From the NCBI GenBank assembly GCA_017462965.1, contig JAFTQC010000054.1, positions 1-64,000 of the forward strand: a DNA stretch of 64,000 nt, read 5' to 3'. The position numbers and the translations under genes were made by a program. Origin of the DNA: Clostridia bacterium (GTDB taxonomy: Bacteria > Bacillota > Clostridia > TANB77 > UBA1234). Shown piece after piece: positions 1 through 64,000 of this stretch (position 1 is its first letter; each line of letters opens with the position of its first letter). The notes under the pieces were generated by a model. The model saw only the letters and a program-made list of their open reading frames with translations. It did no database searches and was not told where the DNA came from.

Positions 1-1013
1 CCTGTATTTCCTTTTGTAGAACTTACCAAAACATTTTTACTAGCTTCTCCCAAAGCCGTTTTTATAGCCATCGTTTCCGTCATATCATTTAAATGAGTAG
101 ATGTTCCATGAGCATTTATATAATCAATTTCTTCTGGCTTTATATCAGCATCTTTTATCGCACGAATCATTGCCTTAGCTCCACCTTCACCATCTAAGCA
201 AGGTGATGTAATATGGTATGCATCAGTAGTCGATCCAAATCCTATCACTTCAGCATATATCTTCGCACCTCTTTTTTTAGCATGTTCTAATTCTTCAAGC
301 ACAAGAATTCCCGAACCTTCACCCATTACAAATCCATTTCTTTCAGCATCAAAAGGAATACTCGCTCTTGCTTTATCTGTTGAACTTGATAAAGCTTTCA
401 TATTTTCAAAACCTGCAATTCCTACTCTACAAATGGAAGCTTCAGTTCCACCTGCAAGAACAGCATCTTCATAACCATGTTTTATAGTTTTATAAGCTTC
501 TCCAATTGCATGAGTAGCAGAAGCACAAGCCGTCACAACAGCCATAGACTCTCCTTTTAATCCAAACTCAATTGAAATATTACCAGCAGGCATATTTGCA
601 ATTGCCATTGGAATAAACATTGGCGACACTCTTGAATTTCCCTTTGCATAATTTATTTCACATTGTGTTTGTATTGTATTAAAACCAGCAATACCAGAAC
701 TTACAAAAACACCAACTCTATCTAAATCAGTATTCTCTTTTGTAATCCCAGAATCAGCCATCGCCTCTCTTGCCGCTATTATCGCAAACTGCGAAGACCT
801 ATCTAATCTCTTTGCAGCTTTAGCATCAAAATAGTTAGGCTCCTCATAGTTCTTTACCTCAGCAACCAAACTAGTTTTAAAATTAGTAGCATCAAACAAA
901 GTAATATTATCTATACCGCAAACTTTATTTTCAATTCCATTCCATGTTTCTTCCACGTTATTTCCAATAGGAGATATAGCTCCCATACCTGTTATAACAA
1001 CTCTCTTATCCAT
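1..1013 (-). CDS. fabF: 3-oxoacyl-ACP synthase II (partial, 3' end beyond window)
   Basis: Condensing enzyme of type II fatty-acid elongation, adding malonyl-ACP to a growing acyl-ACP in the cytosol. Translating the minus strand from the ATG at 1013 gives a start of the form MDKRVVITGMGAISPIGN, typical of FabF. The catalytic cysteine lies in VVTACASATHAIGEA at residue 163, where FabF carries it, and the first catalytic histidine lies in the INAHGTST motif. About 337 codons are visible of a family length near 410, so the C-terminus runs off the window. It is the last visible gene of a fabD-fabG-fabF run, 25 bases after fabG. The family is clear. Confidence 0.96.
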   Translation of the reverse strand, partial: MDKRVVITGMGAISPIGNNVEETWNGIENKVCGIDNITLFDATNFKTSLVAEVKNYEEPNYFDAKAAKRLDRSSQFAIIAAREAMADSGITKENTDLDRVGVFVSSGIAGFNTIQTQCEINYAKGNSRVSPMFIPMAIANMPAGNISIEFGLKGESMAVVTACASATHAIGEAYKTIKHGYEDAVLAGGTEASICRVGIAGFENMKALSSSTDKARASIPFDAERNGFVMGEGSGILVLEELEHAKKRGAKIYAEVIGFGSTTDAYHITSPCLDGEGGAKAMIRAIKDADIKPEEIDYINAHGTSTHLNDMTETMAIKTALGEASKNVLVSSTKGNT

Positions 1014-1038
1014 ATCAAAAATCCTTTCAATCTATAAT

Positions 1039-1773
1039 TTACATTAACATTCCGCCATCAATATGTATTACTTGACCTGTTATATATGAACTATCCTTTG
1101 AAGCTAAGAATTTTACAACATTTGCAACATCCTCAGTTGTTCCCATTCTTTTAAGCGGAATCGATTTTGCAATCTCTTCTTTTATTTCATCTTTCAAAAC
1201 ATCTGTCATTGCAGTCTCAATAAAGCCCGGTGCAACGGCATTAACTAAAATATTTCTTGAGCCAAGCTCTTTAGCCAGACTCTTTGTAAAGCCAATAATT
1301 CCAGCTTTAGAAGCAGAATAGTTGGCTTGCCCTGCATTGCCAGAAATACCAACCACTGATGAAACATTAATAATTCTTCCACTTCTAGCTTTCATCATAT
1401 GATTCACAACATTTTTAGTAACATTAAAAGTACCAACTAAATTAACATCAATTACACTTTCGAAATCTTCTTTTTTCATTCTCATCAAAAGCATATCTTT
1501 AGTGATACCAGCATTATTAACTAAAACATCAATTTGTCCAAACTCATCTATTATCTTCTTTACAGCTTCTTCACAAGCTTCAAAATTAGAAACATCACAT
1601 TTTACCGCAAAACATTTTACATTCTCATTTTCAATTTCTTTTGCAGTATTTTCTACATCATCATTTTCACTTCTGTAATTTAAAGCTATATCAAATCCTT
1701 CTTTAGCAAGCGTTAGAGCAATCTGTTTTCCAATACCTCTAGCCGCACCTGTAATAAAAGCTACTTTACTCAA
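1039..1773 (-). CDS. fabG: 3-oxoacyl-ACP reductase FabG
   Basis: NADPH-dependent reduction of 3-oxoacyl-ACP, the first reductive step of fatty-acid elongation. A classical short-chain dehydrogenase of 244 aa: cofactor loop TGAARGIG at residues 8-15, NNAG at 86-89, catalytic Ser139, Tyr152 and Lys156 in the stretch SSVVGISGNAGQANYSASK, and a C-terminal ITGQVIHIDGG strand. The start is a TTG codon four bases after the fabD stop, which suggests translational coupling. Genomic context (fabD upstream, fabF downstream) makes the fatty-acid role much likelier than another SDR function. Confidence 0.96.
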   Translation of the reverse strand: MSKVAFITGAARGIGKQIALTLAKEGFDIALNYRSENDDVENTAKEIENENVKCFAVKCDVSNFEACEEAVKKIIDEFGQIDVLVNNAGITKDMLLMRMKKEDFESVIDVNLVGTFNVTKNVVNHMMKARSGRIINVSSVVGISGNAGQANYSASKAGIIGFTKSLAKELGSRNILVNAVAPGFIETAMTDVLKDEIKEEIAKSIPLKRMGTTEDVANVVKFLASKDSSYITGQVIHIDGGMLM

Positions 1774-1776
1774 AAC

Positions 1777-2718
1777 TTAAACATCTCCCTTCAACTTAAC
1801 AAGTGCATCTTCAAAAGTTTCAACACTGTTTATATTCAAAATATTAATTTTTCTGTCTGTTTTAATTCTTTTAGCAAATCCCGACAAAGTTTTTCCTGGA
1901 CCAACTTCAACAAAAGTATCAACACCCATATCAATCATAGTTTGTAAACTCTTCGAAAATCTAACAGGACTTATAATATGTTTTTCTAAAACTTCTCTAA
2001 TATCATCTTGCTCACTATATTTTTCACCATCAATATTTTTAATAACTGTCGTTTCAAAACTATTGAAAATCGTATTATCCAAAACTTCTCTTAAAGCCTT
2101 TGCGCTTTCAATCAGCTTTTCTGTATGAAATGGCCCCGATGTCTTAATAACATTAACAAGCTTCGCACCTTTTTCTTTCGCAATAATACTTGCCTCTTCA
2201 ACAGCAATCTTTTCACCCGAAATTACAACTTGACCTTTCGTATTATAATTTGCAGGAACTACAAAACCACTGGTAATAGAATTACAAACATTTTCAATAG
2301 CCTCATCCTCAAGTCCAATAATCGCAGCCATTTGCCATTCACCATCAGGCAAAAGATTTTGCATAAACTCTCCTCGTTTTTGCACAACCTTTACCCCATC
2401 TTCAAAAGCTAATGCCTTACCATGTATAAGCGCCGCATACTCACCTAAACTAAGTCCCGCAAGAATATCAGCTTCAACACCATTTTCTTTAAGAAGTTCC
2501 AAAATTGCCAAACTCATAGTCAAAACAGCAAGCTGAGTATTCTTAGTTTCATTCAAAACACTTTCATCTCCATTAAAAGAAATCTCCGCAATATCTATAC
2601 CTGTAATCTCTTTAACCTTCTCATACTTCGCTTTAACTTTATCGTACTTTTCGTAAAAATCTTTACACATCCCCACATACTGAGCACCTTGCCCAGGAAA
2701 CAAAAAACCTATTTTCAT
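1777..2718 (-). CDS. fabD: malonyl-CoA:ACP transacylase FabD
   Basis: Loads malonyl groups from CoA onto ACP for fatty-acid synthesis. The GQGAQ oxyanion loop is at residues 9-13, the nucleophile Ser90 is in GLSLGEYAAL, and the catalytic His198 is in SGPFHTEKL. About 313 aa, usual for the family. I chose the ATG at 2718: an in-frame GTG at 2724 sits one base from the AAAGG ribosome-binding site, whereas the ATG is seven bases from it. First gene of the fab run. The hairpin repeat at 2756-2790 separates it from the biotin ligase gene upstream. Confidence 0.96.
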   Translation of the reverse strand: MKIGFLFPGQGAQYVGMCKDFYEKYDKVKAKYEKVKEITGIDIAEISFNGDESVLNETKNTQLAVLTMSLAILELLKENGVEADILAGLSLGEYAALIHGKALAFEDGVKVVQKRGEFMQNLLPDGEWQMAAIIGLEDEAIENVCNSITSGFVVPANYNTKGQVVISGEKIAVEEASIIAKEKGAKLVNVIKTSGPFHTEKLIESAKALREVLDNTIFNSFETTVIKNIDGEKYSEQDDIREVLEKHIISPVRFSKSLQTMIDMGVDTFVEVGPGKTLSGFAKRIKTDRKINILNINSVETFEDALVKLKGDV

Positions 2719-2755
2719 ACACACACCTTTCTCTCAATTCTCTCAACTTTCCAAC

Positions 2756-2790
2756 AAAAAGGACAAAGGGACGGGGCTTTTGTCCTTTTT
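2756..2790. repeat. GGGAC-family palindrome (copy 1), terminator-like
   Basis: A perfect 12-bp inverted repeat, AAAAAGGACAAA at 2756-2767 and TTTGTCCTTTTT at 2779-2790, around an 11-base loop containing GGGACGGGGC. The A and T runs on both flanks let it act as an intrinsic terminator in either direction. It begins one base after the stop codon of the biotin ligase remnant and lies before fabD. The loop shares the GGGACGG word with twelve other intergenic elements in this window. Confidence 0.85.
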
Positions 2791-3310
2791 TCAGAAAAGA
2801 GCTGATATAAATTTTTCTCTTTCTACACTCACACCAAATTCTTTTTTGATCGATGTAGCTTTTCCTGCAAGTTCACCTTCAAATTTTTCTTTGTTTGTAT
2901 TTAGTCCGATTCCAACAACCATTTCTGAAACAATTCCATTTCGAACTTTGGTTTCAACTAATATTCCGGCCAAGCTTTTTCCCATTCCAATAAATATCGT
3001 TTGGCTTTTTAATATTAAGCTCTACTCCAATTTGCACTTTTAGAATTGAAACTATTTTTTCTGCAATTTTTGTTGTTATATTTTTTATTTTTTCAATTTC
3101 GCATTCAGTTCTAAAATACATTGAAATCGCTATATTATCATTTTCATCTGTTATCCATGTCCTGCCATGCGTTCCTATTCCAGCAGTTTGAATATCTGCA
3201 ACAATCATCGTTCCACTTTCAATTTTCCCAGCACTTCCAAGTCTCCAAGCTTCAAGTTGCGTAGAATCAATTGTTTCATAATAAATAATATTTTTACTTT
3301 TTGATAGCAT
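2791..3310 (-). pseudogene. birA: biotin-[acetyl-CoA-carboxylase] ligase, frameshifted and C-terminally short
   Basis: Biotin protein ligase transfers biotin to the carboxyl carrier protein of acetyl-CoA carboxylase, which fits the adjacent fab genes. The first segment (3310 to about 2970) has the biotinyl-AMP loop GIGTHGRTW and the KKPNDIYWNGKK motif. Translation then leaves frame and hits a stop at 2954. The expected continuation LAGILVET is in the next frame and runs to 2791. One surplus G at about 2971 (CTT-G-GCC) explains the break. The frame ends at FISALF, before the usual C-terminal SH3-like domain, directly against a repeat element. There is no N-terminal HTH, so even intact it would be enzyme only. 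It could be a pseudogene, a recoded gene or a sequencing error. Confidence 0.8.
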
Positions 3311-5003
3311 CTAAATTTGCCTGCCTTTTTATTTTATTTGTTGTCGTTTTTATCAAAGGCTTTTCTGTTATCACAAGTTTCTTAATTGCTTTATATGGTG
3401 GCATCACATTATTTATCTTCTTTACCTTCGAATACAAAACTTTATATATCTCCTCGTCCGTTTCTATTCCATACTTTTCCTTCAAGCCGTTCTTATTGAC
3501 TACTAAAATCGCATTTATTTTTATATCATCCTCATCATCTGATTTTGCCATACCAAAAATCATAGATTCTTCTACATCTTCAATTTTATTAACCAAATTT
3601 TCCATCTCTTCTGGAAAAATATTTTTACCATTCTTTAAAACAATCACACTTTTCTTTCTTCCACAAATAAACAAATATCCATCTTCATCCATTCTTCCTA
3701 AATCACCCGTGTGGAAGCATTCACCATCCATAACTTCATCAGTCGCTTCTTTATTTCCAAAATACTCAAGCATTACTGTCGGCCCTTTTACAATAATTTC
3801 ACCAATTCCATCTTGATTTGGATTAGAAATTTTAACATCTAAACTAGGAAGCTTTCTTCCAACTGAACCAATTCTATGATAACTATTTGTACCAATGGCA
3901 ACTACCGGAGAAGTTTCTGTAAGTCCATAACCTTGAACAATATTAAGTCCTAAAAGTCTATACTTTTCCTCGATTCTTCTATCTAAAGCAGCCGCACCAC
4001 TTATAAATAATTTAATCCTTCCACCTAACATGTCATGAATTTCTTTAAACTTTTCTTTTCTCTCTTCGATAGTAAGGTTTTTATATTTTTCCTCATCTTC
4101 TAGAATTTTTTCAAGCTTTCCATCCTTTTCAATTTTCTTTCGTATAATTTTAAAAATTCTTTCATAAATTCCTGGAACACAAGCCATTACCGAAACCTTA
4201 TATTCATACAAATTATCTACAAGATGTCTTATTCCATCACAAAATACGGTCTCGGCACCTTTGTACAAAGCAAGTAAGAATCCAACTGTACATTCAAACA
4301 CATGATGTATCGGAAGAATTGAAAGTACAGTATCTGTTTCATTTACATCCAATACTTCACCCAAATCCATTAAATTTGTACAAATATTTTTGTGCGAAAG
4401 TGCAACAATCTTTGAAGCAGCAGTTGTTCCAGAAGTAAAAAGCATTATACTCATTTTATTTGGATCAATAACTGCATCAACAAAATTCCTATCATCATTT
4501 TCAAGAAGAATTTCACCTTTCGAAATCAATTCTTTCTCTGAAATAATATCCCTATCATCTTTATCAATATCCATCTGAATAATATATTTTAAATTTGTAT
4601 CTCCTTTTGCTTTTATCTTAGCAATCGCATCTTTATATTTACTAGTAAAGAAAATTGCTTCAACTTCAGATCTCTTAATTAAATTCTCAAGTTCATTTGC
4701 AGGAAGAGATTTATCTAGCGGAACAACAATACCTGTACCACAAACTATGGCTAAATACGCAATTTCCCACTCATATCTATTTTCACCAATTACCGCAATC
4801 CTTTTATCTTTTAAACCTAAACTAATTAATGCAGTTCCCAAAGCATCAACCATTCTTCTAACTTCACCATGAGTAAAAACTTTATACTTTCCCTCTTCAA
4901 CTCTTATTCTATATGCAGGTCTATCATAAAAAACTTCGCCTGATTTTTCTAACATATCTTTTAAATCTGTTATTTCTAAACTTTTGTAAAAAAATTTTTC
5001 CAT
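3294..5003 (-). CDS. AMP-forming long-chain acyl-CoA/acyl-ACP synthetase
   Basis: ANL-superfamily adenylating enzyme that activates fatty acids with ATP, then thioesterifies them. 569 aa. The phosphate-binding A3 motif is FTSGTTAASK at about 189-198, with Ala-Ala replacing the usual Gly-x-Pro. A5 is GYGLTETSPV, A7 is HTGDLGRMDEDGY, A8 is GRKKSVIVLKNGKNIFPEEM, and a late lysine lies in the TTTNKIKRQ tail. Membrane-type long-chain ligases have this layout. It precedes birA with a 17-base overlap and lies downstream of a tetR gene with a palindromic site between them, so fatty-acid-responsive control is plausible. The exact substrate is not readable from sequence. Confidence 0.88.
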   Translation of the reverse strand: MEKFFYKSLEITDLKDMLEKSGEVFYDRPAYRIRVEEGKYKVFTHGEVRRMVDALGTALISLGLKDKRIAVIGENRYEWEIAYLAIVCGTGIVVPLDKSLPANELENLIKRSEVEAIFFTSKYKDAIAKIKAKGDTNLKYIIQMDIDKDDRDIISEKELISKGEILLENDDRNFVDAVIDPNKMSIMLFTSGTTAASKIVALSHKNICTNLMDLGEVLDVNETDTVLSILPIHHVFECTVGFLLALYKGAETVFCDGIRHLVDNLYEYKVSVMACVPGIYERIFKIIRKKIEKDGKLEKILEDEEKYKNLTIEERKEKFKEIHDMLGGRIKLFISGAAALDRRIEEKYRLLGLNIVQGYGLTETSPVVAIGTNSYHRIGSVGRKLPSLDVKISNPNQDGIGEIIVKGPTVMLEYFGNKEATDEVMDGECFHTGDLGRMDEDGYLFICGRKKSVIVLKNGKNIFPEEMENLVNKIEDVEESMIFGMAKSDDEDDIKINAILVVNKNGLKEKYGIETDEEIYKVLYSKVKKINNVMPPYKAIKKLVITEKPLIKTTTNKIKRQANLDAIKK

Positions 5004-5060
5004 TCACGTTCTCCTAATCCAAATTTTGTTACTTTTAGGAAATTCTAGCATAAAAAAAAA

Positions 5061-5101
5061 CGAAAATCTTTAGACTGAGTGGTCAGTCCAATAGATTTTC
5101 G
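5061..5101 (-). terminator. terminator containing a TetR-type palindrome
   Basis: Outer 9-bp arms CGAAAATCT (5061-5069) and AGATTTTCG (5093-5101) enclose an inner palindrome GACTGA-GTGG-TCAGTC (5073-5088). On the minus strand the hairpin is followed by a run of T (5052-5060), so it reads as an intrinsic terminator for the tetR transcript. The inner palindrome resembles operators of TetR-family repressors and lies about 70 bases upstream of the acyl-CoA synthetase start. The dual role is inferred. Confidence 0.65.
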
Positions 5102-5154
5102 CACAAAGAGCTGTAAAAAAATTTGTAAATTGGGACGGAGCGTTTTTGGAATTT

Positions 5155-5269
5155 GGGACGGTTGGAATTTGGGACGGTTCTCTTTTCCAAATTTGTAATA
5201 GTTATATTTGAATTTATAACTTGTTTAACAAATTTGGAAAAGAGAACCGTCCCAAATTCCAACCGTCCC
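5155..5269. repeat. GGGAC-family palindrome (copy 2), 42-bp perfect arms
   Basis: Perfect 42-bp inverted repeat: left arm 5155-5196, right arm 5228-5269, loop of 31 bases. The arms contain GGGACGGTT twice, separated by GGAATTT, then CTCTTTTCCAAATTTGT. A further GGGACGG sits outside the arm at about 5132. Together with the terminator at 5061-5101 it fills the 304-base gap between the acyl-CoA synthetase and the TetR gene. No coding capacity is seen here. Confidence 0.92.
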
Positions 5270-5307
5270 AATTTCTAAATTTTTTCGACTCCTTATTCTT
5301 TCGTTCA

Positions 5308-5883
5308 CTATTTTTTTCTTGCATCAAGAGCACTTACTACTGTATTTTTAAAACCATCATAAATTTCCTTAACATCAACTTCTCTATTTCGTTTAAGTCT
5401 ATAAATCAAGCTAGAACAAGTAGTTCCAAAAATACCAGAAGCAAGAGCCTCAACATTGCCGTCATAAATTTCGCCTTTTTCGATACCTTCTTTTAAAATT
5501 CTTTCAATAATCTTTATGTATTCAAAAACTGCTTTCTTACATTTTTTATTCTTCTCTTCTTCACCCCAAATTTGTGAGAAAACAACATTCAAAAACTCTT
5601 CATATTTGACAGTAACTTTTATCTGAATCAAAAGAACAGCTTCTATCTTTTCAATCGCATCTTTACAATGTTTAGTTTTAAGTTCGATGTTATTCTTAAG
5701 TAATCCAAACCCTTGCTCTAAAAGCAAATCAAATATATCTTCTTTCTTAGAAAAATGATAATACAAAGAGCCCTTGGCAACACCCGCAACTGCTGTTATC
5801 TCCTCAATGCTCGAGTTATCATATCCTTTATCAGAAAATATTTTAACCGCTGTATTAAAAATTCTTCTCTTTGTACTATTCAT
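5308..5883 (-). CDS. TetR/AcrR-family transcriptional regulator
   Basis: 191 aa one-component repressor. Residues 1-55 are a TetR_N helix-turn-helix (IEEITAVAGVAKGSLYYHFS), followed by an all-helical ligand-binding region. It lies between a DUF362 ferredoxin gene upstream (21-base gap) and the acyl-CoA synthetase downstream. A TetR-like palindrome occurs at 5073-5088. TetR regulators next to acyl-CoA synthetases often sense acyl-CoAs, so control of fatty-acid activation is the likeliest role. The ligand is not determined. Confidence 0.9.
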   Translation of the reverse strand: MNSTKRRIFNTAVKIFSDKGYDNSSIEEITAVAGVAKGSLYYHFSKKEDIFDLLLEQGFGLLKNNIELKTKHCKDAIEKIEAVLLIQIKVTVKYEEFLNVVFSQIWGEEEKNKKCKKAVFEYIKIIERILKEGIEKGEIYDGNVEALASGIFGTTCSSLIYRLKRNREVDVKEIYDGFKNTVVSALDARKK

Positions 5884-5904
5884 TAATTACTCCTCTATCA
5901 AAAA

Positions 5905-7032
5905 TTAAAACTTAACTTTTATAAGTTCATACTTAGATGTTCCAAGCCCTATCTTCTCACCATGTTCAATTTGACTCTCCCAGTTTGTATCAGGATGATT
6001 TGTGTGGAAATTATCTTTTTCACAAACATGTCTTTCAATATTTTCACCAAGCGCACTATTCATAAATGCAGTTTGTTCATTAACCAAATCAGCTGAAGCT
6101 CTGTCAATCGCAACGCTATCAAATGAAGCAAGCATACCAACGTTTGGAACAATTGGAGCATCATTTTCTGAATGGCAATCACAATTTGGAGAAACATCAC
6201 AAATTATATTAATATGGAACTCTGGTCTACCTTTAACAACTGCAAGCGCATACTCTGCCATTTTCTTATTCAATAAATCATTTGCCGAATTATTAGCAGG
6301 ACTAATTGCATCAAAATTACACATTCCTATACATCTTCCACAACCAACACATTTGTTATGATCAATCTCAGCAATTCCAGTAGATTCATTATAACTAATT
6401 GCATCGTGCGCACATATTTTAGCACAAATTTTGCATTTTTTACATTTACTATCTTTTACAACTGGCTTACCACTATAATGCATCTCCATCTTGCCAGCTC
6501 TTGAACCACAACCCATTCCAAGATTTTTAATCGCACCACCAAAACCTGTAGCTTCATGTCCTTTGAAATGATTAAGCGAAATTATAATATCCGCATCCAT
6601 AACCGCTCTACCGATTTTAGCTTCTTTTACATACTCTCCATTAATTGGAACTAAAGTTTCATCTGTTCCTTTCAAACCATCAGCGATAATGACTTGACAT
6701 CCTGTAGAATAAGGAGTAAATCCATTTTCATAAGCAGCATCAATGTGATCTAAAGCATTTTTTCTTCTACCAACATATAAAGTATTAGCATCAGTTAAGA
6801 AAGGTCTTCCACCTAATTCTCTAACTACATCAGCAACAGCCTTAGCATAATTAGGTCTTAAAAAAGCTAAATTACCAGGCTCTCCAAAATGAATTTTAAT
6901 AGCAACAAACTTATTATTAAAATCAATATTTTCAATACCTGCTTTTTTTATCAACATCTTCAACTTTTGTGGAATATTTAAACCTGGTCTTGCTCTAAAA
7001 TCTGTAAAATAAACTTTTGAATTTTCACTCAT
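5905..7032 (-). CDS. DUF362 domain protein with two 4Fe-4S ferredoxin clusters
   Basis: 375 aa. The N-terminal DUF362 domain (about 1-185) includes the conserved IKIHFGEPGN and ISLNHFKGHEATGFGGAIKN segments. Two ferredoxin motifs follow: CKKCKICAKICAHDA and CVGCGRCIGMCNFDA, each with the CxxCxxCxxxC spacing of a 4Fe-4S site. A C-terminal DUF362 portion completes the protein. It is probably a cytoplasmic iron-sulfur electron-transfer protein; the partner is unknown. It sits 12 bases after queH, an iron-sulfur oxidoreductase. The ferredoxin content fits an anaerobe. Confidence 0.9.
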   Translation of the reverse strand: MSENSKVYFTDFRARPGLNIPQKLKMLIKKAGIENIDFNNKFVAIKIHFGEPGNLAFLRPNYAKAVADVVRELGGRPFLTDANTLYVGRRKNALDHIDAAYENGFTPYSTGCQVIIADGLKGTDETLVPINGEYVKEAKIGRAVMDADIIISLNHFKGHEATGFGGAIKNLGMGCGSRAGKMEMHYSGKPVVKDSKCKKCKICAKICAHDAISYNESTGIAEIDHNKCVGCGRCIGMCNFDAISPANNSANDLLNKKMAEYALAVVKGRPEFHINIICDVSPNCDCHSENDAPIVPNVGMLASFDSVAIDRASADLVNEQTAFMNSALGENIERHVCEKDNFHTNHPDTNWESQIEHGEKIGLGTSKYELIKVKF

Positions 7033-7044
7033 TTTTCTTTCCTC

Positions 7045-7593
7045 CTAAACTTCTTTTTCAATTTGCTTCTTATATCTGTCTTCCTCTGAATATATACAAC
7101 CACAATACTTTTGCATATAAAGTCCTGCATCTCTTGCCATCTGCTGACCTATTCTAAAACCTTCTCTAAAGTCTTGATAAATGAATTCAACACCATACTT
7201 CTCAGCCATTTGATTTGCAACTTGTATGATTAATTCATGCTTTTGATAAGGACTAACTAAAAGCGTAGTTGTAAAAGCATCATATCCATTTTCTTTTGCA
7301 TACTTAGCCGTCTCTTCAAGCCTTGATTCATAACAAAACTTGCAACGTCCATCAATGTTACCAATTACAGACTTTGTAAATTCTCTAATGCCATAATTAT
7401 GATTTATAACAAGCGGCATATTTATCATTTCAGAATACATCTTCAAAGCATCTAATCTTGCCTTATATTCTGTATATGGATGGATATTGATGTTATACCA
7501 ATACGCAGTTATATCGTCATATCCATCTTTTCTCAATTTATCTACAACGTATGTTGAGCAAGGCGCACAACAAGTATGTAATAATAGCTTCAT
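7045..7593 (-). CDS. queH: epoxyqueuosine reductase QueH
   Basis: Last step of queuosine synthesis in tRNA, reducing epoxyqueuosine to queuosine. QueH (DUF208) is the non-B12 alternative to QueG. 182 aa. The N-terminal LLHTCCAPC cysteine pair, the GRCKFCYESRLEETA cysteines and the C-terminal YCGCIYSEEDRY cysteines match the cluster- and metal-binding pattern of the family. It starts two bases after ruvB ends, so the two are co-translated in one operon. Confidence 0.93.
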   Translation of the reverse strand: MKLLLHTCCAPCSTYVVDKLRKDGYDDITAYWYNINIHPYTEYKARLDALKMYSEMINMPLVINHNYGIREFTKSVIGNIDGRCKFCYESRLEETAKYAKENGYDAFTTTLLVSPYQKHELIIQVANQMAEKYGVEFIYQDFREGFRIGQQMARDAGLYMQKYCGCIYSEEDRYKKQIEKEV

Positions 7594-7595
7594 AT

Positions 7596-8603
7596 TTATT
7601 CCTCTTTCTTTATTCCCATATGCTCATATGCATCAAGCGTAGCCATTCTTCCTCTCGGTGTTCTATTTATAAAACCAATTTGCATTAAATATGGTTCATA
7701 AACATCTTCTATTGTTGAAACGTCTTCACCTATTGTTGCAGCAAGTGTTTCAACACCAACAGGTCCACCAGCAAATTTCTTGATAATTGCATCAAGCATT
7801 AATCTATCAATATTATCAAGTCCGATTTTATCTATCTCTAAACACTTCAAAGCTTTATCAGCAATTTCATCAGTAATAGTTCCATCGCCTGTTATCTCAG
7901 CAAAATCTCTAACACGCTTTAAAAGTCTATTTGCAATTCTAGGTGTTCCACGAGATCTTGACGCAACCTCTCTTGCCCCTTTATCCGTTATCTCTATTTT
8001 CAAAATTCCAGCCGAACGCTTAACTATATCTGTTAGCTGATCATTATTATACAATTCCAAACGATTAATAATTCCAAATCTATCTCTAAGTGGTGAAGAC
8101 AAATTTCCTGCTTTCGTCGTAGCACCAACCAATGTAAACTTTGGTAAGTCAAGTCTTATAGAACGAGCACTTGGACCTTTACCAATAATTATATCAAGCG
8201 AAAAATCTTCCATGGCAGGATATAAAATTTCTTCAACACTACGATTTAATCTATGTATCTCGTCTATAAACAAAACATCATTTGGCGCTAAATTAGTAAG
8301 CAAAGCCGCTAAATCACCAGGTTTTTCAATAGCTGGACCAGATGTAATTCTAATATTAGTATTCATTTCATTCGCAATAATATTTGCAAGCGTAGTTTTA
8401 CCAAGGCCCGGAGGCCCATATAATAAGGTATGATCAAGTGGCTCTCCTCTTTTTCTTGCCGCTTCTATAAACACTTTTAAATTTTCTTTAACCTTTTCTT
8501 GTCCAACATATTCTTCAATAACACGAGGTCTTAAACTATTTTCAATATCAGAATCCGAAGCTTCATATCCGGGACAAATTATTCTCTCTTCTTCTAAATC
8601 CAT
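7596..8603 (-). CDS. ruvB: Holliday junction branch-migration helicase RuvB
   Basis: Hexameric AAA+ motor that works with RuvA and RuvC on Holliday junctions. 335 aa from the ATG at 8603, which has AAGGAG seven bases upstream; an earlier in-frame TTG is less likely. Walker A is [11 protein letters not shown], Walker B is [11 protein letters not shown], sensor 1 is [10 protein letters not shown], and a C-terminal winged helix ends in [15 protein letters not shown]. ruvA is not adjacent but lies 25 kb away beside rarA, unlike the ruvAB operon of many bacteria. Confidence 0.97.
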
Positions 8604-8617
8604 TCTCAAACTCCTTA

Positions 8618-9109
8618 CTATTTTTTTGTAGCATTCCCATATATCTCAAGCGGTTTCATGTGCATAAATTTTATACAAAACTTAGGATGTATCGTTAAAG
8701 ACATATTATATTTTTCTACTGCAAAACTATATTTTTTTCTAACATTTTTTATTTGATTTTCGAAAGAAATAATCTTCTTAAAAATCTCTGTTTGCAATTC
8801 GTTTTTCTTCATTTTTTCAATCACACTATAAAGACTTTTAAGCTCATTATGAAGCTCTACATCAGCCAAAATAGCATCATCATACGAAATTTTACTCTTT
8901 TTATTTCTTTCATCAATCAACGTCAAAATCTTTTCTGTTTGTTTTTTATTTTTTATATCAGGTAATATTTTTAAAAGAAGTAAATCCCTTGAGTTCAGCA
9001 ATTTACAAAGTGACTTATAAATCACTGTAACTTCAATAAACTCTTTTAAATACACATTACGTATATACATAAACACTAACGCAATAATAACAATTAAAAA
9101 AACAACCAT
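8618..9109 (-). CDS. small LemA-like membrane protein
   Basis: 163 aa. One N-terminal membrane helix (about residues 2-20), then a long helical region. The C-terminal part, with [19 protein letters not shown] followed by a KPLEIY ending, resembles the LemA-family closing segment in which a Tyr-Asn-x-x-(I/L) helix precedes a conserved Pro and a short tail. Similarity is weak over the middle. No enzymatic motif is seen. The start is an ATG with AGGGTGG seven bases upstream. It sits between a lipase-type hydrolase and ruvB. LemA family assignment is tentative. Confidence 0.6.
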
Positions 9110-9126
9110 TAAAACGCCACCCTAAA

Positions 9127-10059
9127 CTAAATATGTACTTTTATCCATTTAGATATATCTTCAAAAACTTCTTTTTTATTTTTTTCTTTCAATAATTCAT
9201 GCCTTTTATTTGGATAAAGTTTTATTCTAACATTAGAAACACCCATATTCTTGTAAAGCTTTGCTGCTTTTAAAATTCCAGTTCCGTTCTCTCCAATTGG
9301 ATCTTTATCGCCAGACATAAATATTATTGGCAAGTTTTTAGGTATAGTCTTTATTACCTTTTCAGAATTCGCAAGATTTACTAAATGAAACAAGTCTGAA
9401 AAACCTCTTACCGTAAAAATAAAATTCGAATTTTTATCAGCCATATGTCTTTTTACTTCTTCTTCATCACTAGAAACCCAATCATATCTTGTCTTTGCCG
9501 GCAAAAACTTTATATTAGCAAAGTCTAATGATAAATCATATATTTTACGACTTCTATATCTTTCACCTTTTTTATCTGCAATAAAATTAGCCATTTTTAT
9601 ACCCGCTTTAACAAGAGGCTGAGGTCCAACCGTTCCACACAAAACTAATCCATTTATTTCATTACCATACTTTGCAATATAACATCTTGCAATAAGCGAA
9701 CCCATAGAATGTCCAATTAAATAAAAAGGTTTATTTGGAATTTCCTCTTTAATAATCTCCGTAACCTTCTTCAAATCTTCTATCAAAAACTTATACCCAT
9801 CTTTAGATGCAAAAAAGCCTTTATCTTCATTCTTATTCACAGAATTTCCATGCCCAATATGATCATGTCCAGCAACCGCAAACCCCTGATTTAACATAAA
9901 CTCTGCAAAATCGTTATATTTATCTATATATTCACACATACCATGCGAAATTTGAATAACACCTTTTATTTCGCAATCTCTTGGTATCCAAATCTTTCCA
10001 CTAACTTTATATAACCCGTTTGTACTATCAAAAAGTATACTTTTTGTTTCAATTTCCAC
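9127..10059 (-). CDS. alpha/beta hydrolase of the monoacylglycerol lipase type
   Basis: Serine hydrolase of the Hydrolase_4/lysophospholipase group, probably acting on glycerol esters of fatty acids. The nucleophile elbow is GHSMGS at about residue 115, oxyanion residues are in QISHGMCEY, the acidic residue is in FMSGDKDPIGE, and the catalytic histidine is in NKRHELLKE. About 310 aa, usual length. I chose the GTG at 10059 because AAGAGGTG lies six bases upstream; the earlier GTG at 10068 is part of that ribosome-binding site. No signal peptide, so cytosolic. Confidence 0.88.
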   Translation of the reverse strand: MEIETKSILFDSTNGLYKVSGKIWIPRDCEIKGVIQISHGMCEYIDKYNDFAEFMLNQGFAVAGHDHIGHGNSVNKNEDKGFFASKDGYKFLIEDLKKVTEIIKEEIPNKPFYLIGHSMGSLIARCYIAKYGNEINGLVLCGTVGPQPLVKAGIKMANFIADKKGERYRSRKIYDLSLDFANIKFLPAKTRYDWVSSDEEEVKRHMADKNSNFIFTVRGFSDLFHLVNLANSEKVIKTIPKNLPIIFMSGDKDPIGENGTGILKAAKLYKNMGVSNVRIKLYPNKRHELLKEKNKKEVFEDISKWIKVHI

Positions 10060-10114
10060 AAAAATCACCTCTTTGCTATTATATCATAAAAGCTGAAATT
10101 TCATATCTTTTTTT

Positions 10115-10216
10115 GGAAATTAGGACGTACTTTATCAAGAGGGACGCCCCTTTTTGTGAAAAATTTTCACAAAAAGGGACGTCCCTCTTGATGAAAAAAA
10201 GGAGCGTCCTATTTCC
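10115..10216. repeat. GGGAC-family palindrome (copy 3), nested stems
   Basis: Inner arms 10134-10162 and 10164-10192 pair over 29 bases with one mismatch. They carry the module ATCAAGAGGGACG followed by CCCTTTTTGTGAAAA. An outer stem GGAAATTAGGACG (from 10115) pairs with CGTCCTATTTCC (to 10216) with one bulged base. The element ends ten bases from the stop codon of the large membrane protein gene. Its inner module recurs at 13828, 35034 and 57733. Confidence 0.92.
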
Positions 10217-10225
10217 TGTATGATT

Positions 10226-12748
10226 CTACATATCTAAATATTCTCTTGCCGCCTTTATTTTTTCTTTCAATTCTATTCTATTTTCTCGATTTTTCTTTTC
10301 ATTCTTCATTGAGAATGTTACCATAACTGCTCCAATTCCTAATATATACAGCCACCAAGGAATTGCAAGCCAGAAATCTTGCGTCAAATCCAGAAGTTTA
10401 ACTATCATCGCAATAACAGATGTTAAAAATAATGGTCCAATCTTTTTAGAATAAGCAATAATTACAAAAAACGTTAGCATTCCTAAATATAACAATCCTT
10501 CAGCAGGCTCTGTTATTGAACTTATTGCAGTTAAATATATGATTACTAAGCCAACATATTCTATTAATTTATAGTTTTTAATACGTTTTCCAAACATTTT
10601 TCTAGTAATAAAGTGCATATATGTAATTATTCCTAGATGCATTAATAAAACTACTATATTTTCTGCATAATCACCTGCAAACATCATATACAGCATGAAC
10701 AGCGAAAATGATAATATGCCTTTTATGATAATTCTTAAAGTATCTATAGTTACAATCAAATTAACTAATGCCCAAAAAGCCATGCAAGCAAAAAATACAT
10801 ATTCGTTTGCCTGCTCTATAAACCAACCAAACGGTAACAACATATAAAAGAAAGACATTATCACATAAGGCTCATTCTTTTTGACCCTAACAAAACTTAA
10901 AAATTCTAAACCTATTATTATCACTACGCTAAATACAATTGGTACCCACATAGCATCTTCAAATATTTCTACACCGTCTTTACATAGCTTAAGCCAATAT
11001 GCTATAAGCGGTATATATCTATACACACTAAATTCTTCCTTCGTTTCAAATAAAAACAAACTAAATGCACATATTACAAAATAAATAAAATGTGACAATA
11101 ACGAAGAATCTATCAAAATTCTAAATAATGTATATATTAAAACTGAATTTAAAATAATATTCTTTTCTTTTAAATTCAACACTTTCAACGCACAAACCGT
11201 CATTGCAAATCCAAGCAAAGTAAATGCATTCGCTGGTATCAGGATATTCGAAACCTCAGATGGTATAAACGACATTAATACCAAACAAACATAATTTATT
11301 ATAAAACCATTTTGAGCAAACTTAATATTAGGATTTTTCAAATATAATACCGACGTTGCAACAATAATTGCCGTCCATATAACTTCCCTAACAAGCCATG
11401 GTAAAGAAAAAATATCTCCACCAATTTTAATTTCCAAACATGTTACAACCAATACTAAGAAATAAGAAAAAGCTTTTAGTGCTGTAAATTTATATAAATT
11501 TTCTTCTTCGTTTTTCGGTTCTATCATTAATGTATTAAGCACATATAGTATTGCAATTATCAAACTTGTAGGCGTTCCCCAATACATAAGCACAAAAAAT
11601 AAAGAGAAAAACGCATATACTCCGAACAAAATTGTCGCATAATAATCTTTTGAAAACTTGCTAAGTATCAATGAATGTATCAAAAATACTATTGGATATA
11701 GTTCTATTTTAATATCTAACATTAGACACGCGAAAAAAATTGTTATGCTTTGAAATGCATGTCCTACGTAATGTAACGGTATCTTTTCAAATTTTGTATC
11801 AAGCAAATAATATAGTGCCATTATTGATATGCTAGAAATCAATAAATATAATGTATTCCCCCATGACAATGTAACAAGTGCAATTGCAACTGTAGTATAT
11901 AGTACGCCTTGAATCAATCCAAATATTCTATTCATTGCTTTAAATTCATTTAATTTATCAGCTAATAAATTAAACACCAAAGCATGAATTACAAAACATA
12001 TTCCAAAATATTCTTTTGGCAAATTTATTGTAAGTAATCCAAAAACCATCACTACCGTTTGCATACAATGAGCCGCAATTTGCATTTTGTAATCTTTAAA
12101 TTTATGTGCAACAGCGTAATATAAAATCATAATAAATATGCTTGCACCAAATAAATATATGAATCGTCCATCGCCAGAAATAGAGAAATATTCACCTATC
12201 AAATCAAGTAATGAAAGTGAAAATAATACTATTGGAATATATCCCATTGCTATATAAAAGAATGCTTTTGAGGTTTGTGGCAAATTAAGTTTATGCTTTG
12301 CTATATGACTTAGCATTAAGAAAACAACAGCTAATATGCCAAGAACTCCAATCTTTAGCGCATTATGCAAAACATCCCAACCAGTATATAAGAAGCTTAT
12401 CGCTGCAACAACTATAAATATAGATCCAACGGCAAGTATTGCATTATTTTTTATAACTTCTTTTTGAATTTCTGATTTTTTCGTTTTAACCTCTTTTACA
12501 AGTTCATTTCTCGCTTTAGCTTGAATACTTACAGGTTTTGATTGAACATTAGTAACTTGAGCCACCTGTTCTATACGTTCTACATTTTCTTCGCTTTGAT
12601 TAATCTGTTTTTCTCTAGCTTCTCGTAGCAGTTTATTTTCTTGTTTCAGTTGTTCTATTCTCTTAAGATAAATAGCCATTTGCTTTTCGTTTCTTTGTTC
12701 CTGTACAATTATTACAATAATCAAAATTATACAAATTAAAAAGCCCAC
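10226..12748 (-). CDS. large polytopic membrane protein of unknown function
   Basis: 840 aa. An N-terminal membrane helix (about 1-16) is followed by a charged coiled-coil stretch (about 17-90, rich in Gln, Glu and Lys, with ERIEQVAQV). From about residue 100 a very long series of hydrophobic helices follows, on the order of twenty or more, ending in a short basic cytoplasmic tail. I recognise no family motif, ATP-binding site or transporter signature. It stands alone, divergent from spoIIID, with a palindromic repeat ten bases after its stop. The proximity to spoIIID does not by itself indicate a sporulation role. Confidence 0.8.
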   Translation of the reverse strand: MGFLICIILIIVIIVQEQRNEKQMAIYLKRIEQLKQENKLLREAREKQINQSEENVERIEQVAQVTNVQSKPVSIQAKARNELVKEVKTKKSEIQKEVIKNNAILAVGSIFIVVAAISFLYTGWDVLHNALKIGVLGILAVVFLMLSHIAKHKLNLPQTSKAFFYIAMGYIPIVLFSLSLLDLIGEYFSISGDGRFIYLFGASIFIMILYYAVAHKFKDYKMQIAAHCMQTVVMVFGLLTINLPKEYFGICFVIHALVFNLLADKLNEFKAMNRIFGLIQGVLYTTVAIALVTLSWGNTLYLLISSISIMALYYLLDTKFEKIPLHYVGHAFQSITIFFACLMLDIKIELYPIVFLIHSLILSKFSKDYYATILFGVYAFFSLFFVLMYWGTPTSLIIAILYVLNTLMIEPKNEEENLYKFTALKAFSYFLVLVVTCLEIKIGGDIFSLPWLVREVIWTAIIVATSVLYLKNPNIKFAQNGFIINYVCLVLMSFIPSEVSNILIPANAFTLLGFAMTVCALKVLNLKEKNIILNSVLIYTLFRILIDSSLLSHFIYFVICAFSLFLFETKEEFSVYRYIPLIAYWLKLCKDGVEIFEDAMWVPIVFSVVIIIGLEFLSFVRVKKNEPYVIMSFFYMLLPFGWFIEQANEYVFFACMAFWALVNLIVTIDTLRIIIKGILSFSLFMLYMMFAGDYAENIVVLLMHLGIITYMHFITRKMFGKRIKNYKLIEYVGLVIIYLTAISSITEPAEGLLYLGMLTFFVIIAYSKKIGPLFLTSVIAMIVKLLDLTQDFWLAIPWWLYILGIGAVMVTFSMKNEKKNRENRIELKEKIKAAREYLDM

Positions 12749-12821
12749 TAAATATTCACATCCTTATCTTTAGTTTTCTACTTTTATTTTATTAAAGATT
12801 TTCACAAAGGTCAATTTAAAA

Positions 12822-12849
12822 GAATATCTAAACTCTTTTTGAATAGAAT
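12822..12849 (+). promoter_or_regulatory. possible sigma-E type promoter of spoIIID
   Basis: GAATATC at 12822-12828 and AATAGAAT at 12842-12849, separated by 13 bases, resemble the sigma-E pattern (kmATATT, about 14 bases, CATACAnT), although the -10 match is incomplete. In Bacillus, spoIIID is sigma-E controlled, which supports the reading. The ribosome-binding site follows at 12866-12873. Confidence 0.4.
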
Positions 12850-12880
12850 TTATTATATCGTATTCAAAGGGGGATTTTTT

Positions 12881-13132
12881 TTGGATAAGATTTACATAGA
12901 AGAACGAGCAATTGAGCTTGCTCACTATATTATCGATACAAAAGATACTGTAAGAGGTACAGCCAAGAAATTCGGCATTTCAAAATCAACCGTACATAAA
13001 GACATCACAGAACGCCTTCTTAGAATAAATTCTTCACTTGCAAAAGAAGCAAAAAAAGTACTAGATGAAAACAAGGCTGAACGCCATATAAGAGGAGGTG
13101 AAGCAACAAGAATTAAATGGCAGAATGAATAA
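12881..13132 (+). CDS. spoIIID: sporulation transcriptional regulator SpoIIID
   Basis: DNA-binding regulator of mother-cell gene expression during sporulation. About 83 aa. The helix-turn-helix is TAKKFGISKSTVHKDITERL, and the C-terminal basic segment HIRGGEATRIKW matches the RHLRGGEATKLKY region of Bacillus SpoIIID. Translation probably begins at the TTG at 12881, preceded by AAAGGGGG with a seven-base spacer. The same frame is open further upstream but without family similarity. It is the only protein gene on the plus strand in the window and is convergent with rubrerythrin. Confidence 0.94.
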   Translation: MDKIYIEERAIELAHYIIDTKDTVRGTAKKFGISKSTVHKDITERLLRINSSLAKEAKKVLDENKAERHIRGGEATRIKWQNE

Positions 13133-13137
13133 AAATT

Positions 13138-13208
13138 TGGAAATTAGGACGGTTCCTTTTTTGTATTAAATAGTTTACATTTTTGAAAAGGTCCCGTCCT
13201 AAATTTCA
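13138..13208. repeat. GGGAC-family palindrome (copy 4)
   Basis: Imperfect inverted repeat: GGAAATTAGGACGG with TTCCTTTTTT on the left, and AAAAGGTCCCGTCCTAAATTTC on the right. It occupies the gap between the convergent spoIIID and rubrerythrin genes, starting six bases after the spoIIID stop, and could terminate both. The outer word AAATTAGGACG is shared with copies 3 and 7. Confidence 0.8.
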
Positions 13209-13221
13209 CGGTCTTACAATT

Positions 13222-13761
13222 CTAGTAGTTTTCTGCTTTAATTTCGAAATATGCTTTTGGATGTGTACATACTGGGCAAACTTCTGGAGCTTCTTTACCA
13301 ATTACGATATGTCCACAGTTTCTGCATTTCCAGATTTTTTCTCCGTCTCTGCTGAATACAAGTCCGCCTTCTACATTTCCTAATAATTTTCTATATCTTT
13401 CCTCGTGTTCTTTTTCTATTTTTGCAACTTCTTCAAATAAGAAAGCTATATGATCAAAACCTTCTTCTCTAGCTTCTTTTGCCATTCTATCATACATATC
13501 TGTCCATTCGAAGTTTTCTCCCTCTGCAGCAGCAAGTAAATTCTCAGCTGTTGTAGGAACTTCTCCACCATGTAACAATTTGAACCACATTTTAGCATGT
13601 TCTTTCTCATTATCAGCTGTCTCTTGGAATATTGCAGCTATTTGCTCATATCCTTCTTTTTTAGCTTTACTTGCAAAATATGTATATTTATTTCTAGCTT
13701 GAGACTCTCCAGCGAAAGCCTCCATTAAATTTTTCTCTGTTTTTGAACCTTTTAATTCCAT
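13222..13761 (-). CDS. rubrerythrin
   Basis: Diiron peroxidase that removes hydrogen peroxide in anaerobes, using electrons from its rubredoxin domain. 179 aa. The four-helix diiron domain (about 1-135) shows the ligand motifs ESQARNKY and EKEH in two copies. The C-terminal rubredoxin-like domain has CRNC and CPVC iron ligands. ATG start with AAGGAGG upstream. Monocistronic. Points to an oxygen-sensitive lifestyle. Confidence 0.96.
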
Positions 13762-13827
13762 TTTTAATACCTCCTTAAAAATTTTACAGCCTCATTCTAT
13801 CATATAAATTATCTTTTGAAAACTGTT

Positions 13828-13857
13828 TTTTTTCACAAACAGGGGCGTCCCTCTTGC
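13828..13857. repeat. GGGAC-family element, half copy (copy 5)
   Basis: Single arm reading TTTTTTCACAAACAGGGGCGTCCCTCTTGCT, which matches the right half of copies 3 and 10 but has no partner arm. It is ten bases from the gatD stop codon. The words AGCAAGAGG and its neighbour TAGCAAGAGG (on the minus strand) form a short direct duplication across the stop. It looks like a decayed or partial insertion. Confidence 0.7.
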
Positions 13858-13867
13858 TGACCTCTTG

Positions 13868-14572
13868 CTATCTCTTTTGTAGTTCCTCAAGTACTAATTC
13901 ATATCCTTCTTCTTCATTCTCATATTCTACTTTTTTAAGTTTGAAATTAGCCTTTTTTGTTTTACAAATTTCTAATACAATTTTTTGTAAAAACTCTGGA
14001 TTTCTTGCAAGTACTGGACCAGACACATGCGTACCATAGAAATTTTTATATTTCACGCCCTCGTAATCATTATTTTCATTTTCACCAATTCCAAATTTTA
14101 CTTTAAAGAAAGGATTCATATTATGATATATTTTTGTTCCTTTATTCACAAAGCCAACAACTGGTCTTTTAAACAATTCACTTTCGTATATAACATCAGA
14201 TGTAGTCCTATCTTTGTCTCTTTTCACTTCGAAATCAAATATTCCAAGAGCTTCATCCTCATCTATCTTTTTTCCAAACATTTCAAAAGCGTTTCCAGTT
14301 GCTAAAATCACTTTTTTATCATCAATGTATTTACTTAATTCTTCCTTTTTAGATAACAAATCTTTTAATACTCTGTCTAAGCTATTTTCAGTTCCGCTTC
14401 CTATATAAATAAAATCGTATTCATTAACCGAAAATTCATCATAAATAGATTTTTTATCTATAGTAACATTTGCACCTTGATCTTCTAAATGCTTTTTCAG
14501 GACTATTATGTTACCATAATCTCCATACAAATTCATAATATTATAATACAAATGTAACAATTTTATGTTCAC
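13868..14572 (-). CDS. gatD: GatD-like glutamine amidotransferase subunit lacking catalytic Cys and His
   Basis: Partner of MurT in amidating the D-Glu carboxylate of lipid II to D-isoglutamine. 234 aa with the class I amidotransferase/CobQ-like fold start LYYNIMNLYGDYGNI. The nucleophile elbow reads ILATGNAFEMFG, where the family has a CGGYQLLG-type sequence: Cys is replaced by Gly. The motif that carries the catalytic His (GT-Y-L-H-GP) reads GTHVSGPVLARNP: His is replaced by Ser. It follows murT by 11 bases. The protein is probably structural or ammonia-dependent rather than a glutaminase. The role is inferred from operon and fold. Confidence 0.8.
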   Translation of the reverse strand: MNIKLLHLYYNIMNLYGDYGNIIVLKKHLEDQGANVTIDKKSIYDEFSVNEYDFIYIGSGTENSLDRVLKDLLSKKEELSKYIDDKKVILATGNAFEMFGKKIDEDEALGIFDFEVKRDKDRTTSDVIYESELFKRPVVGFVNKGTKIYHNMNPFFKVKFGIGENENNDYEGVKYKNFYGTHVSGPVLARNPEFLQKIVLEICKTKKANFKLKKVEYENEEEGYELVLEELQKR

Positions 14573-14583
14573 AACAATCCCTC

Positions 14584-15915
14584 CTATTCTCCCTTTACTT
14601 TATTCATAAACTTCATCCTGTCAGAAAAACAAGTCACAAGATAAACTTCACCTTCAGCTTTTTCTTTAGCTTCTTCAATCATATCGTCAATATCTTTTTC
14701 CACAATAACCTTACTCATATCTATATCTGAATACTCAAACCTCGTTACTAAATCACTTACATATTTTCCCGCAAGAAAAACTTTCTTCACATTTTTATTA
14801 TTTAAAAGTTCGAAATCAATATCCCAAAGCCAAGAAGTTTCACTCGTAAAATATTTTCTACTAACTGCATCAACAATTATAATAACACTGCATGGTCTAT
14901 TTTCCCTTGTTATATACAAAAGTGATTGATTATACGATATTGAATTTTCATGTTTTGAAGTCAAAAGCATACCAGGTTTACCATTCAACACAAATTTTTG
15001 AACTCTATCATTCTTTGCAACGAAATTGTTTAGCGATTCTACTATTTTTTCCTCTTTTACTCCAATCAATTTAGTAACAGCATATGTCGCAAGCAGGTTA
15101 TACGCTGTATATACACTTCTTAAAGTCATTGTTAATTTATGTTTATTATTAATCGTCATTTTGCTATTTTCTAAATCCAAACTAGTCACTTCATATTGTG
15201 GATTTTGTCTTTTATGCCCACAATGCTCACATTTATAGCTACCAATATGATTATAGTGATAATATTCATATTTCAGCGGTTCTTTACAGTTTGGACAAAA
15301 TGCACCATCATTGTATACACTATCATTTTCTTCTTTTGAAAATTCATTTTTATTCATTCCAAAATAAGTAACATTCTCTCTCTTAAATCCATAAAGAGAT
15401 GAAAGCGGATCATCAGCATTAAGTATCAAATGAATATCATCCGTAATTGCTTCTTTTATTATGTTGTAAATTAGCTCCGGATGGCCGTTTCGCGTCATTT
15501 GATCTCTATATAAATTTGTAACAACTAAATATTTTGGTCTAAAATGCTTTAAAGTATGACGCAAATATCTTTCATCACTTTCAATAACTAACACATCTTT
15601 CTTAACTTCACCTTTCAAATTTGAAGCATTAAGAATCATTGTTGTAACACCTTCTGTTTGATTAGAGCCTTCTTTATTGCATCCAACATTATAGCCATTT
15701 GCCTCAAGTGTACTACAAATCATCTCTACAGTTGATGTTTTTCCATTGCTTCCTGTAACGACAATAATATCACTTGGAAGCGAAACCTTTTTCAAAATAT
15801 TTTTATCAAGTTTTAAAGCAATTTTTCCAGGCATGCTACTACCCTTGCCTATCATTTTGCCAATAATATATAAAAGTTTACTTATTAGAATAACTATTGA
15901 CTTCATAAAACTCAT
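14584..15915 (-). CDS. murT: lipid II isoglutaminyl synthase, Mur-ligase subunit MurT
   Basis: ATP-dependent Mur-ligase-family subunit that activates the alpha-carboxylate of D-Glu in lipid II. 443 aa. The ATP-binding P-loop is VVTGSNGKTST at about 51-61. A four-cysteine zinc ribbon (CPNC ... CEHC, about 207-228) is characteristic of MurT. The C-terminal DUF1727 domain follows. An N-terminal hydrophobic segment may hold the enzyme at the membrane. gatD follows by 11 bases, the conserved pairing. Confidence 0.94.
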   Translation of the reverse strand: MSFMKSIVILISKLLYIIGKMIGKGSSMPGKIALKLDKNILKKVSLPSDIIVVTGSNGKTSTVEMICSTLEANGYNVGCNKEGSNQTEGVTTMILNASNLKGEVKKDVLVIESDERYLRHTLKHFRPKYLVVTNLYRDQMTRNGHPELIYNIIKEAITDDIHLILNADDPLSSLYGFKRENVTYFGMNKNEFSKEENDSVYNDGAFCPNCKEPLKYEYYHYNHIGSYKCEHCGHKRQNPQYEVTSLDLENSKMTINNKHKLTMTLRSVYTAYNLLATYAVTKLIGVKEEKIVESLNNFVAKNDRVQKFVLNGKPGMLLTSKHENSISYNQSLLYITRENRPCSVIIIVDAVSRKYFTSETSWLWDIDFELLNNKNVKKVFLAGKYVSDLVTRFEYSDIDMSKVIVEKDIDDMIEEAKEKAEGEVYLVTCFSDRMKFMNKVKGE

Positions 15916-16010
15916 CTCCTATCACATTTCATCAAAAACAACCAACATTAATTTATCATAGATATACAATTTTGGACAACCTTTTATAAACAATTATTTC
16001 TAAAGAAGCT

Positions 16011-16057
16011 AAAAAAAGCAAACTCACATAATCCCAAATGGTTTAATGTAAGTTTGC
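16011..16057 (-). terminator. intrinsic terminator of the metallophosphoesterase gene
   Basis: Arms GCAAACTCACAT (16018-16029) and ATGTAAGTTTGC (16046-16057) pair with one mismatch. On the minus strand the hairpin is followed by seven T (16011-16017), seven bases after the stop codon at 16064. Confidence 0.9.
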
Positions 16058-16063
16058 CTTTTA

Positions 16064-17002
16064 TTAATCGCGTAAAATACGACTGTCATCAAGAACTGTG
16101 CCTTTCATGTGAATCGACGGCGAATACAGCAGTTCATCCTTGATGAATGAACCAGACTGCGAAATGAAAATCTTGTCCATGGAATCATACAGCTCTTCCC
16201 TTCGATGAATATGTCCGCACTGGAACATTCGAATGGGGTGCTTTTTATCTCCGTAGTAAGGGGTCAATCCACCATGCTTTCTGAATTTCATTAGCCTGTC
16301 ATACGCATGAACTGCACCATCACGCTGATGGAAGCTTTCGAGGTGCATCATACGCTTGACTACACCAGCAATCACGAAATCGATGATATACGTATCGTAA
16401 AACGTAAACTTCTTCTGACGCTGATGCATCATGCGTTCAAGCAGTGCAATGGGAGAATCAACTCCAAGCTGTTCAAAAGTATACTCATGATTACCATTGA
16501 TTACACGATAATCAAAATCATACTTTGAAAGCACATTGAAGAGAAGATTCACTTGGTGATTTCGAATCGAATTCACCCGCTCCTTCATGTGGGGATTCTG
16601 AGTAACGAGCTCATACGAATACTCGTCCGACGTTATCCCTTCGAACAAGTCACCTGCAATGAAAACATAGTCAACAGTAGGTTTTCCACCATTATAGTAC
16701 TTGGACAAAACCTCGTCCAACACTTCAGGCGAAAAATCAGGATGGCCAGCATGAATATCCGCAATGTCCAGATAGTTGAATCGATTAGATTCATGCTTAT
16801 CATAAAGTTTCACAATCGGAATTCCACGCTTTTTTAGTTTTATCCGGGTCTTTATTCCTGAGCCAAGCATTATCGGCTCAAAACCACATCTTCTTGCAAC
16901 ATCTTCGAAAACATGAGGCTCAATCCCAAGCTCTTCGCGTCTAAATGGGATATAATCCTCATTCGCCGTTTCCAGCATACGTAGCATATTCCGCAAGCAC
17001 AT
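16064..17002 (-). CDS. calcineurin-like metallophosphoesterase, GC-richer than surroundings
   Basis: Binuclear metal phosphoesterase of unknown substrate. About 312 aa. Metal-ligand motifs are in order: DIHAGH, GDLFEG, NGNHE and QCGHIHRRE. The N-terminal 90 residues are unlike common families. Base composition differs from neighbours: the row at 16141 has 25 G/C of 60, while the row at 15121 (murT) has 12 of 60. It has its own consensus promoter and terminator. Three starts are possible: the ATG at 17002 almost touches AGGAGGAG, the TTG at 16996 has better spacing, and the ATG at 16987 is further. Horizontal acquisition is likely; function beyond phosphoesterase is not known. Confidence 0.85.
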   Translation of the reverse strand: MCLRNMLRMLETANEDYIPFRREELGIEPHVFEDVARRCGFEPIMLGSGIKTRIKLKKRGIPIVKLYDKHESNRFNYLDIADIHAGHPDFSPEVLDEVLSKYYNGGKPTVDYVFIAGDLFEGITSDEYSYELVTQNPHMKERVNSIRNHQVNLLFNVLSKYDFDYRVINGNHEYTFEQLGVDSPIALLERMMHQRQKKFTFYDTYIIDFVIAGVVKRMMHLESFHQRDGAVHAYDRLMKFRKHGGLTPYYGDKKHPIRMFQCGHIHRREELYDSMDKIFISQSGSFIKDELLYSPSIHMKGTVLDDSRILRD

Positions 17003-17054
17003 CTCCTCCTATAGTCTATATTTGGATAGTAACAGGGTTTACCAATTCATCAAA

Positions 17055-17083
17055 ATTTTATATATATAATCGCTTTTTGTCAA
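17055..17083 (-). promoter_or_regulatory. sigma-A promoter of the metallophosphoesterase gene
   Basis: On the minus strand TTGACA (17078-17083), 17 bases, then TAAAAT (17055-17060). The start codon follows about 50 bases downstream. Confidence 0.75.
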
Positions 17084-17102
17084 GTAACAAAAAATAATAT
17101 CG

Positions 17103-17170
17103 AAAAGGCACTGTTTACACGTAAAATTTGGTTTTTATATAACCAATTTCACATGCAAACAGTGCCTTTT
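17103..17170 (-). terminator. intrinsic terminator of the 155-aa cassette gene
   Basis: Long hairpin with AAAAGGCACTGTTT (17103-17116) pairing with AAACAGTGCCTTTT (17157-17170) and further pairing between TTTGGTT and AACCAA inside. On the minus strand it ends in TTTT, eight bases or less from the gene's stop codon region. Confidence 0.85.
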
Positions 17171-17173
17171 ATT

Positions 17174-17641
17174 TTATACTGTCAAGAGTTCTTGAAGCTG
17201 GGCAATCTTGTGTTCAAAGGTTTCGAGAAGCGCCTTCGTAACGTCTCTCATATAGAACACATCATTAAGCTCCATTTCCGTTTTATGGATGAGCGTTCTG
17301 TAGCACATATCCAGCATTGCCAACGCGTCCCTCAGCTCAGAATCCTTATCCTGCCAGCTGCAGTCACACTGCATGATTTCGTACTTACAGAGCCTCCATT
17401 TGAGCCTCGAAAACTCGCCTTCCAGATTGCGGTTAATTTTCAGCCGCTTGAGTTGGTCCATGAGGCCTTGAATGTTCGGGATAGCTCCCTTAAGATCACG
17501 TATGACCTTTTCGCAAACCTCAGGATCAGTACGAAGCGCAAAAGACAGCTCCGATTTTCTCAGATTGCTGGGCTGTACATTCGCTACTTCCTCTTCCACC
17601 ATGATACCATCATAAACCCGGATACTTCCTTGTCGTGCCAT
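17174..17641 (-). CDS. uncharacterised 155-aa protein, GC-richer cassette
   Basis: I do not recognise a family. The chosen ATG at 17641 has GGAGGAG seven bases upstream and gives a start of MARQGSIRVYDG. The upstream in-frame extension would include the promoter. The protein is highly charged, with predicted long helices (for example KVIRDLKGAIPNIQGLMDQL) and four cysteines, and without signal peptide or membrane segment. The row at 17341 has 28 G/C of 60, well above murT. It has its own perfect promoter and terminator and lies next to the metallophosphoesterase cassette. Confidence 0.75.
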   Translation of the reverse strand: MARQGSIRVYDGIMVEEEVANVQPSNLRKSELSFALRTDPEVCEKVIRDLKGAIPNIQGLMDQLKRLKINRNLEGEFSRLKWRLCKYEIMQCDCSWQDKDSELRDALAMLDMCYRTLIHKTEMELNDVFYMRDVTKALLETFEHKIAQLQELLTV

Positions 17642-17690
17642 TTGAATACTCCTCCTCGCACAGTCGTAAAAGTAACATTCCAACGCTCCT

Positions 17691-17719
17691 ATTATACAAC
17701 CATATCCATAAAATGTCAA
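17691..17719 (-). promoter_or_regulatory. consensus sigma-A promoter of the 155-aa cassette gene
   Basis: On the minus strand TTGACA (17714-17719), exactly 17 bases, then TATAAT (17691-17696): a perfect match to both hexamers. The ribosome-binding site follows at about 17649-17655. Confidence 0.9.
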
Positions 17720-17763
17720 TAAATATTACATAATAAGGCGCTAATAATTTCACTTTACCAGCA

Positions 17764-17802
17764 AGAATCGTCCACGAGGGACGTCCGTCAAATGGACGAA
17801 AT
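17764..17802. repeat. GGGAC-family element, half copy (copy 6)
   Basis: Contains GAGGGACGTCCGTCAAATGGACG, close to one arm of copies 9 and 13 (GTCCATTTGATGGACGTCCC) but with a short palindrome only. It lies 16 bases upstream of the tRNA-Leu promoter, so it is one of the few copies not directly behind a stop codon. Confidence 0.7.
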
Positions 17803-17817
17803 TTTTCAAAATTTCTA

Positions 17818-17846
17818 TTGACAATAAAAACTGTAAATGTTAATAT
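17818..17846 (+). promoter_or_regulatory. promoter of tRNA-Leu
   Basis: TTGACA (17818-17823), 17 bases, then TAATAT (17841-17846). The mature tRNA begins 20 bases after the -10 element. Confidence 0.85.
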
Positions 17847-17866
17847 ATAACTTGTCGATGAGACAT

Positions 17867-17950
17867 GCGGATGTGGCGGAACTGGCAGACGCGCTAGACT
17901 TAGGATCTAGTGTCTTCGACGTGGGGGTTCAAGTCCTCTCATCCGCACCA
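17867..17950 (+). tRNA. tRNA-Leu (UAG anticodon)
   Basis: 84 bases including an encoded CCA. The acceptor stem GCGGATG pairs with CATCCGC, followed by discriminator A and CCA. The anticodon stem CTAGA/TCTAG holds the loop CTTAGGA, so the anticodon is TAG (UAG in RNA), reading CUN leucine codons. A long variable arm, as expected for leucine tRNAs, precedes the GGTTCAAGTCC T-loop region. A terminator follows immediately. Confidence 0.97.
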
Positions 17951-17982
17951 AAAGAGTTAAGTTTAAACTTAACTCTTTTTTA
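17951..17982 (+). terminator. intrinsic terminator of tRNA-Leu
   Basis: Perfect palindrome AAAGAGTTAAGTTT / AAACTTAACTCTTT (17951-17978) running into more T residues, directly after the CCA end. Confidence 0.92.
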
Positions 17983-17993
17983 TTTTCAAAAAT

Positions 17994-18184
17994 GGAAATT
18001 TGGACGGTTCATTTTTCAAAAAAACAAACTATTTAAGACAACAAAAAAGTATTGTTTTTTGTCGCCGAGTTCTCATTTTCATTGCATCATGTTTGCAATG
18101 AAAAATGAGTTGTCCGAGGCTTAAAAACAATACTTTTTTCGTTGTCTTTCTTTGAATTCGGAAAAAGGAAGCGTCCAAATTTCC
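17994..18184. repeat. GGGAC-family element with three nested stems (copy 7)
   Basis: Outer 13-bp perfect arms GGAAATTTGGACG (17994-18006) and CGTCCAAATTTCC (18172-18184). A middle stem pairs AGACAAC-AAAAAGTATTG (from about 18036) with CAATACTTTTTT-GTTGTCT (to about 18148). An inner stem pairs CTCATTTTCATTGCA with TGCAATGAAAAATGAG (about 18072-18110). It fills the gap between the tRNA terminator and the Ca2+-ATPase stop at 18206. The outer arm belongs to the GGGAC family; the middle and inner stems are unique to this copy. Confidence 0.88.
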
Positions 18185-18205
18185 AATTTTTTATATCATA
18201 ACTTA

Positions 18206-20890
18206 TTATTCATTTTCCTCTTTAGTTGTATTCAATTTTAACAATTTTAAAATTTCAACAATTACAAGTGGAGCTAGCGATAACAATATTACTTCTTCTA
18301 TTTGCGTAATTGATAATGGAGCTATTTGGAATATTCCGTGTAATCCTGGGATTAATAAAACAACTAACATAAGCGCTGCAGATATTGCTACTGCACCAAG
18401 TAATGTTTTATTTGTTCCAAATCCAACTTTAAATATTGATTCTTTATTTGAACGTAAGTTAAATACATGTACTAATTCAGAGAATGCAAGTACAGTAAAT
18501 GCCATTGTTTGAGCAATTGCAGCTCTTTCTGGATCTGACTCTAATGTAGCAAAGTCCCAACCTGCGCCAAATCCAAATGCTAGAAGTGTAAGAACTCCAA
18601 CCATTATACCTTGATATATTACTCTTCTAACCATACCTTTAGTAAAGATATTTTGATTTTTCTTTGCTTTTCTATTCATTATATTTTTCTCTGGTGGATC
18701 AACACTAAGCGCAAGCGCTGGTAAGCTATCTGTAACCAAGTTAATCCATAAAATGTGGATTGGTAATAATGGCTCAATCCAACCAAGCATTGTAGCAATA
18801 AACAATGTTATAATTTCACCAATATTTGCAGATAACAAATAAGCAACAGCTTTTAATATGTTATCATAAATTCTACGTCCCTCTTCTACTGCAGAAACGA
18901 TTGTAGCAAAGTTATCATCTGTCAAAACAACGTCTGCTGATTCTTTTGCAACATCTGTACCAACTATACCCATAGCTGCACCAATATCAGCTGTTTTAAG
19001 CGCTGGAGCATCATTAACACCATCACCTGTCATAGCAACAACTTCGCCATGAGATTTCCAAGCATTAACGATTCTAACTTTATGTTCTGGAGAAACACGC
19101 GCATATACAGAAATATCTTTAACTTGTTTTTCCAATTCTTCTTGAGACATTTCTTGAAGCTCAGCACCAGTAATAGCCTTATCTCCACTATTTAAAATAC
19201 CGATCTCTCTCGCAATAGCAACAGCTGTAGCCTTGTGGTCACCAGTAATCATAACCGGTCTAATACCAGCAGTTTTACATTTAGCAACAGCATCTTTAAC
19301 TTCTGGTCTAGCAGGGTCAATCATACCAACCATACCAACGAAAATTAAGTCACCTTCAAGATTTGCCATTTCTTCTTTTGATGGCATATGATCTAAAACT
19401 TTATATGCCATAGCAAGAACTCTAAGCGCTCCATCTGCAAATTCGTTATTAGCCTTTTGAAGAGCTTCTGTATATTTACTTTCTAATTCAATATCTTTTC
19501 CATCAATATGAATTCTTGTACATTTAGCAAGTAATTCATCAATTCCACCTTTAGTATAAACAACAAATTCATTCCCTTTTTTATGAACAGTTGTCATTAA
19601 CTTTCTATCTGAATCAAAAGGAATTTCTTCAACACGCTCAAATTCTTTATCTAAATCATCTTTCCAAATTTCACTCTTAATACCTAAATCAACTAAAGCA
19701 GTTTCTGTTGGATCACCAGTAACTTTAGCACCAGAAGCTTCTTTTGTAATTTTAGAATCATTACAAAGAATCATACAATCAAGTAATAATTTATAATGAG
19801 CATCAACATCATTGTATTTATCAGGTGCTTTATAAGATGTGTTATTAAAGAAAACTTTTTCAACTGTCATTTTATTTTGTGTTAAAGTACCAGTTTTATC
19901 TGAACAAATAACTGTAGCACTACCAAGTGTTTCAACAGAAGGCAATGTACGAATAATCGCATTTTTCTTAACCATTCTTTGAACACCAATAGATAGAACG
20001 ATTGTAGAAATAGCTGGTAAACCTTCAGGAATAGCAGCAACAGCAAGGCTTACAGCTGTCATAAACATATCTATCCAGTTTCTATCATAAGCAATAAGAC
20101 CAACTAAAAAAATCAAAACACAAATTACGATTGCAACCATACCAAGTGTTTTTCCAAGAACTGAAAGTCTACGTTTAAGAGGGGTTTCGCTCTCATCAAC
20201 ATCATCAAGCATTTGAGCAATCTTACCAACCTCTGTATTCATACCAGTAGCAACAACAATACCCTTACCTCTACCATATGTAACAAGGCTTGATGAAAAA
20301 CCACAGTTAGTTCTGTCACCAATACCAACTTTATCACTCTTTATAGTCTCAGACATTTTTTCAACTGGAACAGATTCACCAGTAAGAGCAGCTTCTTGAA
20401 TTTTTAAATTAACCGCATCAACAAGTCTTAAATCAGCAGGCACATAATCACCTGTATCTAATATAACAATATCACCAGGAACTAATTCTCTAGATTCAAT
20501 AGTTTCAACCTTGCCATCTCTTACAACTTTACAATGAGGAGCACTAAGTTGTTTTAAAGATTCAAGCGACTTTTGAGCTTTAACTTCTTGTACAACGCCA
20601 ATAATTGCATTAACAACAACTATCAATAAAATAATTGCTGAATCTACAATTTCTCCACTAGCAACAGCTGATAACACCGCTGCAATTATTAAAACGATAA
20701 TCATGAAATCTGTAAACTGTTCAACAATCATTTTCCAGATTGGTTTCTTATTTTTAGAAACAATTTCATTCATACCATATTCTGAGCGTCTTTCTTCAAC
20801 TTCTGAATTTTTCAAACCAGAATCAACGCCAGTTTTTAGCTCTTTTGCAACATCTTCTGCTGACAATGAATACCAACTTTTTTGTTCCAT
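18206..20890 (-). CDS. P-type Ca2+-transporting ATPase
   Basis: Cation-pumping P-type ATPase of the P2 (SERCA/LMCA1-like) group, probably exporting calcium. About 894 aa. The phosphorylation site is CSDKTGTLTQNKM near residue 335; the actuator motif is LTGESVPVEK; the hinge is MTGDGVNDAPAL; and there are about ten membrane helices. The metal-site segment AAIPEGLPA in helix 4 is typical of calcium pumps. I chose the ATG at 20890 with AAGGAGGG upstream; an adjacent TTG is less likely. Its neighbours are SLH surface proteins, which often need calcium, but a functional link is only suggestive. Confidence 0.93.
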   Translation of the reverse strand: MEQKSWYSLSAEDVAKELKTGVDSGLKNSEVEERRSEYGMNEIVSKNKKPIWKMIVEQFTDFMIIVLIIAAVLSAVASGEIVDSAIILLIVVVNAIIGVVQEVKAQKSLESLKQLSAPHCKVVRDGKVETIESRELVPGDIVILDTGDYVPADLRLVDAVNLKIQEAALTGESVPVEKMSETIKSDKVGIGDRTNCGFSSSLVTYGRGKGIVVATGMNTEVGKIAQMLDDVDESETPLKRRLSVLGKTLGMVAIVICVLIFLVGLIAYDRNWIDMFMTAVSLAVAAIPEGLPAISTIVLSIGVQRMVKKNAIIRTLPSVETLGSATVICSDKTGTLTQNKMTVEKVFFNNTSYKAPDKYNDVDAHYKLLLDCMILCNDSKITKEASGAKVTGDPTETALVDLGIKSEIWKDDLDKEFERVEEIPFDSDRKLMTTVHKKGNEFVVYTKGGIDELLAKCTRIHIDGKDIELESKYTEALQKANNEFADGALRVLAMAYKVLDHMPSKEEMANLEGDLIFVGMVGMIDPARPEVKDAVAKCKTAGIRPVMITGDHKATAVAIAREIGILNSGDKAITGAELQEMSQEELEKQVKDISVYARVSPEHKVRIVNAWKSHGEVVAMTGDGVNDAPALKTADIGAAMGIVGTDVAKESADVVLTDDNFATIVSAVEEGRRIYDNILKAVAYLLSANIGEIITLFIATMLGWIEPLLPIHILWINLVTDSLPALALSVDPPEKNIMNRKAKKNQNIFTKGMVRRVIYQGIMVGVLTLLAFGFGAGWDFATLESDPERAAIAQTMAFTVLAFSELVHVFNLRSNKESIFKVGFGTNKTLLGAVAISAALMLVVLLIPGLHGIFQIAPLSITQIEEVILLSLAPLVIVEILKLLKLNTTKEENE

Positions 20891-20921
20891 CAAGGACCCT
20901 CCTTATTTTTCTTTCTAAAAT

Positions 20922-20953
20922 ACGAGGAATATTTTATCACAAATATTCCTCGT
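20922..20953 (-). terminator. terminator of the smaller SLH protein gene
   Basis: Arms ACGAGGAATATT (20922-20933) and AATATTCCTCGT (20942-20953) form a perfect 12-bp hairpin, 22 bases after the stop codon. The T run on the minus strand side is short and interrupted. Confidence 0.75.
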
Positions 20954-20975
20954 TTTTCAATCGTTTATTCAAGTA

Positions 20976-22931
20976 TTATTCTATATATTTTAATTCATCA
21001 ATAGCATCAAGTAAATCTTCATGAGCATCTTGAACTTCAGTCAAAAGCGCATCATACGATCCCAATATGTAGGCAGCTTCTTCATACATATCTTCGAAAT
21101 TTTCATATGAATCATCAGTGTAATCAAATTCATCTTCAATAATTTCTTTACACTCACCATTAATTAACTCTCTTAATTGCTTCTTAGCTTTTGTTATTTT
21201 CAACTCACTTCTACTTACTTCATCATCTAAATAAGCAATAGCATCTTCAATATCTATAATAGCATTATTGATTTTTTTCACTGTAGAATTATAAGTAAGT
21301 TTTTTACCATAATACACTTCTTCCATAAGCTTAGCATACGACTCTTGTGTATAATCTTCTTCATCATATCCTAGTGCTTCTTCTATAACGTCTTCCAAAT
21401 CATATAACGCAATAACTAAATCATCAGGTAATGAATTAATAATATCATCTTCGTACACAAATAAATACAAATGCGCTCCATATCTTACAGGACATACTGT
21501 ATCCATATTTACATCAACATCAGATAATTTAGCCGTTGTTATACTTGAAGATTTAACAAAAGTAACGGTGCAATCATCTTCATCATCAAATTCATATGTA
21601 CCATAACTTGCAATTTTTATATAATCATCTTTTAATTCATTAATTTCAGCAGCATCTTTAATATCAACTTCTGCCAATACCACTAATAAATCATCTGAAT
21701 TAATATAATATAAAATTACATTATCCTCTACTGGCCATGCATCATCATTTGCAATATAATAATCGTCTCCACCTTTTGTAGCGCCTGGTTTTCTCACTCT
21801 AATTCCATATTGATCATCAGCAATTTCAACATAGTCATTTGCAACAAATCCAGGAAGTGCTTCAGACGCACCCATTGCAATACAATACTTAGCCGCATTA
21901 CCTTCAACAAGCATTATAACTTCAACAGCATCATCAATATATTCAATTCCATACAACAAAATATTATCATCATCTGGAATATCATAACCTGTTGATCTAC
22001 TTGATATATAAATTTTTGTTTTATTAATATTAGTAACTTCACCCATTATAACCTTATAATCAGTCTCATAATCGGAAAGAACAATTTCTTTAGTTGTATT
22101 ATCAAGCAATACCGTAACACTTTTTCCAAACATCTCTAATGCTTCTTCAGCTTTTACAGTAATTTTTTGAGAAATCTTATCTTCCTCTTTTAAAGTAACT
22201 TTAGCTGTTTTATAATCATCATCGAATTCTATTTCTTTCACTTTAGCATCTTCAACGTAAACATAGTTCATATACTTTGTTATCATTGGAGTGCCTTCAC
22301 CATAAACAAGACCTTTATTATTCTCACCAACTATATCAGCAATTCCTGTTCTAAGCGTATTCCAAAGAAGAATAGCAATAGGACCTCTTGGAGCAGCATT
22401 ATTAGCCTTAAATTCACCTACATCTTTAAATAAATCAAGTTCTTCATCAGCATAAGACATATAATTATTAGGCCATGTCAATGTACTTTTACTAACAGCA
22501 TCCTCAAATTCCAAGGCTCTTAAAAGCATCGTTGTAGCCTCAGCATAACTAACAGTACTATCTGGTTTAAAAGTACCATCAGTATATCCGTTAATTAACT
22601 TTTTATCTGAAGCAATCTTTATATAACCATACGCCCAATGACTACTTAAAACATCAGAAAAACTTAAAAATTTCTTTGATGCCGCTTTAACATCATTTTC
22701 AGTGTAACCCATTGCAACAACTAACATTTTAGCAAGTTGGCCTCTTGTAACACTTTCATTTGGTCTAAATGTATTATCATTAAAACCATTAATAATTCCA
22801 AACGTAGTAAGCATCTCAACCGCATCTTCATATTTTGTATTTTTAACATCTTTAAAAGATGTTGTAGCCGCATAAGAAGTTACAGTAAATAGGCAAACTA
22901 AAGCCATTACTAAACAAATAAATTTCTTCAT
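20976..22931 (-). CDS. SLH-domain surface protein, 651 aa
   Basis: Secreted protein anchored to the cell wall through S-layer homology domains. A signal peptide (about 1-22, MKKFICLVMALVCLFTVTSYA) is followed by SLH 1 (about 25-75, with GIINGFNDNTFRPNESVTRG), SLH 2 (about 90-145, with LINGYTDGTFKPDSTVSYAE) and a degenerate third repeat (about 150-200). The rest is acidic beta-rich sequence without a recognised domain and ends in Asp/Glu/Tyr-rich helices. Own promoter and terminator. Paralogous in its N-terminal third to the 942-aa protein upstream. Confidence 0.9.
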   Translation of the reverse strand: MKKFICLVMALVCLFTVTSYAATTSFKDVKNTKYEDAVEMLTTFGIINGFNDNTFRPNESVTRGQLAKMLVVAMGYTENDVKAASKKFLSFSDVLSSHWAYGYIKIASDKKLINGYTDGTFKPDSTVSYAEATTMLLRALEFEDAVSKSTLTWPNNYMSYADEELDLFKDVGEFKANNAAPRGPIAILLWNTLRTGIADIVGENNKGLVYGEGTPMITKYMNYVYVEDAKVKEIEFDDDYKTAKVTLKEEDKISQKITVKAEEALEMFGKSVTVLLDNTTKEIVLSDYETDYKVIMGEVTNINKTKIYISSRSTGYDIPDDDNILLYGIEYIDDAVEVIMLVEGNAAKYCIAMGASEALPGFVANDYVEIADDQYGIRVRKPGATKGGDDYYIANDDAWPVEDNVILYYINSDDLLVVLAEVDIKDAAEINELKDDYIKIASYGTYEFDDEDDCTVTFVKSSSITTAKLSDVDVNMDTVCPVRYGAHLYLFVYEDDIINSLPDDLVIALYDLEDVIEEALGYDEEDYTQESYAKLMEEVYYGKKLTYNSTVKKINNAIIDIEDAIAYLDDEVSRSELKITKAKKQLRELINGECKEIIEDEFDYTDDSYENFEDMYEEAAYILGSYDALLTEVQDAHEDLLDAIDELKYIE

Positions 22932-22963
22932 ATCTCATCCTCCTTTAAACCTCTAACAATAGT

Positions 22964-22991
22964 ATTATATATTATTAAAGATTTTTAACAA
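22964..22991 (-). promoter_or_regulatory. promoter of the 651-aa SLH protein gene
   Basis: On the minus strand TTGTTA (22986-22991), 16 bases, then TATAAT (22964-22969). AAAGGAGG lies just before the start codon. Confidence 0.65.
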
Positions 22992-23048
22992 TATATTTCA
23001 CACATAATTCTTAGACATATTTAAAGAAAATTTAGTTGCAAAATGTAC

Positions 23049-23084
23049 AAAAAAAATCCAACTCTTTCGAGTTGGATTTTTTTT
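23049..23084 (-). terminator. strong terminator of the 942-aa SLH protein gene
   Basis: AATCCAACTC (23055-23064) and GAGTTGGATT (23069-23078) with a four-base loop and A/T runs on both sides, so it works in either direction. It lies about 55 bases after the stop codon. Confidence 0.92.
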
Positions 23085-23139
23085 ATAACAAGTAACTTAA
23101 TTACCTATCTATATAATATTTAGACCTGTTTTCCTCAAA

Positions 23140-25968
23140 TTAGTTATTTGATGGTGCTACGTATGGTCTTTCAGACATACCTCTAATTACTATGATAACT
23201 TCAGATGTTTCATCTAAAGAAATTCTATCAAAGAATTTGAATGTAATGTCTTCGTATGCAACTTCTTCGAATGATTCAATTAAGTATTGAGCTTCAGCAT
23301 CATCTTCAGCATCAAGTTCAACATTTACTATTACGAATCTGTAATCTTCGAAGTCTACACCTAATACGTTATCATCTGTCTCATCAAGATCAACAATGAT
23401 TTCTCCTGATACTGGATGAGCTACAACAGCTTCTCTTCCGTTATCAGAAATTTCTCCACCGTCATCATCACCAGAAACATATGCATGGAATAGATCTCCT
23501 GAAATTAGGTTGAATTCAACCATTGACATTACATCATGAACTGTAATTTCAACTTCATCATCTTTATTTACTCTTGTAGAGTATAGAAGACCAAGAACTT
23601 CACCTGATTCAACTTCACCAGCATCACCAGAAAGGATAGCTTTTACATTACCAGCAGATGTATCTTCTGTATTTAGAATCATAGCATCTTTCTTAGCTTC
23701 TTTTAATTCTTTGCTATCTGTGATTCTTACATCAGCAACAGTTAATAGGATTTCACCGATTTCGTTCTTGCTTACATCAGCTAAGATTCCGAATAAATCG
23801 TCTTCACCTGTTGCAACTTCATCAAATATTACTACATATTTAGCAGCGCCAAGTTTTGTAGCATTGTCTTTGATTATAACAGCTAAATCACCTTTTAGAC
23901 CTTCAACATCTGCTGTACCTTCTGAGTATTTAGCATAGTATTCATCATCTGAAGTTTTATTTGTTCCTTTATCGTCATGAATTAATGTTATAACGATTGT
24001 GCTAGCACCAACATCACCAGATTTTTCTCCATCAACAAGAGCTTTTTTGTCTTTGTTGTATGTAGCTTGTTTTAATGTTGTTACTGTGTAGTATTCATCA
24101 GCTTCTTCACCATACCAGTAATCACCAGAAGCTAAGTTTTCAACTTCACCACTTGTGTTTCTAGCACTGAACATTAATGCTTTTGAATTTTCTCCAGAAG
24201 CATCTTTTAAAGCTTCGATTTCACCATCATCGTTTAATGTAACGATTGTGAATGAACCTGTGATATCTTCATCATTTTTCCACATAGCATTTCCTTCTGT
24301 TTTGTTAGCAAATACTAATGTGTCTTCTCCGTCGATATCTTCAACAGGTAATGTGTAATCTCCGTCTCTATCAACAGCACCTGTTATAGTTACGAATTTA
24401 ACATTTAATTTATCTGTTCCTTCACCAGCATCGATCTTACCATCGAATAGAACTGTTGTAATTCTTCCGAAAACGTCAAGAACTGCAACAACTTCTTCAC
24501 CATTCATTTTCTCTTTATGTTGATTCCATGCTGTTGCGTTGAATGCATCATGATCATCCATATCGTCTGTATCTTCAACGTATCTAGCTTCTGGAGCTAC
24601 TGGATATTCTTCTTTAGAAATTGTAGCTGTTACATAAGAAGCATTTGCTGGAGCATCAAAGTTTTCGATAACAACTTTTGTTAATGTTCCTTCAACTTCT
24701 GTTGAACCAACCATCCAGAATATTTCTGGAGTTGACATAATTGCAGTGTCGCCACTAAATGATCTGTAAGCAACACTTACTTTTGTTAATACGTCACCAA
24801 CTTCAACATCTTCGATTGTAGCTCTTTCGCCATCTTTTAATATGATTTCTGTTTCCATATCATCATATTTGAATCTTGTTACATTAGGTTTGTTTCCTTC
24901 ATTGAATTTAATGTAATTTTTGTTTGTTGTGTTGATTTCATATACATATGTGCTTTCACCGCTAATTTCTGTAGCAGATGTTATATGTTTTCTTTCAACT
25001 AATGCATGTGCATATAGGTATAGATCACCAGAAATGTCATCATAGTCTTCGTCGATATCTTCTTTGATACCTTCAACTAATTTGTCATTTCCTGTTCTAA
25101 CCATTGTTAATAATGTTTCATCATCAGTATTAACAAGTACTTCTACTTCTGTTCCTGGAACAAATGTGTAGAAATCATTTTTTAAGTATTCGTATTCACC
25201 AGCATCGAAATTTATATCGCTATCTTCTGTTTCAGCTAGTTCTACCATTACTTCACCATCATCATTAATTGAGAAAGATTCAAATGCAGCTACAGAATAT
25301 CTGTAATCTTCGAATTTGATGTTTAACATTGCACCTTGTTTGTCATCGTATTGTAATCCGTCTCCATCACTTTCACCATATACAGCCCACATAGGTGTTC
25401 TTAACATGTTCCACATTAAGATAGCTACGTTTCCTCTTTTTGCACCTTCAGCATAGTTAGCATATGTAATATCTTCTAACATATCTAATTCTTCTGCTTT
25501 TGCAATATAGTTTGTTGGCCATGTTCCTTTTGACTCAACATATGATTTATATCCTAATACTCTAAGAGCCATTGTAACAGCTTCAGCATAAGAAACTGTG
25601 TCATCTGGTCTGAAGTTTCCATCTGGATCTCCCATGATGTAACCATATTCAGCAGCTACGTTGATGTAGCCAGAAGCCCAACCACCATTAACGTCAGCGA
25701 ATCTTGTAGCGCCTTCGTTTAATTCAGCAGCAGCTTCTAATCCAGCAGCTATAACTAATAATTTAGCCATTTCTGCTCTTGAAACATTTTGTTCTGGACG
25801 GTATGTTCCGTCTTCGTATCCGTTTACGATACCTAATTCTACTAGCGCTTCAACAGCTGCTTGGTATTCTGTACCTTCAACATCTTTCAATGTTGTTCCA
25901 GCAAATGAGAATGTGAACATGCTCATTACCATTGAAATAGCTAGTATTAAAGATAATACTCTTTTCAT
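23140..25968 (-). CDS. SLH-domain surface protein, 942 aa, probable major S-layer protein
   Basis: A signal peptide (about 1-24) is followed by SLH repeats at about 26-80 (GIVNGYEDGTYRPEQNVSRA), 90-145 (YIMGDPDGNFRPDDTVSYAE) and a weaker third to about 195. The remaining 740 residues are acidic and probably beta-rich. The codon pattern is noticeably more uniform than in neighbouring genes (repeated GTT, GAA, ACA), as in highly expressed genes. A strong promoter, a structured leader and a strong terminator agree with high expression. It is probably attached to pyruvylated cell-wall polymer. That it is the main S-layer subunit is inferred. Confidence 0.88.
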   Translation of the reverse strand: MKRVLSLILAISMVMSMFTFSFAGTTLKDVEGTEYQAAVEALVELGIVNGYEDGTYRPEQNVSRAEMAKLLVIAAGLEAAAELNEGATRFADVNGGWASGYINVAAEYGYIMGDPDGNFRPDDTVSYAEAVTMALRVLGYKSYVESKGTWPTNYIAKAEELDMLEDITYANYAEGAKRGNVAILMWNMLRTPMWAVYGESDGDGLQYDDKQGAMLNIKFEDYRYSVAAFESFSINDDGEVMVELAETEDSDINFDAGEYEYLKNDFYTFVPGTEVEVLVNTDDETLLTMVRTGNDKLVEGIKEDIDEDYDDISGDLYLYAHALVERKHITSATEISGESTYVYEINTTNKNYIKFNEGNKPNVTRFKYDDMETEIILKDGERATIEDVEVGDVLTKVSVAYRSFSGDTAIMSTPEIFWMVGSTEVEGTLTKVVIENFDAPANASYVTATISKEEYPVAPEARYVEDTDDMDDHDAFNATAWNQHKEKMNGEEVVAVLDVFGRITTVLFDGKIDAGEGTDKLNVKFVTITGAVDRDGDYTLPVEDIDGEDTLVFANKTEGNAMWKNDEDITGSFTIVTLNDDGEIEALKDASGENSKALMFSARNTSGEVENLASGDYWYGEEADEYYTVTTLKQATYNKDKKALVDGEKSGDVGASTIVITLIHDDKGTNKTSDDEYYAKYSEGTADVEGLKGDLAVIIKDNATKLGAAKYVVIFDEVATGEDDLFGILADVSKNEIGEILLTVADVRITDSKELKEAKKDAMILNTEDTSAGNVKAILSGDAGEVESGEVLGLLYSTRVNKDDEVEITVHDVMSMVEFNLISGDLFHAYVSGDDDGGEISDNGREAVVAHPVSGEIIVDLDETDDNVLGVDFEDYRFVIVNVELDAEDDAEAQYLIESFEEVAYEDITFKFFDRISLDETSEVIIVIRGMSERPYVAPSNN

Positions 25969-26020
25969 AATTGAAAATTCCTCCCTTAAAATTTTTTCGA
26001 AAGAAAAGATTATTTGATGG

Positions 26021-26106
26021 ATTAAGTCGCCCTTTTCCTTCTTTTTTCTGCTCTAAACGACTTAATTTGATCGGTGAGATTATGACGTTTAGGTTTCATT
26101 TCTCAC
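26021..26106 (-). promoter_or_regulatory. structured 5' leader of the 942-aa SLH gene
   Basis: Two hairpins lie in the untranslated leader: GTGAGA/TCTCAC reinforced by ATGA/TCAT (26074-26106), and ATTAAGTCG/CGACTTAAT with 9-bp arms (26021-26066). The first begins within a few bases of the inferred transcription start, which is typical of mRNA-stabilising 5' stems. No known riboswitch is recognised. Confidence 0.6.
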
Positions 26107-26117
26107 TTTTCAATGCT

Positions 26118-26145
26118 ATTATATTATTATAGATTTTAAAGTCAA
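26118..26145 (-). promoter_or_regulatory. promoter of the 942-aa SLH gene
   Basis: On the minus strand TTGACT (26140-26145), 16 bases, then TATAAT (26118-26123). The predicted leader is about 140 bases. Confidence 0.75.
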
Positions 26146-26254
26146 CAAAGTTTAAAAAGTGTTTACTCATTTTACATTTTGTTTACATTTAGGTGCTTTT
26201 TTGTTTATTTTTAGCATATTTTACCATGTTTTATGTAAATTAAGACCAGTTATT

Positions 26255-26599
26255 TTATGCCATTCCTTCCAATTTTCTACCACCAATTAAATGAAAATGT
26301 ATATGTTTTACAGTTTGTCCACCATCTTCACCGCAATTATTTACAATTCTAAATCCACTTCCAGAAATTTCTTTTTCTTGAGCAATAATTTTTGCCACCT
26401 TATAAACTTCTTTTATATAATCAAAATCTTCTTCACTTTCTAAATCAATTGCACTTGCCATATGTTTCTTTGGTACTATCAATATATGTACAGGTGCAAC
26501 CGGTGCCAAATCTTCAAAAACAATAACCTTTTCATTTTCAAAAACAATATTCGATGGAATCTCCTTATTAATTATTTTACAAAAAATACAATCATTCAT
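26255..26599 (-). CDS. HIT-family nucleotide hydrolase (HinT-like)
   Basis: Histidine-triad hydrolase acting on nucleoside phosphoramidates and acyl adenylates. 114 aa. The start CIFCKIINKEIPS and the catalytic triad HIHFHLIGG near the C-terminus are diagnostic. It follows alaS. That is a reasonable context because HinT removes aminoacyl-adenylates, but the link is not proven here. Confidence 0.93.
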   Translation of the reverse strand: MNDCIFCKIINKEIPSNIVFENEKVIVFEDLAPVAPVHILIVPKKHMASAIDLESEEDFDYIKEVYKVAKIIAQEKEISGSGFRIVNNCGEDGGQTVKHIHFHLIGGRKLEGMA

Positions 26600-26620
26600 T
26601 TTAAAATCCTCCTTTTTCTG

Positions 26621-26662
26621 TGCAAAAGGACGGGGCTTCTTAGCGCCTCGTCCCCTTGTCCA
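26621..26662. repeat. GGGAC-family palindrome (copy 8)
   Basis: GTGCAAAAGGACGGGGC at the left pairs imperfectly with GCGCCTCGTCCCCTTGTCCAC at the right around a short loop. It lies 11 bases after the alaS stop codon and just before the hinT ribosome-binding site. Confidence 0.75.
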
Positions 26663-26673
26663 CTTTTTAATTT

Positions 26674-28437
26674 TTATTCTTCTTCAAGCACTGCTTTTAT
26701 TCTTCTGATTCCAGCAGCAACGCCTTCTTCTTTCTTAATTTTGAAGCGTCCCATTCCGCCTGTTCTTTCAACGTGAGGTCCTCCACAAATTTCCTTACTA
26801 AAGTCACCTATTGTGTAAACTTTAACTTTATCACCATATTTGCTTGCGAACAAACCTGTTGCTCCAGAGGCTTCAGCTTCTTCTAATGACATTTCTTCGC
26901 AAGTAACAACTAAATCTCTCTTAATTTGTTCATTTACAATATCTTCTACTCTTTGTAATTCCTCTTTCGTAACTTTTTGAGGATTTGCAAAGTCAAATCT
27001 TAATCTTTCAGCAGTTAGGTTTGAACCTTTTTGTGTTGCATGTTCTCCCAAAACAATTTGAAGAGCTTTATGTAATAAGTGTGTAGCAGTATGATAAGCT
27101 GTTGTTTTCTCACTATGATCTGCAAGTCCACCTTTGAATTTAGCCTCACTACCTGCTCTTGATTTTTCTTGATGCTCTTTAAATAAAGCTTCAAACTCTT
27201 CCATATCAATTGTCATTCCATTTTCTTCTGCAAGCTCAGCTGTCATCTCTGGAGGGAATCCAAAAGTATCATATAATCTAAACACTACTGGTCCTTCTAA
27301 TTTAGTTTTGCCCTCGACCTTAGCTTTTTCAACATTTTTAGCAAACTCTTTTTCACCATGTTCTAATGTTTTTAAGAATTTGTTCTTCTCTTCTTCAATA
27401 ACTTCCACTAAAGTAGCTTTATTAGCTGGAATTTCAGGATACATCTCGCTCATAATATTTACAAATGTATCAACTAAAAGACCAACATTGTTAGGATCAA
27501 ACTCTACTTTTCTCATATGTCTAATTACTCTTCTTAAAAGTCTTCTTAAAACATATCCTTGTTCGACATTACTTGGTCTAACACCATCAACTATCATAAA
27601 CATTGATGCTCTTAAGTGATCTGCAATAATTCTCGAACTTGAAATATTTGGATTTTTCGCAAGTTCTTCTATTTTAGCAATTACATCTGCAAATAATTCA
27701 GTTTCATAAACATTACTCTTGCCTTGTAATAAACCAATAACTCTTTCAAGACCTAAACCTGTATCAACGTTAGGAGCTTTTAAAAGTTCATATGTACCCT
27801 CTTTAGTTTTATTATATTGCATAAATACGTTATTCCAAATTTCCAAATATTTTCCACAGCTACATGTTGGATCACAATGATCTGAGCAAGCAGGTTTTCC
27901 TGTATCATAGAAAATTTCTGTATCTGGTCCACATGGTCCTGTTTCACCTGCTGGTCCCCACCAGTTATGCTCTCTAGAACAATAATATATTCTTTCTTTT
28001 GGAATACCAGCTTTTTCCCAAGCAGCTGCAGCTTCTTCATCTCTTGGAATTCCATCTTCGCCTTCAAAAACAGTTATTGATATTTTATCCATATCAAAAC
28101 CAAGAACATCTTTTAAAAATTCATAACTCATTGCGATTGACTCATTCTTAAAGTAATCACCTAAAGACCAGTTACCCATCATTTCAAAAAATGTTAAATG
28201 TGATGGATCACCAACAGAATCAATATCACCAGTTCTTATACATTTTTGATAATCAGTAAGTCTCTTTCCTTGAGGATGAGGCTCACCTAATAAATAAGGA
28301 ACTAATGGATGCATACCAGCTGTTGTAAAAAGTACAGTTGGATCATTCTCTGGTACAACAGGTGCACTAGGAATCGCTTTATGTCCATGTCCTTCAAAAA
28401 ACTCTATGTATTTTCTTCTTAATTCAATTGCTTTCAT
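26674..28437 (-). CDS. alaS: alanyl-tRNA synthetase without C-terminal C-Ala domain
   Basis: Charges tRNA-Ala and edits mischarged Ser/Gly. 587 aa instead of the usual 850-880. The catalytic class II core is present (FFEMMGNWSLGDYFK, with AGMHPLVPYL earlier), as is the tRNA-recognition helical region. The editing domain keeps its zinc-type motif HTATHLLHK and CGGPHVERTG. The protein ends at RRIKAVLEEE, just where the linker to the C-Ala domain should begin. A palindromic repeat lies 11 bases after the stop. The frame is otherwise intact, so the enzyme could work in a shortened form. Confidence 0.93.
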   Translation of the reverse strand: MKAIELRRKYIEFFEGHGHKAIPSAPVVPENDPTVLFTTAGMHPLVPYLLGEPHPQGKRLTDYQKCIRTGDIDSVGDPSHLTFFEMMGNWSLGDYFKNESIAMSYEFLKDVLGFDMDKISITVFEGEDGIPRDEEAAAAWEKAGIPKERIYYCSREHNWWGPAGETGPCGPDTEIFYDTGKPACSDHCDPTCSCGKYLEIWNNVFMQYNKTKEGTYELLKAPNVDTGLGLERVIGLLQGKSNVYETELFADVIAKIEELAKNPNISSSRIIADHLRASMFMIVDGVRPSNVEQGYVLRRLLRRVIRHMRKVEFDPNNVGLLVDTFVNIMSEMYPEIPANKATLVEVIEEEKNKFLKTLEHGEKEFAKNVEKAKVEGKTKLEGPVVFRLYDTFGFPPEMTAELAEENGMTIDMEEFEALFKEHQEKSRAGSEAKFKGGLADHSEKTTAYHTATHLLHKALQIVLGEHATQKGSNLTAERLRFDFANPQKVTKEELQRVEDIVNEQIKRDLVVTCEEMSLEEAEASGATGLFASKYGDKVKVYTIGDFSKEICGGPHVERTGGMGRFKIKKEEGVAAGIRRIKAVLEEE

Positions 28438-28509
28438 TTCAATCTCATTCCTTTCTGTTCATTCACATGTCAAAATTTGTAATTGACTGAACACCTTATA
28501 CAGATTGAC

Positions 28510-28538
28510 ATTATACTACATTTGTAGCTCAAGAACAA
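28510..28538 (-). promoter_or_regulatory. promoter of alaS
   Basis: On the minus strand TTGTTC (28533-28538), 17 bases, then TATAAT (28510-28515). The leader of about 65 bases is too short for a T-box, and I see no specifier or antiterminator structure. Confidence 0.65.
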
Positions 28539-28551
28539 GAGAAACTAATGA

Positions 28552-28582
28552 AAAAATCGACCCTTTGAGGAGGTCGATTTTT
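28552..28582 (-). terminator. terminator after the 44-aa protein gene
   Basis: AAAAATCGACC on the left and GGTCGATTTTT on the right with an eight- to nine-base loop. It is three bases after the stop codon at 28585 and ends the TSUP operon. Confidence 0.9.
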
Positions 28583-28584
28583 CA

Positions 28585-28719
28585 CTAAAACATTTTCGCT
28601 ATTTTCTTTCCTTTTTTCATCATCATTTTCTTAAATTCGCACATTTCATCACTTGCCATTGAACCAATCATTCCACCAATCACAGCACCTATAACTACTC
28701 CTGTCATCATTTTTTTCAT
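28585..28719 (-). CDS. small glycine/methionine-rich hydrophobic protein, 44 aa
   Basis: The ATG at 28719 overlaps the stop codon of the preceding TSUP gene as ATGA, indicating translational coupling. The sequence starts MKKMMTGVVIGAVIGGMIGS, a glycine-zipper-like hydrophobic helix, followed by a short Lys/Met-rich tail. It resembles YtxH-like or other small one-helix membrane proteins. The function is unknown. Confidence 0.7.
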   Translation of the reverse strand: MKKMMTGVVIGAVIGGMIGSMASDEMCEFKKMMMKKGKKIAKMF

Positions 28720-29100
28720 TTTACATTCTCCTTTCGATTTTTAATTATGTTCTTAATTGTAATTATCATTTCTAGTATTCCAACTACCAATAAAAATATT
28801 CCAAAATATTTTTTCAGATTTTTACTTTCTATTAAGCTAGTTAACATAGCACCACCAATTGCTCCGATTATAATTGTTAATAATATTTTCATCCCAATTT
28901 TTTTATCAACATTCCCATTTTTAAAATGAACTATTATTGCTGTTATTGCAGTCGGAATAAAAAATATTAAATTTGCTGCTTGTGCTGTATGTTGCTCTAC
29001 TAACATAAACGTTGTTAATATTATTACAAGGATACTTCCCCCTCCCATTCCGAAGTCCCGTAACAGCACCAGAAATAATTCCAACCAAAAACAACTTCAT
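28716..29100 (-). pseudogene. half-size TSUP-family permease, frameshifted near the N-terminus
   Basis: TauE/SafE (TSUP) anion transporter half. From the ATG at 29100 the frame reads MKLFLVGIISGAVTGL, then shifts: the conserved GMGGGSILV is in another frame, which continues with three to four membrane helices to 28716. The break is at CTT-C-GGA (29051-29055). Losing one surplus base, or restoring two lost bases to give GLFGMGGG, would mend it; the second fits the family spacing better. It forms a pair with the TSUP half upstream. It may be a pseudogene, a sequencing error or a recoded gene. Confidence 0.75.
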
Positions 29101-29118
29101 ACTTCTTTTCTCCTTTTA

Positions 29119-29463
29119 CTATTTAGCAAAAATCATTCTTATTGATACGTATAATAAAAAAATATTGAATGCTATTGCAAGTATATCTTTAGGAATTTTA
29201 TTTGTAATCTTTGCTCCTAAAAATCCTCCTACTATGCCACCTATTGCAAGTTTTAGCGATAATGACATATCAAAATAATTATTTTGAGCATAAAAAATTG
29301 ACGCTATAAGAGTTGCAACAAATATTGATGCTAATGTAGTGCCCCTCGCTTTGTATTCATCTACTTTCAATATGTTCACCATTGCTGGAAGTAAAATCAA
29401 TCCACCGCCAGCGCCAAAAAATCCACTTACAAATCCACCAATGAGTCCAATTACGTAAACCAT
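29119..29463 (-). CDS. half-size TSUP-family permease (TauE/SafE)
   Basis: About 114 aa with four membrane helices. The conserved start GLIGGFVSGFFGAGGGLILL is the TSUP signature half-repeat. I prefer the ATG at 29463 because the open frame before it lacks similarity and contains part of a terminator. Full-length TSUP proteins have two such halves. Here two short genes lie in tandem, implying a heterodimer that exports or imports a sulfur- or carboxyl-containing anion. The substrate is unknown. Confidence 0.8.
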   Translation of the reverse strand: MVYVIGLIGGFVSGFFGAGGGLILLPAMVNILKVDEYKARGTTLASIFVATLIASIFYAQNNYFDMSLSLKLAIGGIVGGFLGAKITNKIPKDILAIAFNIFLLYVSIRMIFAK

Positions 29464-29491
29464 AGTTTCACACCGCTTTTCTATTTTTCTC

Positions 29492-29538
29492 AAAAAAATA
29501 AAGTACCTGACTTTAGTATCTGGCACTTTAATTTTTTT
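29492..29538 (-). terminator. terminator of the leucine-rich protein gene
   Basis: TAAAGTACC (29499-29507) and GGCACTTTA (29522-29530) pair with one mismatch, followed by T residues on the minus strand. The loop contains CTTTAGTATC. It lies just behind the stop at 29549. Confidence 0.75.
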
Positions 29539-29548
29539 ATTCTCTTTA

Positions 29549-30163
29549 TTATTCAAATTTTAAATATTCTTTATTATGACTTAATATTATGTTTTCTTTT
29601 ATCATATTTATTTCTGATTCTTTAGCATTACTTCCATCTATGTTTAATCTCATCAAATTTGGAGAAACTTTCAAAATTTCATTTAAATTATTCAATCGAT
29701 AATTATTTAAAGATAGATTTATTAGTTTATTTTTCTTTAATAACTCTGACACTTCCAAAACTTCATTTTGTTTTGAGCTTCCTATAACACTAATTTCTCG
29801 CACTTCAATTCCGTCAATTTTTTTTAGTGTCATATTAGGACATACATTAAATACTATACTTTCTAGCATTGGAGAAAATGAAATTGTATCTACTAGAATT
29901 TCACAAAAATCAAAAGTTATACTTTGTAATTTTTTTAATCTTTTTAAAATTTCTATATCATCATTTGTTATAGTAAATTTATACAAAGTAACACTTTCAA
30001 GATTTTCAAATAATAGCAAATCTTCTATTATCATATCTGTTTCTTTATTGCAAAAATCTAACTTGGATAATTTTAATTTTGTTATCATTTTGAAAGTGTT
30101 TTCTTTTAAGTCGTTAAAATTTTTAGTTAACTCTTTTCTTAGACATTCACTTTTTATATTCAT
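29549..30163 (-). CDS. leucine-rich-repeat-like protein, 204 aa
   Basis: The ATG at 30163 follows GGGGGGAG and is better supported than an in-frame Met 12 codons earlier. After an N-terminal charged helix there are several irregular repeats of about 23 residues with an LxxLxL-type pattern (for example LESVTLYKFTI, LQSITFDFCEI, LINLSLNNYRL, LMRLNIDGSN). No signal peptide or membrane segment. Probably a protein-interaction domain. It overlaps the ribosome-binding region with the end of the transglutaminase-like gene, so the two are coupled. Confidence 0.7.
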   Translation of the reverse strand: MNIKSECLRKELTKNFNDLKENTFKMITKLKLSKLDFCNKETDMIIEDLLLFENLESVTLYKFTITNDDIEILKRLKKLQSITFDFCEILVDTISFSPMLESIVFNVCPNMTLKKIDGIEVREISVIGSSKQNEVLEVSELLKKNKLINLSLNNYRLNNLNEILKVSPNLMRLNIDGSNAKESEINMIKENIILSHNKEYLKFE

Positions 30164-30173
30164 ATTCTCCCCC

Positions 30174-31904
30174 CTATATTTCATCAAATTCTTCATCATG
30201 TTTATTTATATGCTTTCGAGATCTAATATCATTTATTGGTTTTGACTGTTGTAATGTTGCAAGCATTTCTTCTAACACTCTTTTCTTAGCAATTAACACG
30301 TCCCTTTCTTCGCTACATTCTTTTATTAATTCATCTATTTTCTTTATCATTTTAGTTAAATCATTTTTTATTTGTTCTATTTTATAACTTAAAATAAAAT
30401 CATCTGGATTATCCATTAGATATTTATCATTTTTATCAATTATCTCTTCAGCTTTTTTTCTATTCTCTAAACTTCCATTTATAATTTTGCCTTTTTCGAT
30501 TATTTGTTCTTCTGCACTTTCTTTTAACCTTGCACAAATTTGTTCAAATGGTATACCTGTTCTTTTTGCAACTTCTGTAATAACATCTAAATCTAATATA
30601 TCTATATTTGTTGATAAAATATTCAATGTACACTCTGTTAATTCTTGATTTGGTGGATTTTCTTTTATTTTTTGAGCAATAACATCATTTTCACTAGAAG
30701 CTAAATTGAAAAATAGTACTCCTCTTTGCATAGATGAATATTCTGTAGAATTCATATATTGAAACATTACATTAATTAACTCTTCACTTATTTGCATATT
30801 TTCATCAGCTTTAATTATTTCTTCTATTGCATTTTGGGGTAAAGTTCTTAAGAAACTTATTGGAATCAAAGAATCTTTTATTGGTCCTTTTATATCACTT
30901 GGATACATTTTTAATATATTCATAAATTCAATATCTGTACGTAATATTTCATTTATATCTAAATCATCGCCTCGTTCAACAACCTTATTTCTATCATTTG
31001 TTAAATCCACGTTAAAACTTATACCACCTATTTTTACTTGATTCCAGGCATGTCCAACAGTTCCATCAGCCTTCATACCTGTAATTATTGAAGACTCAAT
31101 TCCTGCACAAGCCAAAACTTCATGTAAAATTCGCGCATAACCTAAACATACGCAAGTTCCATTAAGCAATCCACCAACTAAATCCCTTGCTCTTCTCGCT
31201 AACATAAGATTGTATCTGTTATCATCATCTATTGCATCCTTATCATATGTCATCATTCTAGAAAGTCTTTTATATATCTCTGTAAAAGCTTCTATTTCAC
31301 TTTCAACATTTCCTTCTTCAGTCTTAGGAACTCCATCCAATATTTCATCAATCTTTTTTCTTACCTCAATATATTCTTGTCTTGTATACGAAGCAGCACT
31401 ACCTTTTTCGTCTTGAATTATTATTATATTAATTTCATCTTTTCTACACTCTAATTCTTCTATTGATAATTGTGATATATTGCCTATTTCTACAGTTTTT
31501 CCAATTCTATAACTAGCATCCTTATAACAATTAGCAATAAAATCAACAGCTTGCTCTCCAAACGTTTTTAGAAACTCTTCATCATTTAAAATGTTTTCTA
31601 AAACTTCTGAATAAGTTTCGTAATCCAAAATTGCAGCCATGTTTTCAGCTTTTTCGCCAGATATGCATTCATATTCGTATAAAGAAATTGCAGATACAAT
31701 ATTAGTTCCTGAATATTGCAACGTTTCTCCTATTTTATCTTTTTTAGAAACATGTTCTTTGAAATATGAAATAAATTCTTTTCTTCCATTTCGCGCTAAT
31801 AAACTTATAATCTCTTTTAATTCTTCATCATGCCATATCCAACCATCGACACCCCTATGTTCTATAAAAGCTAATAGTTCTTCTTCACCAATAACTTCAG
31901 GCAT
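30174..31904 (-). CDS. cytosolic protein with transglutaminase-like cysteine domain
   Basis: 576 aa. The middle region (about 235-305) carries a transglutaminase/cysteine-protease-like triad: Cys in NGTCVCLGYARILHEV, His in GHAWNQVKIGG and Asp in NVDLTND. The N-terminal part (about 1-190) and the C-terminal helical part (about 350-576, with a coiled-coil tail) are unrecognised. No secretion signal. It follows rarA by 15 bases and precedes the leucine-rich protein. Substrate unknown; proteolysis or crosslinking is possible. Confidence 0.75.
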   Translation of the reverse strand: MPEVIGEEELLAFIEHRGVDGWIWHDEELKEIISLLARNGRKEFISYFKEHVSKKDKIGETLQYSGTNIVSAISLYEYECISGEKAENMAAILDYETYSEVLENILNDEEFLKTFGEQAVDFIANCYKDASYRIGKTVEIGNISQLSIEELECRKDEINIIIIQDEKGSAASYTRQEYIEVRKKIDEILDGVPKTEEGNVESEIEAFTEIYKRLSRMMTYDKDAIDDDNRYNLMLARRARDLVGGLLNGTCVCLGYARILHEVLACAGIESSIITGMKADGTVGHAWNQVKIGGISFNVDLTNDRNKVVERGDDLDINEILRTDIEFMNILKMYPSDIKGPIKDSLIPISFLRTLPQNAIEEIIKADENMQISEELINVMFQYMNSTEYSSMQRGVLFFNLASSENDVIAQKIKENPPNQELTECTLNILSTNIDILDLDVITEVAKRTGIPFEQICARLKESAEEQIIEKGKIINGSLENRKKAEEIIDKNDKYLMDNPDDFILSYKIEQIKNDLTKMIKKIDELIKECSEERDVLIAKKRVLEEMLATLQQSKPINDIRSRKHINKHDEEFDEI

Positions 31905-31919
31905 AGAATCACATCCCCA

Positions 31920-33176
31920 TTATTTTAATTTTTCTTCTGTTTCATCTGGTACATAATACTTCGTTCCCAACATCTTGTCAGGCAAATATTGTTGTTCAAC
32001 TTCATGATTAGGAAAATCATGTGGATATTTATATCCAACTCCATAACCGAAATCTTCCATCCCTTCAGCTGGAGCATTTCTTATATGCATCGGAATTGTT
32101 CCAGTATCTTTATTTTCAACATCGGATAAAGCTTGATTTATTCCTAAATATGCAGCATTTGATTTTGGACTTCTTGCTACATATGTAGCAGCATGCGCAA
32201 GCAAAAGTCTTGCTTCAGGCATTCCAATTTGATGAACCGCTTGCATCGCAGCATTTGCAACAACTAAAGCATTAGAGTTCGCCATTCCAACATCTTCTGA
32301 TGCACATATCACAATTCTTCTAGCGAGAAACATTGGATCTTCTCCTGCATACAATGCTCTTGCAAGATAAAACAAAACAGCATCAGCATCTCCGCCACGC
32401 ATCGACTTTATAAACGCACTTATATTGTCATAATGACTATCTCCATTTTTATCAAACTGTGCTTTTTTCTTTTGAATACATTCAGCAGCAATTTCCTTTG
32501 TTATTTCAATTTCACCATTTGCATTCATCTCAGTTGTAAGCGCAGCAATCTCAAGAGCGTTTAGCGCAACTCTAACATCTCCACCAGAAAGCTCGGCTAT
32601 ATATTCAGTAACACCATCTTCAACTTTTAATTCATAACTTCCAAGCCCTTTTTCTTTGTTTGAAAGCGCGTTTTCCAAAACTTGAACGACATGCTTATTT
32701 TCAAGCGGTTCAAGTTTAAATAATGTCGAACGCGATATAAGTGCTTTATTAACTGAAAAATATGGATTTTCAGTAGTTGCACCAATTAAAATTATTGTTC
32801 CGTTTTCAACATATGGAAGAAGCGCATCTTGTTGTAATTTATTAAATCTATGAATTTCATCAATAAATAAAACAGTTCTTCCAGATGGATTCATAAGTAA
32901 ATTTTTTGATTCATCAACAACTCTTTTTATATCCGAAACACCAGCAGAAACAGCATTCAACTTTTCAAATCTATTTTTAGTAGACTTTGCAATAACTCTT
33001 GCAAGTGAAGTTTTTCCACAGCCTGGTGGTCCCCATAAAATTATACTTGATAACCTATCAGCTTTTATAAGTCTATATAGCATTTTATCTTTCGATAAAA
33101 TGTGTTCTTGTCCAACATATTCATCAATAGTTGTTGGACACATTCTATAAGCTAACGGCATATTACTTTCACTCAT
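31920..33176 (-). CDS. rarA: replication-associated recombination protein A (RarA/MgsA)
   Basis: AAA+ ATPase acting at stalled replication forks. 418 aa. Walker A is WGPPGCGKTSLA, Walker B is [16 protein letters not shown], sensor 1 is LIGATTENPYFSVN, and the C-terminal tetramerisation region includes HIRNAPAEGMEDFGYGVGY. It lies 27 bases after ruvA, grouping two recombination genes. Confidence 0.96.
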   Translation of the reverse strand: MSESNMPLAYRMCPTTIDEYVGQEHILSKDKMLYRLIKADRLSSIILWGPPGCGKTSLARVIAKSTKNRFEKLNAVSAGVSDIKRVVDESKNLLMNPSGRTVLFIDEIHRFNKLQQDALLPYVENGTIILIGATTENPYFSVNKALISRSTLFKLEPLENKHVVQVLENALSNKEKGLGSYELKVEDGVTEYIAELSGGDVRVALNALEIAALTTEMNANGEIEITKEIAAECIQKKKAQFDKNGDSHYDNISAFIKSMRGGDADAVLFYLARALYAGEDPMFLARRIVICASEDVGMANSNALVVANAAMQAVHQIGMPEARLLLAHAATYVARSPKSNAAYLGINQALSDVENKDTGTIPMHIRNAPAEGMEDFGYGVGYKYPHDFPNHEVEQQYLPDKMLGTKYYVPDETEEKLK

Positions 33177-33202
33177 ATATTATCTCCCATCTATTTTGTA
33201 AC

Positions 33203-33808
33203 TTAATTCTTTGTAAAATAAATTAGTGCTTTCTTTATTATATCTTCAACACTTAATCCTGTGCAATCTATTGAAGAAATAGCTTTCGTTGCATCCTTCA
33301 CAGGATAGCCTAAAACTTGAAGCGCAGATATTGCTTCATGCATATTATCATCTTTTGCAAGAACTGACTGAACTTCAAAATCACTTTCAGCAGCAATTGA
33401 TTCTTCAGTTTTCAATTTATCCTTCAATTCTAAAATTATTCTTTGTGCAGACTTTGCACCAATACCAGGTAATTTTGTAAGTTCCTTTATATCATTTGAA
33501 ATTACCGCAAGCGCAAATTTAGATGGAGTTATATTAGACAATATTGCAATCGCTGATTTTGCTCCAACACCACTAACACTAATTAAAAGTTCAAACATTC
33601 GAAGTTCTTCTAAATTACAAAAACCATACAAACTAATATTATCTTCTCTAACATGATAATGTGTATACACTTTAACCACACTATTCAATTCTCCAAGTCT
33701 TTGAATAGCACTTGAAGACATAAAAATTCTATATCCAATCCCATTAGCTTCAACAATAACATGATCATTTGCTTTAATTTCTAAACTTCCTTTTATATAT
33801 GCGTACAT
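33203..33808 (-). CDS. ruvA: Holliday junction DNA-binding protein RuvA
   Basis: Tetrameric junction binder that loads RuvB. About 201 aa from the ATG at 33808, which has AAGGAG seven bases upstream; the longer open frame before it is not conserved. An N-terminal OB domain is followed by two helix-hairpin-helix motifs (LISVSGVGAKSAIAIL and LTKLPGIGAKSAQRII) and a C-terminal RuvB-contact domain. Separated from ruvB by 25 kb. Confidence 0.96.
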   Translation of the reverse strand: MYAYIKGSLEIKANDHVIVEANGIGYRIFMSSSAIQRLGELNSVVKVYTHYHVREDNISLYGFCNLEELRMFELLISVSGVGAKSAIAILSNITPSKFALAVISNDIKELTKLPGIGAKSAQRIILELKDKLKTEESIAAESDFEVQSVLAKDDNMHEAISALQVLGYPVKDATKAISSIDCTGLSVEDIIKKALIYFTKN

Positions 33809-33914
33809 TATTTTTCTCCTTTTTTCATTTTGTAATCCTACCATTAAAGTGTACATCAGTTCGTACATTTAGTCAATAAAAAAGGACAAGTGAGACGGAG
33901 ATTTTTCGGGACAA

Positions 33915-34046
33915 AGGGACGGGGCTTTTCGACCACCGGGGACGTCCATCAAATGGACGATTTTGCAGTTAAAAATTTTCCGTCTTTATACATTCAAAAA
34001 TCGTCCATTTGATGGACGTCCCCGGTGGTCGAAAAACCCCGTTCCT
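33915..34046. repeat. GGGAC-family palindrome (copy 9), 50-bp arms
   Basis: A perfect 35-bp stem (33930-33964 with 33997-34031) carries CCACCGGGGACG and the module GTCCATCAAATGGACG. The arms extend outward as GGGACGGGGCTTTTC and GAAAAACCCCGTTCC with mismatches. Unpaired GGGAC words continue to the left (33880-33915). It ends 12 bases from the stop codon of the cyclophilin gene and fills the gap before ruvA. Confidence 0.93.
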
Positions 34047-34058
34047 ATATCCAAATTT

Positions 34059-34952
34059 TTATTCAGCTATTTCTTGTCTTATTTTTTCTGGTTCGTCATA
34101 CGTTACACCAAATGTATCAACTGTCATTGATTCAATTACAGGTGGATTAACTGGTCTATCGCATTTTGACATTAGCTCGATATATTCTTCGATTGTTGCA
34201 ATTTTGCTTATATCAATATCATCATCTCTCAATAATACTTCTACATTAACGACTTTATCAACAACATCCATTCCCTCTAAAACTCTACCAAAGCCTGCAT
34301 AGCTTCCATCTAAATATGTTGAATCTGTTGTAACAATAAAGAATTGTGAACCCGCCGAATTATTTTCTGAACTTCTAGCCATTGATAGCAAACCTCTTAC
34401 ATGAGATAAATCATTTGTAATTCCATTTACAGAGAATTCACCAACAATTGAATAATCAGGTCCCCCTGAGCCATTACCTTCAGGATCTCCACCTTGTGCC
34501 ATAAATCCAGGAATTGTTCTATGGAAAATTAGCCCATCATAAACATTTTTATTAATTAAAGAAATAAAATTTTCTACAGATTCTGGAGCAACCTTAGGAT
34601 ATAACTCCATTTTTACTGTACCATAATCTTTAATAACCATCGTTACCACTGGGTTTTGTTCAACATTTGCATACTTATTTGCATCATTTTTTGCATTTGT
34701 CATAGCATCAGCTTCAGCAACTTTTTCTTCATCTGGTGTAGGAGCAAGTACTTTTGGAACAAAAGTAAATGTCGTATCTTTTAAATCAGACACATTCTCT
34801 CCACTACTTTCCGAATCAGTATTTTCACCGGCAGAAGCGCCTTGATTACCATTTGGTTGATTAACATCTCCATTAATTTCATTCATATCGCATCCTACAA
34901 ATACAATCGATAGTGCCAATAATAATGTTACTAATAAAATATTTTTTTTCAT
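34059..34952 (-). CDS. cyclophilin-type peptidyl-prolyl isomerase, lipoprotein
   Basis: Extracytoplasmic prolyl isomerase assisting folding of exported proteins. About 297 aa. A signal peptide ends in a lipobox, SIVFVGC, with the cysteine near residue 21. A low-complexity linker rich in Asn, Ser and Glu follows. The cyclophilin domain (about 100-280) has FHRTIPGFMAQGGDPEGNG and SQFFIV. I chose the ATG at 34952 because the ATG three codons earlier touches the AAAGG site. Monocistronic between two repeat elements. Confidence 0.93.
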   Translation of the reverse strand: MKKNILLVTLLLALSIVFVGCDMNEINGDVNQPNGNQGASAGENTDSESSGENVSDLKDTTFTFVPKVLAPTPDEEKVAEADAMTNAKNDANKYANVEQNPVVTMVIKDYGTVKMELYPKVAPESVENFISLINKNVYDGLIFHRTIPGFMAQGGDPEGNGSGGPDYSIVGEFSVNGITNDLSHVRGLLSMARSSENNSAGSQFFIVTTDSTYLDGSYAGFGRVLEGMDVVDKVVNVEVLLRDDDIDISKIATIEEYIELMSKCDRPVNPPVIESMTVDTFGVTYDEPEKIRQEIAE

Positions 34953-35033
34953 TCTAACCATCCTTTCTTTTCAACATTTCTAGTTTATTTTATAAAAAAA
35001 ACTTCGTCAATATGATTTTAACTTTTTTCGTGG

Positions 35034-35123
35034 CAATAGGACAGGGTTAGCAAGAGGGACGCCCCTTTTTGTGAAAAAGTTTTCACAAAAAGGGACGTCC
35101 CTCTTGCTAACCCCGTCCTATTG
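35034..35123. repeat. GGGAC-family palindrome (copy 10), 44-bp arms
   Basis: Arms 35034-35077 and 35080-35123 pair with two mismatches around a two-base centre. Reading in: CAATAGGAC, GGGTTAGCAAGAGGGACG, then CCCTTTTTGTGAAAA. It lies 20 bases from the DivIVA stop codon and is followed by a run of A (T on the minus strand side faces the cyclophilin promoter region). Confidence 0.93.
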
Positions 35124-35142
35124 TCTAAAAAAAAGATGAGCA

Positions 35143-35601
35143 TTACTGCTCATCTGATTGACTCATCTCTTTTAAAATTTCTAATTGCGATATTAGAAGT
35201 GCTTCCATCTTTGCTTTATATACACTGAATTGCTTTTTAGCTTCACCATATTGAATCTCTTTCTCCATAATCTGCTTCTTAATTTCATCAACAGACTTGT
35301 TTGCATTTAGTTCAGCTTCCTTCAAAATGTTATCAGCTTCAGCTTTAGCATTTTGCTTTACAGTCTCAGCAGTTCCTTGTGCTACTATCAAAGCATTTTG
35401 TAGCGTCTCTTCTATCGATTTATAATGCTGTATCCCTTGATTCAATACAGCAATTTTATCTTTGTATTCAATATTTTCTTTATACAATTGTTCATAATCT
35501 TTTAATAACGTAGTCATGAACTCATGAACTTCATTAGTACTATAACCATTCACAACTTGCTTATTAAAAGTTTTATTTTCTATTTCTAATGGAGTTAACA
35601 T
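35143..35601 (-). CDS. divIVA: DivIVA-family cell-division/polarity protein
   Basis: Coiled-coil protein that recognises negatively curved membrane at septa and poles. 152 aa. The N-terminal lipid-binding domain starts LTPLEIENKTFNKQVVNGYS, with the conserved FN.....GY..NEV pattern, followed by a long coiled coil (about 40-150). It lies 36 bases after sepF, as in the division clusters of many Bacillota. Confidence 0.93.
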   Translation of the reverse strand: MLTPLEIENKTFNKQVVNGYSTNEVHEFMTTLLKDYEQLYKENIEYKDKIAVLNQGIQHYKSIEETLQNALIVAQGTAETVKQNAKAEADNILKEAELNANKSVDEIKKQIMEKEIQYGEAKKQFSVYKAKMEALLISQLEILKEMSQSDEQ

Positions 35602-35637
35602 TACTTAAGCCTCCCTACTTTAACATCTGTATCTATA

Positions 35638-36117
35638 CTATTTTATCCAAGAAACAGATAGTTTGTTTTTTATATCTTCTTTCATGACTTCATTTGTTAT
35701 TTCATAATTGAAGGGTGCAACAAGAAAAATCGCATTTGATATTTTTTGCATATTTCCATCTAATGCATAAGCAGCTCCACTTACGAAATCAATTATTCTT
35801 CTAGCAACATCTTTATTAACATACTCCAGATTAAGAATTACAGATTTCTTCTCTTTCAAGTGTTCACAAATCTCTTCTGATTGTTCAAAAGTACTTGGTT
35901 GTGATATAACAACTTTCACTTGTTGCATACCAGGCATACCAACAACTTTATTTTTCTTTACAGCAAAAACAGGACTTGTTGTAGTATTTGTTGCTTCTTT
36001 ATCTTCTAAATATGATATATTTGATGCTGTCTCTGGATCATCAAAATCATAACGATCTTCATCTTCTGGATCTACACCGATCATTTCCCAAAACTTATTC
36101 ATGAATTTATTTCCCAC
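35638..36117 (-). CDS. sepF: cell division protein SepF
   Basis: Membrane-bound FtsZ anchor and septum organiser. About 159 aa from a GTG at 36117, which has GGGAGG seven bases upstream; a later ATG at 36102 is possible. The N-terminal amphipathic segment NKFWEMIGVD is followed by an acidic linker. The DUF552 domain (about 75-155) has VVISQPSTFEQSEEICEHL and FVSGAAYALDGNMQKI. In operon with divIVA. Confidence 0.95.
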   Translation of the reverse strand: MGNKFMNKFWEMIGVDPEDEDRYDFDDPETASNISYLEDKEATNTTTSPVFAVKKNKVVGMPGMQQVKVVISQPSTFEQSEEICEHLKEKKSVILNLEYVNKDVARRIIDFVSGAAYALDGNMQKISNAIFLVAPFNYEITNEVMKEDIKNKLSVSWIK

Positions 36118-36251
36118 AAGAATACCTCCCTCAAAACATAACTTTTCATCATTTGTATACACATATTTTATTTATATAAATACTGGATGTCAAACGAATT
36201 ATATAATTGTAACTTTCTTTTAATATCACTGTAACTTTTTTGTAACATTAA

Positions 36252-37574
36252 CTAAATACTCTCTTCTCTTTCAGTCTTTTCATCAATCATAATAGCTTCA
36301 TCATACATTTTTATAGTTTTTCTATTTTCAATCAATTCAGTACTTACACCCATTTCAATAAGCTCTGAATCTTTATAATTATCTATAATAACAAACTCAT
36401 CAGTCTCTTTAAGAATTTTTACAAAAACATTCTCTTCACTGTAAGCTTTCTTTATGGTAACTGTCGGAATTTTTATAGACTCTGTTGCTATTTCTGTAGA
36501 CTCTTCACCATCACCTGAAACTACGACATTTACATCAGTTTCGAAAAGTACTTCTTTATTTACCTTCAATCCAGAAGAACGCCACCAAACAACATCCAAA
36601 CTTATTTTTCTGTACTTTGTAAGTTCTTCTACATTCGAATTAATTTTAAAAACTAACAACGTTTTATCATCTTCATTTGATATATATTCCACAGTAGCTG
36701 GAACTAGCGTATCCTCATCATTTGGAAATCTCAAATAAACAGTATCATTTAATTTGGTTTTCTTGGCCTCTTCAGACATCATTGGAATCGCTACATAACA
36801 AACAAAATTATCAATTATCTTTACATTTTTTGTATCAGAAGGAATTATTTGGTCTAATGAAATTTTTAATTCAGCTAATTTATCTATTGTCAGTAAAGAA
36901 ATACTATCATACGTTAAAATATTTTCAAATCCATCAACTCTATATGACACAAGCCCAGCTTTCGGAGAAATTAATGATTTTTCTGCATCATTAAGCTCTT
37001 TTTCATATTTTGTTCTTTCTTCAATCAACATTTTTAATTCAGAACCAGCAGGACTAAGTTCGCCAACAATTTTCGCTTTCTTATTAATCTTGTCATTTAA
37101 AGTCTTTTTACTTTGCTTTATTTCATCAAGACTCATACTATTCTTCACTTTAGTATATATGCTTGTCTCAATCTCCGTTTCTAAAGCCTTCACATCATTT
37201 GAAAAAATGGTCTGCTGACTCTCTTTAGCAACTTCAATCCTATCATCTAATTTTTTTATTTTCTCGATCAATTGTTCCTCAGACTTTGAAACATATTTTA
37301 TTATTGGTGCACCTTTTGAAACCCTTGTTGCGTCTTCAACTTCAGCTTTAACAATGCCATCATATGAAGAAATATCAATCAATTCTTCATTTCTAATTAT
37401 ATAACCGGTGACCTCCTCATAATTAATAAGTTCACCTTTTTTTATCAAAACAGTATTTATCGGCTTTTCAAAAAACCTTACTATTTGTACCACAAAGAAA
37501 ACCGTTATGAATACAAGAACAGTTATCACAAATATTAAAAAATTTTGATTTATTTTTCTCTTTTGTTTTGCCAT
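36252..37574 (-). CDS. HlyD-like membrane protein upstream of sepF
   Basis: 440 aa. One N-terminal membrane helix (about 12-32), then a lipoyl/barrel-sandwich-like region (about 40-90 and 200-240), a coiled coil (about 95-200) and a beta-rich C-terminus, the layout of membrane-fusion proteins. It ends in an acidic tail. No transporter gene is adjacent. Its place between miaA and sepF suggests a division or envelope role; this is inferred from position. Confidence 0.8.
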   Translation of the reverse strand: MAKQKRKINQNFLIFVITVLVFITVFFVVQIVRFFEKPINTVLIKKGELINYEEVTGYIIRNEELIDISSYDGIVKAEVEDATRVSKGAPIIKYVSKSEEQLIEKIKKLDDRIEVAKESQQTIFSNDVKALETEIETSIYTKVKNSMSLDEIKQSKKTLNDKINKKAKIVGELSPAGSELKMLIEERTKYEKELNDAEKSLISPKAGLVSYRVDGFENILTYDSISLLTIDKLAELKISLDQIIPSDTKNVKIIDNFVCYVAIPMMSEEAKKTKLNDTVYLRFPNDEDTLVPATVEYISNEDDKTLLVFKINSNVEELTKYRKISLDVVWWRSSGLKVNKEVLFETDVNVVVSGDGEESTEIATESIKIPTVTIKKAYSEENVFVKILKETDEFVIIDNYKDSELIEMGVSTELIENRKTIKMYDEAIMIDEKTEREESI

Positions 37575-37594
37575 AGGTTTTCCTCCAAAAATTT

Positions 37595-38500
37595 TTATAT
37601 AGCAATTTCTTCTAATATTTTTTCAACAATTTCATTTAAACCAAACCACTTTATTTTTTCTTCTCTTCTAAACCACGTCAATTGTCTTTTGGCATATCTT
37701 CTCGTTTCCATTTTCAACTTATCTACCATTTCATCATAAGAAACTTTTCCATCTATGTATTCAATAACCTCTTTATACCCAAGACCTTGAATTGCAGTTG
37801 AAGAAATTTTATACTTTGTTTTCACATTACGAACTTCATCTAAAAGTCCCTCTTCAAACATCTTATCCACTCTTACATTAATTCTATTATACAATTCCTC
37901 ACGAGGCGTTTCTATACCATAAACCTTGTAATCGTATTTAACCTCTTTTCTTGATTCTTTATCAAGCTCAGTCTTCGTTTTACCAGTTAACTTATATATT
38001 TCAAGTGCTCGTATAACTCTTCTTACATTATTAACTTCAATTGCATCAGCAGCATCCGGATCAACTTTCTTTAGCAAATCATGGATATACTCTGAACCTT
38101 TTTCTTCCGCCATTTTTGTCATTTCATCACGATATTCAAAATCTTCCCCAACTTCAGCAAATTCAATTCCGTTTATTAACGTACTAACATAAAGCCCTGT
38201 TCCTCCAACAATTATAGGAGTTTTTCCTTTGGCTAAAATCTCTTCAATTGCCTTTTCAGCAAATTCTTTATATTTCGTAACATTAAAAGTTTCATCAGGA
38301 GATACCACATCAATTAAATAATGTGGTATCCCTTCCATTTCTTCAATTGTTGGCTTTGCTGTACCTATCGTCATCTCTTTATATATCTGCATCGAATCAG
38401 CAGATATGATTTCTCCGCCAATTTGTTTCGCAAGCTTTATTGATGCCGACGTTTTGCCTGATGCAGTTGGTCCTACGATTACTATAACTTTAGGTTTCAA
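37595..38500 (-). CDS. miaA: tRNA dimethylallyltransferase MiaA
   Basis: Adds a dimethylallyl group to A37 of tRNAs reading UNN codons. 301 aa. P-loop GPTASGKTSASIKLA at about 8-22, then SADSMQIYKEMTIGTAKP, IVGGTGLY and a C-terminal RRYAKRQLTWFRR. A TTG start at 38500 is six bases after GGAGG. It follows mutL by three bases, in the conserved mutS-mutL-miaA order. Confidence 0.97.
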   Translation of the reverse strand: MKPKVIVIVGPTASGKTSASIKLAKQIGGEIISADSMQIYKEMTIGTAKPTIEEMEGIPHYLIDVVSPDETFNVTKYKEFAEKAIEEILAKGKTPIIVGGTGLYVSTLINGIEFAEVGEDFEYRDEMTKMAEEKGSEYIHDLLKKVDPDAADAIEVNNVRRVIRALEIYKLTGKTKTELDKESRKEVKYDYKVYGIETPREELYNRINVRVDKMFEEGLLDEVRNVKTKYKISSTAIQGLGYKEVIEYIDGKVSYDEMVDKLKMETRRYAKRQLTWFRREEKIKWFGLNEIVEKILEEIAI

Positions 38501-38503
38501 AAC

Positions 38504-40702
38504 TTACCTCCTATTAAACTTCTTTTCAATCTCTGTTTTTGTTAATCTCATAGCAGTTGGTCTTCCATGAGGACAAGTAAATGGATTTTCCAAAAGCATT
38601 AATTGATCTAAAAGTCCTCTTATTTCTCTTTCTTCTAGTTTCATGTTAGCTTTTACTGCAGCTTTACATGCAACCGTCGATATGAATTTTTCTTCAATAT
38701 CTTGAGCATTCGTTCTATTTGTTATATCAATTCCATCTAATATATCCATAAACAAATCTTTCGTATTCATCTCAAAACATATTACAGGAACGCCATTTAT
38801 TTTTATTGTATTATCCCCAAACTCCTCAATTGCAAATCCTGCTTGTTCAAAAAGACTCACATGATCACGAATCATATGCATATCTTTTCTCGAAACCTCT
38901 AAAATATCTGGCAATAAAAGCATTTGAGTTTCTTTTCCACCAGCACGATAAAAATTTTCTTTTACCTTTTCATATAAAACCCTTTCATGAGCTGCATGTT
39001 GGTCTAAAATATACACATCATCATCTATTTCTAAAAGTATATATGTATTAAATGCAACACCTAGAATTTTATATTCTGGAATCGGTGCTTTTTCACTTTC
39101 TGTTTGTTCAAAGAAATTCGAAATCTCTTCTTCAACCTTGTCATATGTAACCATGCCTCTCACATTTAGCTCATCTATCTCGTTTATATCACTTATAGAT
39201 GTTACATTATTAGTAACTTGATTTTCTACAGGCATTTCTGTAGTATACTCTTGCTTTGTTATTTGCAAATTTGCAAGATCTGTATCTCCTATATCTACAG
39301 CTTCAGCAAGTGGTTTCATAGAAGATGTTGGTTCTATTTCAGCATTAAGTTTCTTTATTATTGAATCATTTGCTTTATTACTTTTCGAAACCTCGATTAC
39401 ATACTCATTTTGACTTAATGTTGTTTCTCTAAGATTTGCTCCATTTCTATTTTCTTGTCTTCCTTTAAATAAATCAAATAATGTCTTTTTTGTTTCCTTT
39501 TTCACAGTGTCAGAAGCGCTCATATCATTAAATTTATAAATATTACTATTAGCATCGTTTGCACTTGCACTATTGAAACCTGCTACTTTAGGAAATTCTG
39601 AAACATTGTTAGTCGATGTTGTATTTGCATCAGCTTTAAATTCAATTTTTGAAACTACAGCTTCTGTTTGCATACTATTATCTTCTTCAGAAATCGTTTC
39701 TGTTTTTATTAAGTCAACACCTAAAAGAGTATTTTTTATTGCATAATGAATTGCTTTAAAAACTTTTCCTTCTTCAGAAAATCTAACTTCAAGTTTTGCA
39801 GGATGCACATTAACATCTACTAACTCAGGAGGCATTTTTATATTCAATATGCAAAAACCAAATTTACCATGAGGAATCATTGTTCTATAAGCCTCATCTG
39901 CAGCTGCTGTTAAGGTTTTGTCTTTTATAAATCTTCCATTTACGTAAAACATTTGGTTAGCTCTATTTGAACGCGCAATTTCAGGTTTTCCAACAACACC
40001 TGTAACATTTATACCTTCATATTCAAACGCAACATCTGCCAAATTTTGCGCTATATCTTTACCAAACACATTATAAACAACATCCGTCATATTGCCATTT
40101 CCACTTGTTTGTAAAACTTCCTTTTTATTATTTATTAGTTTAAAAGCAACCGATGGATTTATCAACGCAATTCTTTCAACAGCCGTTTCAATATATCCGC
40201 CTTCAGTAAAATCCTTTTTAAGGAACTTATATCTAACTGGCGTATTATAGAAAAGTTCACGAATAGTTATAGTTGTACCAAAAGGTGCACCACATTCTTC
40301 TTTCGAAATAATATTTCCACCTTCAACAATAATTTTCGTACCCATTTCTTCATCCTTAGTTCTTGTAACCAATTCAACCTTCGCAATTGCCGCTATACTT
40401 GCCAAGGCCTCACCTCTGAACCCCATTGTTGAAACTCTAATTAAATCATCCGCTTTTCTAATCTTACTAGTAGCATGTCTCTCAAAAGCTATCTCAACAT
40501 CATCTCTTGCAATACCCTTACCATTATCAGTTATTCTTATATATGTAATACCACCATTCTGCACTTCTATCGAAACAGAAGTTGCACCTGCATCAAGTGA
40601 ATTCTCAACCAACTCTTTTACAACATTAGCTGGTCTTTCAATAACTTCACCTGCTGCAATTTGATTTATTGTAAGTTCATCTAATAGAACAATATTTCCC
40701 AT
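38504..40702 (-). CDS. mutL: DNA mismatch repair protein MutL
   Basis: GHKL-ATPase and endonuclease of mismatch repair. 732 aa. N-terminal ATPase motifs are ELVENSLDAGA, DNGKGI and STMGFRGEALASI. A variable linker (about 330-540) follows. The C-terminal dimerisation and nuclease domain has the metal motif DQHAAHERVLYE and the later CPHGRPT. The nuclease motif shows it belongs to the nicking MutL type found in bacteria lacking MutH. Confidence 0.97.
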   Translation of the reverse strand: MGNIVLLDELTINQIAAGEVIERPANVVKELVENSLDAGATSVSIEVQNGGITYIRITDNGKGIARDDVEIAFERHATSKIRKADDLIRVSTMGFRGEALASIAAIAKVELVTRTKDEEMGTKIIVEGGNIISKEECGAPFGTTITIRELFYNTPVRYKFLKKDFTEGGYIETAVERIALINPSVAFKLINNKKEVLQTSGNGNMTDVVYNVFGKDIAQNLADVAFEYEGINVTGVVGKPEIARSNRANQMFYVNGRFIKDKTLTAAADEAYRTMIPHGKFGFCILNIKMPPELVDVNVHPAKLEVRFSEEGKVFKAIHYAIKNTLLGVDLIKTETISEEDNSMQTEAVVSKIEFKADANTTSTNNVSEFPKVAGFNSASANDANSNIYKFNDMSASDTVKKETKKTLFDLFKGRQENRNGANLRETTLSQNEYVIEVSKSNKANDSIIKKLNAEIEPTSSMKPLAEAVDIGDTDLANLQITKQEYTTEMPVENQVTNNVTSISDINEIDELNVRGMVTYDKVEEEISNFFEQTESEKAPIPEYKILGVAFNTYILLEIDDDVYILDQHAAHERVLYEKVKENFYRAGGKETQMLLLPDILEVSRKDMHMIRDHVSLFEQAGFAIEEFGDNTIKINGVPVICFEMNTKDLFMDILDGIDITNRTNAQDIEEKFISTVACKAAVKANMKLEEREIRGLLDQLMLLENPFTCPHGRPTAMRLTKTEIEKKFNRR

Positions 40703-40729
40703 AATTATTCTCCCCCAATTCTTCCTTTT

Positions 40730-41560
40730 TTAAAGATATTCCTTCATCATTTCATGTAATCTTTCTAGTTGTTCTAACACTTCTGCCTTTGCGACTGGAT
40801 CAATTTTATCTCCGCTTACAATTACACAAGGTTCTTGTAATGGTCGTTCTACAAAAGGTCCGTATTCTAATGTAACCGTCTCTATTGTAGGATATTTTTT
40901 CAATGCCATTCTTACAAATTCATAATCCTCTTCATGCATTTTAGAATGATTTGGTGTTATTGTTCCATCTAGTTGTAACATGCAGCCTGCTAAATGCATT
41001 TCAACAAGTCTATGCATCGGAAGTCTCGAAACATATTCGTCGAATGGAATTTCAAGAACTTCCGCAGCAGCTCTTGCATGTCCTATATCAAATAAGAAAC
41101 CTGTATCAGCTTCTTCTACAACTCTTGTTATAAATTCAGGATTAGACATAAAATGATTTTTTGGTCTCTTTCGAGGTGCAGGAACATTTTCAAGAATTAC
41201 TCTCATTCCAAATAACTCTTTTATTTGTTTTACATTATCAATTATTGTTTGTAAAACTTCTTCCTCAGTTCTAGGGTCGTCTTCTTCCCTGCAAATATGA
41301 GCTGAAACATATGGAGTTTTTCCTCTTTTAAAATAATCTTTTTGTAATTCAAAATCTCTGTTTTCCATGAAATCTACATTTCCTATATTTGAAAACTTCC
41401 CAATTATTCCATGAAACATAACATCTCTTTTCGATATGCACCAATCAAATGGAGTTAAATCCCCGTCTATGCTAAATAATTTAATGTAATCAACGTAATC
41501 AATTTTGCCTTCATCAAACAATTCTCTAAGTTCCATCAAGTAATTAACACAAAGTTTCAT
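40730..41560 (-). CDS. DUF692-like TIM-barrel metalloenzyme
   Basis: 276 aa. The features match the DUF692/xylose-isomerase-like barrel: YVSAHICRE (His), ILENVPAPR (Glu), GFLFDIGHARAAAEV (Asp, His), VEMHLAGCM (His) and a late TLEYGP (Glu). DUF692 enzymes use iron clusters to modify peptides, or have unknown roles. No precursor peptide is obvious nearby. It sits between mutS and mutL with short spacing (23 and 27 bases), which is an unusual place for it. The precise family is likely; the reaction is unknown. Confidence 0.7.
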   Translation of the reverse strand: MKLCVNYLMELRELFDEGKIDYVDYIKLFSIDGDLTPFDWCISKRDVMFHGIIGKFSNIGNVDFMENRDFELQKDYFKRGKTPYVSAHICREEDDPRTEEEVLQTIIDNVKQIKELFGMRVILENVPAPRKRPKNHFMSNPEFITRVVEEADTGFLFDIGHARAAAEVLEIPFDEYVSRLPMHRLVEMHLAGCMLQLDGTITPNHSKMHEEDYEFVRMALKKYPTIETVTLEYGPFVERPLQEPCVIVSGDKIDPVAKAEVLEQLERLHEMMKEYL

Positions 41561-41583
41561 TCTTATCCTCCGTATCTAAAATT

Positions 41584-44154
41584 TTATAATTTCATTTTCA
41601 ATTTCATAAGCGTATTAAGAGCCTCAATTGGCGTAAGCTCATTTACATTTATCTTATCGATTTCACTCGCAATCTCTCCAAGTTTATAATTGAACAAATC
41701 AAATTGACTTTGCATTGCATAAGCTTTTTTAGGTTCTTTTTCTGCTTTGTTATTAACAAAATTATTTTCTTTCAATGTCTTCATTATTTCATTTGCACGA
41801 TGTGTAACATTATTAGGTATTCCTGCAAGCTTTGCGACATGAACACCATAACTTTCATCAGCACCACCACGAATTATTTTTCTAAGGAAAATAACATCTT
41901 CGCCTTTTTCTTTTACTGCAATACAGTAATTCTTCACACCATCTATTTTTGTCTCAAGTTCAGTAAGTTCATGATAGTGTGTAGCAAATAAAGTTCTTGC
42001 ACCAATTTTTTCTTTGTCTGCAATATGTTCGACAACAGCCCACGCTATTGATAAACCATCAAAAGTAGAAGTTCCTCTTCCGATTTCATCAAGTATCAAT
42101 AAGCTTTTTCTCGTTGCATTCGAAATAATGTTAGCAACTTCATTCATTTCAACCATAAACGTTGATTGTCCCGATGCTAAATCGTCAGACGCACCAACTC
42201 TTGTAAAGATTCTATCAACTATGCCAATCTTCGCATAATCAGCTGGAACAAAGCTTCCTATTTGAGCCATAAGAGATATAAGCGCAACTTGTCTCATATA
42301 AGTCGACTTACCAGCCATATTAGGTCCTGTAATAATATTAACTCTATCTTCTCTTTGATTCAAAGTTGTATCATTTGGAACAAACATTCCAGTTGGAATC
42401 AATGCTTCAACAACCGGATGTCTTCCTTCTTTTATTATAATGTCATCAGATTCATCAACTTCGGGCTTTTTATAATTATTCTTTTCAGCAACCTCAGCAA
42501 GTGAACACAAAACATCAATACTTGCAACCGCATTACTTGATTGTTGTAATCTCTTTATTTGAAGTGAAATTTCATCTCTTATCTTAACAAAAATTTCATA
42601 CTCCAAATTTATAACTTTATCTTCCGCACCAAGAATTGTGCTTTCGATTTCTTTTAACTCATTAGTTATATATCTTTCACCATTTGTTAATGTTTGCTTT
42701 CTAATATATCTATCAGGAACCAGAGAAACATTTGATTTAGAAACTTCAATATAGTATCCAAACACCTTATTAAATCCAACTTTCAAATTTTTAATTCCTG
42801 TCTCTTCTCTTTCCTTAGCTTCTAAAGAAACAACCCAACTCTTTCCTTCTGTTGAAGCCATTCTAAGACGCTTAACTTCCTCGTCATATTCTGGTTTGAT
42901 TATCCCACCTTCTTTTACGCTAACAGGTGGTTCTTCAACAATTGCAGCTTCAATTAAACTTGCAACATCCTCGAGTTCATCTAAACTTTCATACATTTCC
43001 TTCAATAATTTTGAAGTAGATGAAGCTAAAACTTTTTTAAGCAAAGGTAACTGTACAAGCGAATGTTTAAGTGCAATCAAGTCTTTTGCATTAACCGTTC
43101 CATACGCCACTTTACCAGTAAGTCTTTCGATATCGTAAACTTTCTTTAAAACATCGATAAGTTCTCCTCTTTTCATACTTGAAGATTTTAATTCTTCAAC
43201 ACCATCAAGTCTTAACTCAATCTCACCAATATCAGTAAGCGGTTTTTCAATCCAACGTCTTAATAGCCTTCCACCCATTGAAGTTGAAGTCTTATCAAGA
43301 ACCCAAAGCAAACTACCTTTTTTACTTCTATCTCTAATAGTTTCTGTAAGCTCAAGATTTCTTCTAGCAATAGAATCAAGCACCATATATTTAGTAGTTG
43401 TATAATACTCAATATTAGAAATATGCTTCATATCAATTTTTTGTGTTTCTTTAATATATGCAAAAAGTAATTTTGAAGCCTCTCTCGCATAAGGCATTTT
43501 TTCCAAACTTTCATAACCAGCGATATGTAAATCTTCTATAACACCAGAAGTCATCGTAACATATGTTTTAATCTTTTCAGAAATTTCTTTAATTTCATTT
43601 GGATTTACAAACAAATCCTCATTTACAACAATTTCAGCAGGATTAAATCTAACAAGTTCATTCACAAGCTTAGAAAAATTATTACCTTCAACAATTTCCG
43701 TAGTACAAAATTCACCTGTAGATACATCAGAATAAGCCAAACCATAATAAGTTCCAAGCTTATAAATTGCAGCAATATAATTGTTCTTCTTCTCGTCCAA
43801 AATATTAGATTCAATAACCGTACCTGGAGTTATAACTCTGACAACATCTCTTTTTACAATTCCTTTAGCTGTCGCAGGATCTTCCATTTGCTCACAAATA
43901 GCAACTTTATGCCCGTTCGTAACAAGTTTGGCAATATAATTTTGAACGCTATGATGTGGAACTCCACACATAGGAGCTCTTTCTTCTAAACCGCAATCCT
44001 TTCCAGTAAGAGTGATTTCTAATTCTTTAGACGCAGTGATAGCATCATCAAAAAACATCTCGTAAAAATCACCCAATCTATATAAAAGCAAACAATCTTT
44101 ATAATCATTTTTTACATCCATATATTGTCTCATCATCGGTGTCAAACATTCCAT
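41584..44154 (-). CDS. mutS: DNA mismatch repair protein MutS
   Basis: Mismatch sensor. 856 aa from the ATG at 44154. The N-terminal mismatch-binding motif is GDFYEMFFDDA. The C-terminal ATPase has Walker A NIITGPNMAGKSTYMRQ, then STFMVEMNEVANII, LILDEIGRGTSTFDG and LFATHYHELTEL. Complete for the family. It heads the mutS-DUF692-mutL-miaA operon. Confidence 0.97.
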   Translation of the reverse strand: MECLTPMMRQYMDVKNDYKDCLLLYRLGDFYEMFFDDAITASKELEITLTGKDCGLEERAPMCGVPHHSVQNYIAKLVTNGHKVAICEQMEDPATAKGIVKRDVVRVITPGTVIESNILDEKKNNYIAAIYKLGTYYGLAYSDVSTGEFCTTEIVEGNNFSKLVNELVRFNPAEIVVNEDLFVNPNEIKEISEKIKTYVTMTSGVIEDLHIAGYESLEKMPYAREASKLLFAYIKETQKIDMKHISNIEYYTTTKYMVLDSIARRNLELTETIRDRSKKGSLLWVLDKTSTSMGGRLLRRWIEKPLTDIGEIELRLDGVEELKSSSMKRGELIDVLKKVYDIERLTGKVAYGTVNAKDLIALKHSLVQLPLLKKVLASSTSKLLKEMYESLDELEDVASLIEAAIVEEPPVSVKEGGIIKPEYDEEVKRLRMASTEGKSWVVSLEAKEREETGIKNLKVGFNKVFGYYIEVSKSNVSLVPDRYIRKQTLTNGERYITNELKEIESTILGAEDKVINLEYEIFVKIRDEISLQIKRLQQSSNAVASIDVLCSLAEVAEKNNYKKPEVDESDDIIIKEGRHPVVEALIPTGMFVPNDTTLNQREDRVNIITGPNMAGKSTYMRQVALISLMAQIGSFVPADYAKIGIVDRIFTRVGASDDLASGQSTFMVEMNEVANIISNATRKSLLILDEIGRGTSTFDGLSIAWAVVEHIADKEKIGARTLFATHYHELTELETKIDGVKNYCIAVKEKGEDVIFLRKIIRGGADESYGVHVAKLAGIPNNVTHRANEIMKTLKENNFVNNKAEKEPKKAYAMQSQFDLFNYKLGEIASEIDKINVNELTPIEALNTLMKLKMKL

Positions 44155-44234
44155 TTTCTCACATCCCCTTCTAGCAAATTTTATCATTTGCATAGCTATT
44201 TTGCAAGCTTTTGAAATGTAGAAAAAGAACGCAA

Positions 44235-44269
44235 AAGTGGTGCCCTTACAACTTGTAAGAGCACCACTT
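44235..44269 (-). terminator. terminator of the 108-aa cassette gene
   Basis: AAGTGGTGC (44235-44243) pairs with GCACCACTT (44261-44269), with an inner CTTACA/TGTAAG stem. It lies three bases after the stop codon; a short T run follows on the minus strand. Confidence 0.88.
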
Positions 44270-44271
44270 GT

Positions 44272-44598
44272 TCAGATTTGAATCTCATCTTCCAGAATCG
44301 TGACAGACGAATTTTCATATTCTCTGATCATGATTTTGTCTCCATCGAGCCACATCGTCGTATGTTTCGGGAGAACATCTTCACAGACACCGCATTCAGC
44401 AGCCAGGCAACGGAGCATCGGATCAGGTTCGTCCTTAACCATCAGGGTAAAGGCTTTTTTGCCGACAAGACCTCTCTTAATCAGCTTTTCAAGCCGAGAT
44501 TCAAACTCAGGAATCATAGCATGGTCCAGACGTTCATCTTTGCAACTTCTCAGTTTGTCTCCCCACCACTTCGCTGCCATTTCGCAATAGAGCTTCAT
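44272..44598 (-). CDS. uncharacterised 108-aa protein, GC-richer cassette
   Basis: I do not recognise a family. The N-terminus is helical and basic (MAAKWWGDKLRSCKDERLD); the middle carries CLAAECGVCED with three cysteines; the C-terminus is beta-like and acidic. No membrane segment. The row at 44401 has 30 G/C of 60, far above mutS. It starts at an ATG with TAGGAGGT upstream and has its own promoter and terminator, like the two cassettes at 16-17.7 kb. Confidence 0.75.
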   Translation of the reverse strand: MKLYCEMAAKWWGDKLRSCKDERLDHAMIPEFESRLEKLIKRGLVGKKAFTLMVKDEPDPMLRCLAAECGVCEDVLPKHTTMWLDGDKIMIREYENSSVTILEDEIQI

Positions 44599-44659
44599 GC
44601 TTACAGTTACCTCCTAAAAATATTTAGAAAATTTGTACAGCAACCTTGCGTACTTAAAC

Positions 44660-44688
44660 ATTATACCACAAATTTACATAATATTCAA
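44660..44688 (-). promoter_or_regulatory. promoter of the 108-aa cassette gene
   Basis: On the minus strand TTGAAT (44683-44688), 17 bases, then TATAAT (44660-44665). Confidence 0.8.
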
Positions 44689-44701
44689 TATGAAAATAAA
44701 A

Positions 44702-44954
44702 TTTGGGACAGTTCCTTTTTCGGCCCCGGGGACGGGGCTTTTTGAAAGAGTGAGAGCGTCATCAACGGGGACAGCCCTTTTTGAGAGAGCGTGTCATCAA
44801 CGGGGACAGCCCTTTTTGATAAATGTAAACATTAATAAAATTGCAAATTATTTTTACTTATTTATCAAAAAGGGCTGTCCCCGTTGATGACACGCTCTCT
44901 CAAAAAGGGCTGTCCCCGTTGATGACGCTCTCACTCTCTCAAAAAGCCCCGTCC
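44702..44954. repeat. GGGAC-family palindrome (copy 11), 94-bp arms with internal duplication
   Basis: Arms 44730-44823 and 44861-44954 pair over 94 bases with one mismatch; the loop is 37 bases. Each arm holds two copies of the unit TCATCAACGGGGACAGCCC-TTTTTGA, separated by GAGAGCG words. GGACGGGGCTTTTTGA lies at the outer end. Extra GGGACAGTTCC and CCCCGGGG words precede the left arm. It fills the 369-base gap between the cassette gene and the 417-aa gene, ending 14 bases from that gene's stop. Confidence 0.95.
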
Positions 44955-44967
44955 TAAATTTATAACT

Positions 44968-46221
44968 TTACTCTGCTTTTGAAGCGTCTTTTTCTGCTTC
45001 TGGCGCAGCACTTTTCTTTATATCTTTACACTTAATTTTATATTTTTCATCAGAGCCGGCTAAAGAATACTCAATTGTAGAACCTTTTGTAATTCCCCAT
45101 TTAGAGCTAAAAGATTCTGATATTTCGGCGATTAAGTCTTCAGCTTCCTCTTTTTTCTTCATATTTATTTTTAAAGTTATTAAAGCACCTCTAAGTTCAG
45201 CTTTTGCAAGAATATTTTCATCTTTAGTCGCTGAAACTCTTGAATGCAATTTACCATTTTCATCTCTAGTTAAATTTAAAGACTTATTTCCTGTAGCATG
45301 AAGAACCTTATCGTCATAAACAGCATATGTTCCTCTGCCCTCACCGCCATAATTACCATCTGTATCAGGATAATTAGCTATAGCAGTACTGATATTATGA
45401 ATTTTTCCAGAAGAAAATGTTATGTTATCAACTTCTTCGATGCGCGCTTTTGGTTCATTAGATGCAAATAAAATAACGTCTTTTTCTAATTCTTTAGGGC
45501 CAACATAATCCTTAATATCATCTAATTCAGGATTCAAATCAGAAACTGTTATATATGTTTTTTCTGTTTCATTTATTTGTAAATGAGTTCCGAATTTTTT
45601 CAAACTCTCTTCCATTTCTTTTTCTGTTTTTTGTCTGTCAACTGTATAAATTAATTTACTTTTTACAATTTCTTTTTTTACAGTATCAGGAACTAATGGA
45701 TTTAACTTAATTGCACCAATTTCAAATCTCTTACGCATTTCTGCTTCATCTAAAGCTCTCTCAATTGTTTTTCTAAGCAAACAATTGTCAGCACCTTCAT
45801 AGTACGTAATTTCTTTTATTTTTGGTTCGTTTGCATTTTCAATGTAAGCCTCTTCGGTTGGATAAAAGTTCCTTGTTTGTTCCTTCAATTCATTATTAGT
45901 ATTTTTCTTTTTCTCAATAACTTCAATCGACGTAAAAGCCTCAGTTTTAGCAGTCGTACTTATCTTTCTAACAATACGCTCTATCTTTGTATCGTTATCA
46001 GCCTCCTCAAAAGTTTGTTCTTGAGTTATAAGTCTTCCCATTGGATCTATGTAGCTTATCATATTTCCCTTTACTTTTGGATTGTTTTTAGTTCCATATT
46101 TAAAACCAGCTAATGTATCCTTTAAAAATCTCATAAATCTTGAACCCTCATATATAGTCAAGGCTTCAGAAGATTCAATTGTCTTATCATATTCTCCTGC
46201 AGGCATATAAGTGTTACTCAA
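44968..46221 (-). CDS. uncharacterised 417-aa cytosolic protein
   Basis: I do not recognise a family. The likely start is a TTG at 46221 after GGAGGG with a seven-base spacer; an ATG five codons later is possible. The protein is rich in Lys and Glu, has no signal peptide or membrane helix, and alternates helices with beta strands. A central segment has ITFSSGKIHNISTAIANYP and GEGRGTYAVYDDKVLHATG. The last 30 residues are Ala/Lys/Glu-rich. It lies between the ribosomal protein operon and the largest palindrome, as a single gene. Confidence 0.75.
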   Translation of the reverse strand: MSNTYMPAGEYDKTIESSEALTIYEGSRFMRFLKDTLAGFKYGTKNNPKVKGNMISYIDPMGRLITQEQTFEEADNDTKIERIVRKISTTAKTEAFTSIEVIEKKKNTNNELKEQTRNFYPTEEAYIENANEPKIKEITYYEGADNCLLRKTIERALDEAEMRKRFEIGAIKLNPLVPDTVKKEIVKSKLIYTVDRQKTEKEMEESLKKFGTHLQINETEKTYITVSDLNPELDDIKDYVGPKELEKDVILFASNEPKARIEEVDNITFSSGKIHNISTAIANYPDTDGNYGGEGRGTYAVYDDKVLHATGNKSLNLTRDENGKLHSRVSATKDENILAKAELRGALITLKINMKKKEEAEDLIAEISESFSSKWGITKGSTIEYSLAGSDEKYKIKCKDIKKSAAPEAEKDASKAE

Positions 46222-46295
46222 AATTATCCCTCCGAATCTTTTGTATTTTTAACCATAACTAAATTTTATAGTTTTTAAGTATAAGTGTCAATAAA

Positions 46296-46330
46296 AAATA
46301 AAAAACTCCGAGATTTTAAATCTCGGAGGC
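46296..46330 (-). terminator. terminator of the ribosomal protein operon
   Basis: CTCCGAGATTT (46306-46316) and AAATCTCGGAG (46318-46328) form a perfect 11-bp hairpin followed on the minus strand by T-rich sequence, about 50 bases after the rplL stop. Confidence 0.95.
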
Positions 46331-46377
46331 TTGATATTTAATATTGTTATTTAGAACTTTATACGTTCAAAACAAAA

Positions 46378-46749
46378 CTATGCAAGTTCAACTGTTGCTC
46401 CAGCTTCTTCAAGTTTTGCTTTTAATGCTTCAGCGTCAGCTTTAGCTACGTTTTCTTTAATTGTCTTAGGAGCTCCATCAACTAATTCTTTAGCTTCTTT
46501 TAATCCTAATCCTGTAGCTTCTCTAACTACTTTGATAACATTGATTTTTCCAGCTCCAGCGTCTTTTAATACAACGTTGAATTCTGATTTTTCTTCAGCT
46601 GCTGCTGCTCCACCTGCTGCTGGTGCTGCTACTACTGCTGCAGCTGCTGCAGATACTCCAAATTTTTCTTCAATTGCTTTTACTAAATCAGCTAATTCTA
46701 AAACTGTAAGTTTTTCGATTTCAGCTATTAAATTTTCGATTTTTTCCAT
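46378..46749 (-). CDS. rplL: ribosomal protein L7/L12
   Basis: Stalk protein that recruits translation factors to the ribosome. 123 aa. N-terminal dimerisation domain (about 1-32), Ala-rich hinge (about 33-52) and a C-terminal factor-binding domain with [20 protein letters not shown] and [12 protein letters not shown]. Last gene of the operon before a strong terminator. Confidence 0.98.
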
Positions 46750-46841
46750 TTTAAATTTCTCCTTTTTAATTTATTTACGCTTATGCGCATATTTTTAATT
46801 TATTTCTTAACTGTGTTTTATCAGTAAGAACCATCTTCCTA

Positions 46842-46962
46842 AAACGCATCAAAAATGGTGCATCGCAAGGAAAATGAGTAAGGTTCGACGAAGGCGTACT
46901 GTTGTACTCCGAGGAGAACCTTATGATATTTGACACCGCGAGGTGCCGTTTTTCATGCGTTT
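46842..46962 (-). other. large hairpin structure between rplJ and rplL
   Basis: Outer 25-base arms (46842-46866 and 46938-46962) pair with a few mismatches: AAACGCAT ... ATGCGTTT with AAAAATGG/CCGTTTTT next in. An inner stem pairs AAGGTTC (46880-46886) with GAACCTT (46916-46922) around GTAC/GTAC. The structure fills most of the 240-base gap. It could be an mRNA processing or attenuation site controlling the L12:L10 ratio, an RNA of its own, or an inserted element. It does not share the GGGAC vocabulary. Confidence 0.65.
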
Positions 46963-46989
46963 AATCATAAAGCAAATTGCTGCTTCAGA

Positions 46990-47490
46990 TTAGTTTTGTT
47001 CCATTTTCTCACGAGTTTGATCAAGTACAACTGCAAGATTTCTAATGTTAGCAAGCAATACTGTAGCAAGTTGAGTAAGTAACATTTCTTTTGAAGGTAA
47101 TTTAGCAAGCTTAATTACTTCATCAGCACTTATTACTTTACCATCCATGATTCCAGCTTTGATTTTATAGAAATCTGTTCCTTTAGCATAATCATATAAC
47201 ACTTTTGATGGTGCTACATAATCATCATAACTGAACAATACAGCTGTTGGTCCTTTTAGATGTTCAGATATTTCTTCTACATCTGTTCCTTTTACAGCAA
47301 ATCTTAAAGTTGAGTTTTTAGCTACTAAATATTCGCAATCTGTTTTTCTAAGTTCAGATCTTATTTTTGTAATGTCTTCAACATTGATTCCTCTGTAATC
47401 AGCTAATATAACTAATTTTGATTTCTCAAATTTTTCTTTTAGTAACTCTGCATCGCTTTGTTTTTTAGCTAATACTTTTGCGTTTGGCAT
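46990..47490 (-). CDS. rplJ: ribosomal protein L10
   Basis: Base of the L12 stalk and autoregulator of its mRNA. 166 aa. N-terminal rRNA-binding domain with VILADYRGINVEDITKIR and a C-terminal helix that binds L12 dimers (LAVVLDQTREKMEQN). A typical L10 leader precedes it. Confidence 0.97.
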   Translation of the reverse strand: MPNAKVLAKKQSDAELLKEKFEKSKLVILADYRGINVEDITKIRSELRKTDCEYLVAKNSTLRFAVKGTDVEEISEHLKGPTAVLFSYDDYVAPSKVLYDYAKGTDFYKIKAGIMDGKVISADEVIKLAKLPSKEMLLTQLATVLLANIRNLAVVLDQTREKMEQN

Positions 47491-47550
47491 TACTACACCT
47501 CCTCCTTATTTCTTAGTTTATAGTAAATTTAATTTTTACATTTTAAGACA

Positions 47551-47650
47551 ATAAAAAACTGACGCTCCACACCAAGGTAGAACATCAGTCATAGTCCGAT
47601 CATTTTACCTCGGTAGGATTTACATGTTTTCATAACCTACTGTCTTTGGT
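47551..47650 (-). promoter_or_regulatory. L10 leader with attenuator hairpin
   Basis: On the minus strand ACCAAAGACAGTAGG followed downstream by CCTACCGAGG forms the conserved L10-binding kink-turn stem of the Rfam L10 leader. An ACTGATG/CGTCAGT hairpin followed by six T comes next (47551-47600), which suits transcription attenuation when L10 is in excess. Located directly after rplA. Confidence 0.85.
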
Positions 47651-47660
47651 TTATATATAA

Positions 47661-48344
47661 TTATTGAGCCTTAACTTGAACACCAGGTCCCATTGTGCTA
47701 GAAACTGAAATACCTTTCATGTATTGTCCCTTTGCAGCAGCTGGTTTTGCTTTTATTATAGCATCATATAGAGCTGTGAAGTTTTCTGTTAATTTTTCTG
47801 CTCCAAAAGATAATTTTCCGATTGGGCAGTGAATAATGTTGTTTTTATCTAATCTATACTCTATTTTACCTGATTTAATTTCTTTTACAGCTTTAGCTAC
47901 ATCCATTGTAACTGTTCCTGATTTAGGGTTAGGCATTAATCCTTTTGGTCCTAACACTTTACCAAGTCTACCAATTACACCCATCATATCTGGTGTTGCA
48001 ACGATTACATCGTAATCAAACCAGTTTTCTTTTTCGATTCTTGGAATTAAGTCTTCTGCTCCAACGAAATCTGCTCCTGCTGCTTCAGCTTCTTTAGCTT
48101 TGTCACCTTTTGCGAAAACTAAAACTCTTTGAGTTTTACCTGTTCCGTGTGGTAATACAATAACTCCTCTAACTTGTTGATCTGCATGCTTAGAGTCAAC
48201 ACCTAGTTTGAAGTGAGCTTCAATTGTTTCATCGAATTTAGCTTTTGGCATTTTATCGATTAATTCAAAAGCAGCTTTTGGCTCATATGTAGCGCCATTT
48301 TCAATAAGCTTAACGCTTTCTTGATATCTCTTTCCTCTTTTCAT
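47661..48344 (-). CDS. rplA: ribosomal protein L1
   Basis: Large-subunit protein of the mobile L1 stalk. 227 aa, usual length, with the N-terminal [13 protein letters not shown] and the conserved [20 protein letters not shown] and [17 protein letters not shown] segments. It follows rplK in the standard L11-L1-L10-L12 order. Confidence 0.98.
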
Positions 48345-48413
48345 TTTTACCTCCTTTGGTTCTAACGAAATTCTTTTTGAATCTCTCCCAATTTTATATT
48401 TGTTTTGTTGTTA

Positions 48414-48839
48414 TTATTCAACAACGATTCCCATGCTTCTTGCTGTACCTTTTACCATGCTAACAGCGGCTTCAAGGCTAGCAGCATTAAGATCTTGCAT
48501 TTTTGTTTTTGCAATCTCTTCTGCAGTTGCAGCTGATATTTTAGCTACTTTATCTCTATTTGGTTTTGCAGAACCTTTATCGATTTTTGCAGCTTTTAAT
48601 AATAAGTCAGCAACTGGTGGAACTTTTGTTATGAATGTAAAAGATTTATCTTGATATACTGTGATTACTACTGGTATTGTCATACCTGGTTGATCTGCAG
48701 TTCTATCATTGAACTCTTTTACGAATTGCATAATATTAACACCACTTGAACCAAGTGCAGGTCCTACTGGTGGAGCTGGAGTAGCTTTACCAGCTGGTAT
48801 TTGCAATTTTATAATGTTTGTTACTTTCTTTTCTGCCAT
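48414..48839 (-). CDS. rplK: ribosomal protein L11
   Basis: Large-subunit protein of the GTPase centre. 141 aa, with the proline-rich [17 protein letters not shown] near the N-terminus and the C-terminal rRNA-binding domain ending [10 protein letters not shown]-like. It lies 17 bases after nusG. Confidence 0.98.
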
Positions 48840-48856
48840 TTCTTACACCTCCCATA

Positions 48857-49396
48857 TTACATTTTCTGTATTTGTGAAAATTCTAGTTCTACAGGAGTTT
48901 CTCTTCCAAACATAGATACTAAAACTTTTACTTTCTCTTTTTCAAAATTTATTTCTTGTACTACGCCAACGAAGCTTTCTAATGGGCCAGCAACTATTTG
49001 AACTGTGTCGCCAACTTCAAAGTCAACTTCTACTGGAACTTTCTCAAATCCCATATTACGTATTTCTTCATTTGTTAATGGAACTGGCTTTCCTCCTGCT
49101 CCAACGAAACCTGTAACTCCTCTTACATTTCTAACAATGTACCATGTTTCTTCAGTTAATACCATCTTTATTAGTACATAACCTGGAAACACTTTCTTCA
49201 AAGTTGTTTTTCTCTTATCGTCTTTAATTTCGATTTGTTCTTCTAGAGGAACTATAACTTCTTGTACAAGATGTTGCATGTTTCTATTTTCAACAGCTTT
49301 TTCTAAAGTGTCTTTTACCTTATTTTCATAACCTGAATATGTGTGTACCACATACCATTTTGCTACTTCTGTGTTATCTGTATTATCTTGAGGCAT
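48857..49396 (-). CDS. nusG: transcription elongation factor NusG
   Basis: Binds RNA polymerase and couples elongation with translation or pausing. 179 aa. The N-terminal NGN domain starts KWYVVHTYSGYENKVKDTL; the C-terminal KOW motif is VGDTVQIVAGPLESFVGVV. Located between secE and rplK as usual. Confidence 0.98.
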   Translation of the reverse strand: MPQDNTDNTEVAKWYVVHTYSGYENKVKDTLEKAVENRNMQHLVQEVIVPLEEQIEIKDDKRKTTLKKVFPGYVLIKMVLTEETWYIVRNVRGVTGFVGAGGKPVPLTNEEIRNMGFEKVPVEVDFEVGDTVQIVAGPLESFVGVVQEINFEKEKVKVLVSMFGRETPVELEFSQIQKM

Positions 49397-49417
49397 GTTA
49401 TTCCTCCTTCTTTACTA

Positions 49418-49780
49418 TTATTCAACTACAGTTTCTTCAGAATCTCCTGAGATTTCTCCTGACATGATTTCGCCAGAAACATCTCCGCTTAATTCTGATA
49501 GATCTCCGCTTACATCACCACTAACATCTCCGCTAATTACAGCCTCATGTTCATGATCATGTCCCTCGATAGGTCCTAAGATTAAGTTGTAATAACTATC
49601 ACTTAAGAAATCAAAGAAAAGATTTAAAATGATTAATATTACAGAAATTAGTAAAACAAATCCTATTGTAACAGCAGTACTTTTTGCTGTTTGTTTTCCT
49701 GTAGGCCAAACAACTTTTTTTAGTTCAGATTTCATGTTAGCTATAAAGCCTTTTGAATTCTTCTTCTCTTCGTTTTGCAT
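49418..49780 (-). CDS. secE: preprotein translocase subunit SecE with acidic repeat tail
   Basis: Essential single-span subunit of the SecYEG channel. The SecE domain is at about residues 9-62 (MKSELKKVVWPTGKQTAKST plus one membrane helix). At 120 aa it is about twice the length of common Gram-positive SecE. The extra C-terminal part is GHDHEHE followed by five SGD/SGE-type repeats. The tail should be on the extracytoplasmic side given normal SecE topology. Role of the tail unknown. Confidence 0.93.
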   Translation of the reverse strand: MQNEEKKNSKGFIANMKSELKKVVWPTGKQTAKSTAVTIGFVLLISVILIILNLFFDFLSDSYYNLILGPIEGHDHEHEAVISGDVSGDVSGDLSELSGDVSGEIMSGEISGDSEETVVE

Positions 49781-49809
49781 ATTGCTTCACACCTTTTCAA
49801 CTAATATTT

Positions 49810-49959
49810 TTACTTTGTTTCTTTGTGATCTGTATGTTTTTTGCAGAATTTACAATACTTTTTCATTTCGATTCTGTCTGGATCATTCTTTTTGTTTTTC
49901 TTTGTATCGTAATTTCTTTGTTTACATTCTGTGCATGCTAATGTAATTTTATCTCTCAT
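49810..49959 (-). CDS. rpmG: ribosomal protein L33
   Basis: 49 aa. Reads [19 protein letters not shown], later KYCKFCKKH: two CxxC pairs, so the zinc-binding form. Translated by hand from the ATG at 49959 to a TAA at 49810. It is the first gene of the rpmG-secE-nusG run. Confidence 0.93.
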
Positions 49960-50026
49960 CACATTCTACCCCTTCCGCTACTTTAACTTACGCATATTTC
50001 TTCAAAAAAAAAGAACCTTCTGCGGT

Positions 50027-50093
50027 TTGCTAGCTAATTCTACCATGCCCCTGCCTATTTGTCAACATTTTTGGCAAATATTTTAGCTAGCAA
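50027..50093. repeat. 11-bp inverted repeat flanking the rpmG promoter
   Basis: TTGCTAGCTAA (50027-50037) and TTAGCTAGCAA (50083-50093) are perfect inverse copies, 45 bases apart, bracketing the promoter. Each arm also contains the self-palindrome GCTAGC. It could be a pair of operator sites or an insertion trace. Confidence 0.6.
50037..50065 (-). promoter_or_regulatory. promoter of the rpmG-secE-nusG-ribosomal protein operon
   Basis: On the minus strand TTGACA (50060-50065), 17 bases, then TAGAAT (50037-50042). Confidence 0.85.
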
Positions 50094-50114
50094 GCTCGCC
50101 CGAAAAGACTCTTT

Positions 50115-51200
50115 TTAAAACTTATATAATTCTAAAGCGTCTGACGCCATTTTTTTGGCTGAATATTCACTCATAACAACGCTTCTGTTATATTTTCCCA
50201 TTTCTTCTTTGTTTTCATTTAACAACTTCAAAATATCATTTTTTAATGTTTCCTTATTTATTTCTTGTAGTCCTCTGCATGTGAAATTGGTATTTTTTGC
50301 CATTTCTAAAGACTGTGCATCAAAAATCCCTTGATACCCTTGCCCGTATTTTGGATTTCCTACTAATATAATAGGAAGTTCTACAGCCATTGCTTCTAAT
50401 GCAGCTCTACTAACTCCAACAAAAATGTCTGCTTTGTTTAATATTTTTTCAATATCTTTTCTTGCTCCTGTCAATATCACATTTGCTTTAGAGGCAGCTT
50501 CCTGCTTCAATTTTTCTATGTAGCTTCCAGAGCCAACTATTATTATTTGAACTCCATTTTCACTTTCTTCTTCTAACTCTCCTGCAATACTTATTAACGA
50601 TTTTGCTACGTCTGATGATTCTTCATCCAGTCTGCTTACATGAACTATTTTTTTCTTTTCCTCATTAAACGCTATTCCTAAATCATCCTTAATTTCCTGT
50701 TTCTTAAACTTTTCAAGATTTATACCATTTATTGTAACTTTTATATTGTCTGGATTTAGTTTATATGTTTTTATTGCATGTTCTCGAATGTCATGACTTA
50801 CAGCAAGTGTTTTTTCTCCCCAATTTGTTATTATTTTCAAAATAGCATTCACTCTATATATTCCATGTATCGTGGTCACAAAGTGCGTTTTTGTTTTTTT
50901 GCATACAACTCCGCAAATCGCACCTGGTATTCTAGCATGCGCATGAACAACATCTATCTTTTTGTCTTTTATTGTTTGTTTCAATATCTTCATAGATGAA
51001 AATACATGTGCTATTTTTTTATCTTTTAAAGGAGCATATACATGTGTAACACCATTTTTTTCTAACTCTGCTACCAAACTACCTCCAGCAGATGACACAT
51101 ATACTTCATGTCCTTGATTCTTTAATTCTTTTGCAAGTTCAAGCACATGAGTTTCTGCTCCACCAATATTCATTTCCATAGTTACTAGAAGTATGTTCAT
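50115..51200 (-). CDS. GT4-family glycosyltransferase
   Basis: GT-B fold sugar transferase for an envelope polysaccharide. About 361 aa from the ATG at 51200, five bases after GGAGG. N-terminal MNILLVTMEMNIGGAETHV is a classical GT4 start; DVVHAHARIPGAICG is in the acceptor domain; the donor domain has VHVSRLDEESSDVAKSLI and the VSRAALEAMAVELPIIL acidic motif. Last gene of the polysaccharide operon. Sugar specificity unknown. Confidence 0.9.
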   Translation of the reverse strand: MNILLVTMEMNIGGAETHVLELAKELKNQGHEVYVSSAGGSLVAELEKNGVTHVYAPLKDKKIAHVFSSMKILKQTIKDKKIDVVHAHARIPGAICGVVCKKTKTHFVTTIHGIYRVNAILKIITNWGEKTLAVSHDIREHAIKTYKLNPDNIKVTINGINLEKFKKQEIKDDLGIAFNEEKKKIVHVSRLDEESSDVAKSLISIAGELEEESENGVQIIIVGSGSYIEKLKQEAASKANVILTGARKDIEKILNKADIFVGVSRAALEAMAVELPIILVGNPKYGQGYQGIFDAQSLEMAKNTNFTCRGLQEINKETLKNDILKLLNENKEEMGKYNRSVVMSEYSAKKMASDALELYKF

Positions 51201-51239
51201 TGAGGCCTCCATTAATCTTTTTATTTTAGTACACCATAA

Positions 51240-51731
51240 CTATTCTACATTAATACTTGAAATTGTTCCAGTTGTTTTTGCATATTTAGTTTCTATTACT
51301 TTTTGGCTATTAACCTTTAACTCTATACTCTTATTTGCATAGTAAGCATTGTTTTCAACAGTTCCTGGAGTTTCTATATACAAAGTTAAGTCCCTTCTAT
51401 AAGGATTTGTAATTTTAGATAATCCGCCATCTTCAGTAATTTCATATGTTACAGCATTTTCTTGCACAATATCTTTTATAACTCCAATATTAACACCTGT
51501 TAATGAATCATAAACCGTATCGCCACTTTTATATGCATTTGCAGAATAATCCCTTACATTTAATACATTTAGTGTATATAGTATTGTTGTTTCACTACTT
51601 TCATCTGTCTTAGTATTATATTTACCAAACTTAACAGATGCAGCCACAATTAATGTTATTACAACAAGCACCACTAGTAAATCTACAATATTTATTTTAA
51701 ATTTTCTTTTTTTAGTCATATACACTCTCAC
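51240..51731 (-). CDS. DUF4330 membrane protein
   Basis: 163 aa. One N-terminal membrane helix (about 12-30, IVDLLVVLVVITLIVAAS) and an extracytoplasmic beta-rich domain containing TLNVLNVRDYSANAYKSGDTVYDS, as in DUF4330. It starts the base after the preceding GT4-DUF4330 fusion stops, so the two are coupled. It resembles the C-terminal part of that fusion protein, suggesting duplication. Function unknown, probably an accessory subunit of polysaccharide assembly. Confidence 0.82.
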   Translation of the reverse strand: MRVYMTKKRKFKINIVDLLVVLVVITLIVAASVKFGKYNTKTDESSETTILYTLNVLNVRDYSANAYKSGDTVYDSLTGVNIGVIKDIVQENAVTYEITEDGGLSKITNPYRRDLTLYIETPGTVENNAYYANKSIELKVNSQKVIETKYAKTTGTISSINVE

Positions 51732-53312
51732 CTATCTTTCTATAGAAACAATGTAACCTGAAAAGGCATAGCCTTTTCCTCTAACATATGCTTCCTGGCC
51801 AACTTTTATTTCATAATCACCAATTGATATAAGTCTATCACTTTGCGTCGCATTTGCTTCAATCGTTAGCATTATATCAATTCTATCTTCTCTAATATTT
51901 GGCTTAACCGTACCAGTTGTTAAATCTGGAACAAGCACTTCATTTGGCTCTATTTCATATTCTAATATCGTTCCTATATTATAGTTTTTCAAACTATCAT
52001 ATACAGTAGAGCCTTCTTCTAAGTATTTTTCAACTTCTGGCAAACAACTTGTAGCTTTTATACTATATACTACTTTGCTCGTATTTGGTGTTTCAACAAC
52101 TTCACCATTATTCATTAGCGAATATCCTACAACACCTGCCACAATAGCTATCAATATTATTATTACATCTAATATATTAATTCCTTTTCTTTTTGGTTGT
52201 TCCATCACCTTTTTATATACCCCTTGAACATTGCTTACATATTTTTGTATTGTAAATCTCTCATTAAATATTTCTATTGATCTTTGTTGCATTTTTTCTT
52301 TCGTTTCAGCATTTGTCAATATTTTTTCAACTGCATTAGCTACTTTTTCTGCATCTTTTATAGGAACTATATATCCATTTTCATTATCAAATATCAAGTA
52401 TGGATTTCCGCCATAGTCAGAAGCAACCGCTGGAACTCCAATACTCATGCCTTCTAGCAATGACAAACTTGATGTTTCTGTACCAAATGAGCAGTTAACT
52501 TGAACATCAAATATATTTAAGTAATCTCCTACATTTTTTATGAACCCTGTAAAGATTATCTCTTTTTCTAGTCCTAGTTCTTTAACTTTGTTCTTTAATC
52601 TTTCCTCTTCTGTTCCCGTTCCTATTATAAAGAATTTTGCTTTTATCTTTTTTTCTTTTAACAAAATATTTGCAGCATCTATGAACGTATCATGTCCTTT
52701 TACAAATTCAAGTCTTGCTAATATTCCAACAACATATTCATCGTCTGCTATATTGTATTGTTTTCTTAATTTTTTTCTTTCTTCTTCTGATGTTGTCTTT
52801 ATTTTTTCAACACCATTAAAGAAAGTATCTATTTTTTCTTTTGCTATGCCTCCATCCAATAAGTTTTCTTCTGCAGCATATCCTACTGCAATTATTCTAT
52901 CCGAAAAATATTCATTTACGTTTTTATATAGGAATCTACCTACGCCTTTTTTTATTCTATCACTTACCGGATAAGCACAGTGTCTTGTATATATTACCCT
53001 CGTACCTTTTACAAGTCTTGCAGCAACTCTTGCTATGCTAGATGCATGTGTGTGTACAATATCTGGTTTTTCCTGTTTTATTATTTTTCTTAGTTTGAAT
53101 AATGATTTAAAGTCCAATGATTTATCTTTTAAGCCGTCTATTTCTATTACTTTAGCTTTTGTTCCTTCTAATTCTTTTACTAATGCACTTCCTTTTGGGA
53201 GTACAATTACAATTTCATAATTTTTTGAATCAAAATTTTTAGAAAAATTTATAATACATTTTCCGGCTCCACCTATGTTTGTATCACTTATAATATTCAA
53301 AACTTTAATCAT
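51732..53312 (-). CDS. GT4 glycosyltransferase fused to a DUF4330-like domain
   Basis: 526 aa. Residues about 1-370 form a GT4 enzyme: start VLNIISDTNIGGAGKCIINF, donor motif GILARLEFVKGHDTFIDAA and acidic motif TSSLSLLEGMSIGVPAVASD. A membrane helix follows (about 378-398, INILDVIIILIAIVAGVVGY), then an extracytoplasmic DUF4330-like region with STVYDSLKNYNIG. The catalytic half is thus predicted cytosolic and tethered to an outer sensor or assembly domain. The fusion is unusual; both halves are intact. Confidence 0.85.
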   Translation of the reverse strand: MIKVLNIISDTNIGGAGKCIINFSKNFDSKNYEIVIVLPKGSALVKELEGTKAKVIEIDGLKDKSLDFKSLFKLRKIIKQEKPDIVHTHASSIARVAARLVKGTRVIYTRHCAYPVSDRIKKGVGRFLYKNVNEYFSDRIIAVGYAAEENLLDGGIAKEKIDTFFNGVEKIKTTSEEERKKLRKQYNIADDEYVVGILARLEFVKGHDTFIDAANILLKEKKIKAKFFIIGTGTEEERLKNKVKELGLEKEIIFTGFIKNVGDYLNIFDVQVNCSFGTETSSLSLLEGMSIGVPAVASDYGGNPYLIFDNENGYIVPIKDAEKVANAVEKILTNAETKEKMQQRSIEIFNERFTIQKYVSNVQGVYKKVMEQPKRKGINILDVIIILIAIVAGVVGYSLMNNGEVVETPNTSKVVYSIKATSCLPEVEKYLEEGSTVYDSLKNYNIGTILEYEIEPNEVLVPDLTTGTVKPNIREDRIDIMLTIEANATQSDRLISIGDYEIKVGQEAYVRGKGYAFSGYIVSIER

Positions 53313-53317
53313 AATTC

Positions 53318-54724
53318 TTATTCCTTTCCTTCTTTATTTTCTTCTAGTCTGGCCGTCACACTTCCTAAGGCTAAAACCATCCAGAAAATTAAGATAACTC
53401 TGTAATTATACCATGTATAATCGAACATGCTTTCTAAGAAAAATCCCGTCATACCTGCTATTATTCCAGCAAGAACAATGTTCTTTTTCTTTAGCATACT
53501 AATTGTTGCCTCTTTATAAAAATTATACACTATTCCTAAAAAGACTATTAGTCCAACTATTCCAAATTGTGAAACTATTTGTAAGTATAAGTTATGTGAA
53601 TGTGGTGCTTCTATGTTGTTATAAGAATATAAAGGATATATTGTGTTAAAACTTGTCTCTCCTAGTCCAACACCGCAGAACCAATAATCTTTTAGCATTG
53701 CTAAAGTTCCCATCCATATATACACTCTATATGATGTTGATGAATCTGACATATCACCGATGCTCATGAATCTATTTATAATTGTTTCTGGTAACACAAA
53801 TGGCATCAGCATCAGTGCTATTATTCCAAGTATTATAAATCTTCTATCTATTATTATTGCTAAAATTGCTAACGCAAATAGTATTCCTAGCCAGCAACCT
53901 CTTGAGAATGTAAGTATCATTGTAAGCATCGTTATTCCTGCGATTGCTAGTAAAAATGTTTTCTTCCAAAAACCTTTTTCTGTCAAAAATAATGCTACCG
54001 CAATTGGTATTGCCAAAATCAAATATTCTCCGTATACATTTGGATTTTCGAATGTAGAATATACTCTCATTTTTATATCTTCAAACATATTTGAATCAAG
54101 CCAAGCTTGTGAATAAACATCCCCAAAAATATATTGATATATTCCATATACCGCTGAAATTGCTGCTGCTATTACAAACAAATACAGTATAAATTTTAAT
54201 TGTTTTTTGTTTTCTATCGTATTTGTTATTACGAAATATGAAAACGCAAACGCTATCATTACTAATGCTATATTTATACTTTCTTCTAGCGAAATGGATG
54301 TAAATGCACTTACACCTATTATTAAAATAAACACTAAAATCCAAGCATTTGTTTTAAAATATTTTAGTTTAAAATCCGGCGTTATTAATATTTTTAGTGC
54401 AAGCGACATACCTGTAAATATAAGCATTCCAAGGCACATCATTGTTGGCAAAAATGGTGTCAAAAATACTGTTAACGAAAGCCAAATAATCGGTTTAGCA
54501 AATATACTGTTATCAAAAGCCTTATCTAGTTTCAATTTCGAAAAAACTTTTCTAAATATCTCTATAATTTTATTTATTAATTTTACAAATAATGTATCTG
54601 TTTCTTTTTTTTCATTATCCACATCTTTTATAAATATATTGACTAGGAAGCTTTCTGAAAAAATTTTATTTAACCAATTCGATAAACAGACAAACATTTT
54701 GTATATATAACTATCTTTCAACAT
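53318..54724 (-). CDS. O-antigen ligase/polymerase-type membrane protein
   Basis: Wzy_C family integral membrane enzyme that polymerises or ligates surface polysaccharide. About 468 aa with around ten to twelve helices. The family segment FENPNVYGEYLILAIP and LTFSRGCWLGI are present, plus a long extracytoplasmic loop with GVGLGETSFNTIYPLYSYNN and HSHNLYLQ. I chose the ATG at 54724, six bases after AAAGGAAAG. The start overlaps the end of the murJ-type gene by 14 bases. Confidence 0.9.
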   Translation of the reverse strand: MLKDSYIYKMFVCLSNWLNKIFSESFLVNIFIKDVDNEKKETDTLFVKLINKIIEIFRKVFSKLKLDKAFDNSIFAKPIIWLSLTVFLTPFLPTMMCLGMLIFTGMSLALKILITPDFKLKYFKTNAWILVFILIIGVSAFTSISLEESINIALVMIAFAFSYFVITNTIENKKQLKFILYLFVIAAAISAVYGIYQYIFGDVYSQAWLDSNMFEDIKMRVYSTFENPNVYGEYLILAIPIAVALFLTEKGFWKKTFLLAIAGITMLTMILTFSRGCWLGILFALAILAIIIDRRFIILGIIALMLMPFVLPETIINRFMSIGDMSDSSTSYRVYIWMGTLAMLKDYWFCGVGLGETSFNTIYPLYSYNNIEAPHSHNLYLQIVSQFGIVGLIVFLGIVYNFYKEATISMLKKKNIVLAGIIAGMTGFFLESMFDYTWYNYRVILIFWMVLALGSVTARLEENKEGKE

Positions 54725-56273
54725 ATACATCTTTCCTTTTGTTTTTTCTAATTATATAAGTTTTCAATCCACTTAACAAGTCGCTTTTAAGCAATATCAT
54801 AGATGAAAAATATAAAATAATTCCTAATATTACACTTGCACAAACTCTTATTATTACTTTTAGAAGTGTTGTTCCTATTATTACCTTTTTTAGAATTATT
54901 ATCAATACCGCCATGATTATGGCTGATACCGCTATTTTTATCAATTCTTTTATCGTATCTTTTGTTACAATTCCATTAATTTTTGTGTTTACTAGAATTA
55001 ACATTATGATTCCTACAACTACTGATGTTATTGAAGCTGCAAGTGGTAATCCTGTATACCCCATCATTTTTACAAAAATAATACTCAATGTTACATTCAA
55101 TATTATTGCAACAATACTTGTTTTCATCGGTGTTTTTGAATCTTGCATCGCATAAAATGCTTTGTTCAAAACTTCCATCAAGCCATATCCTATCATTCCT
55201 ATAGAGTAATATAGTAGCACTTTGCTTGTTAACGCAGTTGATTCTGCAGTAAATTCTCCTCTTTCATATATAATTTTTATAATATCGTCGCTTAGCATTG
55301 CTATTCCTACAGCCATTGGTATTATAAAAAGTAAAGAAACTTTTATTGAATTATTTAATATATTTTTGATTTGTTCTTTATTGTTGTCTGCTGTGAGCTT
55401 TGAAAGTTCTGGGAATATTATATTTGAAAGTGTATAAGAAAATACTCCAACAATTATAAGGTATAAATTGTATGAATATTCTATTGCTGATACTGCCTGT
55501 CCTTCTTCTAGTCCAGAAGCAAGTCTTAAATTTACAAGATTGTTTATTGGCTGCACCCATGTACTTATAAGTATTGGTAACGCAAGTTTTACAATCTTTT
55601 TTATTCCTTCATCTTTAAAATCTATAATAAATTTATATTTAAATCCTTTTTTTATAACAGCTGGCAATTGAACTATTACCTGAGTTCCCCACCCTATAAG
55701 CATTGCTATTGCTGCACCTTCAACGCCATATTTGTCATTAAACAAAATCAAGTATAAAATTAATATTCCGTTCGCTACGACACTTATTATCGCCGGAATC
55801 CTAAATTCGTCCAATGATTGTAGGAATCCAACAAATACAAATGCAACTGCCGTAAATAGCATTATCGGGAATAAAATTTTTATCAACTCTACCGTAATCT
55901 CAAATGTAGTTGGTGGCAATTCAGGTGCAATCACATTCACTATAAATGGTGCAAATACTATCCCTAATATTGTTAATATCAACGAAATGACAATTATTAT
56001 ATTTAAAAAATTATTTGCAAATTGTATCGCTCGTTCTTTTCCCTTCTTTTGGAGATATTCATTAAATATTGGTATGAACGTCGATGAAATAGCTGCTCCC
56101 AAGCTCATATCTAACAATTGAAGTGGAATTCTTGATGCTGTAAAGAAAGCAGTCGCCTCATATCCTGTTCCATAACAATTTGCAAAAATAATATTTCTAA
56201 CTAATCCTAATATTTTAGCAAGAAAAATTGCGCTAAACATGAACGTAAATGTTCTTATTATATTTTTCTTCAT
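54711..56273 (-). CDS. murJ: MurJ/MviN-type lipid-linked precursor flippase
   Basis: MOP-superfamily exporter that flips lipid-linked glycans. 520 aa, about fourteen membrane helices. The N-terminus matches MurJ (TFMFSAIFLAKILGLVRNII with FIPIFNEYLQK). In this position, at the head of a glycosyltransferase/polymerase operon, it may serve a surface polysaccharide rather than lipid II. Family clear, substrate uncertain. Confidence 0.88.
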   Translation of the reverse strand: MKKNIIRTFTFMFSAIFLAKILGLVRNIIFANCYGTGYEATAFFTASRIPLQLLDMSLGAAISSTFIPIFNEYLQKKGKERAIQFANNFLNIIIVISLILTILGIVFAPFIVNVIAPELPPTTFEITVELIKILFPIMLFTAVAFVFVGFLQSLDEFRIPAIISVVANGILILYLILFNDKYGVEGAAIAMLIGWGTQVIVQLPAVIKKGFKYKFIIDFKDEGIKKIVKLALPILISTWVQPINNLVNLRLASGLEEGQAVSAIEYSYNLYLIIVGVFSYTLSNIIFPELSKLTADNNKEQIKNILNNSIKVSLLFIIPMAVGIAMLSDDIIKIIYERGEFTAESTALTSKVLLYYSIGMIGYGLMEVLNKAFYAMQDSKTPMKTSIVAIILNVTLSIIFVKMMGYTGLPLAASITSVVVGIIMLILVNTKINGIVTKDTIKELIKIAVSAIIMAVLIIILKKVIIGTTLLKVIIRVCASVILGIILYFSSMILLKSDLLSGLKTYIIRKNKRKDVYVER

Positions 56274-56338
56274 TATTTCTCCTTTTCTTAAGATTAAAAT
56301 GTGCTTATTTTCGCCTTTTATAATATCATAAAAACAAA

Positions 56339-56364
56339 ATGAGTTCTACAATTATAGAACTCAT
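56339..56364 (-). terminator. terminator of obg
   Basis: ATGAGTTCTA (56339-56348) and TAGAACTCAT (56355-56364) form a perfect 10-bp hairpin with a six-base loop. T residues follow on the minus strand. Located 18 bases after the obg stop. Confidence 0.88.
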
Positions 56365-56381
56365 TTATTTTTTCATATTTG

Positions 56382-57653
56382 TTATTCTTCGTATTCAAAC
56401 TCCCAGTCAAATATCTTTACTATATCGCCTTCTTTAATTCCTTTTTTCCTTAGCGCTGCATCAACACCCATTTTTCTTAGTGTTTTATGGAAATATGCAA
56501 GTGATTCATAATCAGAAAAGTTAACTCTTCTCATTATTGTTTCTATTTCTTTACCTTCTACAATGAAATAGTTTCCTTCTTTTCTAACTTGCCATGTTGG
56601 TATATCTTCCATTGTATACTTAACAATTTTTTCAATTGGTTCTAACTCTTCTTTTGGTATATCTTTTAGTAATTCACCAATTCTCGTGAATAGCTCTTCT
56701 AATCCTTCTCCCGTTACCGCTGATATTTTATAAATCTCACAATTATTTTTCTTTGCAACTTCTTCTAATCTTTTATAATTTTCCTTATCTTGAAGGACAT
56801 CAACTTTATTTGCAGCAATGATTTGTAATTTCTTTGGTAACTTTTCACTATAATTTTTTAATTCGACATTTATTTTCTTAAAATCTTCTACAGGATCTCT
56901 TCCTTCTGTTCCCGCAACATCAATAACATGTAATAAAACCCTTGTTCTTTCTACATGTCTTAGGAATTTAAGACCTAGTCCAACACCTTCACTTGCGCCT
57001 TCTATCAAGCCTGGAATATCAGCCATTACAAAACTTGAACCATTTTTCAATTTTACAACACCTAAACTTGGCTCTAATGTTGTAAAGTGATAATTCGCAA
57101 CTTTTGGTCTAGCAAGTGTCATTCTTGATAGAAGTGTTGATTTACCAACATTTGGATATCCAACCAATCCTACATCAGCAATCATTTTAAGCTCTAATAT
57201 AACTGTTTTTTCTTTACCAGGCTCACCCGTTTCCGCAAAATTAGGAATTTGTCTTGTCGCTGTGGCAAAATGCATATTACCTTTTCCACCTTTTCCACCT
57301 TCAAGAATACATTCAACTTGCCCTTCTTCAGACAAATCTGCTATAACCTTGCCTGTTTCTTCATCTCTAATAACTGTACCTTGAGGAACATCTATATATA
57401 GGTCTTCACCTTTTTTACCAGCACAACGACTTCCCCCACCAGGCATTCCATTCTTCGCAGCATATTTTTTGTTATATCTAAAATCAATTAAAGTGTTTAA
57501 ACCCAAATCTACTCTAAAATACACACTTCCGCCTTTGCCGCCATCTCCGCCATCAGGACCGCCATTTGCAACATATTTTTCTCTTCTAAATGAAATTGCC
57601 CCATTACCTCCGTTACCAGAAGCAATCACAATTTTAGTATAATCTATAAACAT
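56382..57653 (-). CDS. obg: GTPase Obg (CgtA)
   Basis: Ribosome-assembly and stress GTPase. 423 aa. The N-terminal Gly-rich Obg domain includes GNGGNGAISFRREKYVANGG. The G domain has GYPNVGKSTLLSRM (G1), DIPGLIEGASEG (G3) and NKVD (G4). The C-terminal OCT domain (about 345-420) is present, typical of Gram-positive forms. In the conserved rplU-rpmA-obg order. Confidence 0.97.
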   Translation of the reverse strand: MFIDYTKIVIASGNGGNGAISFRREKYVANGGPDGGDGGKGGSVYFRVDLGLNTLIDFRYNKKYAAKNGMPGGGSRCAGKKGEDLYIDVPQGTVIRDEETGKVIADLSEEGQVECILEGGKGGKGNMHFATATRQIPNFAETGEPGKEKTVILELKMIADVGLVGYPNVGKSTLLSRMTLARPKVANYHFTTLEPSLGVVKLKNGSSFVMADIPGLIEGASEGVGLGLKFLRHVERTRVLLHVIDVAGTEGRDPVEDFKKINVELKNYSEKLPKKLQIIAANKVDVLQDKENYKRLEEVAKKNNCEIYKISAVTGEGLEELFTRIGELLKDIPKEELEPIEKIVKYTMEDIPTWQVRKEGNYFIVEGKEIETIMRRVNFSDYESLAYFHKTLRKMGVDAALRKKGIKEGDIVKIFDWEFEYEE

Positions 57654-57732
57654 TTTCGTATTCCTCCCATTACCGTGTATATTTTACCATAATTTAGGTA
57701 TTTATTCAACACATTTTTTATTTTATGTAACC

Positions 57733-57796
57733 TTAACAAGAGGGACGCCCCTTTTTGATAAAAAGTCTTATCAAAAAGGGGCGTCCCTCTTGCTAA
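57733..57796. repeat. GGGAC-family palindrome (copy 12)
   Basis: Arms 57733-57760 and 57769-57796 pair over 28 bases with one mismatch: TTAACAAGAGGGACGCCCC then TTTTTGATA. This is the same module as in copies 3, 5 and 10, with GATAAAAAGTCTTATC at the centre instead of GTGAAAA. It lies between obg and the rpmA terminator, the interval in which Bacillus carries spo0B. Confidence 0.92.
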
Positions 57797-57809
57797 TTTT
57801 TTCAGCAAG

Positions 57810-57840
57810 AAAAAAGCACCTACTTTTTTAGTAGATGCTT
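57810..57840 (-). terminator. terminator of rpmA
   Basis: AAGCACCTACT (57814-57824) and AGTAGATGCTT (57830-57840) pair with one mismatch, followed by T on the minus strand, 12 bases after the rpmA stop. Confidence 0.88.
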
Positions 57841-57852
57841 CAAAATAGCCAT

Positions 57853-58110
57853 TTATTTTTCTGTAACGATACTTACTTGCTTTTTATCTTTACCTTTTCT
57901 CTCGAATTTTACTATACCGTCTGCTTTTGCGTATAGAGTATCATCACTGCCAATTCCTACGTTTGTACCTGGATGTATTTTAGTTCCTCTTTGTCTTACT
58001 AGGATGTTTCCAGCTAAAACAAATTGTCCATCGGCTCTTTTGGCACCAAGTCTTTTCGACTCACTATCACGTCCGTTTTTGGTACTACCCATACCTTTCT
58101 TATGTGCCAT
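57853..58110 (-). CDS. rpmA: ribosomal protein L27 (no N-terminal extension)
   Basis: 85 aa from the ATG at 58110, which has AAAGGAG eight bases upstream. Reads [20 protein letters not shown], with the N-terminal AHKKG that reaches the peptidyl-transferase centre. Many Bacillota have a cleavable extension ahead of this sequence and the protease gene prp between rplU and rpmA. Neither is present here. Directly behind rplU. Confidence 0.96.
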
Positions 58111-58196
58111 GTTTTTCACTCCTTTCGAAATCTTTTTCTATTAGCATTTTCATTAAATCCTAATTAATTTTTATTAGTATCTCTATCAAATCCTAA

Positions 58197-58553
58197 TTAT
58201 TCAGCAACTTCTTCTGCAGCAGCAGCCTTCTTAGTACTTGCTCTTTGACTAATTTTTTCAATCTTAACTTTTGTGTATGGTTGTCTGTGTCCTTGTTTCT
58301 TTCTTTCATTCTTTTTAGCTTTGTATTTGAATACAACAACCTTTTTGTCTTTACCGTGTGCAACTACAGTAGCTTCTACTTTAGCGCTTTTAACAGTTGG
58401 TGTTCCAACTTTGATTTTTTCACCATCAGAAATTAATAAAACTTGGTCAAATGTAACTTTTTCTCCCTCGTTTGCTGTTAATTTTTCCATGAAAATTTCT
58501 TCGCCTTCTGCTACTTTGTATTGTTTTCCACATGCTTCGATTATAGCGTACAT
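58197..58553 (-). CDS. rplU: ribosomal protein L21
   Basis: 118 aa. Begins [20 protein letters not shown] and contains [19 protein letters not shown], the family's rRNA-binding end. A short Ala/Glu-rich tail follows. First gene of the L21-L27-Obg run. Confidence 0.97.
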
Positions 58554-58557
58554 CTAA

Positions 58558-58649
58558 AGCACCTCCTTCATATAAAACTCGCTAATCTCTTATTTAGGTA
58601 GCCTTCTTCAGGCCTTTATAACCATAATTAGGCGGATTACACGACTGAT
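58558..58649 (-). promoter_or_regulatory. probable L21 leader
   Basis: About 90 bases of leader with ATAAAGGCCTGAAGAAGG and CTACCTAAATAA on the minus strand. The AAAGGCCTGAAG-GGCTACC arrangement recalls the L21 leader motif of Bacillota, but I could not compare it with a covariance model. Confidence 0.5.
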
Positions 58650-58678
58650 ATTATACTATCTGTACCAGTTATTGTCAA
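58650..58678 (-). promoter_or_regulatory. promoter of rplU-rpmA
   Basis: On the minus strand TTGACA (58673-58678), 17 bases, then TATAAT (58650-58655): both hexamers perfect. Confidence 0.92.
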
Positions 58679-58708
58679 CAATTATTTTCGTTATTTTTAA
58701 TAGTATTT

Positions 58709-59671
58709 TTAATGCCCTATTTCATCGTCTTTTCTGTCTCTCTTAGCCATTTTGCGCTTATGTCTTGCTATTGATTTATCCACCTGTCTTTGTTTTAATT
58801 CGTCTCTATATTCATACATGTTATTTGTTAATTTTTGTATATGAACAGATACTTCGTCTGGTCTTGCTGGTATTTCTCCATAATCATCTTCCATTATTTC
58901 ATCTCTCGATGGTTTTTCAGGCAAAAGCTCATATGCGTCAATTAATCCTGCCGCAACCTGTACGCTTTTACTAAAATCTCCTGTTCTATAATAAAACCCG
59001 TTTTCGCCTATTTCAAGGCTTTGATCTTCATCATTAATTTCTCTAAGAGCTAATCTACTCAAATCCTTTTGTGGCTCAATTTCAAAAAGTCTTACTGAAA
59101 AGTTATTAGTTGGAGATTCTTCATTTTCCAATCTAAATATCTCATGAATAGAAAAATCAAGCATTAAATTCTTCTCTTGGGCTCTTTGGACCGTATCTGC
59201 AATTTGATCCATCCTTTTCCTTTGTTCTTTACTTGGAGTAATGTCACCTAATAAATAATCTTTTACGATTTCAGTCAATTCTTGTGCTTTTTTGCCTCTG
59301 TGATTATCAAAATATATACCATATCTCAATCCTTTTAATTGATTTCCATATAATTCCATATCTTTGTTTGACGTTATCGTTAACTCATATGAATCATCAT
59401 CTTGTAGCAAAGCAAATAAATCACGTGCTTTATCACTTTCAAGCATCGCAACATATGCATATGTTGTATCCATATCGTAGTTTCCCCACTTATCAAAATG
59501 ATGTTTTAGGTTTCCATCACACGAGGCAAAAGGCATCATATAATTATCATTTAGCATCATCACTAATTCTTCTATATCAGTATCGATATCAGAAGTAAGC
59601 ATCTTAACTTTACTATCTCTACCTAATATTTTATCTACTAGTTTCTTTATCCACGATTTCCTTTTACCCAT
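58709..59671 (-). CDS. uncharacterised 320-aa cytosolic protein
   Basis: I do not recognise a family. Basic N-terminus (MGKRKSWIKKLVDKILGR) and basic C-terminus (HKRKMAKRDRKDD) flank an acidic globular middle. A conserved-looking block at about 40-95 reads MPFASCDGNL, YVAMLESDKARDLFALLQDD and ELTITSNKDME; a helical region follows at about 150-200. No membrane segment. It lies between rplU and the giant surface protein, in the interval that is empty in Bacillus. Confidence 0.75.
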   Translation of the reverse strand: MGKRKSWIKKLVDKILGRDSKVKMLTSDIDTDIEELVMMLNDNYMMPFASCDGNLKHHFDKWGNYDMDTTYAYVAMLESDKARDLFALLQDDDSYELTITSNKDMELYGNQLKGLRYGIYFDNHRGKKAQELTEIVKDYLLGDITPSKEQRKRMDQIADTVQRAQEKNLMLDFSIHEIFRLENEESPTNNFSVRLFEIEPQKDLSRLALREINDEDQSLEIGENGFYYRTGDFSKSVQVAAGLIDAYELLPEKPSRDEIMEDDYGEIPARPDEVSVHIQKLTNNMYEYRDELKQRQVDKSIARHKRKMAKRDRKDDEIGH

Positions 59672-59698
59672 ATTCTCTCCTCAAACACTTTTCTAAAC

Positions 59699-59785
59699 AA
59701 TAAGACGAGAATTTTCAAGCCGATTTCGTCCATTTGATGGACGTCCCCAATGGACGAATCGGTTTTGAATTTCCCGTCCTTATTA
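59699..59785. repeat. GGGAC-family palindrome (copy 13)
   Basis: Outer arms AATAAGACGAGAA ... CCGATT and AATCGG ... TTTCCCGTCCTTATT pair with a few mismatches. The inner stem TCGTCCATT/AATGGACGA encloses TGATGGACGTCCCC. It shares the GTCCATTTGATGGACGTCCC module with copies 6 and 9. It lies eight bases from the stop of the giant surface protein gene. Confidence 0.85.
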
Positions 59786-59792
59786 CTATGTT

Positions 59793-62700
59793 TTATCTGA
59801 ATGTAAGTACTGGTCTAAAGCCTGTTTCCTCATTTGCAGCACCGTCAGATTGATCAAAATTAAATAAGCCCGCTCCACTTCCGTCTTTAGCGCTACCACC
59901 TCTTGTAAAGAATGGTTTTGTTGTTGCTGGGAAGTTTGTTGTGTCTGATTCTACTCCATAATTTCCAAGATATCCTGTTGATGTTTCGTATATAGCATTT
60001 CCATATATAGCATCTTGTAACCCATTTCTGTTGTAATTGTTTATTGCAGCATCTGTATCTGCAACTGAATATACTTCTCTTAGCGATGGCGTCGTCGTTT
60101 GAGTCATTTTTTCCGCATTTGTTTGAATGCATTCATCACTGTTTGCAACATATGTCGCAACAAATTCTGACGCACCACCTACTAAATCATATATTCCATA
60201 TATATTTCCTGTTGTACTTGCATACATACCTGATGTCGAAATTGATGCTCTAACATCATATGCATACGAACCTTCAAATTTTGATGCAGTAGCAGTATAT
60301 GCACTTGTTCCAGCACCACCACCACCTGTTACAAAACCAGAATTTCTGTTTCCAGCTGGCTCATGCCCATTTCTACCATACGCACTGTATGTTAAATATG
60401 CAACTGCTCCCCACTCACTATTTTTCATTAAGTGTGAATATAAGCCTGGGAACATTAATTCAGAGTATTTATACGCGTCACCAACTTTTACATTTGTAAA
60501 GCTTTTTACTGATGGAACTGATTTTATTGTTGTTGACACACCTTGTTCATCTATTTTAGAATCTGCTCTACTTGCTTCAAATTTTGCAACCCAAATTCCT
60601 GTAACGTCTGTGCTCCATTTTCCTAATGAATTACTTATTGTTGACGTATTCGCACCAGTAAACGCAGGGTGAACTATATACTCCTCAGGTAATTGTTTTA
60701 TTGTTATAGCATTTGTTTCAATATTTTCTTCTTTATATTGCGTACTTGATACTCCATCTAGGAAAATTATATCTATCATTACATTTGTCGTTTTTACATC
60801 GTCTGGATTTGAAGCAACTGTTATTCCGTCACTTTGATAATAATGCATTCCCTTTGCTGTAGAATTTTGATAATAACCTTTTACTATTGTTTTAGCTGTA
60901 TCTTCATAATATGTTATTTTGTAAGCGTATCTTGGTATCCACACCCAATAGCTTCCATCTGCAGTTTTTGCATTTGCCCATATATTTTCTCTTTTGTCAT
61001 TAACGTTATCTCCAATTTCGTAATTGTACCACGTTACCTCTTCGCCGTCTTTTGTTTTCCATGTGTTATGATTTATTTCAATCTCTTCTGTAGGAATATC
61101 TAATGTTCCATCCCATACTATCGCCGTCATTCCCGTAGCCATTGCTGGAACATTTGGTAATGTTCTTGCCCTATGTAATGGACTCTTAATTTCTGTAACT
61201 TTTGATTCTGTCACATTTCCTGCATTATCTGTTGCCCTCGTTTTTATTTGATATTCTTTATTTTCTTCAACAACTACACCATTTAAAGATGAGCGCCACG
61301 TATAATTAGCATCATCTTTTAATTTATATCCATATTCAACAAAAGCAATACCACTTTCTTTATCTTCTTGCATACTTTCCACATATAGTGTTAAGTCATT
61401 GCCTATTTCATCAACTTCTGGGCTTGTATCTGTTGGAGGAATTGTATCTAAAAAGATTTTAGATGAAACTCTTTCATATTTTAAAACTCCATTTTCCATT
61501 TGGTTTGCAGTTACAAAAACGAAAACTTCAATTTCTCCATCTGGACCTTCTAGTTCAAAATCTGTTATTTCTTTTTCTAAATCTACCCAATCCGTCACTT
61601 CAGGAACATAGTCTGGATCACATGTAATATACATTGCCATATCACTTGCACCTTGTGCTTTTATATCTAAATCTACTTTTCTGTCTGAAGTATATTTATC
61701 TCCTTTGTTTATTGTAACTTGTACTCCTGCCAAAGGTTGTATAACCGTTTCTATAAAATGACTATCCATAAGCATTTTTCTTGAAACAACACATAACTCA
61801 TTATCCTTGTTTGTAACGCTATAATTTCCTGCATAGTCTTCTACATATAAAACTATATTTACTTCGTCATCGCTGTATCTCATTCCATTAAATTGAAATT
61901 GAGGAAATTCATCATCTAAATTTTTTAAATCTCCTGAAGGATTTAAAAGTTCCGCTTCATATCTAGCTAAATATTCTTCATATTCAGATTTATATGTATT
62001 GATACTTCTACCAATATGAGGTTCATCAACGCCATTTACTCTTTCACCAGTATATGCCTCTTCATATGTTAAAATTCCGCCTCCTGTTGCGTTTGGCAAT
62101 GCACCTTTTGGTCCTTGCATATATGTTTCAATATTTGTCGCTCTTTCTGTATCTGAAATTGAATCATATGCCATTATCTTATAATGTATTTTTGCTATTC
62201 CTGTTTCGTTATCTATTACAACAATTTCATTTGTATCTGAACGATATACTGACGGATTAATTTCGTCTATTTTATTTACTACAACATTTACTACTTTTGC
62301 TTGTCCTTCTTCATTTTCAACATATATACTATGAATACCATTTTCTGATATTTCAATAGGATTGCCATATTCAAAAAATGTACCCATGTTAGTAAATTGC
62401 TTTGCTGAAATTGGACCATCTTTATAATATTTAAATGTCCACTTACCATTTACATTAGCCTCTTCCGGAATCGAAACTAACATATTAAATTTCTTCGTCC
62501 ATACAATTGGATTTCCTATAATATCTACTTCAAAATCTTGTACTGCTCCATAAACTTTTTCAATTCCCAAGATTTCATCCGTTAATGTATAATACTTAAC
62601 ACCTTCATACTCAACTGGTTTTAAGACATATATATTAAGCGTATTTTCATTTAATACATATCCACCTCTGTCATCATCAAAAAGTTTTATTGCTCCAAGT

Positions 62701-63002
62701 TTCGTAAGGTCAACCTCATAATACTCCCCTTTATCTTTTGGATCAATTTGACCTTGCATATCTTCTGGCACATCAATTGGATTTGCCACGCCATCTTCAT
62801 ACACTATTGGCAGTATGTTTTTACTTGAATAGTACGCAAGCACAAATTCTTCAACTTCTTGTATATCATTCATAAACTCAGTTATTGCTTTATCTTTCGT
62901 CAAACTCCTCATAGAAACAATAGCAGTTGATGTAAGTATTAACATTACAGCTATTGTTATAACAAGCACATTAAGTGAATATCCTTTTTCTTTTGTTTTC
63001 AT
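59793..63002 (-). CDS. giant pilin-like surface protein with SUMF/C-lectin-like C-terminus
   Basis: About 1069 aa. The N-terminus has a short basic leader then GYSLNVLVITIAVMLILTST, the form of a type IV prepilin or pseudopilin helix. Residues about 160-600 are Ig-like, beta-rich modules (several DNAGN/DYAGNY motifs). The C-terminal 450 residues resemble the SUMF/formylglycine-enzyme or C-type-lectin fold: YWVWIPRYAYKI, EWGAVAYLTYSAYGRNG, GIYDLVGGASEFVATYV, and RGGSAKDGSGAGLFNFDQSD with GFRPVLTFR at the end. ATG at 63002 has GAGGTG six bases upstream. Probably an extracellular adhesin. It lies between spoIVFB and rplU. Confidence 0.8.
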   Translation of the reverse strand: MKTKEKGYSLNVLVITIAVMLILTSTAIVSMRSLTKDKAITEFMNDIQEVEEFVLAYYSSKNILPIVYEDGVANPIDVPEDMQGQIDPKDKGEYYEVDLTKLGAIKLFDDDRGGYVLNENTLNIYVLKPVEYEGVKYYTLTDEILGIEKVYGAVQDFEVDIIGNPIVWTKKFNMLVSIPEEANVNGKWTFKYYKDGPISAKQFTNMGTFFEYGNPIEISENGIHSIYVENEEGQAKVVNVVVNKIDEINPSVYRSDTNEIVVIDNETGIAKIHYKIMAYDSISDTERATNIETYMQGPKGALPNATGGGILTYEEAYTGERVNGVDEPHIGRSINTYKSEYEEYLARYEAELLNPSGDLKNLDDEFPQFQFNGMRYSDDEVNIVLYVEDYAGNYSVTNKDNELCVVSRKMLMDSHFIETVIQPLAGVQVTINKGDKYTSDRKVDLDIKAQGASDMAMYITCDPDYVPEVTDWVDLEKEITDFELEGPDGEIEVFVFVTANQMENGVLKYERVSSKIFLDTIPPTDTSPEVDEIGNDLTLYVESMQEDKESGIAFVEYGYKLKDDANYTWRSSLNGVVVEENKEYQIKTRATDNAGNVTESKVTEIKSPLHRARTLPNVPAMATGMTAIVWDGTLDIPTEEIEINHNTWKTKDGEEVTWYNYEIGDNVNDKRENIWANAKTADGSYWVWIPRYAYKITYYEDTAKTIVKGYYQNSTAKGMHYYQSDGITVASNPDDVKTTNVMIDIIFLDGVSSTQYKEENIETNAITIKQLPEEYIVHPAFTGANTSTISNSLGKWSTDVTGIWVAKFEASRADSKIDEQGVSTTIKSVPSVKSFTNVKVGDAYKYSELMFPGLYSHLMKNSEWGAVAYLTYSAYGRNGHEPAGNRNSGFVTGGGGAGTSAYTATASKFEGSYAYDVRASISTSGMYASTTGNIYGIYDLVGGASEFVATYVANSDECIQTNAEKMTQTTTPSLREVYSVADTDAAINNYNRNGLQDAIYGNAIYETSTGYLGNYGVESDTTNFPATTKPFFTRGGSAKDGSGAGLFNFDQSDGAANEETGFRPVLTFR

Positions 63003-63034
63003 GCATTTCACCTCAATATTTAGTTTAATATTTA

Positions 63035-63619
63035 TTAGTCAATTTGTAAATAGTTAATTGCTGCATTAAACCTTGCATTTCTAGCTTCTTCTTTTATTAT
63101 GCAAATCATATATATTATTAGTATTACAAGATAATAATTCTTCGAAAAAATTACTATTAAAATTGAAAATATTAACAATAAATTTAGAATTATTTTTGAT
63201 AATATATTTAATATTTTATTTGCTATTTTTTCATTTAACGAAATTTTCAAAATATTCTCAAATATTTTTCCACCATCAAATGGTTTTATTGGTATCAAAT
63301 TGAATGTCGCTATCGAGAAATTCATTATTTTAAAAGTTTCATTTTCAAACATTAATGCAAATAAAAAACTGGCTATTGGACCTGCAAGACTTATAAGTAA
63401 TTCTTTAAGCTTCGTATTTTCCCCTTTATACTTAGCATTTACGCCAACAGGCAACAATTCAATTTCATATACATTCATTTTCAAAATTAATGCTACCAAC
63501 ATATGCGCAATTTCATGCATAATTACAAACGCATACATACACATAAAGTTTTCTATATTTTGAATTGCAAACATATATGCCATCACAAGTAACAAGTATA
63601 TGTGAATTCTTACAGCCAA
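63035..63619 (-). CDS. spoIVFB: SpoIVFB-type intramembrane metalloprotease (M50)
   Basis: Site-2-protease family. In Bacillus it cleaves pro-sigma-K in the mother cell. 194 aa with about six helices. The zinc motif is HEIAHMLVAL (HExxH) and the second ligand motif is NLIPIKPFDGGKI (the NPxPxxxxDG type). The likely start is a TTG at 63619, overlapping the spoIVFA stop by ten bases. The gene order with rplU-rpmA-obg downstream supports the name. Confidence 0.88.
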   Translation of the reverse strand: MAVRIHIYLLLVMAYMFAIQNIENFMCMYAFVIMHEIAHMLVALILKMNVYEIELLPVGVNAKYKGENTKLKELLISLAGPIASFLFALMFENETFKIMNFSIATFNLIPIKPFDGGKIFENILKISLNEKIANKILNILSKIILNLLLIFSILIVIFSKNYYLVILIIYMICIIKEEARNARFNAAINYLQID

Positions 63620-64000
63620 TCTATCACATCCTCAGGATTAACACATTCACCATCATATCTAACCTCAAAATGCAAATGATTTCCTGTCGCATTCCCTGTC
63701 ATCCCCACCTCAGCAATTTTATCTTTTTGATTAACAGTATCTCCTTTTTTTACGTTTAGTTTTGAACAATGCGCATACACAGTTATCAAATTTCCATTTT
63801 GTATCATTATACATTTCCCATAAGAACCTAATTGACCAGCTTCTATTACACTTCCGTCATGGGCAGCCCAAATATCAGTTCCTTTTGGCGCACCAATATC
63901 TATTCCCATATGATTTGAACTAACAATAGGATTGTCAGAATCTCTAAAACCATATCTTGACGTGATAGTTCCAATACATGGAACTATCAAAGTTTCTGTT
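63610..64000 (-). CDS. spoIVFA: SpoIVFA-like M23 (LytM) peptidase, 5' end beyond window
   Basis: The visible 130 residues are an M23 domain with intact zinc ligands: HMGIDIGAPKGTDIWA (His, Asp), YAHCSKL and HLHFEVRYDG (HxH). The frame is open to the window edge, so the start and any membrane helix are not seen. It lies directly upstream of and overlapping spoIVFB, as SpoIVFA does. The intact ligands leave open true peptidase activity or a separate endopeptidase. Confidence 0.85.
   Translation of the reverse strand, partial: TETLIVPCIGTITSRYGFRDSDNPIVSSNHMGIDIGAPKGTDIWAAHDGSVIEAGQLGSYGKCIMIQNGNLITVYAHCSKLNVKKGDTVNQKDKIAEVGMTGNATGNHLHFEVRYDGECVNPEDVIDWL

Follow-up and report, generated by a model that had tools for sequence, protein, structure and literature searches.

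A gene on the reverse strand of the window (the whole 64,000-nucleotide stretch of a contig from a gut Clostridia bacterium that was analysed) on balance probably encodes a very large modular type IV-like pilin, in which a prepilin-type leader and helix, an Ig-like stalk and a C-terminal lectin-fold domain of the formylglycine enzyme (FGE) subtype are combined, and which would be assembled by the pilus machine on contig C44 of the same genome as a probable tip adhesin of fixed specificity. The C44 prepilin peptidase would trim the protein between the final G of MKTKEKG and the Y that follows, after which the C44 machine may add it as a rare, bulky subunit, probably at the pilus tip on account of its bulk. 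There the long Ig-like stalk would carry the lectin-fold end for display, and the C-terminal domain would bind its ligand, either a glycan or a protein, carried by a host cell, by mucus or by a neighbouring microbe, with a specificity that is predicted to be fixed, unlike that of the hypermutated variable proteins of diversity-generating retroelements (DGRs) that share this domain family in related Clostridia.

The open reading frame spans 59793–63011 (reverse strand; 1072 codons counted from GTG), with an in-frame ATG as codon 4 at 63002 and GAGGTG six bases upstream; from this context, the ATG is likely the start of the gene. Residues are numbered from the GTG at 63011, making the ATG residue 4. 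The features are as follows.

59793–63002, reverse strand: coding sequence of the modular pilin-like protein, 1069 amino acids from the ATG (open frame; GAGGTG six bases before the ATG)
63009–63014, reverse strand: GAGGTG, likely ribosome-binding site (sequence)
62982–63002, reverse strand: prepilin-type leader MKTKEKG, predicted cut after G (sequence; cleavage predicted)
62823–62981, reverse strand: pilin-like first helix and next residues (11–63), without Glu at mature position 5 (AF2, blastp, identity with the G005 orthologue)
61722–62822, reverse strand: residues 64–430, core common to shorter syntenic relatives without a lectin domain (blastp)
61188–61721, reverse strand: residues 431–608, Ig-like stalk, of which 549–608 are OmpL47-like (NCBIfam match; AF2 strands)
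59796–61187, reverse strand: residues 609–1072, C-type-lectin domain, FGE subtype (alignment of 20 relatives; AF2; TaqVP match)
59802–59903, reverse strand: residues 1037–1070 (RGGS...GFRPVL), counterpart of the DGR variable region, fixed here (alignments; dN/dS; template search)
63035–63619, reverse strand: upstream M50-type protease gene, separated from the ATG by 32 bases (ORF; order kept in related genomes)

The C-terminal segment, of which some 450 residues had been called SUMF/C-lectin-like in a preliminary description of this DNA, proved to be a 464-residue domain of the FGE subtype of the C-type-lectin fold, with TaqVP, the Thermus aquaticus DGR variable protein (5VF4; PMC6328139), as its best match by sequence, Foldseek and VIA-align. 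The domain in the window sequence would be missed by Pfam alone: the window protein itself has no match to the FGE-sulfatase profile, and PF03781 was matched at E ≤ 1 by 12 of 20 aligned relatives (best 5.3e-6). A phmmer search with the window protein retrieved TaqVP (5vf4) at E 1.4e-4, and a profile of the 20 relatives searched against the PDB gave TaqVP as its sole match (E 1.9e-4). AF2 modelling of the domain from 70 sequences (69 of 79 usable domains being given, with shifted or odd tails left out) returned a pLDDT of 82 and a pTM of 0.90; 38 prepilin-type full ORFs were taken as a separate set. Three TaqVP chains were the only Foldseek matches of the domain model below 0.001 (best E 4e-10), their TM-scores reaching only 0.33–0.42 because the loops and the first part differ, and VIA-align superposed model and TaqVP with Z 20.7 over 250 residues at 3.4 Å, followed by PvdO (12.4), TvpA (12.1), and FGEs and Mtd (about 10–11 each). 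Taken together, the PF03781 matches of the relatives and the phmmer, Foldseek and VIA-align results on TaqVP identify a real lectin-fold domain of about 464 residues, and its closeness to DGR binding proteins, far above enzymes, argues for a binding end.

The preceding regions are less clearly resolved. Matches by blastp in genomes G004, G006, G007, G009, G010 and G012 stop at residues 292–427 of the window protein, and residues 549–608 match NCBIfam NF047446 with E 7.6e-10 at 39.1 bits, under the cut-off of 40. The stalk (431–608) is modelled as strands at low confidence; the full-length AF2 model has a mean pLDDT of 56, is of low quality except in the helix and the lectin domain, and falls under 50 for most of residues 67–600. 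The weak modelling of the stalk and of any globular pilin part counts against the modular-pilin reading.

The N-terminus reads MKTKEKG, the predicted cut and then YSLNVLVITIAVMLILTSTAIVSM (leader MKTKEKG/YSL, the slash marking the cut), and a class III prepilin leader, with G as its last residue and a hydrophobic helix after it, is present by sequence (MKTKEKG/YSLNVLVITIAVMLIL). Residues 13–63 form one helix in the full-length AF2 model, in which confidence at this position is only moderate, and residues 4–57 are 41% identical over 54 residues (E 1e-8, two-sequence blastp) to a pilin-like ORF that follows pilC in the same genome; leader motif, helix and this similarity thus sustain the prepilin-like N-terminus noted previously. 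All 28 residues from 8 to 35 are identical in the G005 orthologue. Mature position 5 is Val in place of the usual pilin Glu5, which is also absent from the ORF beside pilC; a glutamate at this position is usual for type IV pilins, not universal. The Pfam pilin profile (N_methyl) finds no match in the window protein at E ≤ 1, nor in the ORF beside pilC at E ≤ 0.01. The missing Glu5 and the missing profile match weaken the designation of a canonical pilin, not that of a protein working like a modular pilin. The gene is single-copy in its 2.07-Mb genome, where the window protein has two other matches, one to an Ig-like part of a giant ORF and one to the N-terminal end of the pilin-like ORF.

Pilus genes are encoded elsewhere in the genome, as had been suggested from their absence near the window gene; within the window, a loose scan for prepilin motifs returned one weak further candidate (49418–49780). 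The locus on contig C44 comprises a PilN-like gene (scoring below the Pfam cut-off), a prepilin peptidase (A24 peptidase), a minor pilin with E5, a further pilin-like ORF, PilB split over two frames, PilC and, directly after pilC, the E5-less pilin-like ORF (L043:8467-9348), so that the pilD, pilB and pilC counterparts to be looked for are found. Contig C42 encodes an ATPase which, from its N-terminal motif, we take to be PilT-type. Each of the six genomes of the genus has peptidase, pilB and pilC in this order, with a pilin after pilC in five; in the sixth, G004, the contig stops there. Across the order, T2SSF was matched in 48 of 57 genomes, 44 of which also match the window protein (E 1e-5), as against one of the nine lacking a T2SSF match (Fisher p 2.5e-6, not corrected for kinship). 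This association holds at family level, since a genome match may come from the pilin or the lectin part; in genus g10, the two matches agree in 15 of 15 genomes. G022, which has a prepilin-like CLec protein and no T2SSF match, either speaks against a strict need for a pilus machine or reflects an assembly gap there. A second T2SSE/T2SSF pair, presumably like Tad-type genes, and a second prepilin peptidase are present in the genome of the window (L009, G000:C12; L243, G000:C70), and the window protein could in principle use a system other than that on C44.

The pilB gene of this genome lies in two frames (L043:5221-6874, G000:C44), and a single extra base splits it in four of the six genomes of the genus (this genome, L245, L246 and L247) at two recurring sites, one shared by this genome and G002, the other by G005, G003 and G002. 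The extra base is always C, giving an in-frame CGG followed by A, where a +1 shift would restore GGA; within the order, 3 of 287 genomes, all from this genus, show the pattern of the second site. The split could be a programmed +1 frameshift, and no tRNA-Arg with a CCG anticodon was seen among the scanned tRNA loci (part of 58 matches). In a codon-wise frameshift test over the window and 22 other stretches of the genome, CGG accounted for 3 of 38 near-end sites, roughly double the mean, and ranked behind GGG, TGG, AGG and GGA, making it not special genome-wide; a literature search on programmed frameshifting in pilB returned nothing relevant among the papers listed. Unless a programmed shift joins the two frames of pilB, the break may leave the pilus inactive.

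Related loci add to this picture. Matches to the window protein reach 35 stretches per related genome (stretches, not gene counts), and the best 80 of 552 confirmed stretches, forming 79 loci, contain 90 CLec ORFs. Of these, 51 start like a prepilin, 31 start otherwise and 8 are truncated, by a rough rule in which start codons are chosen mechanically and some ORFs scored as other have a GITL-type start. The leader, the helix and the likeness to the ORF beside pilC count for the modular-pilin reading, as do the pilus machinery, the co-occurrence with T2SSF and the prepilin-like starts of these relatives. Against it count the lack of Glu5 and of an N_methyl match, the pilB frame break, the G022 exception and the position of the gene behind protease genes rather than pilus genes.

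This position is central to a less likely alternative, in which the helix is a mere membrane anchor and the protein remains in the envelope of the cell or spore, is produced along with M50 and M23 proteases and binds a wall or envelope component through its lectin-fold end. An M23 ORF precedes the M50 ORF, which we take to be SpoIVFB-like, and the window gene, whose ATG follows the M50 ORF at a distance of 32 bases and which is therefore probably co-transcribed with it, precedes a cluster whose genes are presumably rplU, rpmA and obg. Every one of the five remaining genomes of the genus has an orthologue behind this M50 gene, and three more genomes of the family, G006, G007 and G009, have a core form there (cut by its contig in G009); in g4 genomes, by contrast, the core form is located elsewhere, and the protease link is not constant. 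The absent Glu5, the pilB break, the 31 relatives with other, apparently non-prepilin anchors and the G022 protein also favour a plain anchor, whereas the prepilin-type K-G/Y-S-L motif with its helix, the likeness to an ORF in the pilus operon and the co-occurrence with T2SSF speak against it. Within the genus, the lectin domain is present in the orthologues of G002, G003 and G005; that of G004 (383 aa) stops after the core, and that of G001 (884 aa) has a different end. The presence of the domain at the M50 place in four of six species of the genus is compatible with its having been grafted onto an older pilin-like protein, or with its having been lost repeatedly.

Rewriting of the tail of the window protein in trans, by a reverse transcriptase (RT) from a template, is very improbable, although the nearest known structure belongs to a DGR variable protein, DGRs target paralogues in the order and the genome has a DGR of its own. 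The last 218 bases of the gene have only short, chance-level DNA matches in this genome (best E 0.39), an assembly of 76 contigs in which a gap is possible. RVT_1 has three matches there, one of them within a prophage DGR (L044:5302-8605, G000:C62) that consists of a tail fibre, a small ORF in the helper position, a template and an RT (7427–8605). The variable repeat of the tail fibre (6470–6564) differs from the template (7238–7332) at 11 positions, all of them template adenines, and the cassette is the sole template/variable pair found in the genome. A check for an RT with a matching template, as the preliminary description had proposed, leads to the tail fibre and not to the window gene: the non-A positions of the template all agree with its prophage target, and no more than 49% of them agree with any part of the window. 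The two further RTs of the genome (L045:5403-6413 and L046:2302-3204) are best assigned by PADLOC as retron types VI and II-A, and a similar prophage DGR with 15 differences, A-only, was observed in the congener G001 (L113).

Compared with the nearest orthologue, that of G005, a species comparison within the genus, 28 of 34 tail residues are identical and dN/dS is 0.16 in the tail, 0.09 in the remaining domain and 0.15 in the stalk. With many synonymous changes, the tail is by these ratios under purifying selection; it changes slightly faster than the other parts of the domain, which would suit a binding face. Orthologues are present in G003 and G005, two genomes with a listed completeness of 100% and no RVT_1 match. 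Lack of a template, purifying selection and RT-less orthologue genomes together mark the window gene as fixed as far as can be seen, and it was rejected as a DGR target; the suggestion that DGRs vary the RGGS...GFRPVL tail fails for this gene and stands for paralogues in related genomes.

A surface-displayed enzyme of the FGE or sulfoxide-synthase kind is less probable still, because, for all the FGE subtype of the fold and its structural matches to FGE, EgtB and PvdO, Cys961 is the sole cysteine of the domain and none follows RGGS, where the FGE pair presumably lies, and TaqVP scores Z 20.7 against about 10–12 for enzymes. A Ser-Cys-Cys triad is named for FGE in PMC6328139, and the catalytic cysteine pair is absent from the C-terminal segment of the window protein, on which ground the FGE reading was rejected. 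A phage gene was also rejected, with no tblastn match in 50,697 phage records and no PHROG match for the domain.

Modular pilins and DGR variable proteins are each known. TaqVP, itself a DGR target, is described as a single-domain protein (PMC6328139), whereas the window protein adds a prepilin-like N-terminus and a stalk and has no template found for it. Minor pilins PilB and PilC of Streptococcus sanguinis likewise join a pilin-type N-terminus to a large binding module and are proposed to form a tip adhesin (PMC8179133); their module is vWA or concanavalin-like in place of the FGE-type lectin fold, and PilB, a precedent that counts for the modular-pilin reading, has a canonical pilin module, whereas the pilin-type N-terminus of the window protein is recognised from leader and helix. 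In Bacteroides, DGRs act on type V pilus tip pilins, according to a review (PMC12632263), a different pilus type and phylum, and diversified where the window gene is acted on by no DGR. A term search for 'pilin' gave 0 occurrences in Roux 2021 (PMC8144416). Yan 2019 (PMC6642488), with reference to a further paper, mentions 'putative pilin structures' for target proteins of the DUF1566 kind, and pilin-linked DGR targets as such are thus already in print. Type IV-like, prepilin-anchored DGR targets in Clostridia were not found named in a limited search of open-access literature.

Judged from sequence comparisons, the DGR idea holds for predicted pilin-anchored paralogues of the lectin-fold domain in the same order. 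Eight DGR-linked CLec proteins (L097, L098, L100, L101, L110, L151, L163 and L166) share with the window protein a homologous C-terminal domain (35–39% identity for members of alignment A1) and a prepilin-like N-terminus; they differ in a leader of the KGITLIALVITIIVLLILAG type, in a length of 481–662 aa without the long stalk, and in a template repeat just downstream, differences from which fall nearly all at adenines. Given as template-adenine differences/other differences, cassettes with CLec targets found in part of the 26 genomes screened for RT are L097 (19/4), L098 (17/1), L100 (17/2), L101 (16/1), L110 (13/0) and a second G025 cassette, L226 (12/5); the helper of L097 matches Pfam bAvd (E 2.8e-24). 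Among the 79 loci, five contain an RT ORF and four a clean template (L126, 26/0; L151, 17/0; L163, 26/0; L166, 9/0), the target in L126 failing the prepilin rule; the counts of the two sets are not to be added, since their source genomes overlap. A template/variable scanner, from whose output simple-repeat artefacts in L064 and L116 were dropped, missed cassettes found by blastn in G036, G054 and G025, and its blanks are thus not evidence of absence.

It is tentatively proposed, as a possibility falling short of probable, that the DGRs of this order of uncultured Clostridia run a retro-mutable repertoire of pilus-borne lectin tips, in which one RT and template would rewrite several unlinked pilin-anchored tails in trans, with the window gene as a fixed member at a conserved place and with a constant ligand. 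The template of G027 (one RVT_1 match) differs from its cis target by 13/0, and remote copies in the same genome by 17/1, 18/4, 14/5, 15/6 and 18/14, the fitting variable repeats being spread over five contigs; other G027 copies are far from the template (e.g. 16/30). Remote copies in G054 show little adenine bias (e.g. 11/23, p 0.09), indicating that diversification in trans is not general. If true, modular pilins and DGR variable proteins would meet in the type IV-like pilins of gut Clostridia, in many copies per genome, a commensal lineage would gain a directed-evolution system for what its pili hold, and the window gene would offer a fixed reference version for studying display and ligand binding without variation.

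In a tree of 89 domains, the window protein groups with its three orthologues (100/98), and nine DGR-linked members are spread across both halves of the midpoint-rooted tree; with unlabelled members interspersed, the tree speaks for neither a single origin nor several, and no direction of change is drawn from it. Around its one RVT_1 gene, G027 carries no fewer than twelve pilin-anchored CLec ORFs whose tails vary strongly (L110, L215–L223), several of them in tandem on C6 and C16. In the CLec ORFs of L118, L125, L127, L139 and L157, the final codons depart from the expected frame soon after the variable tail begins, which may reflect mixed-strain assembly over a hypervariable stretch.
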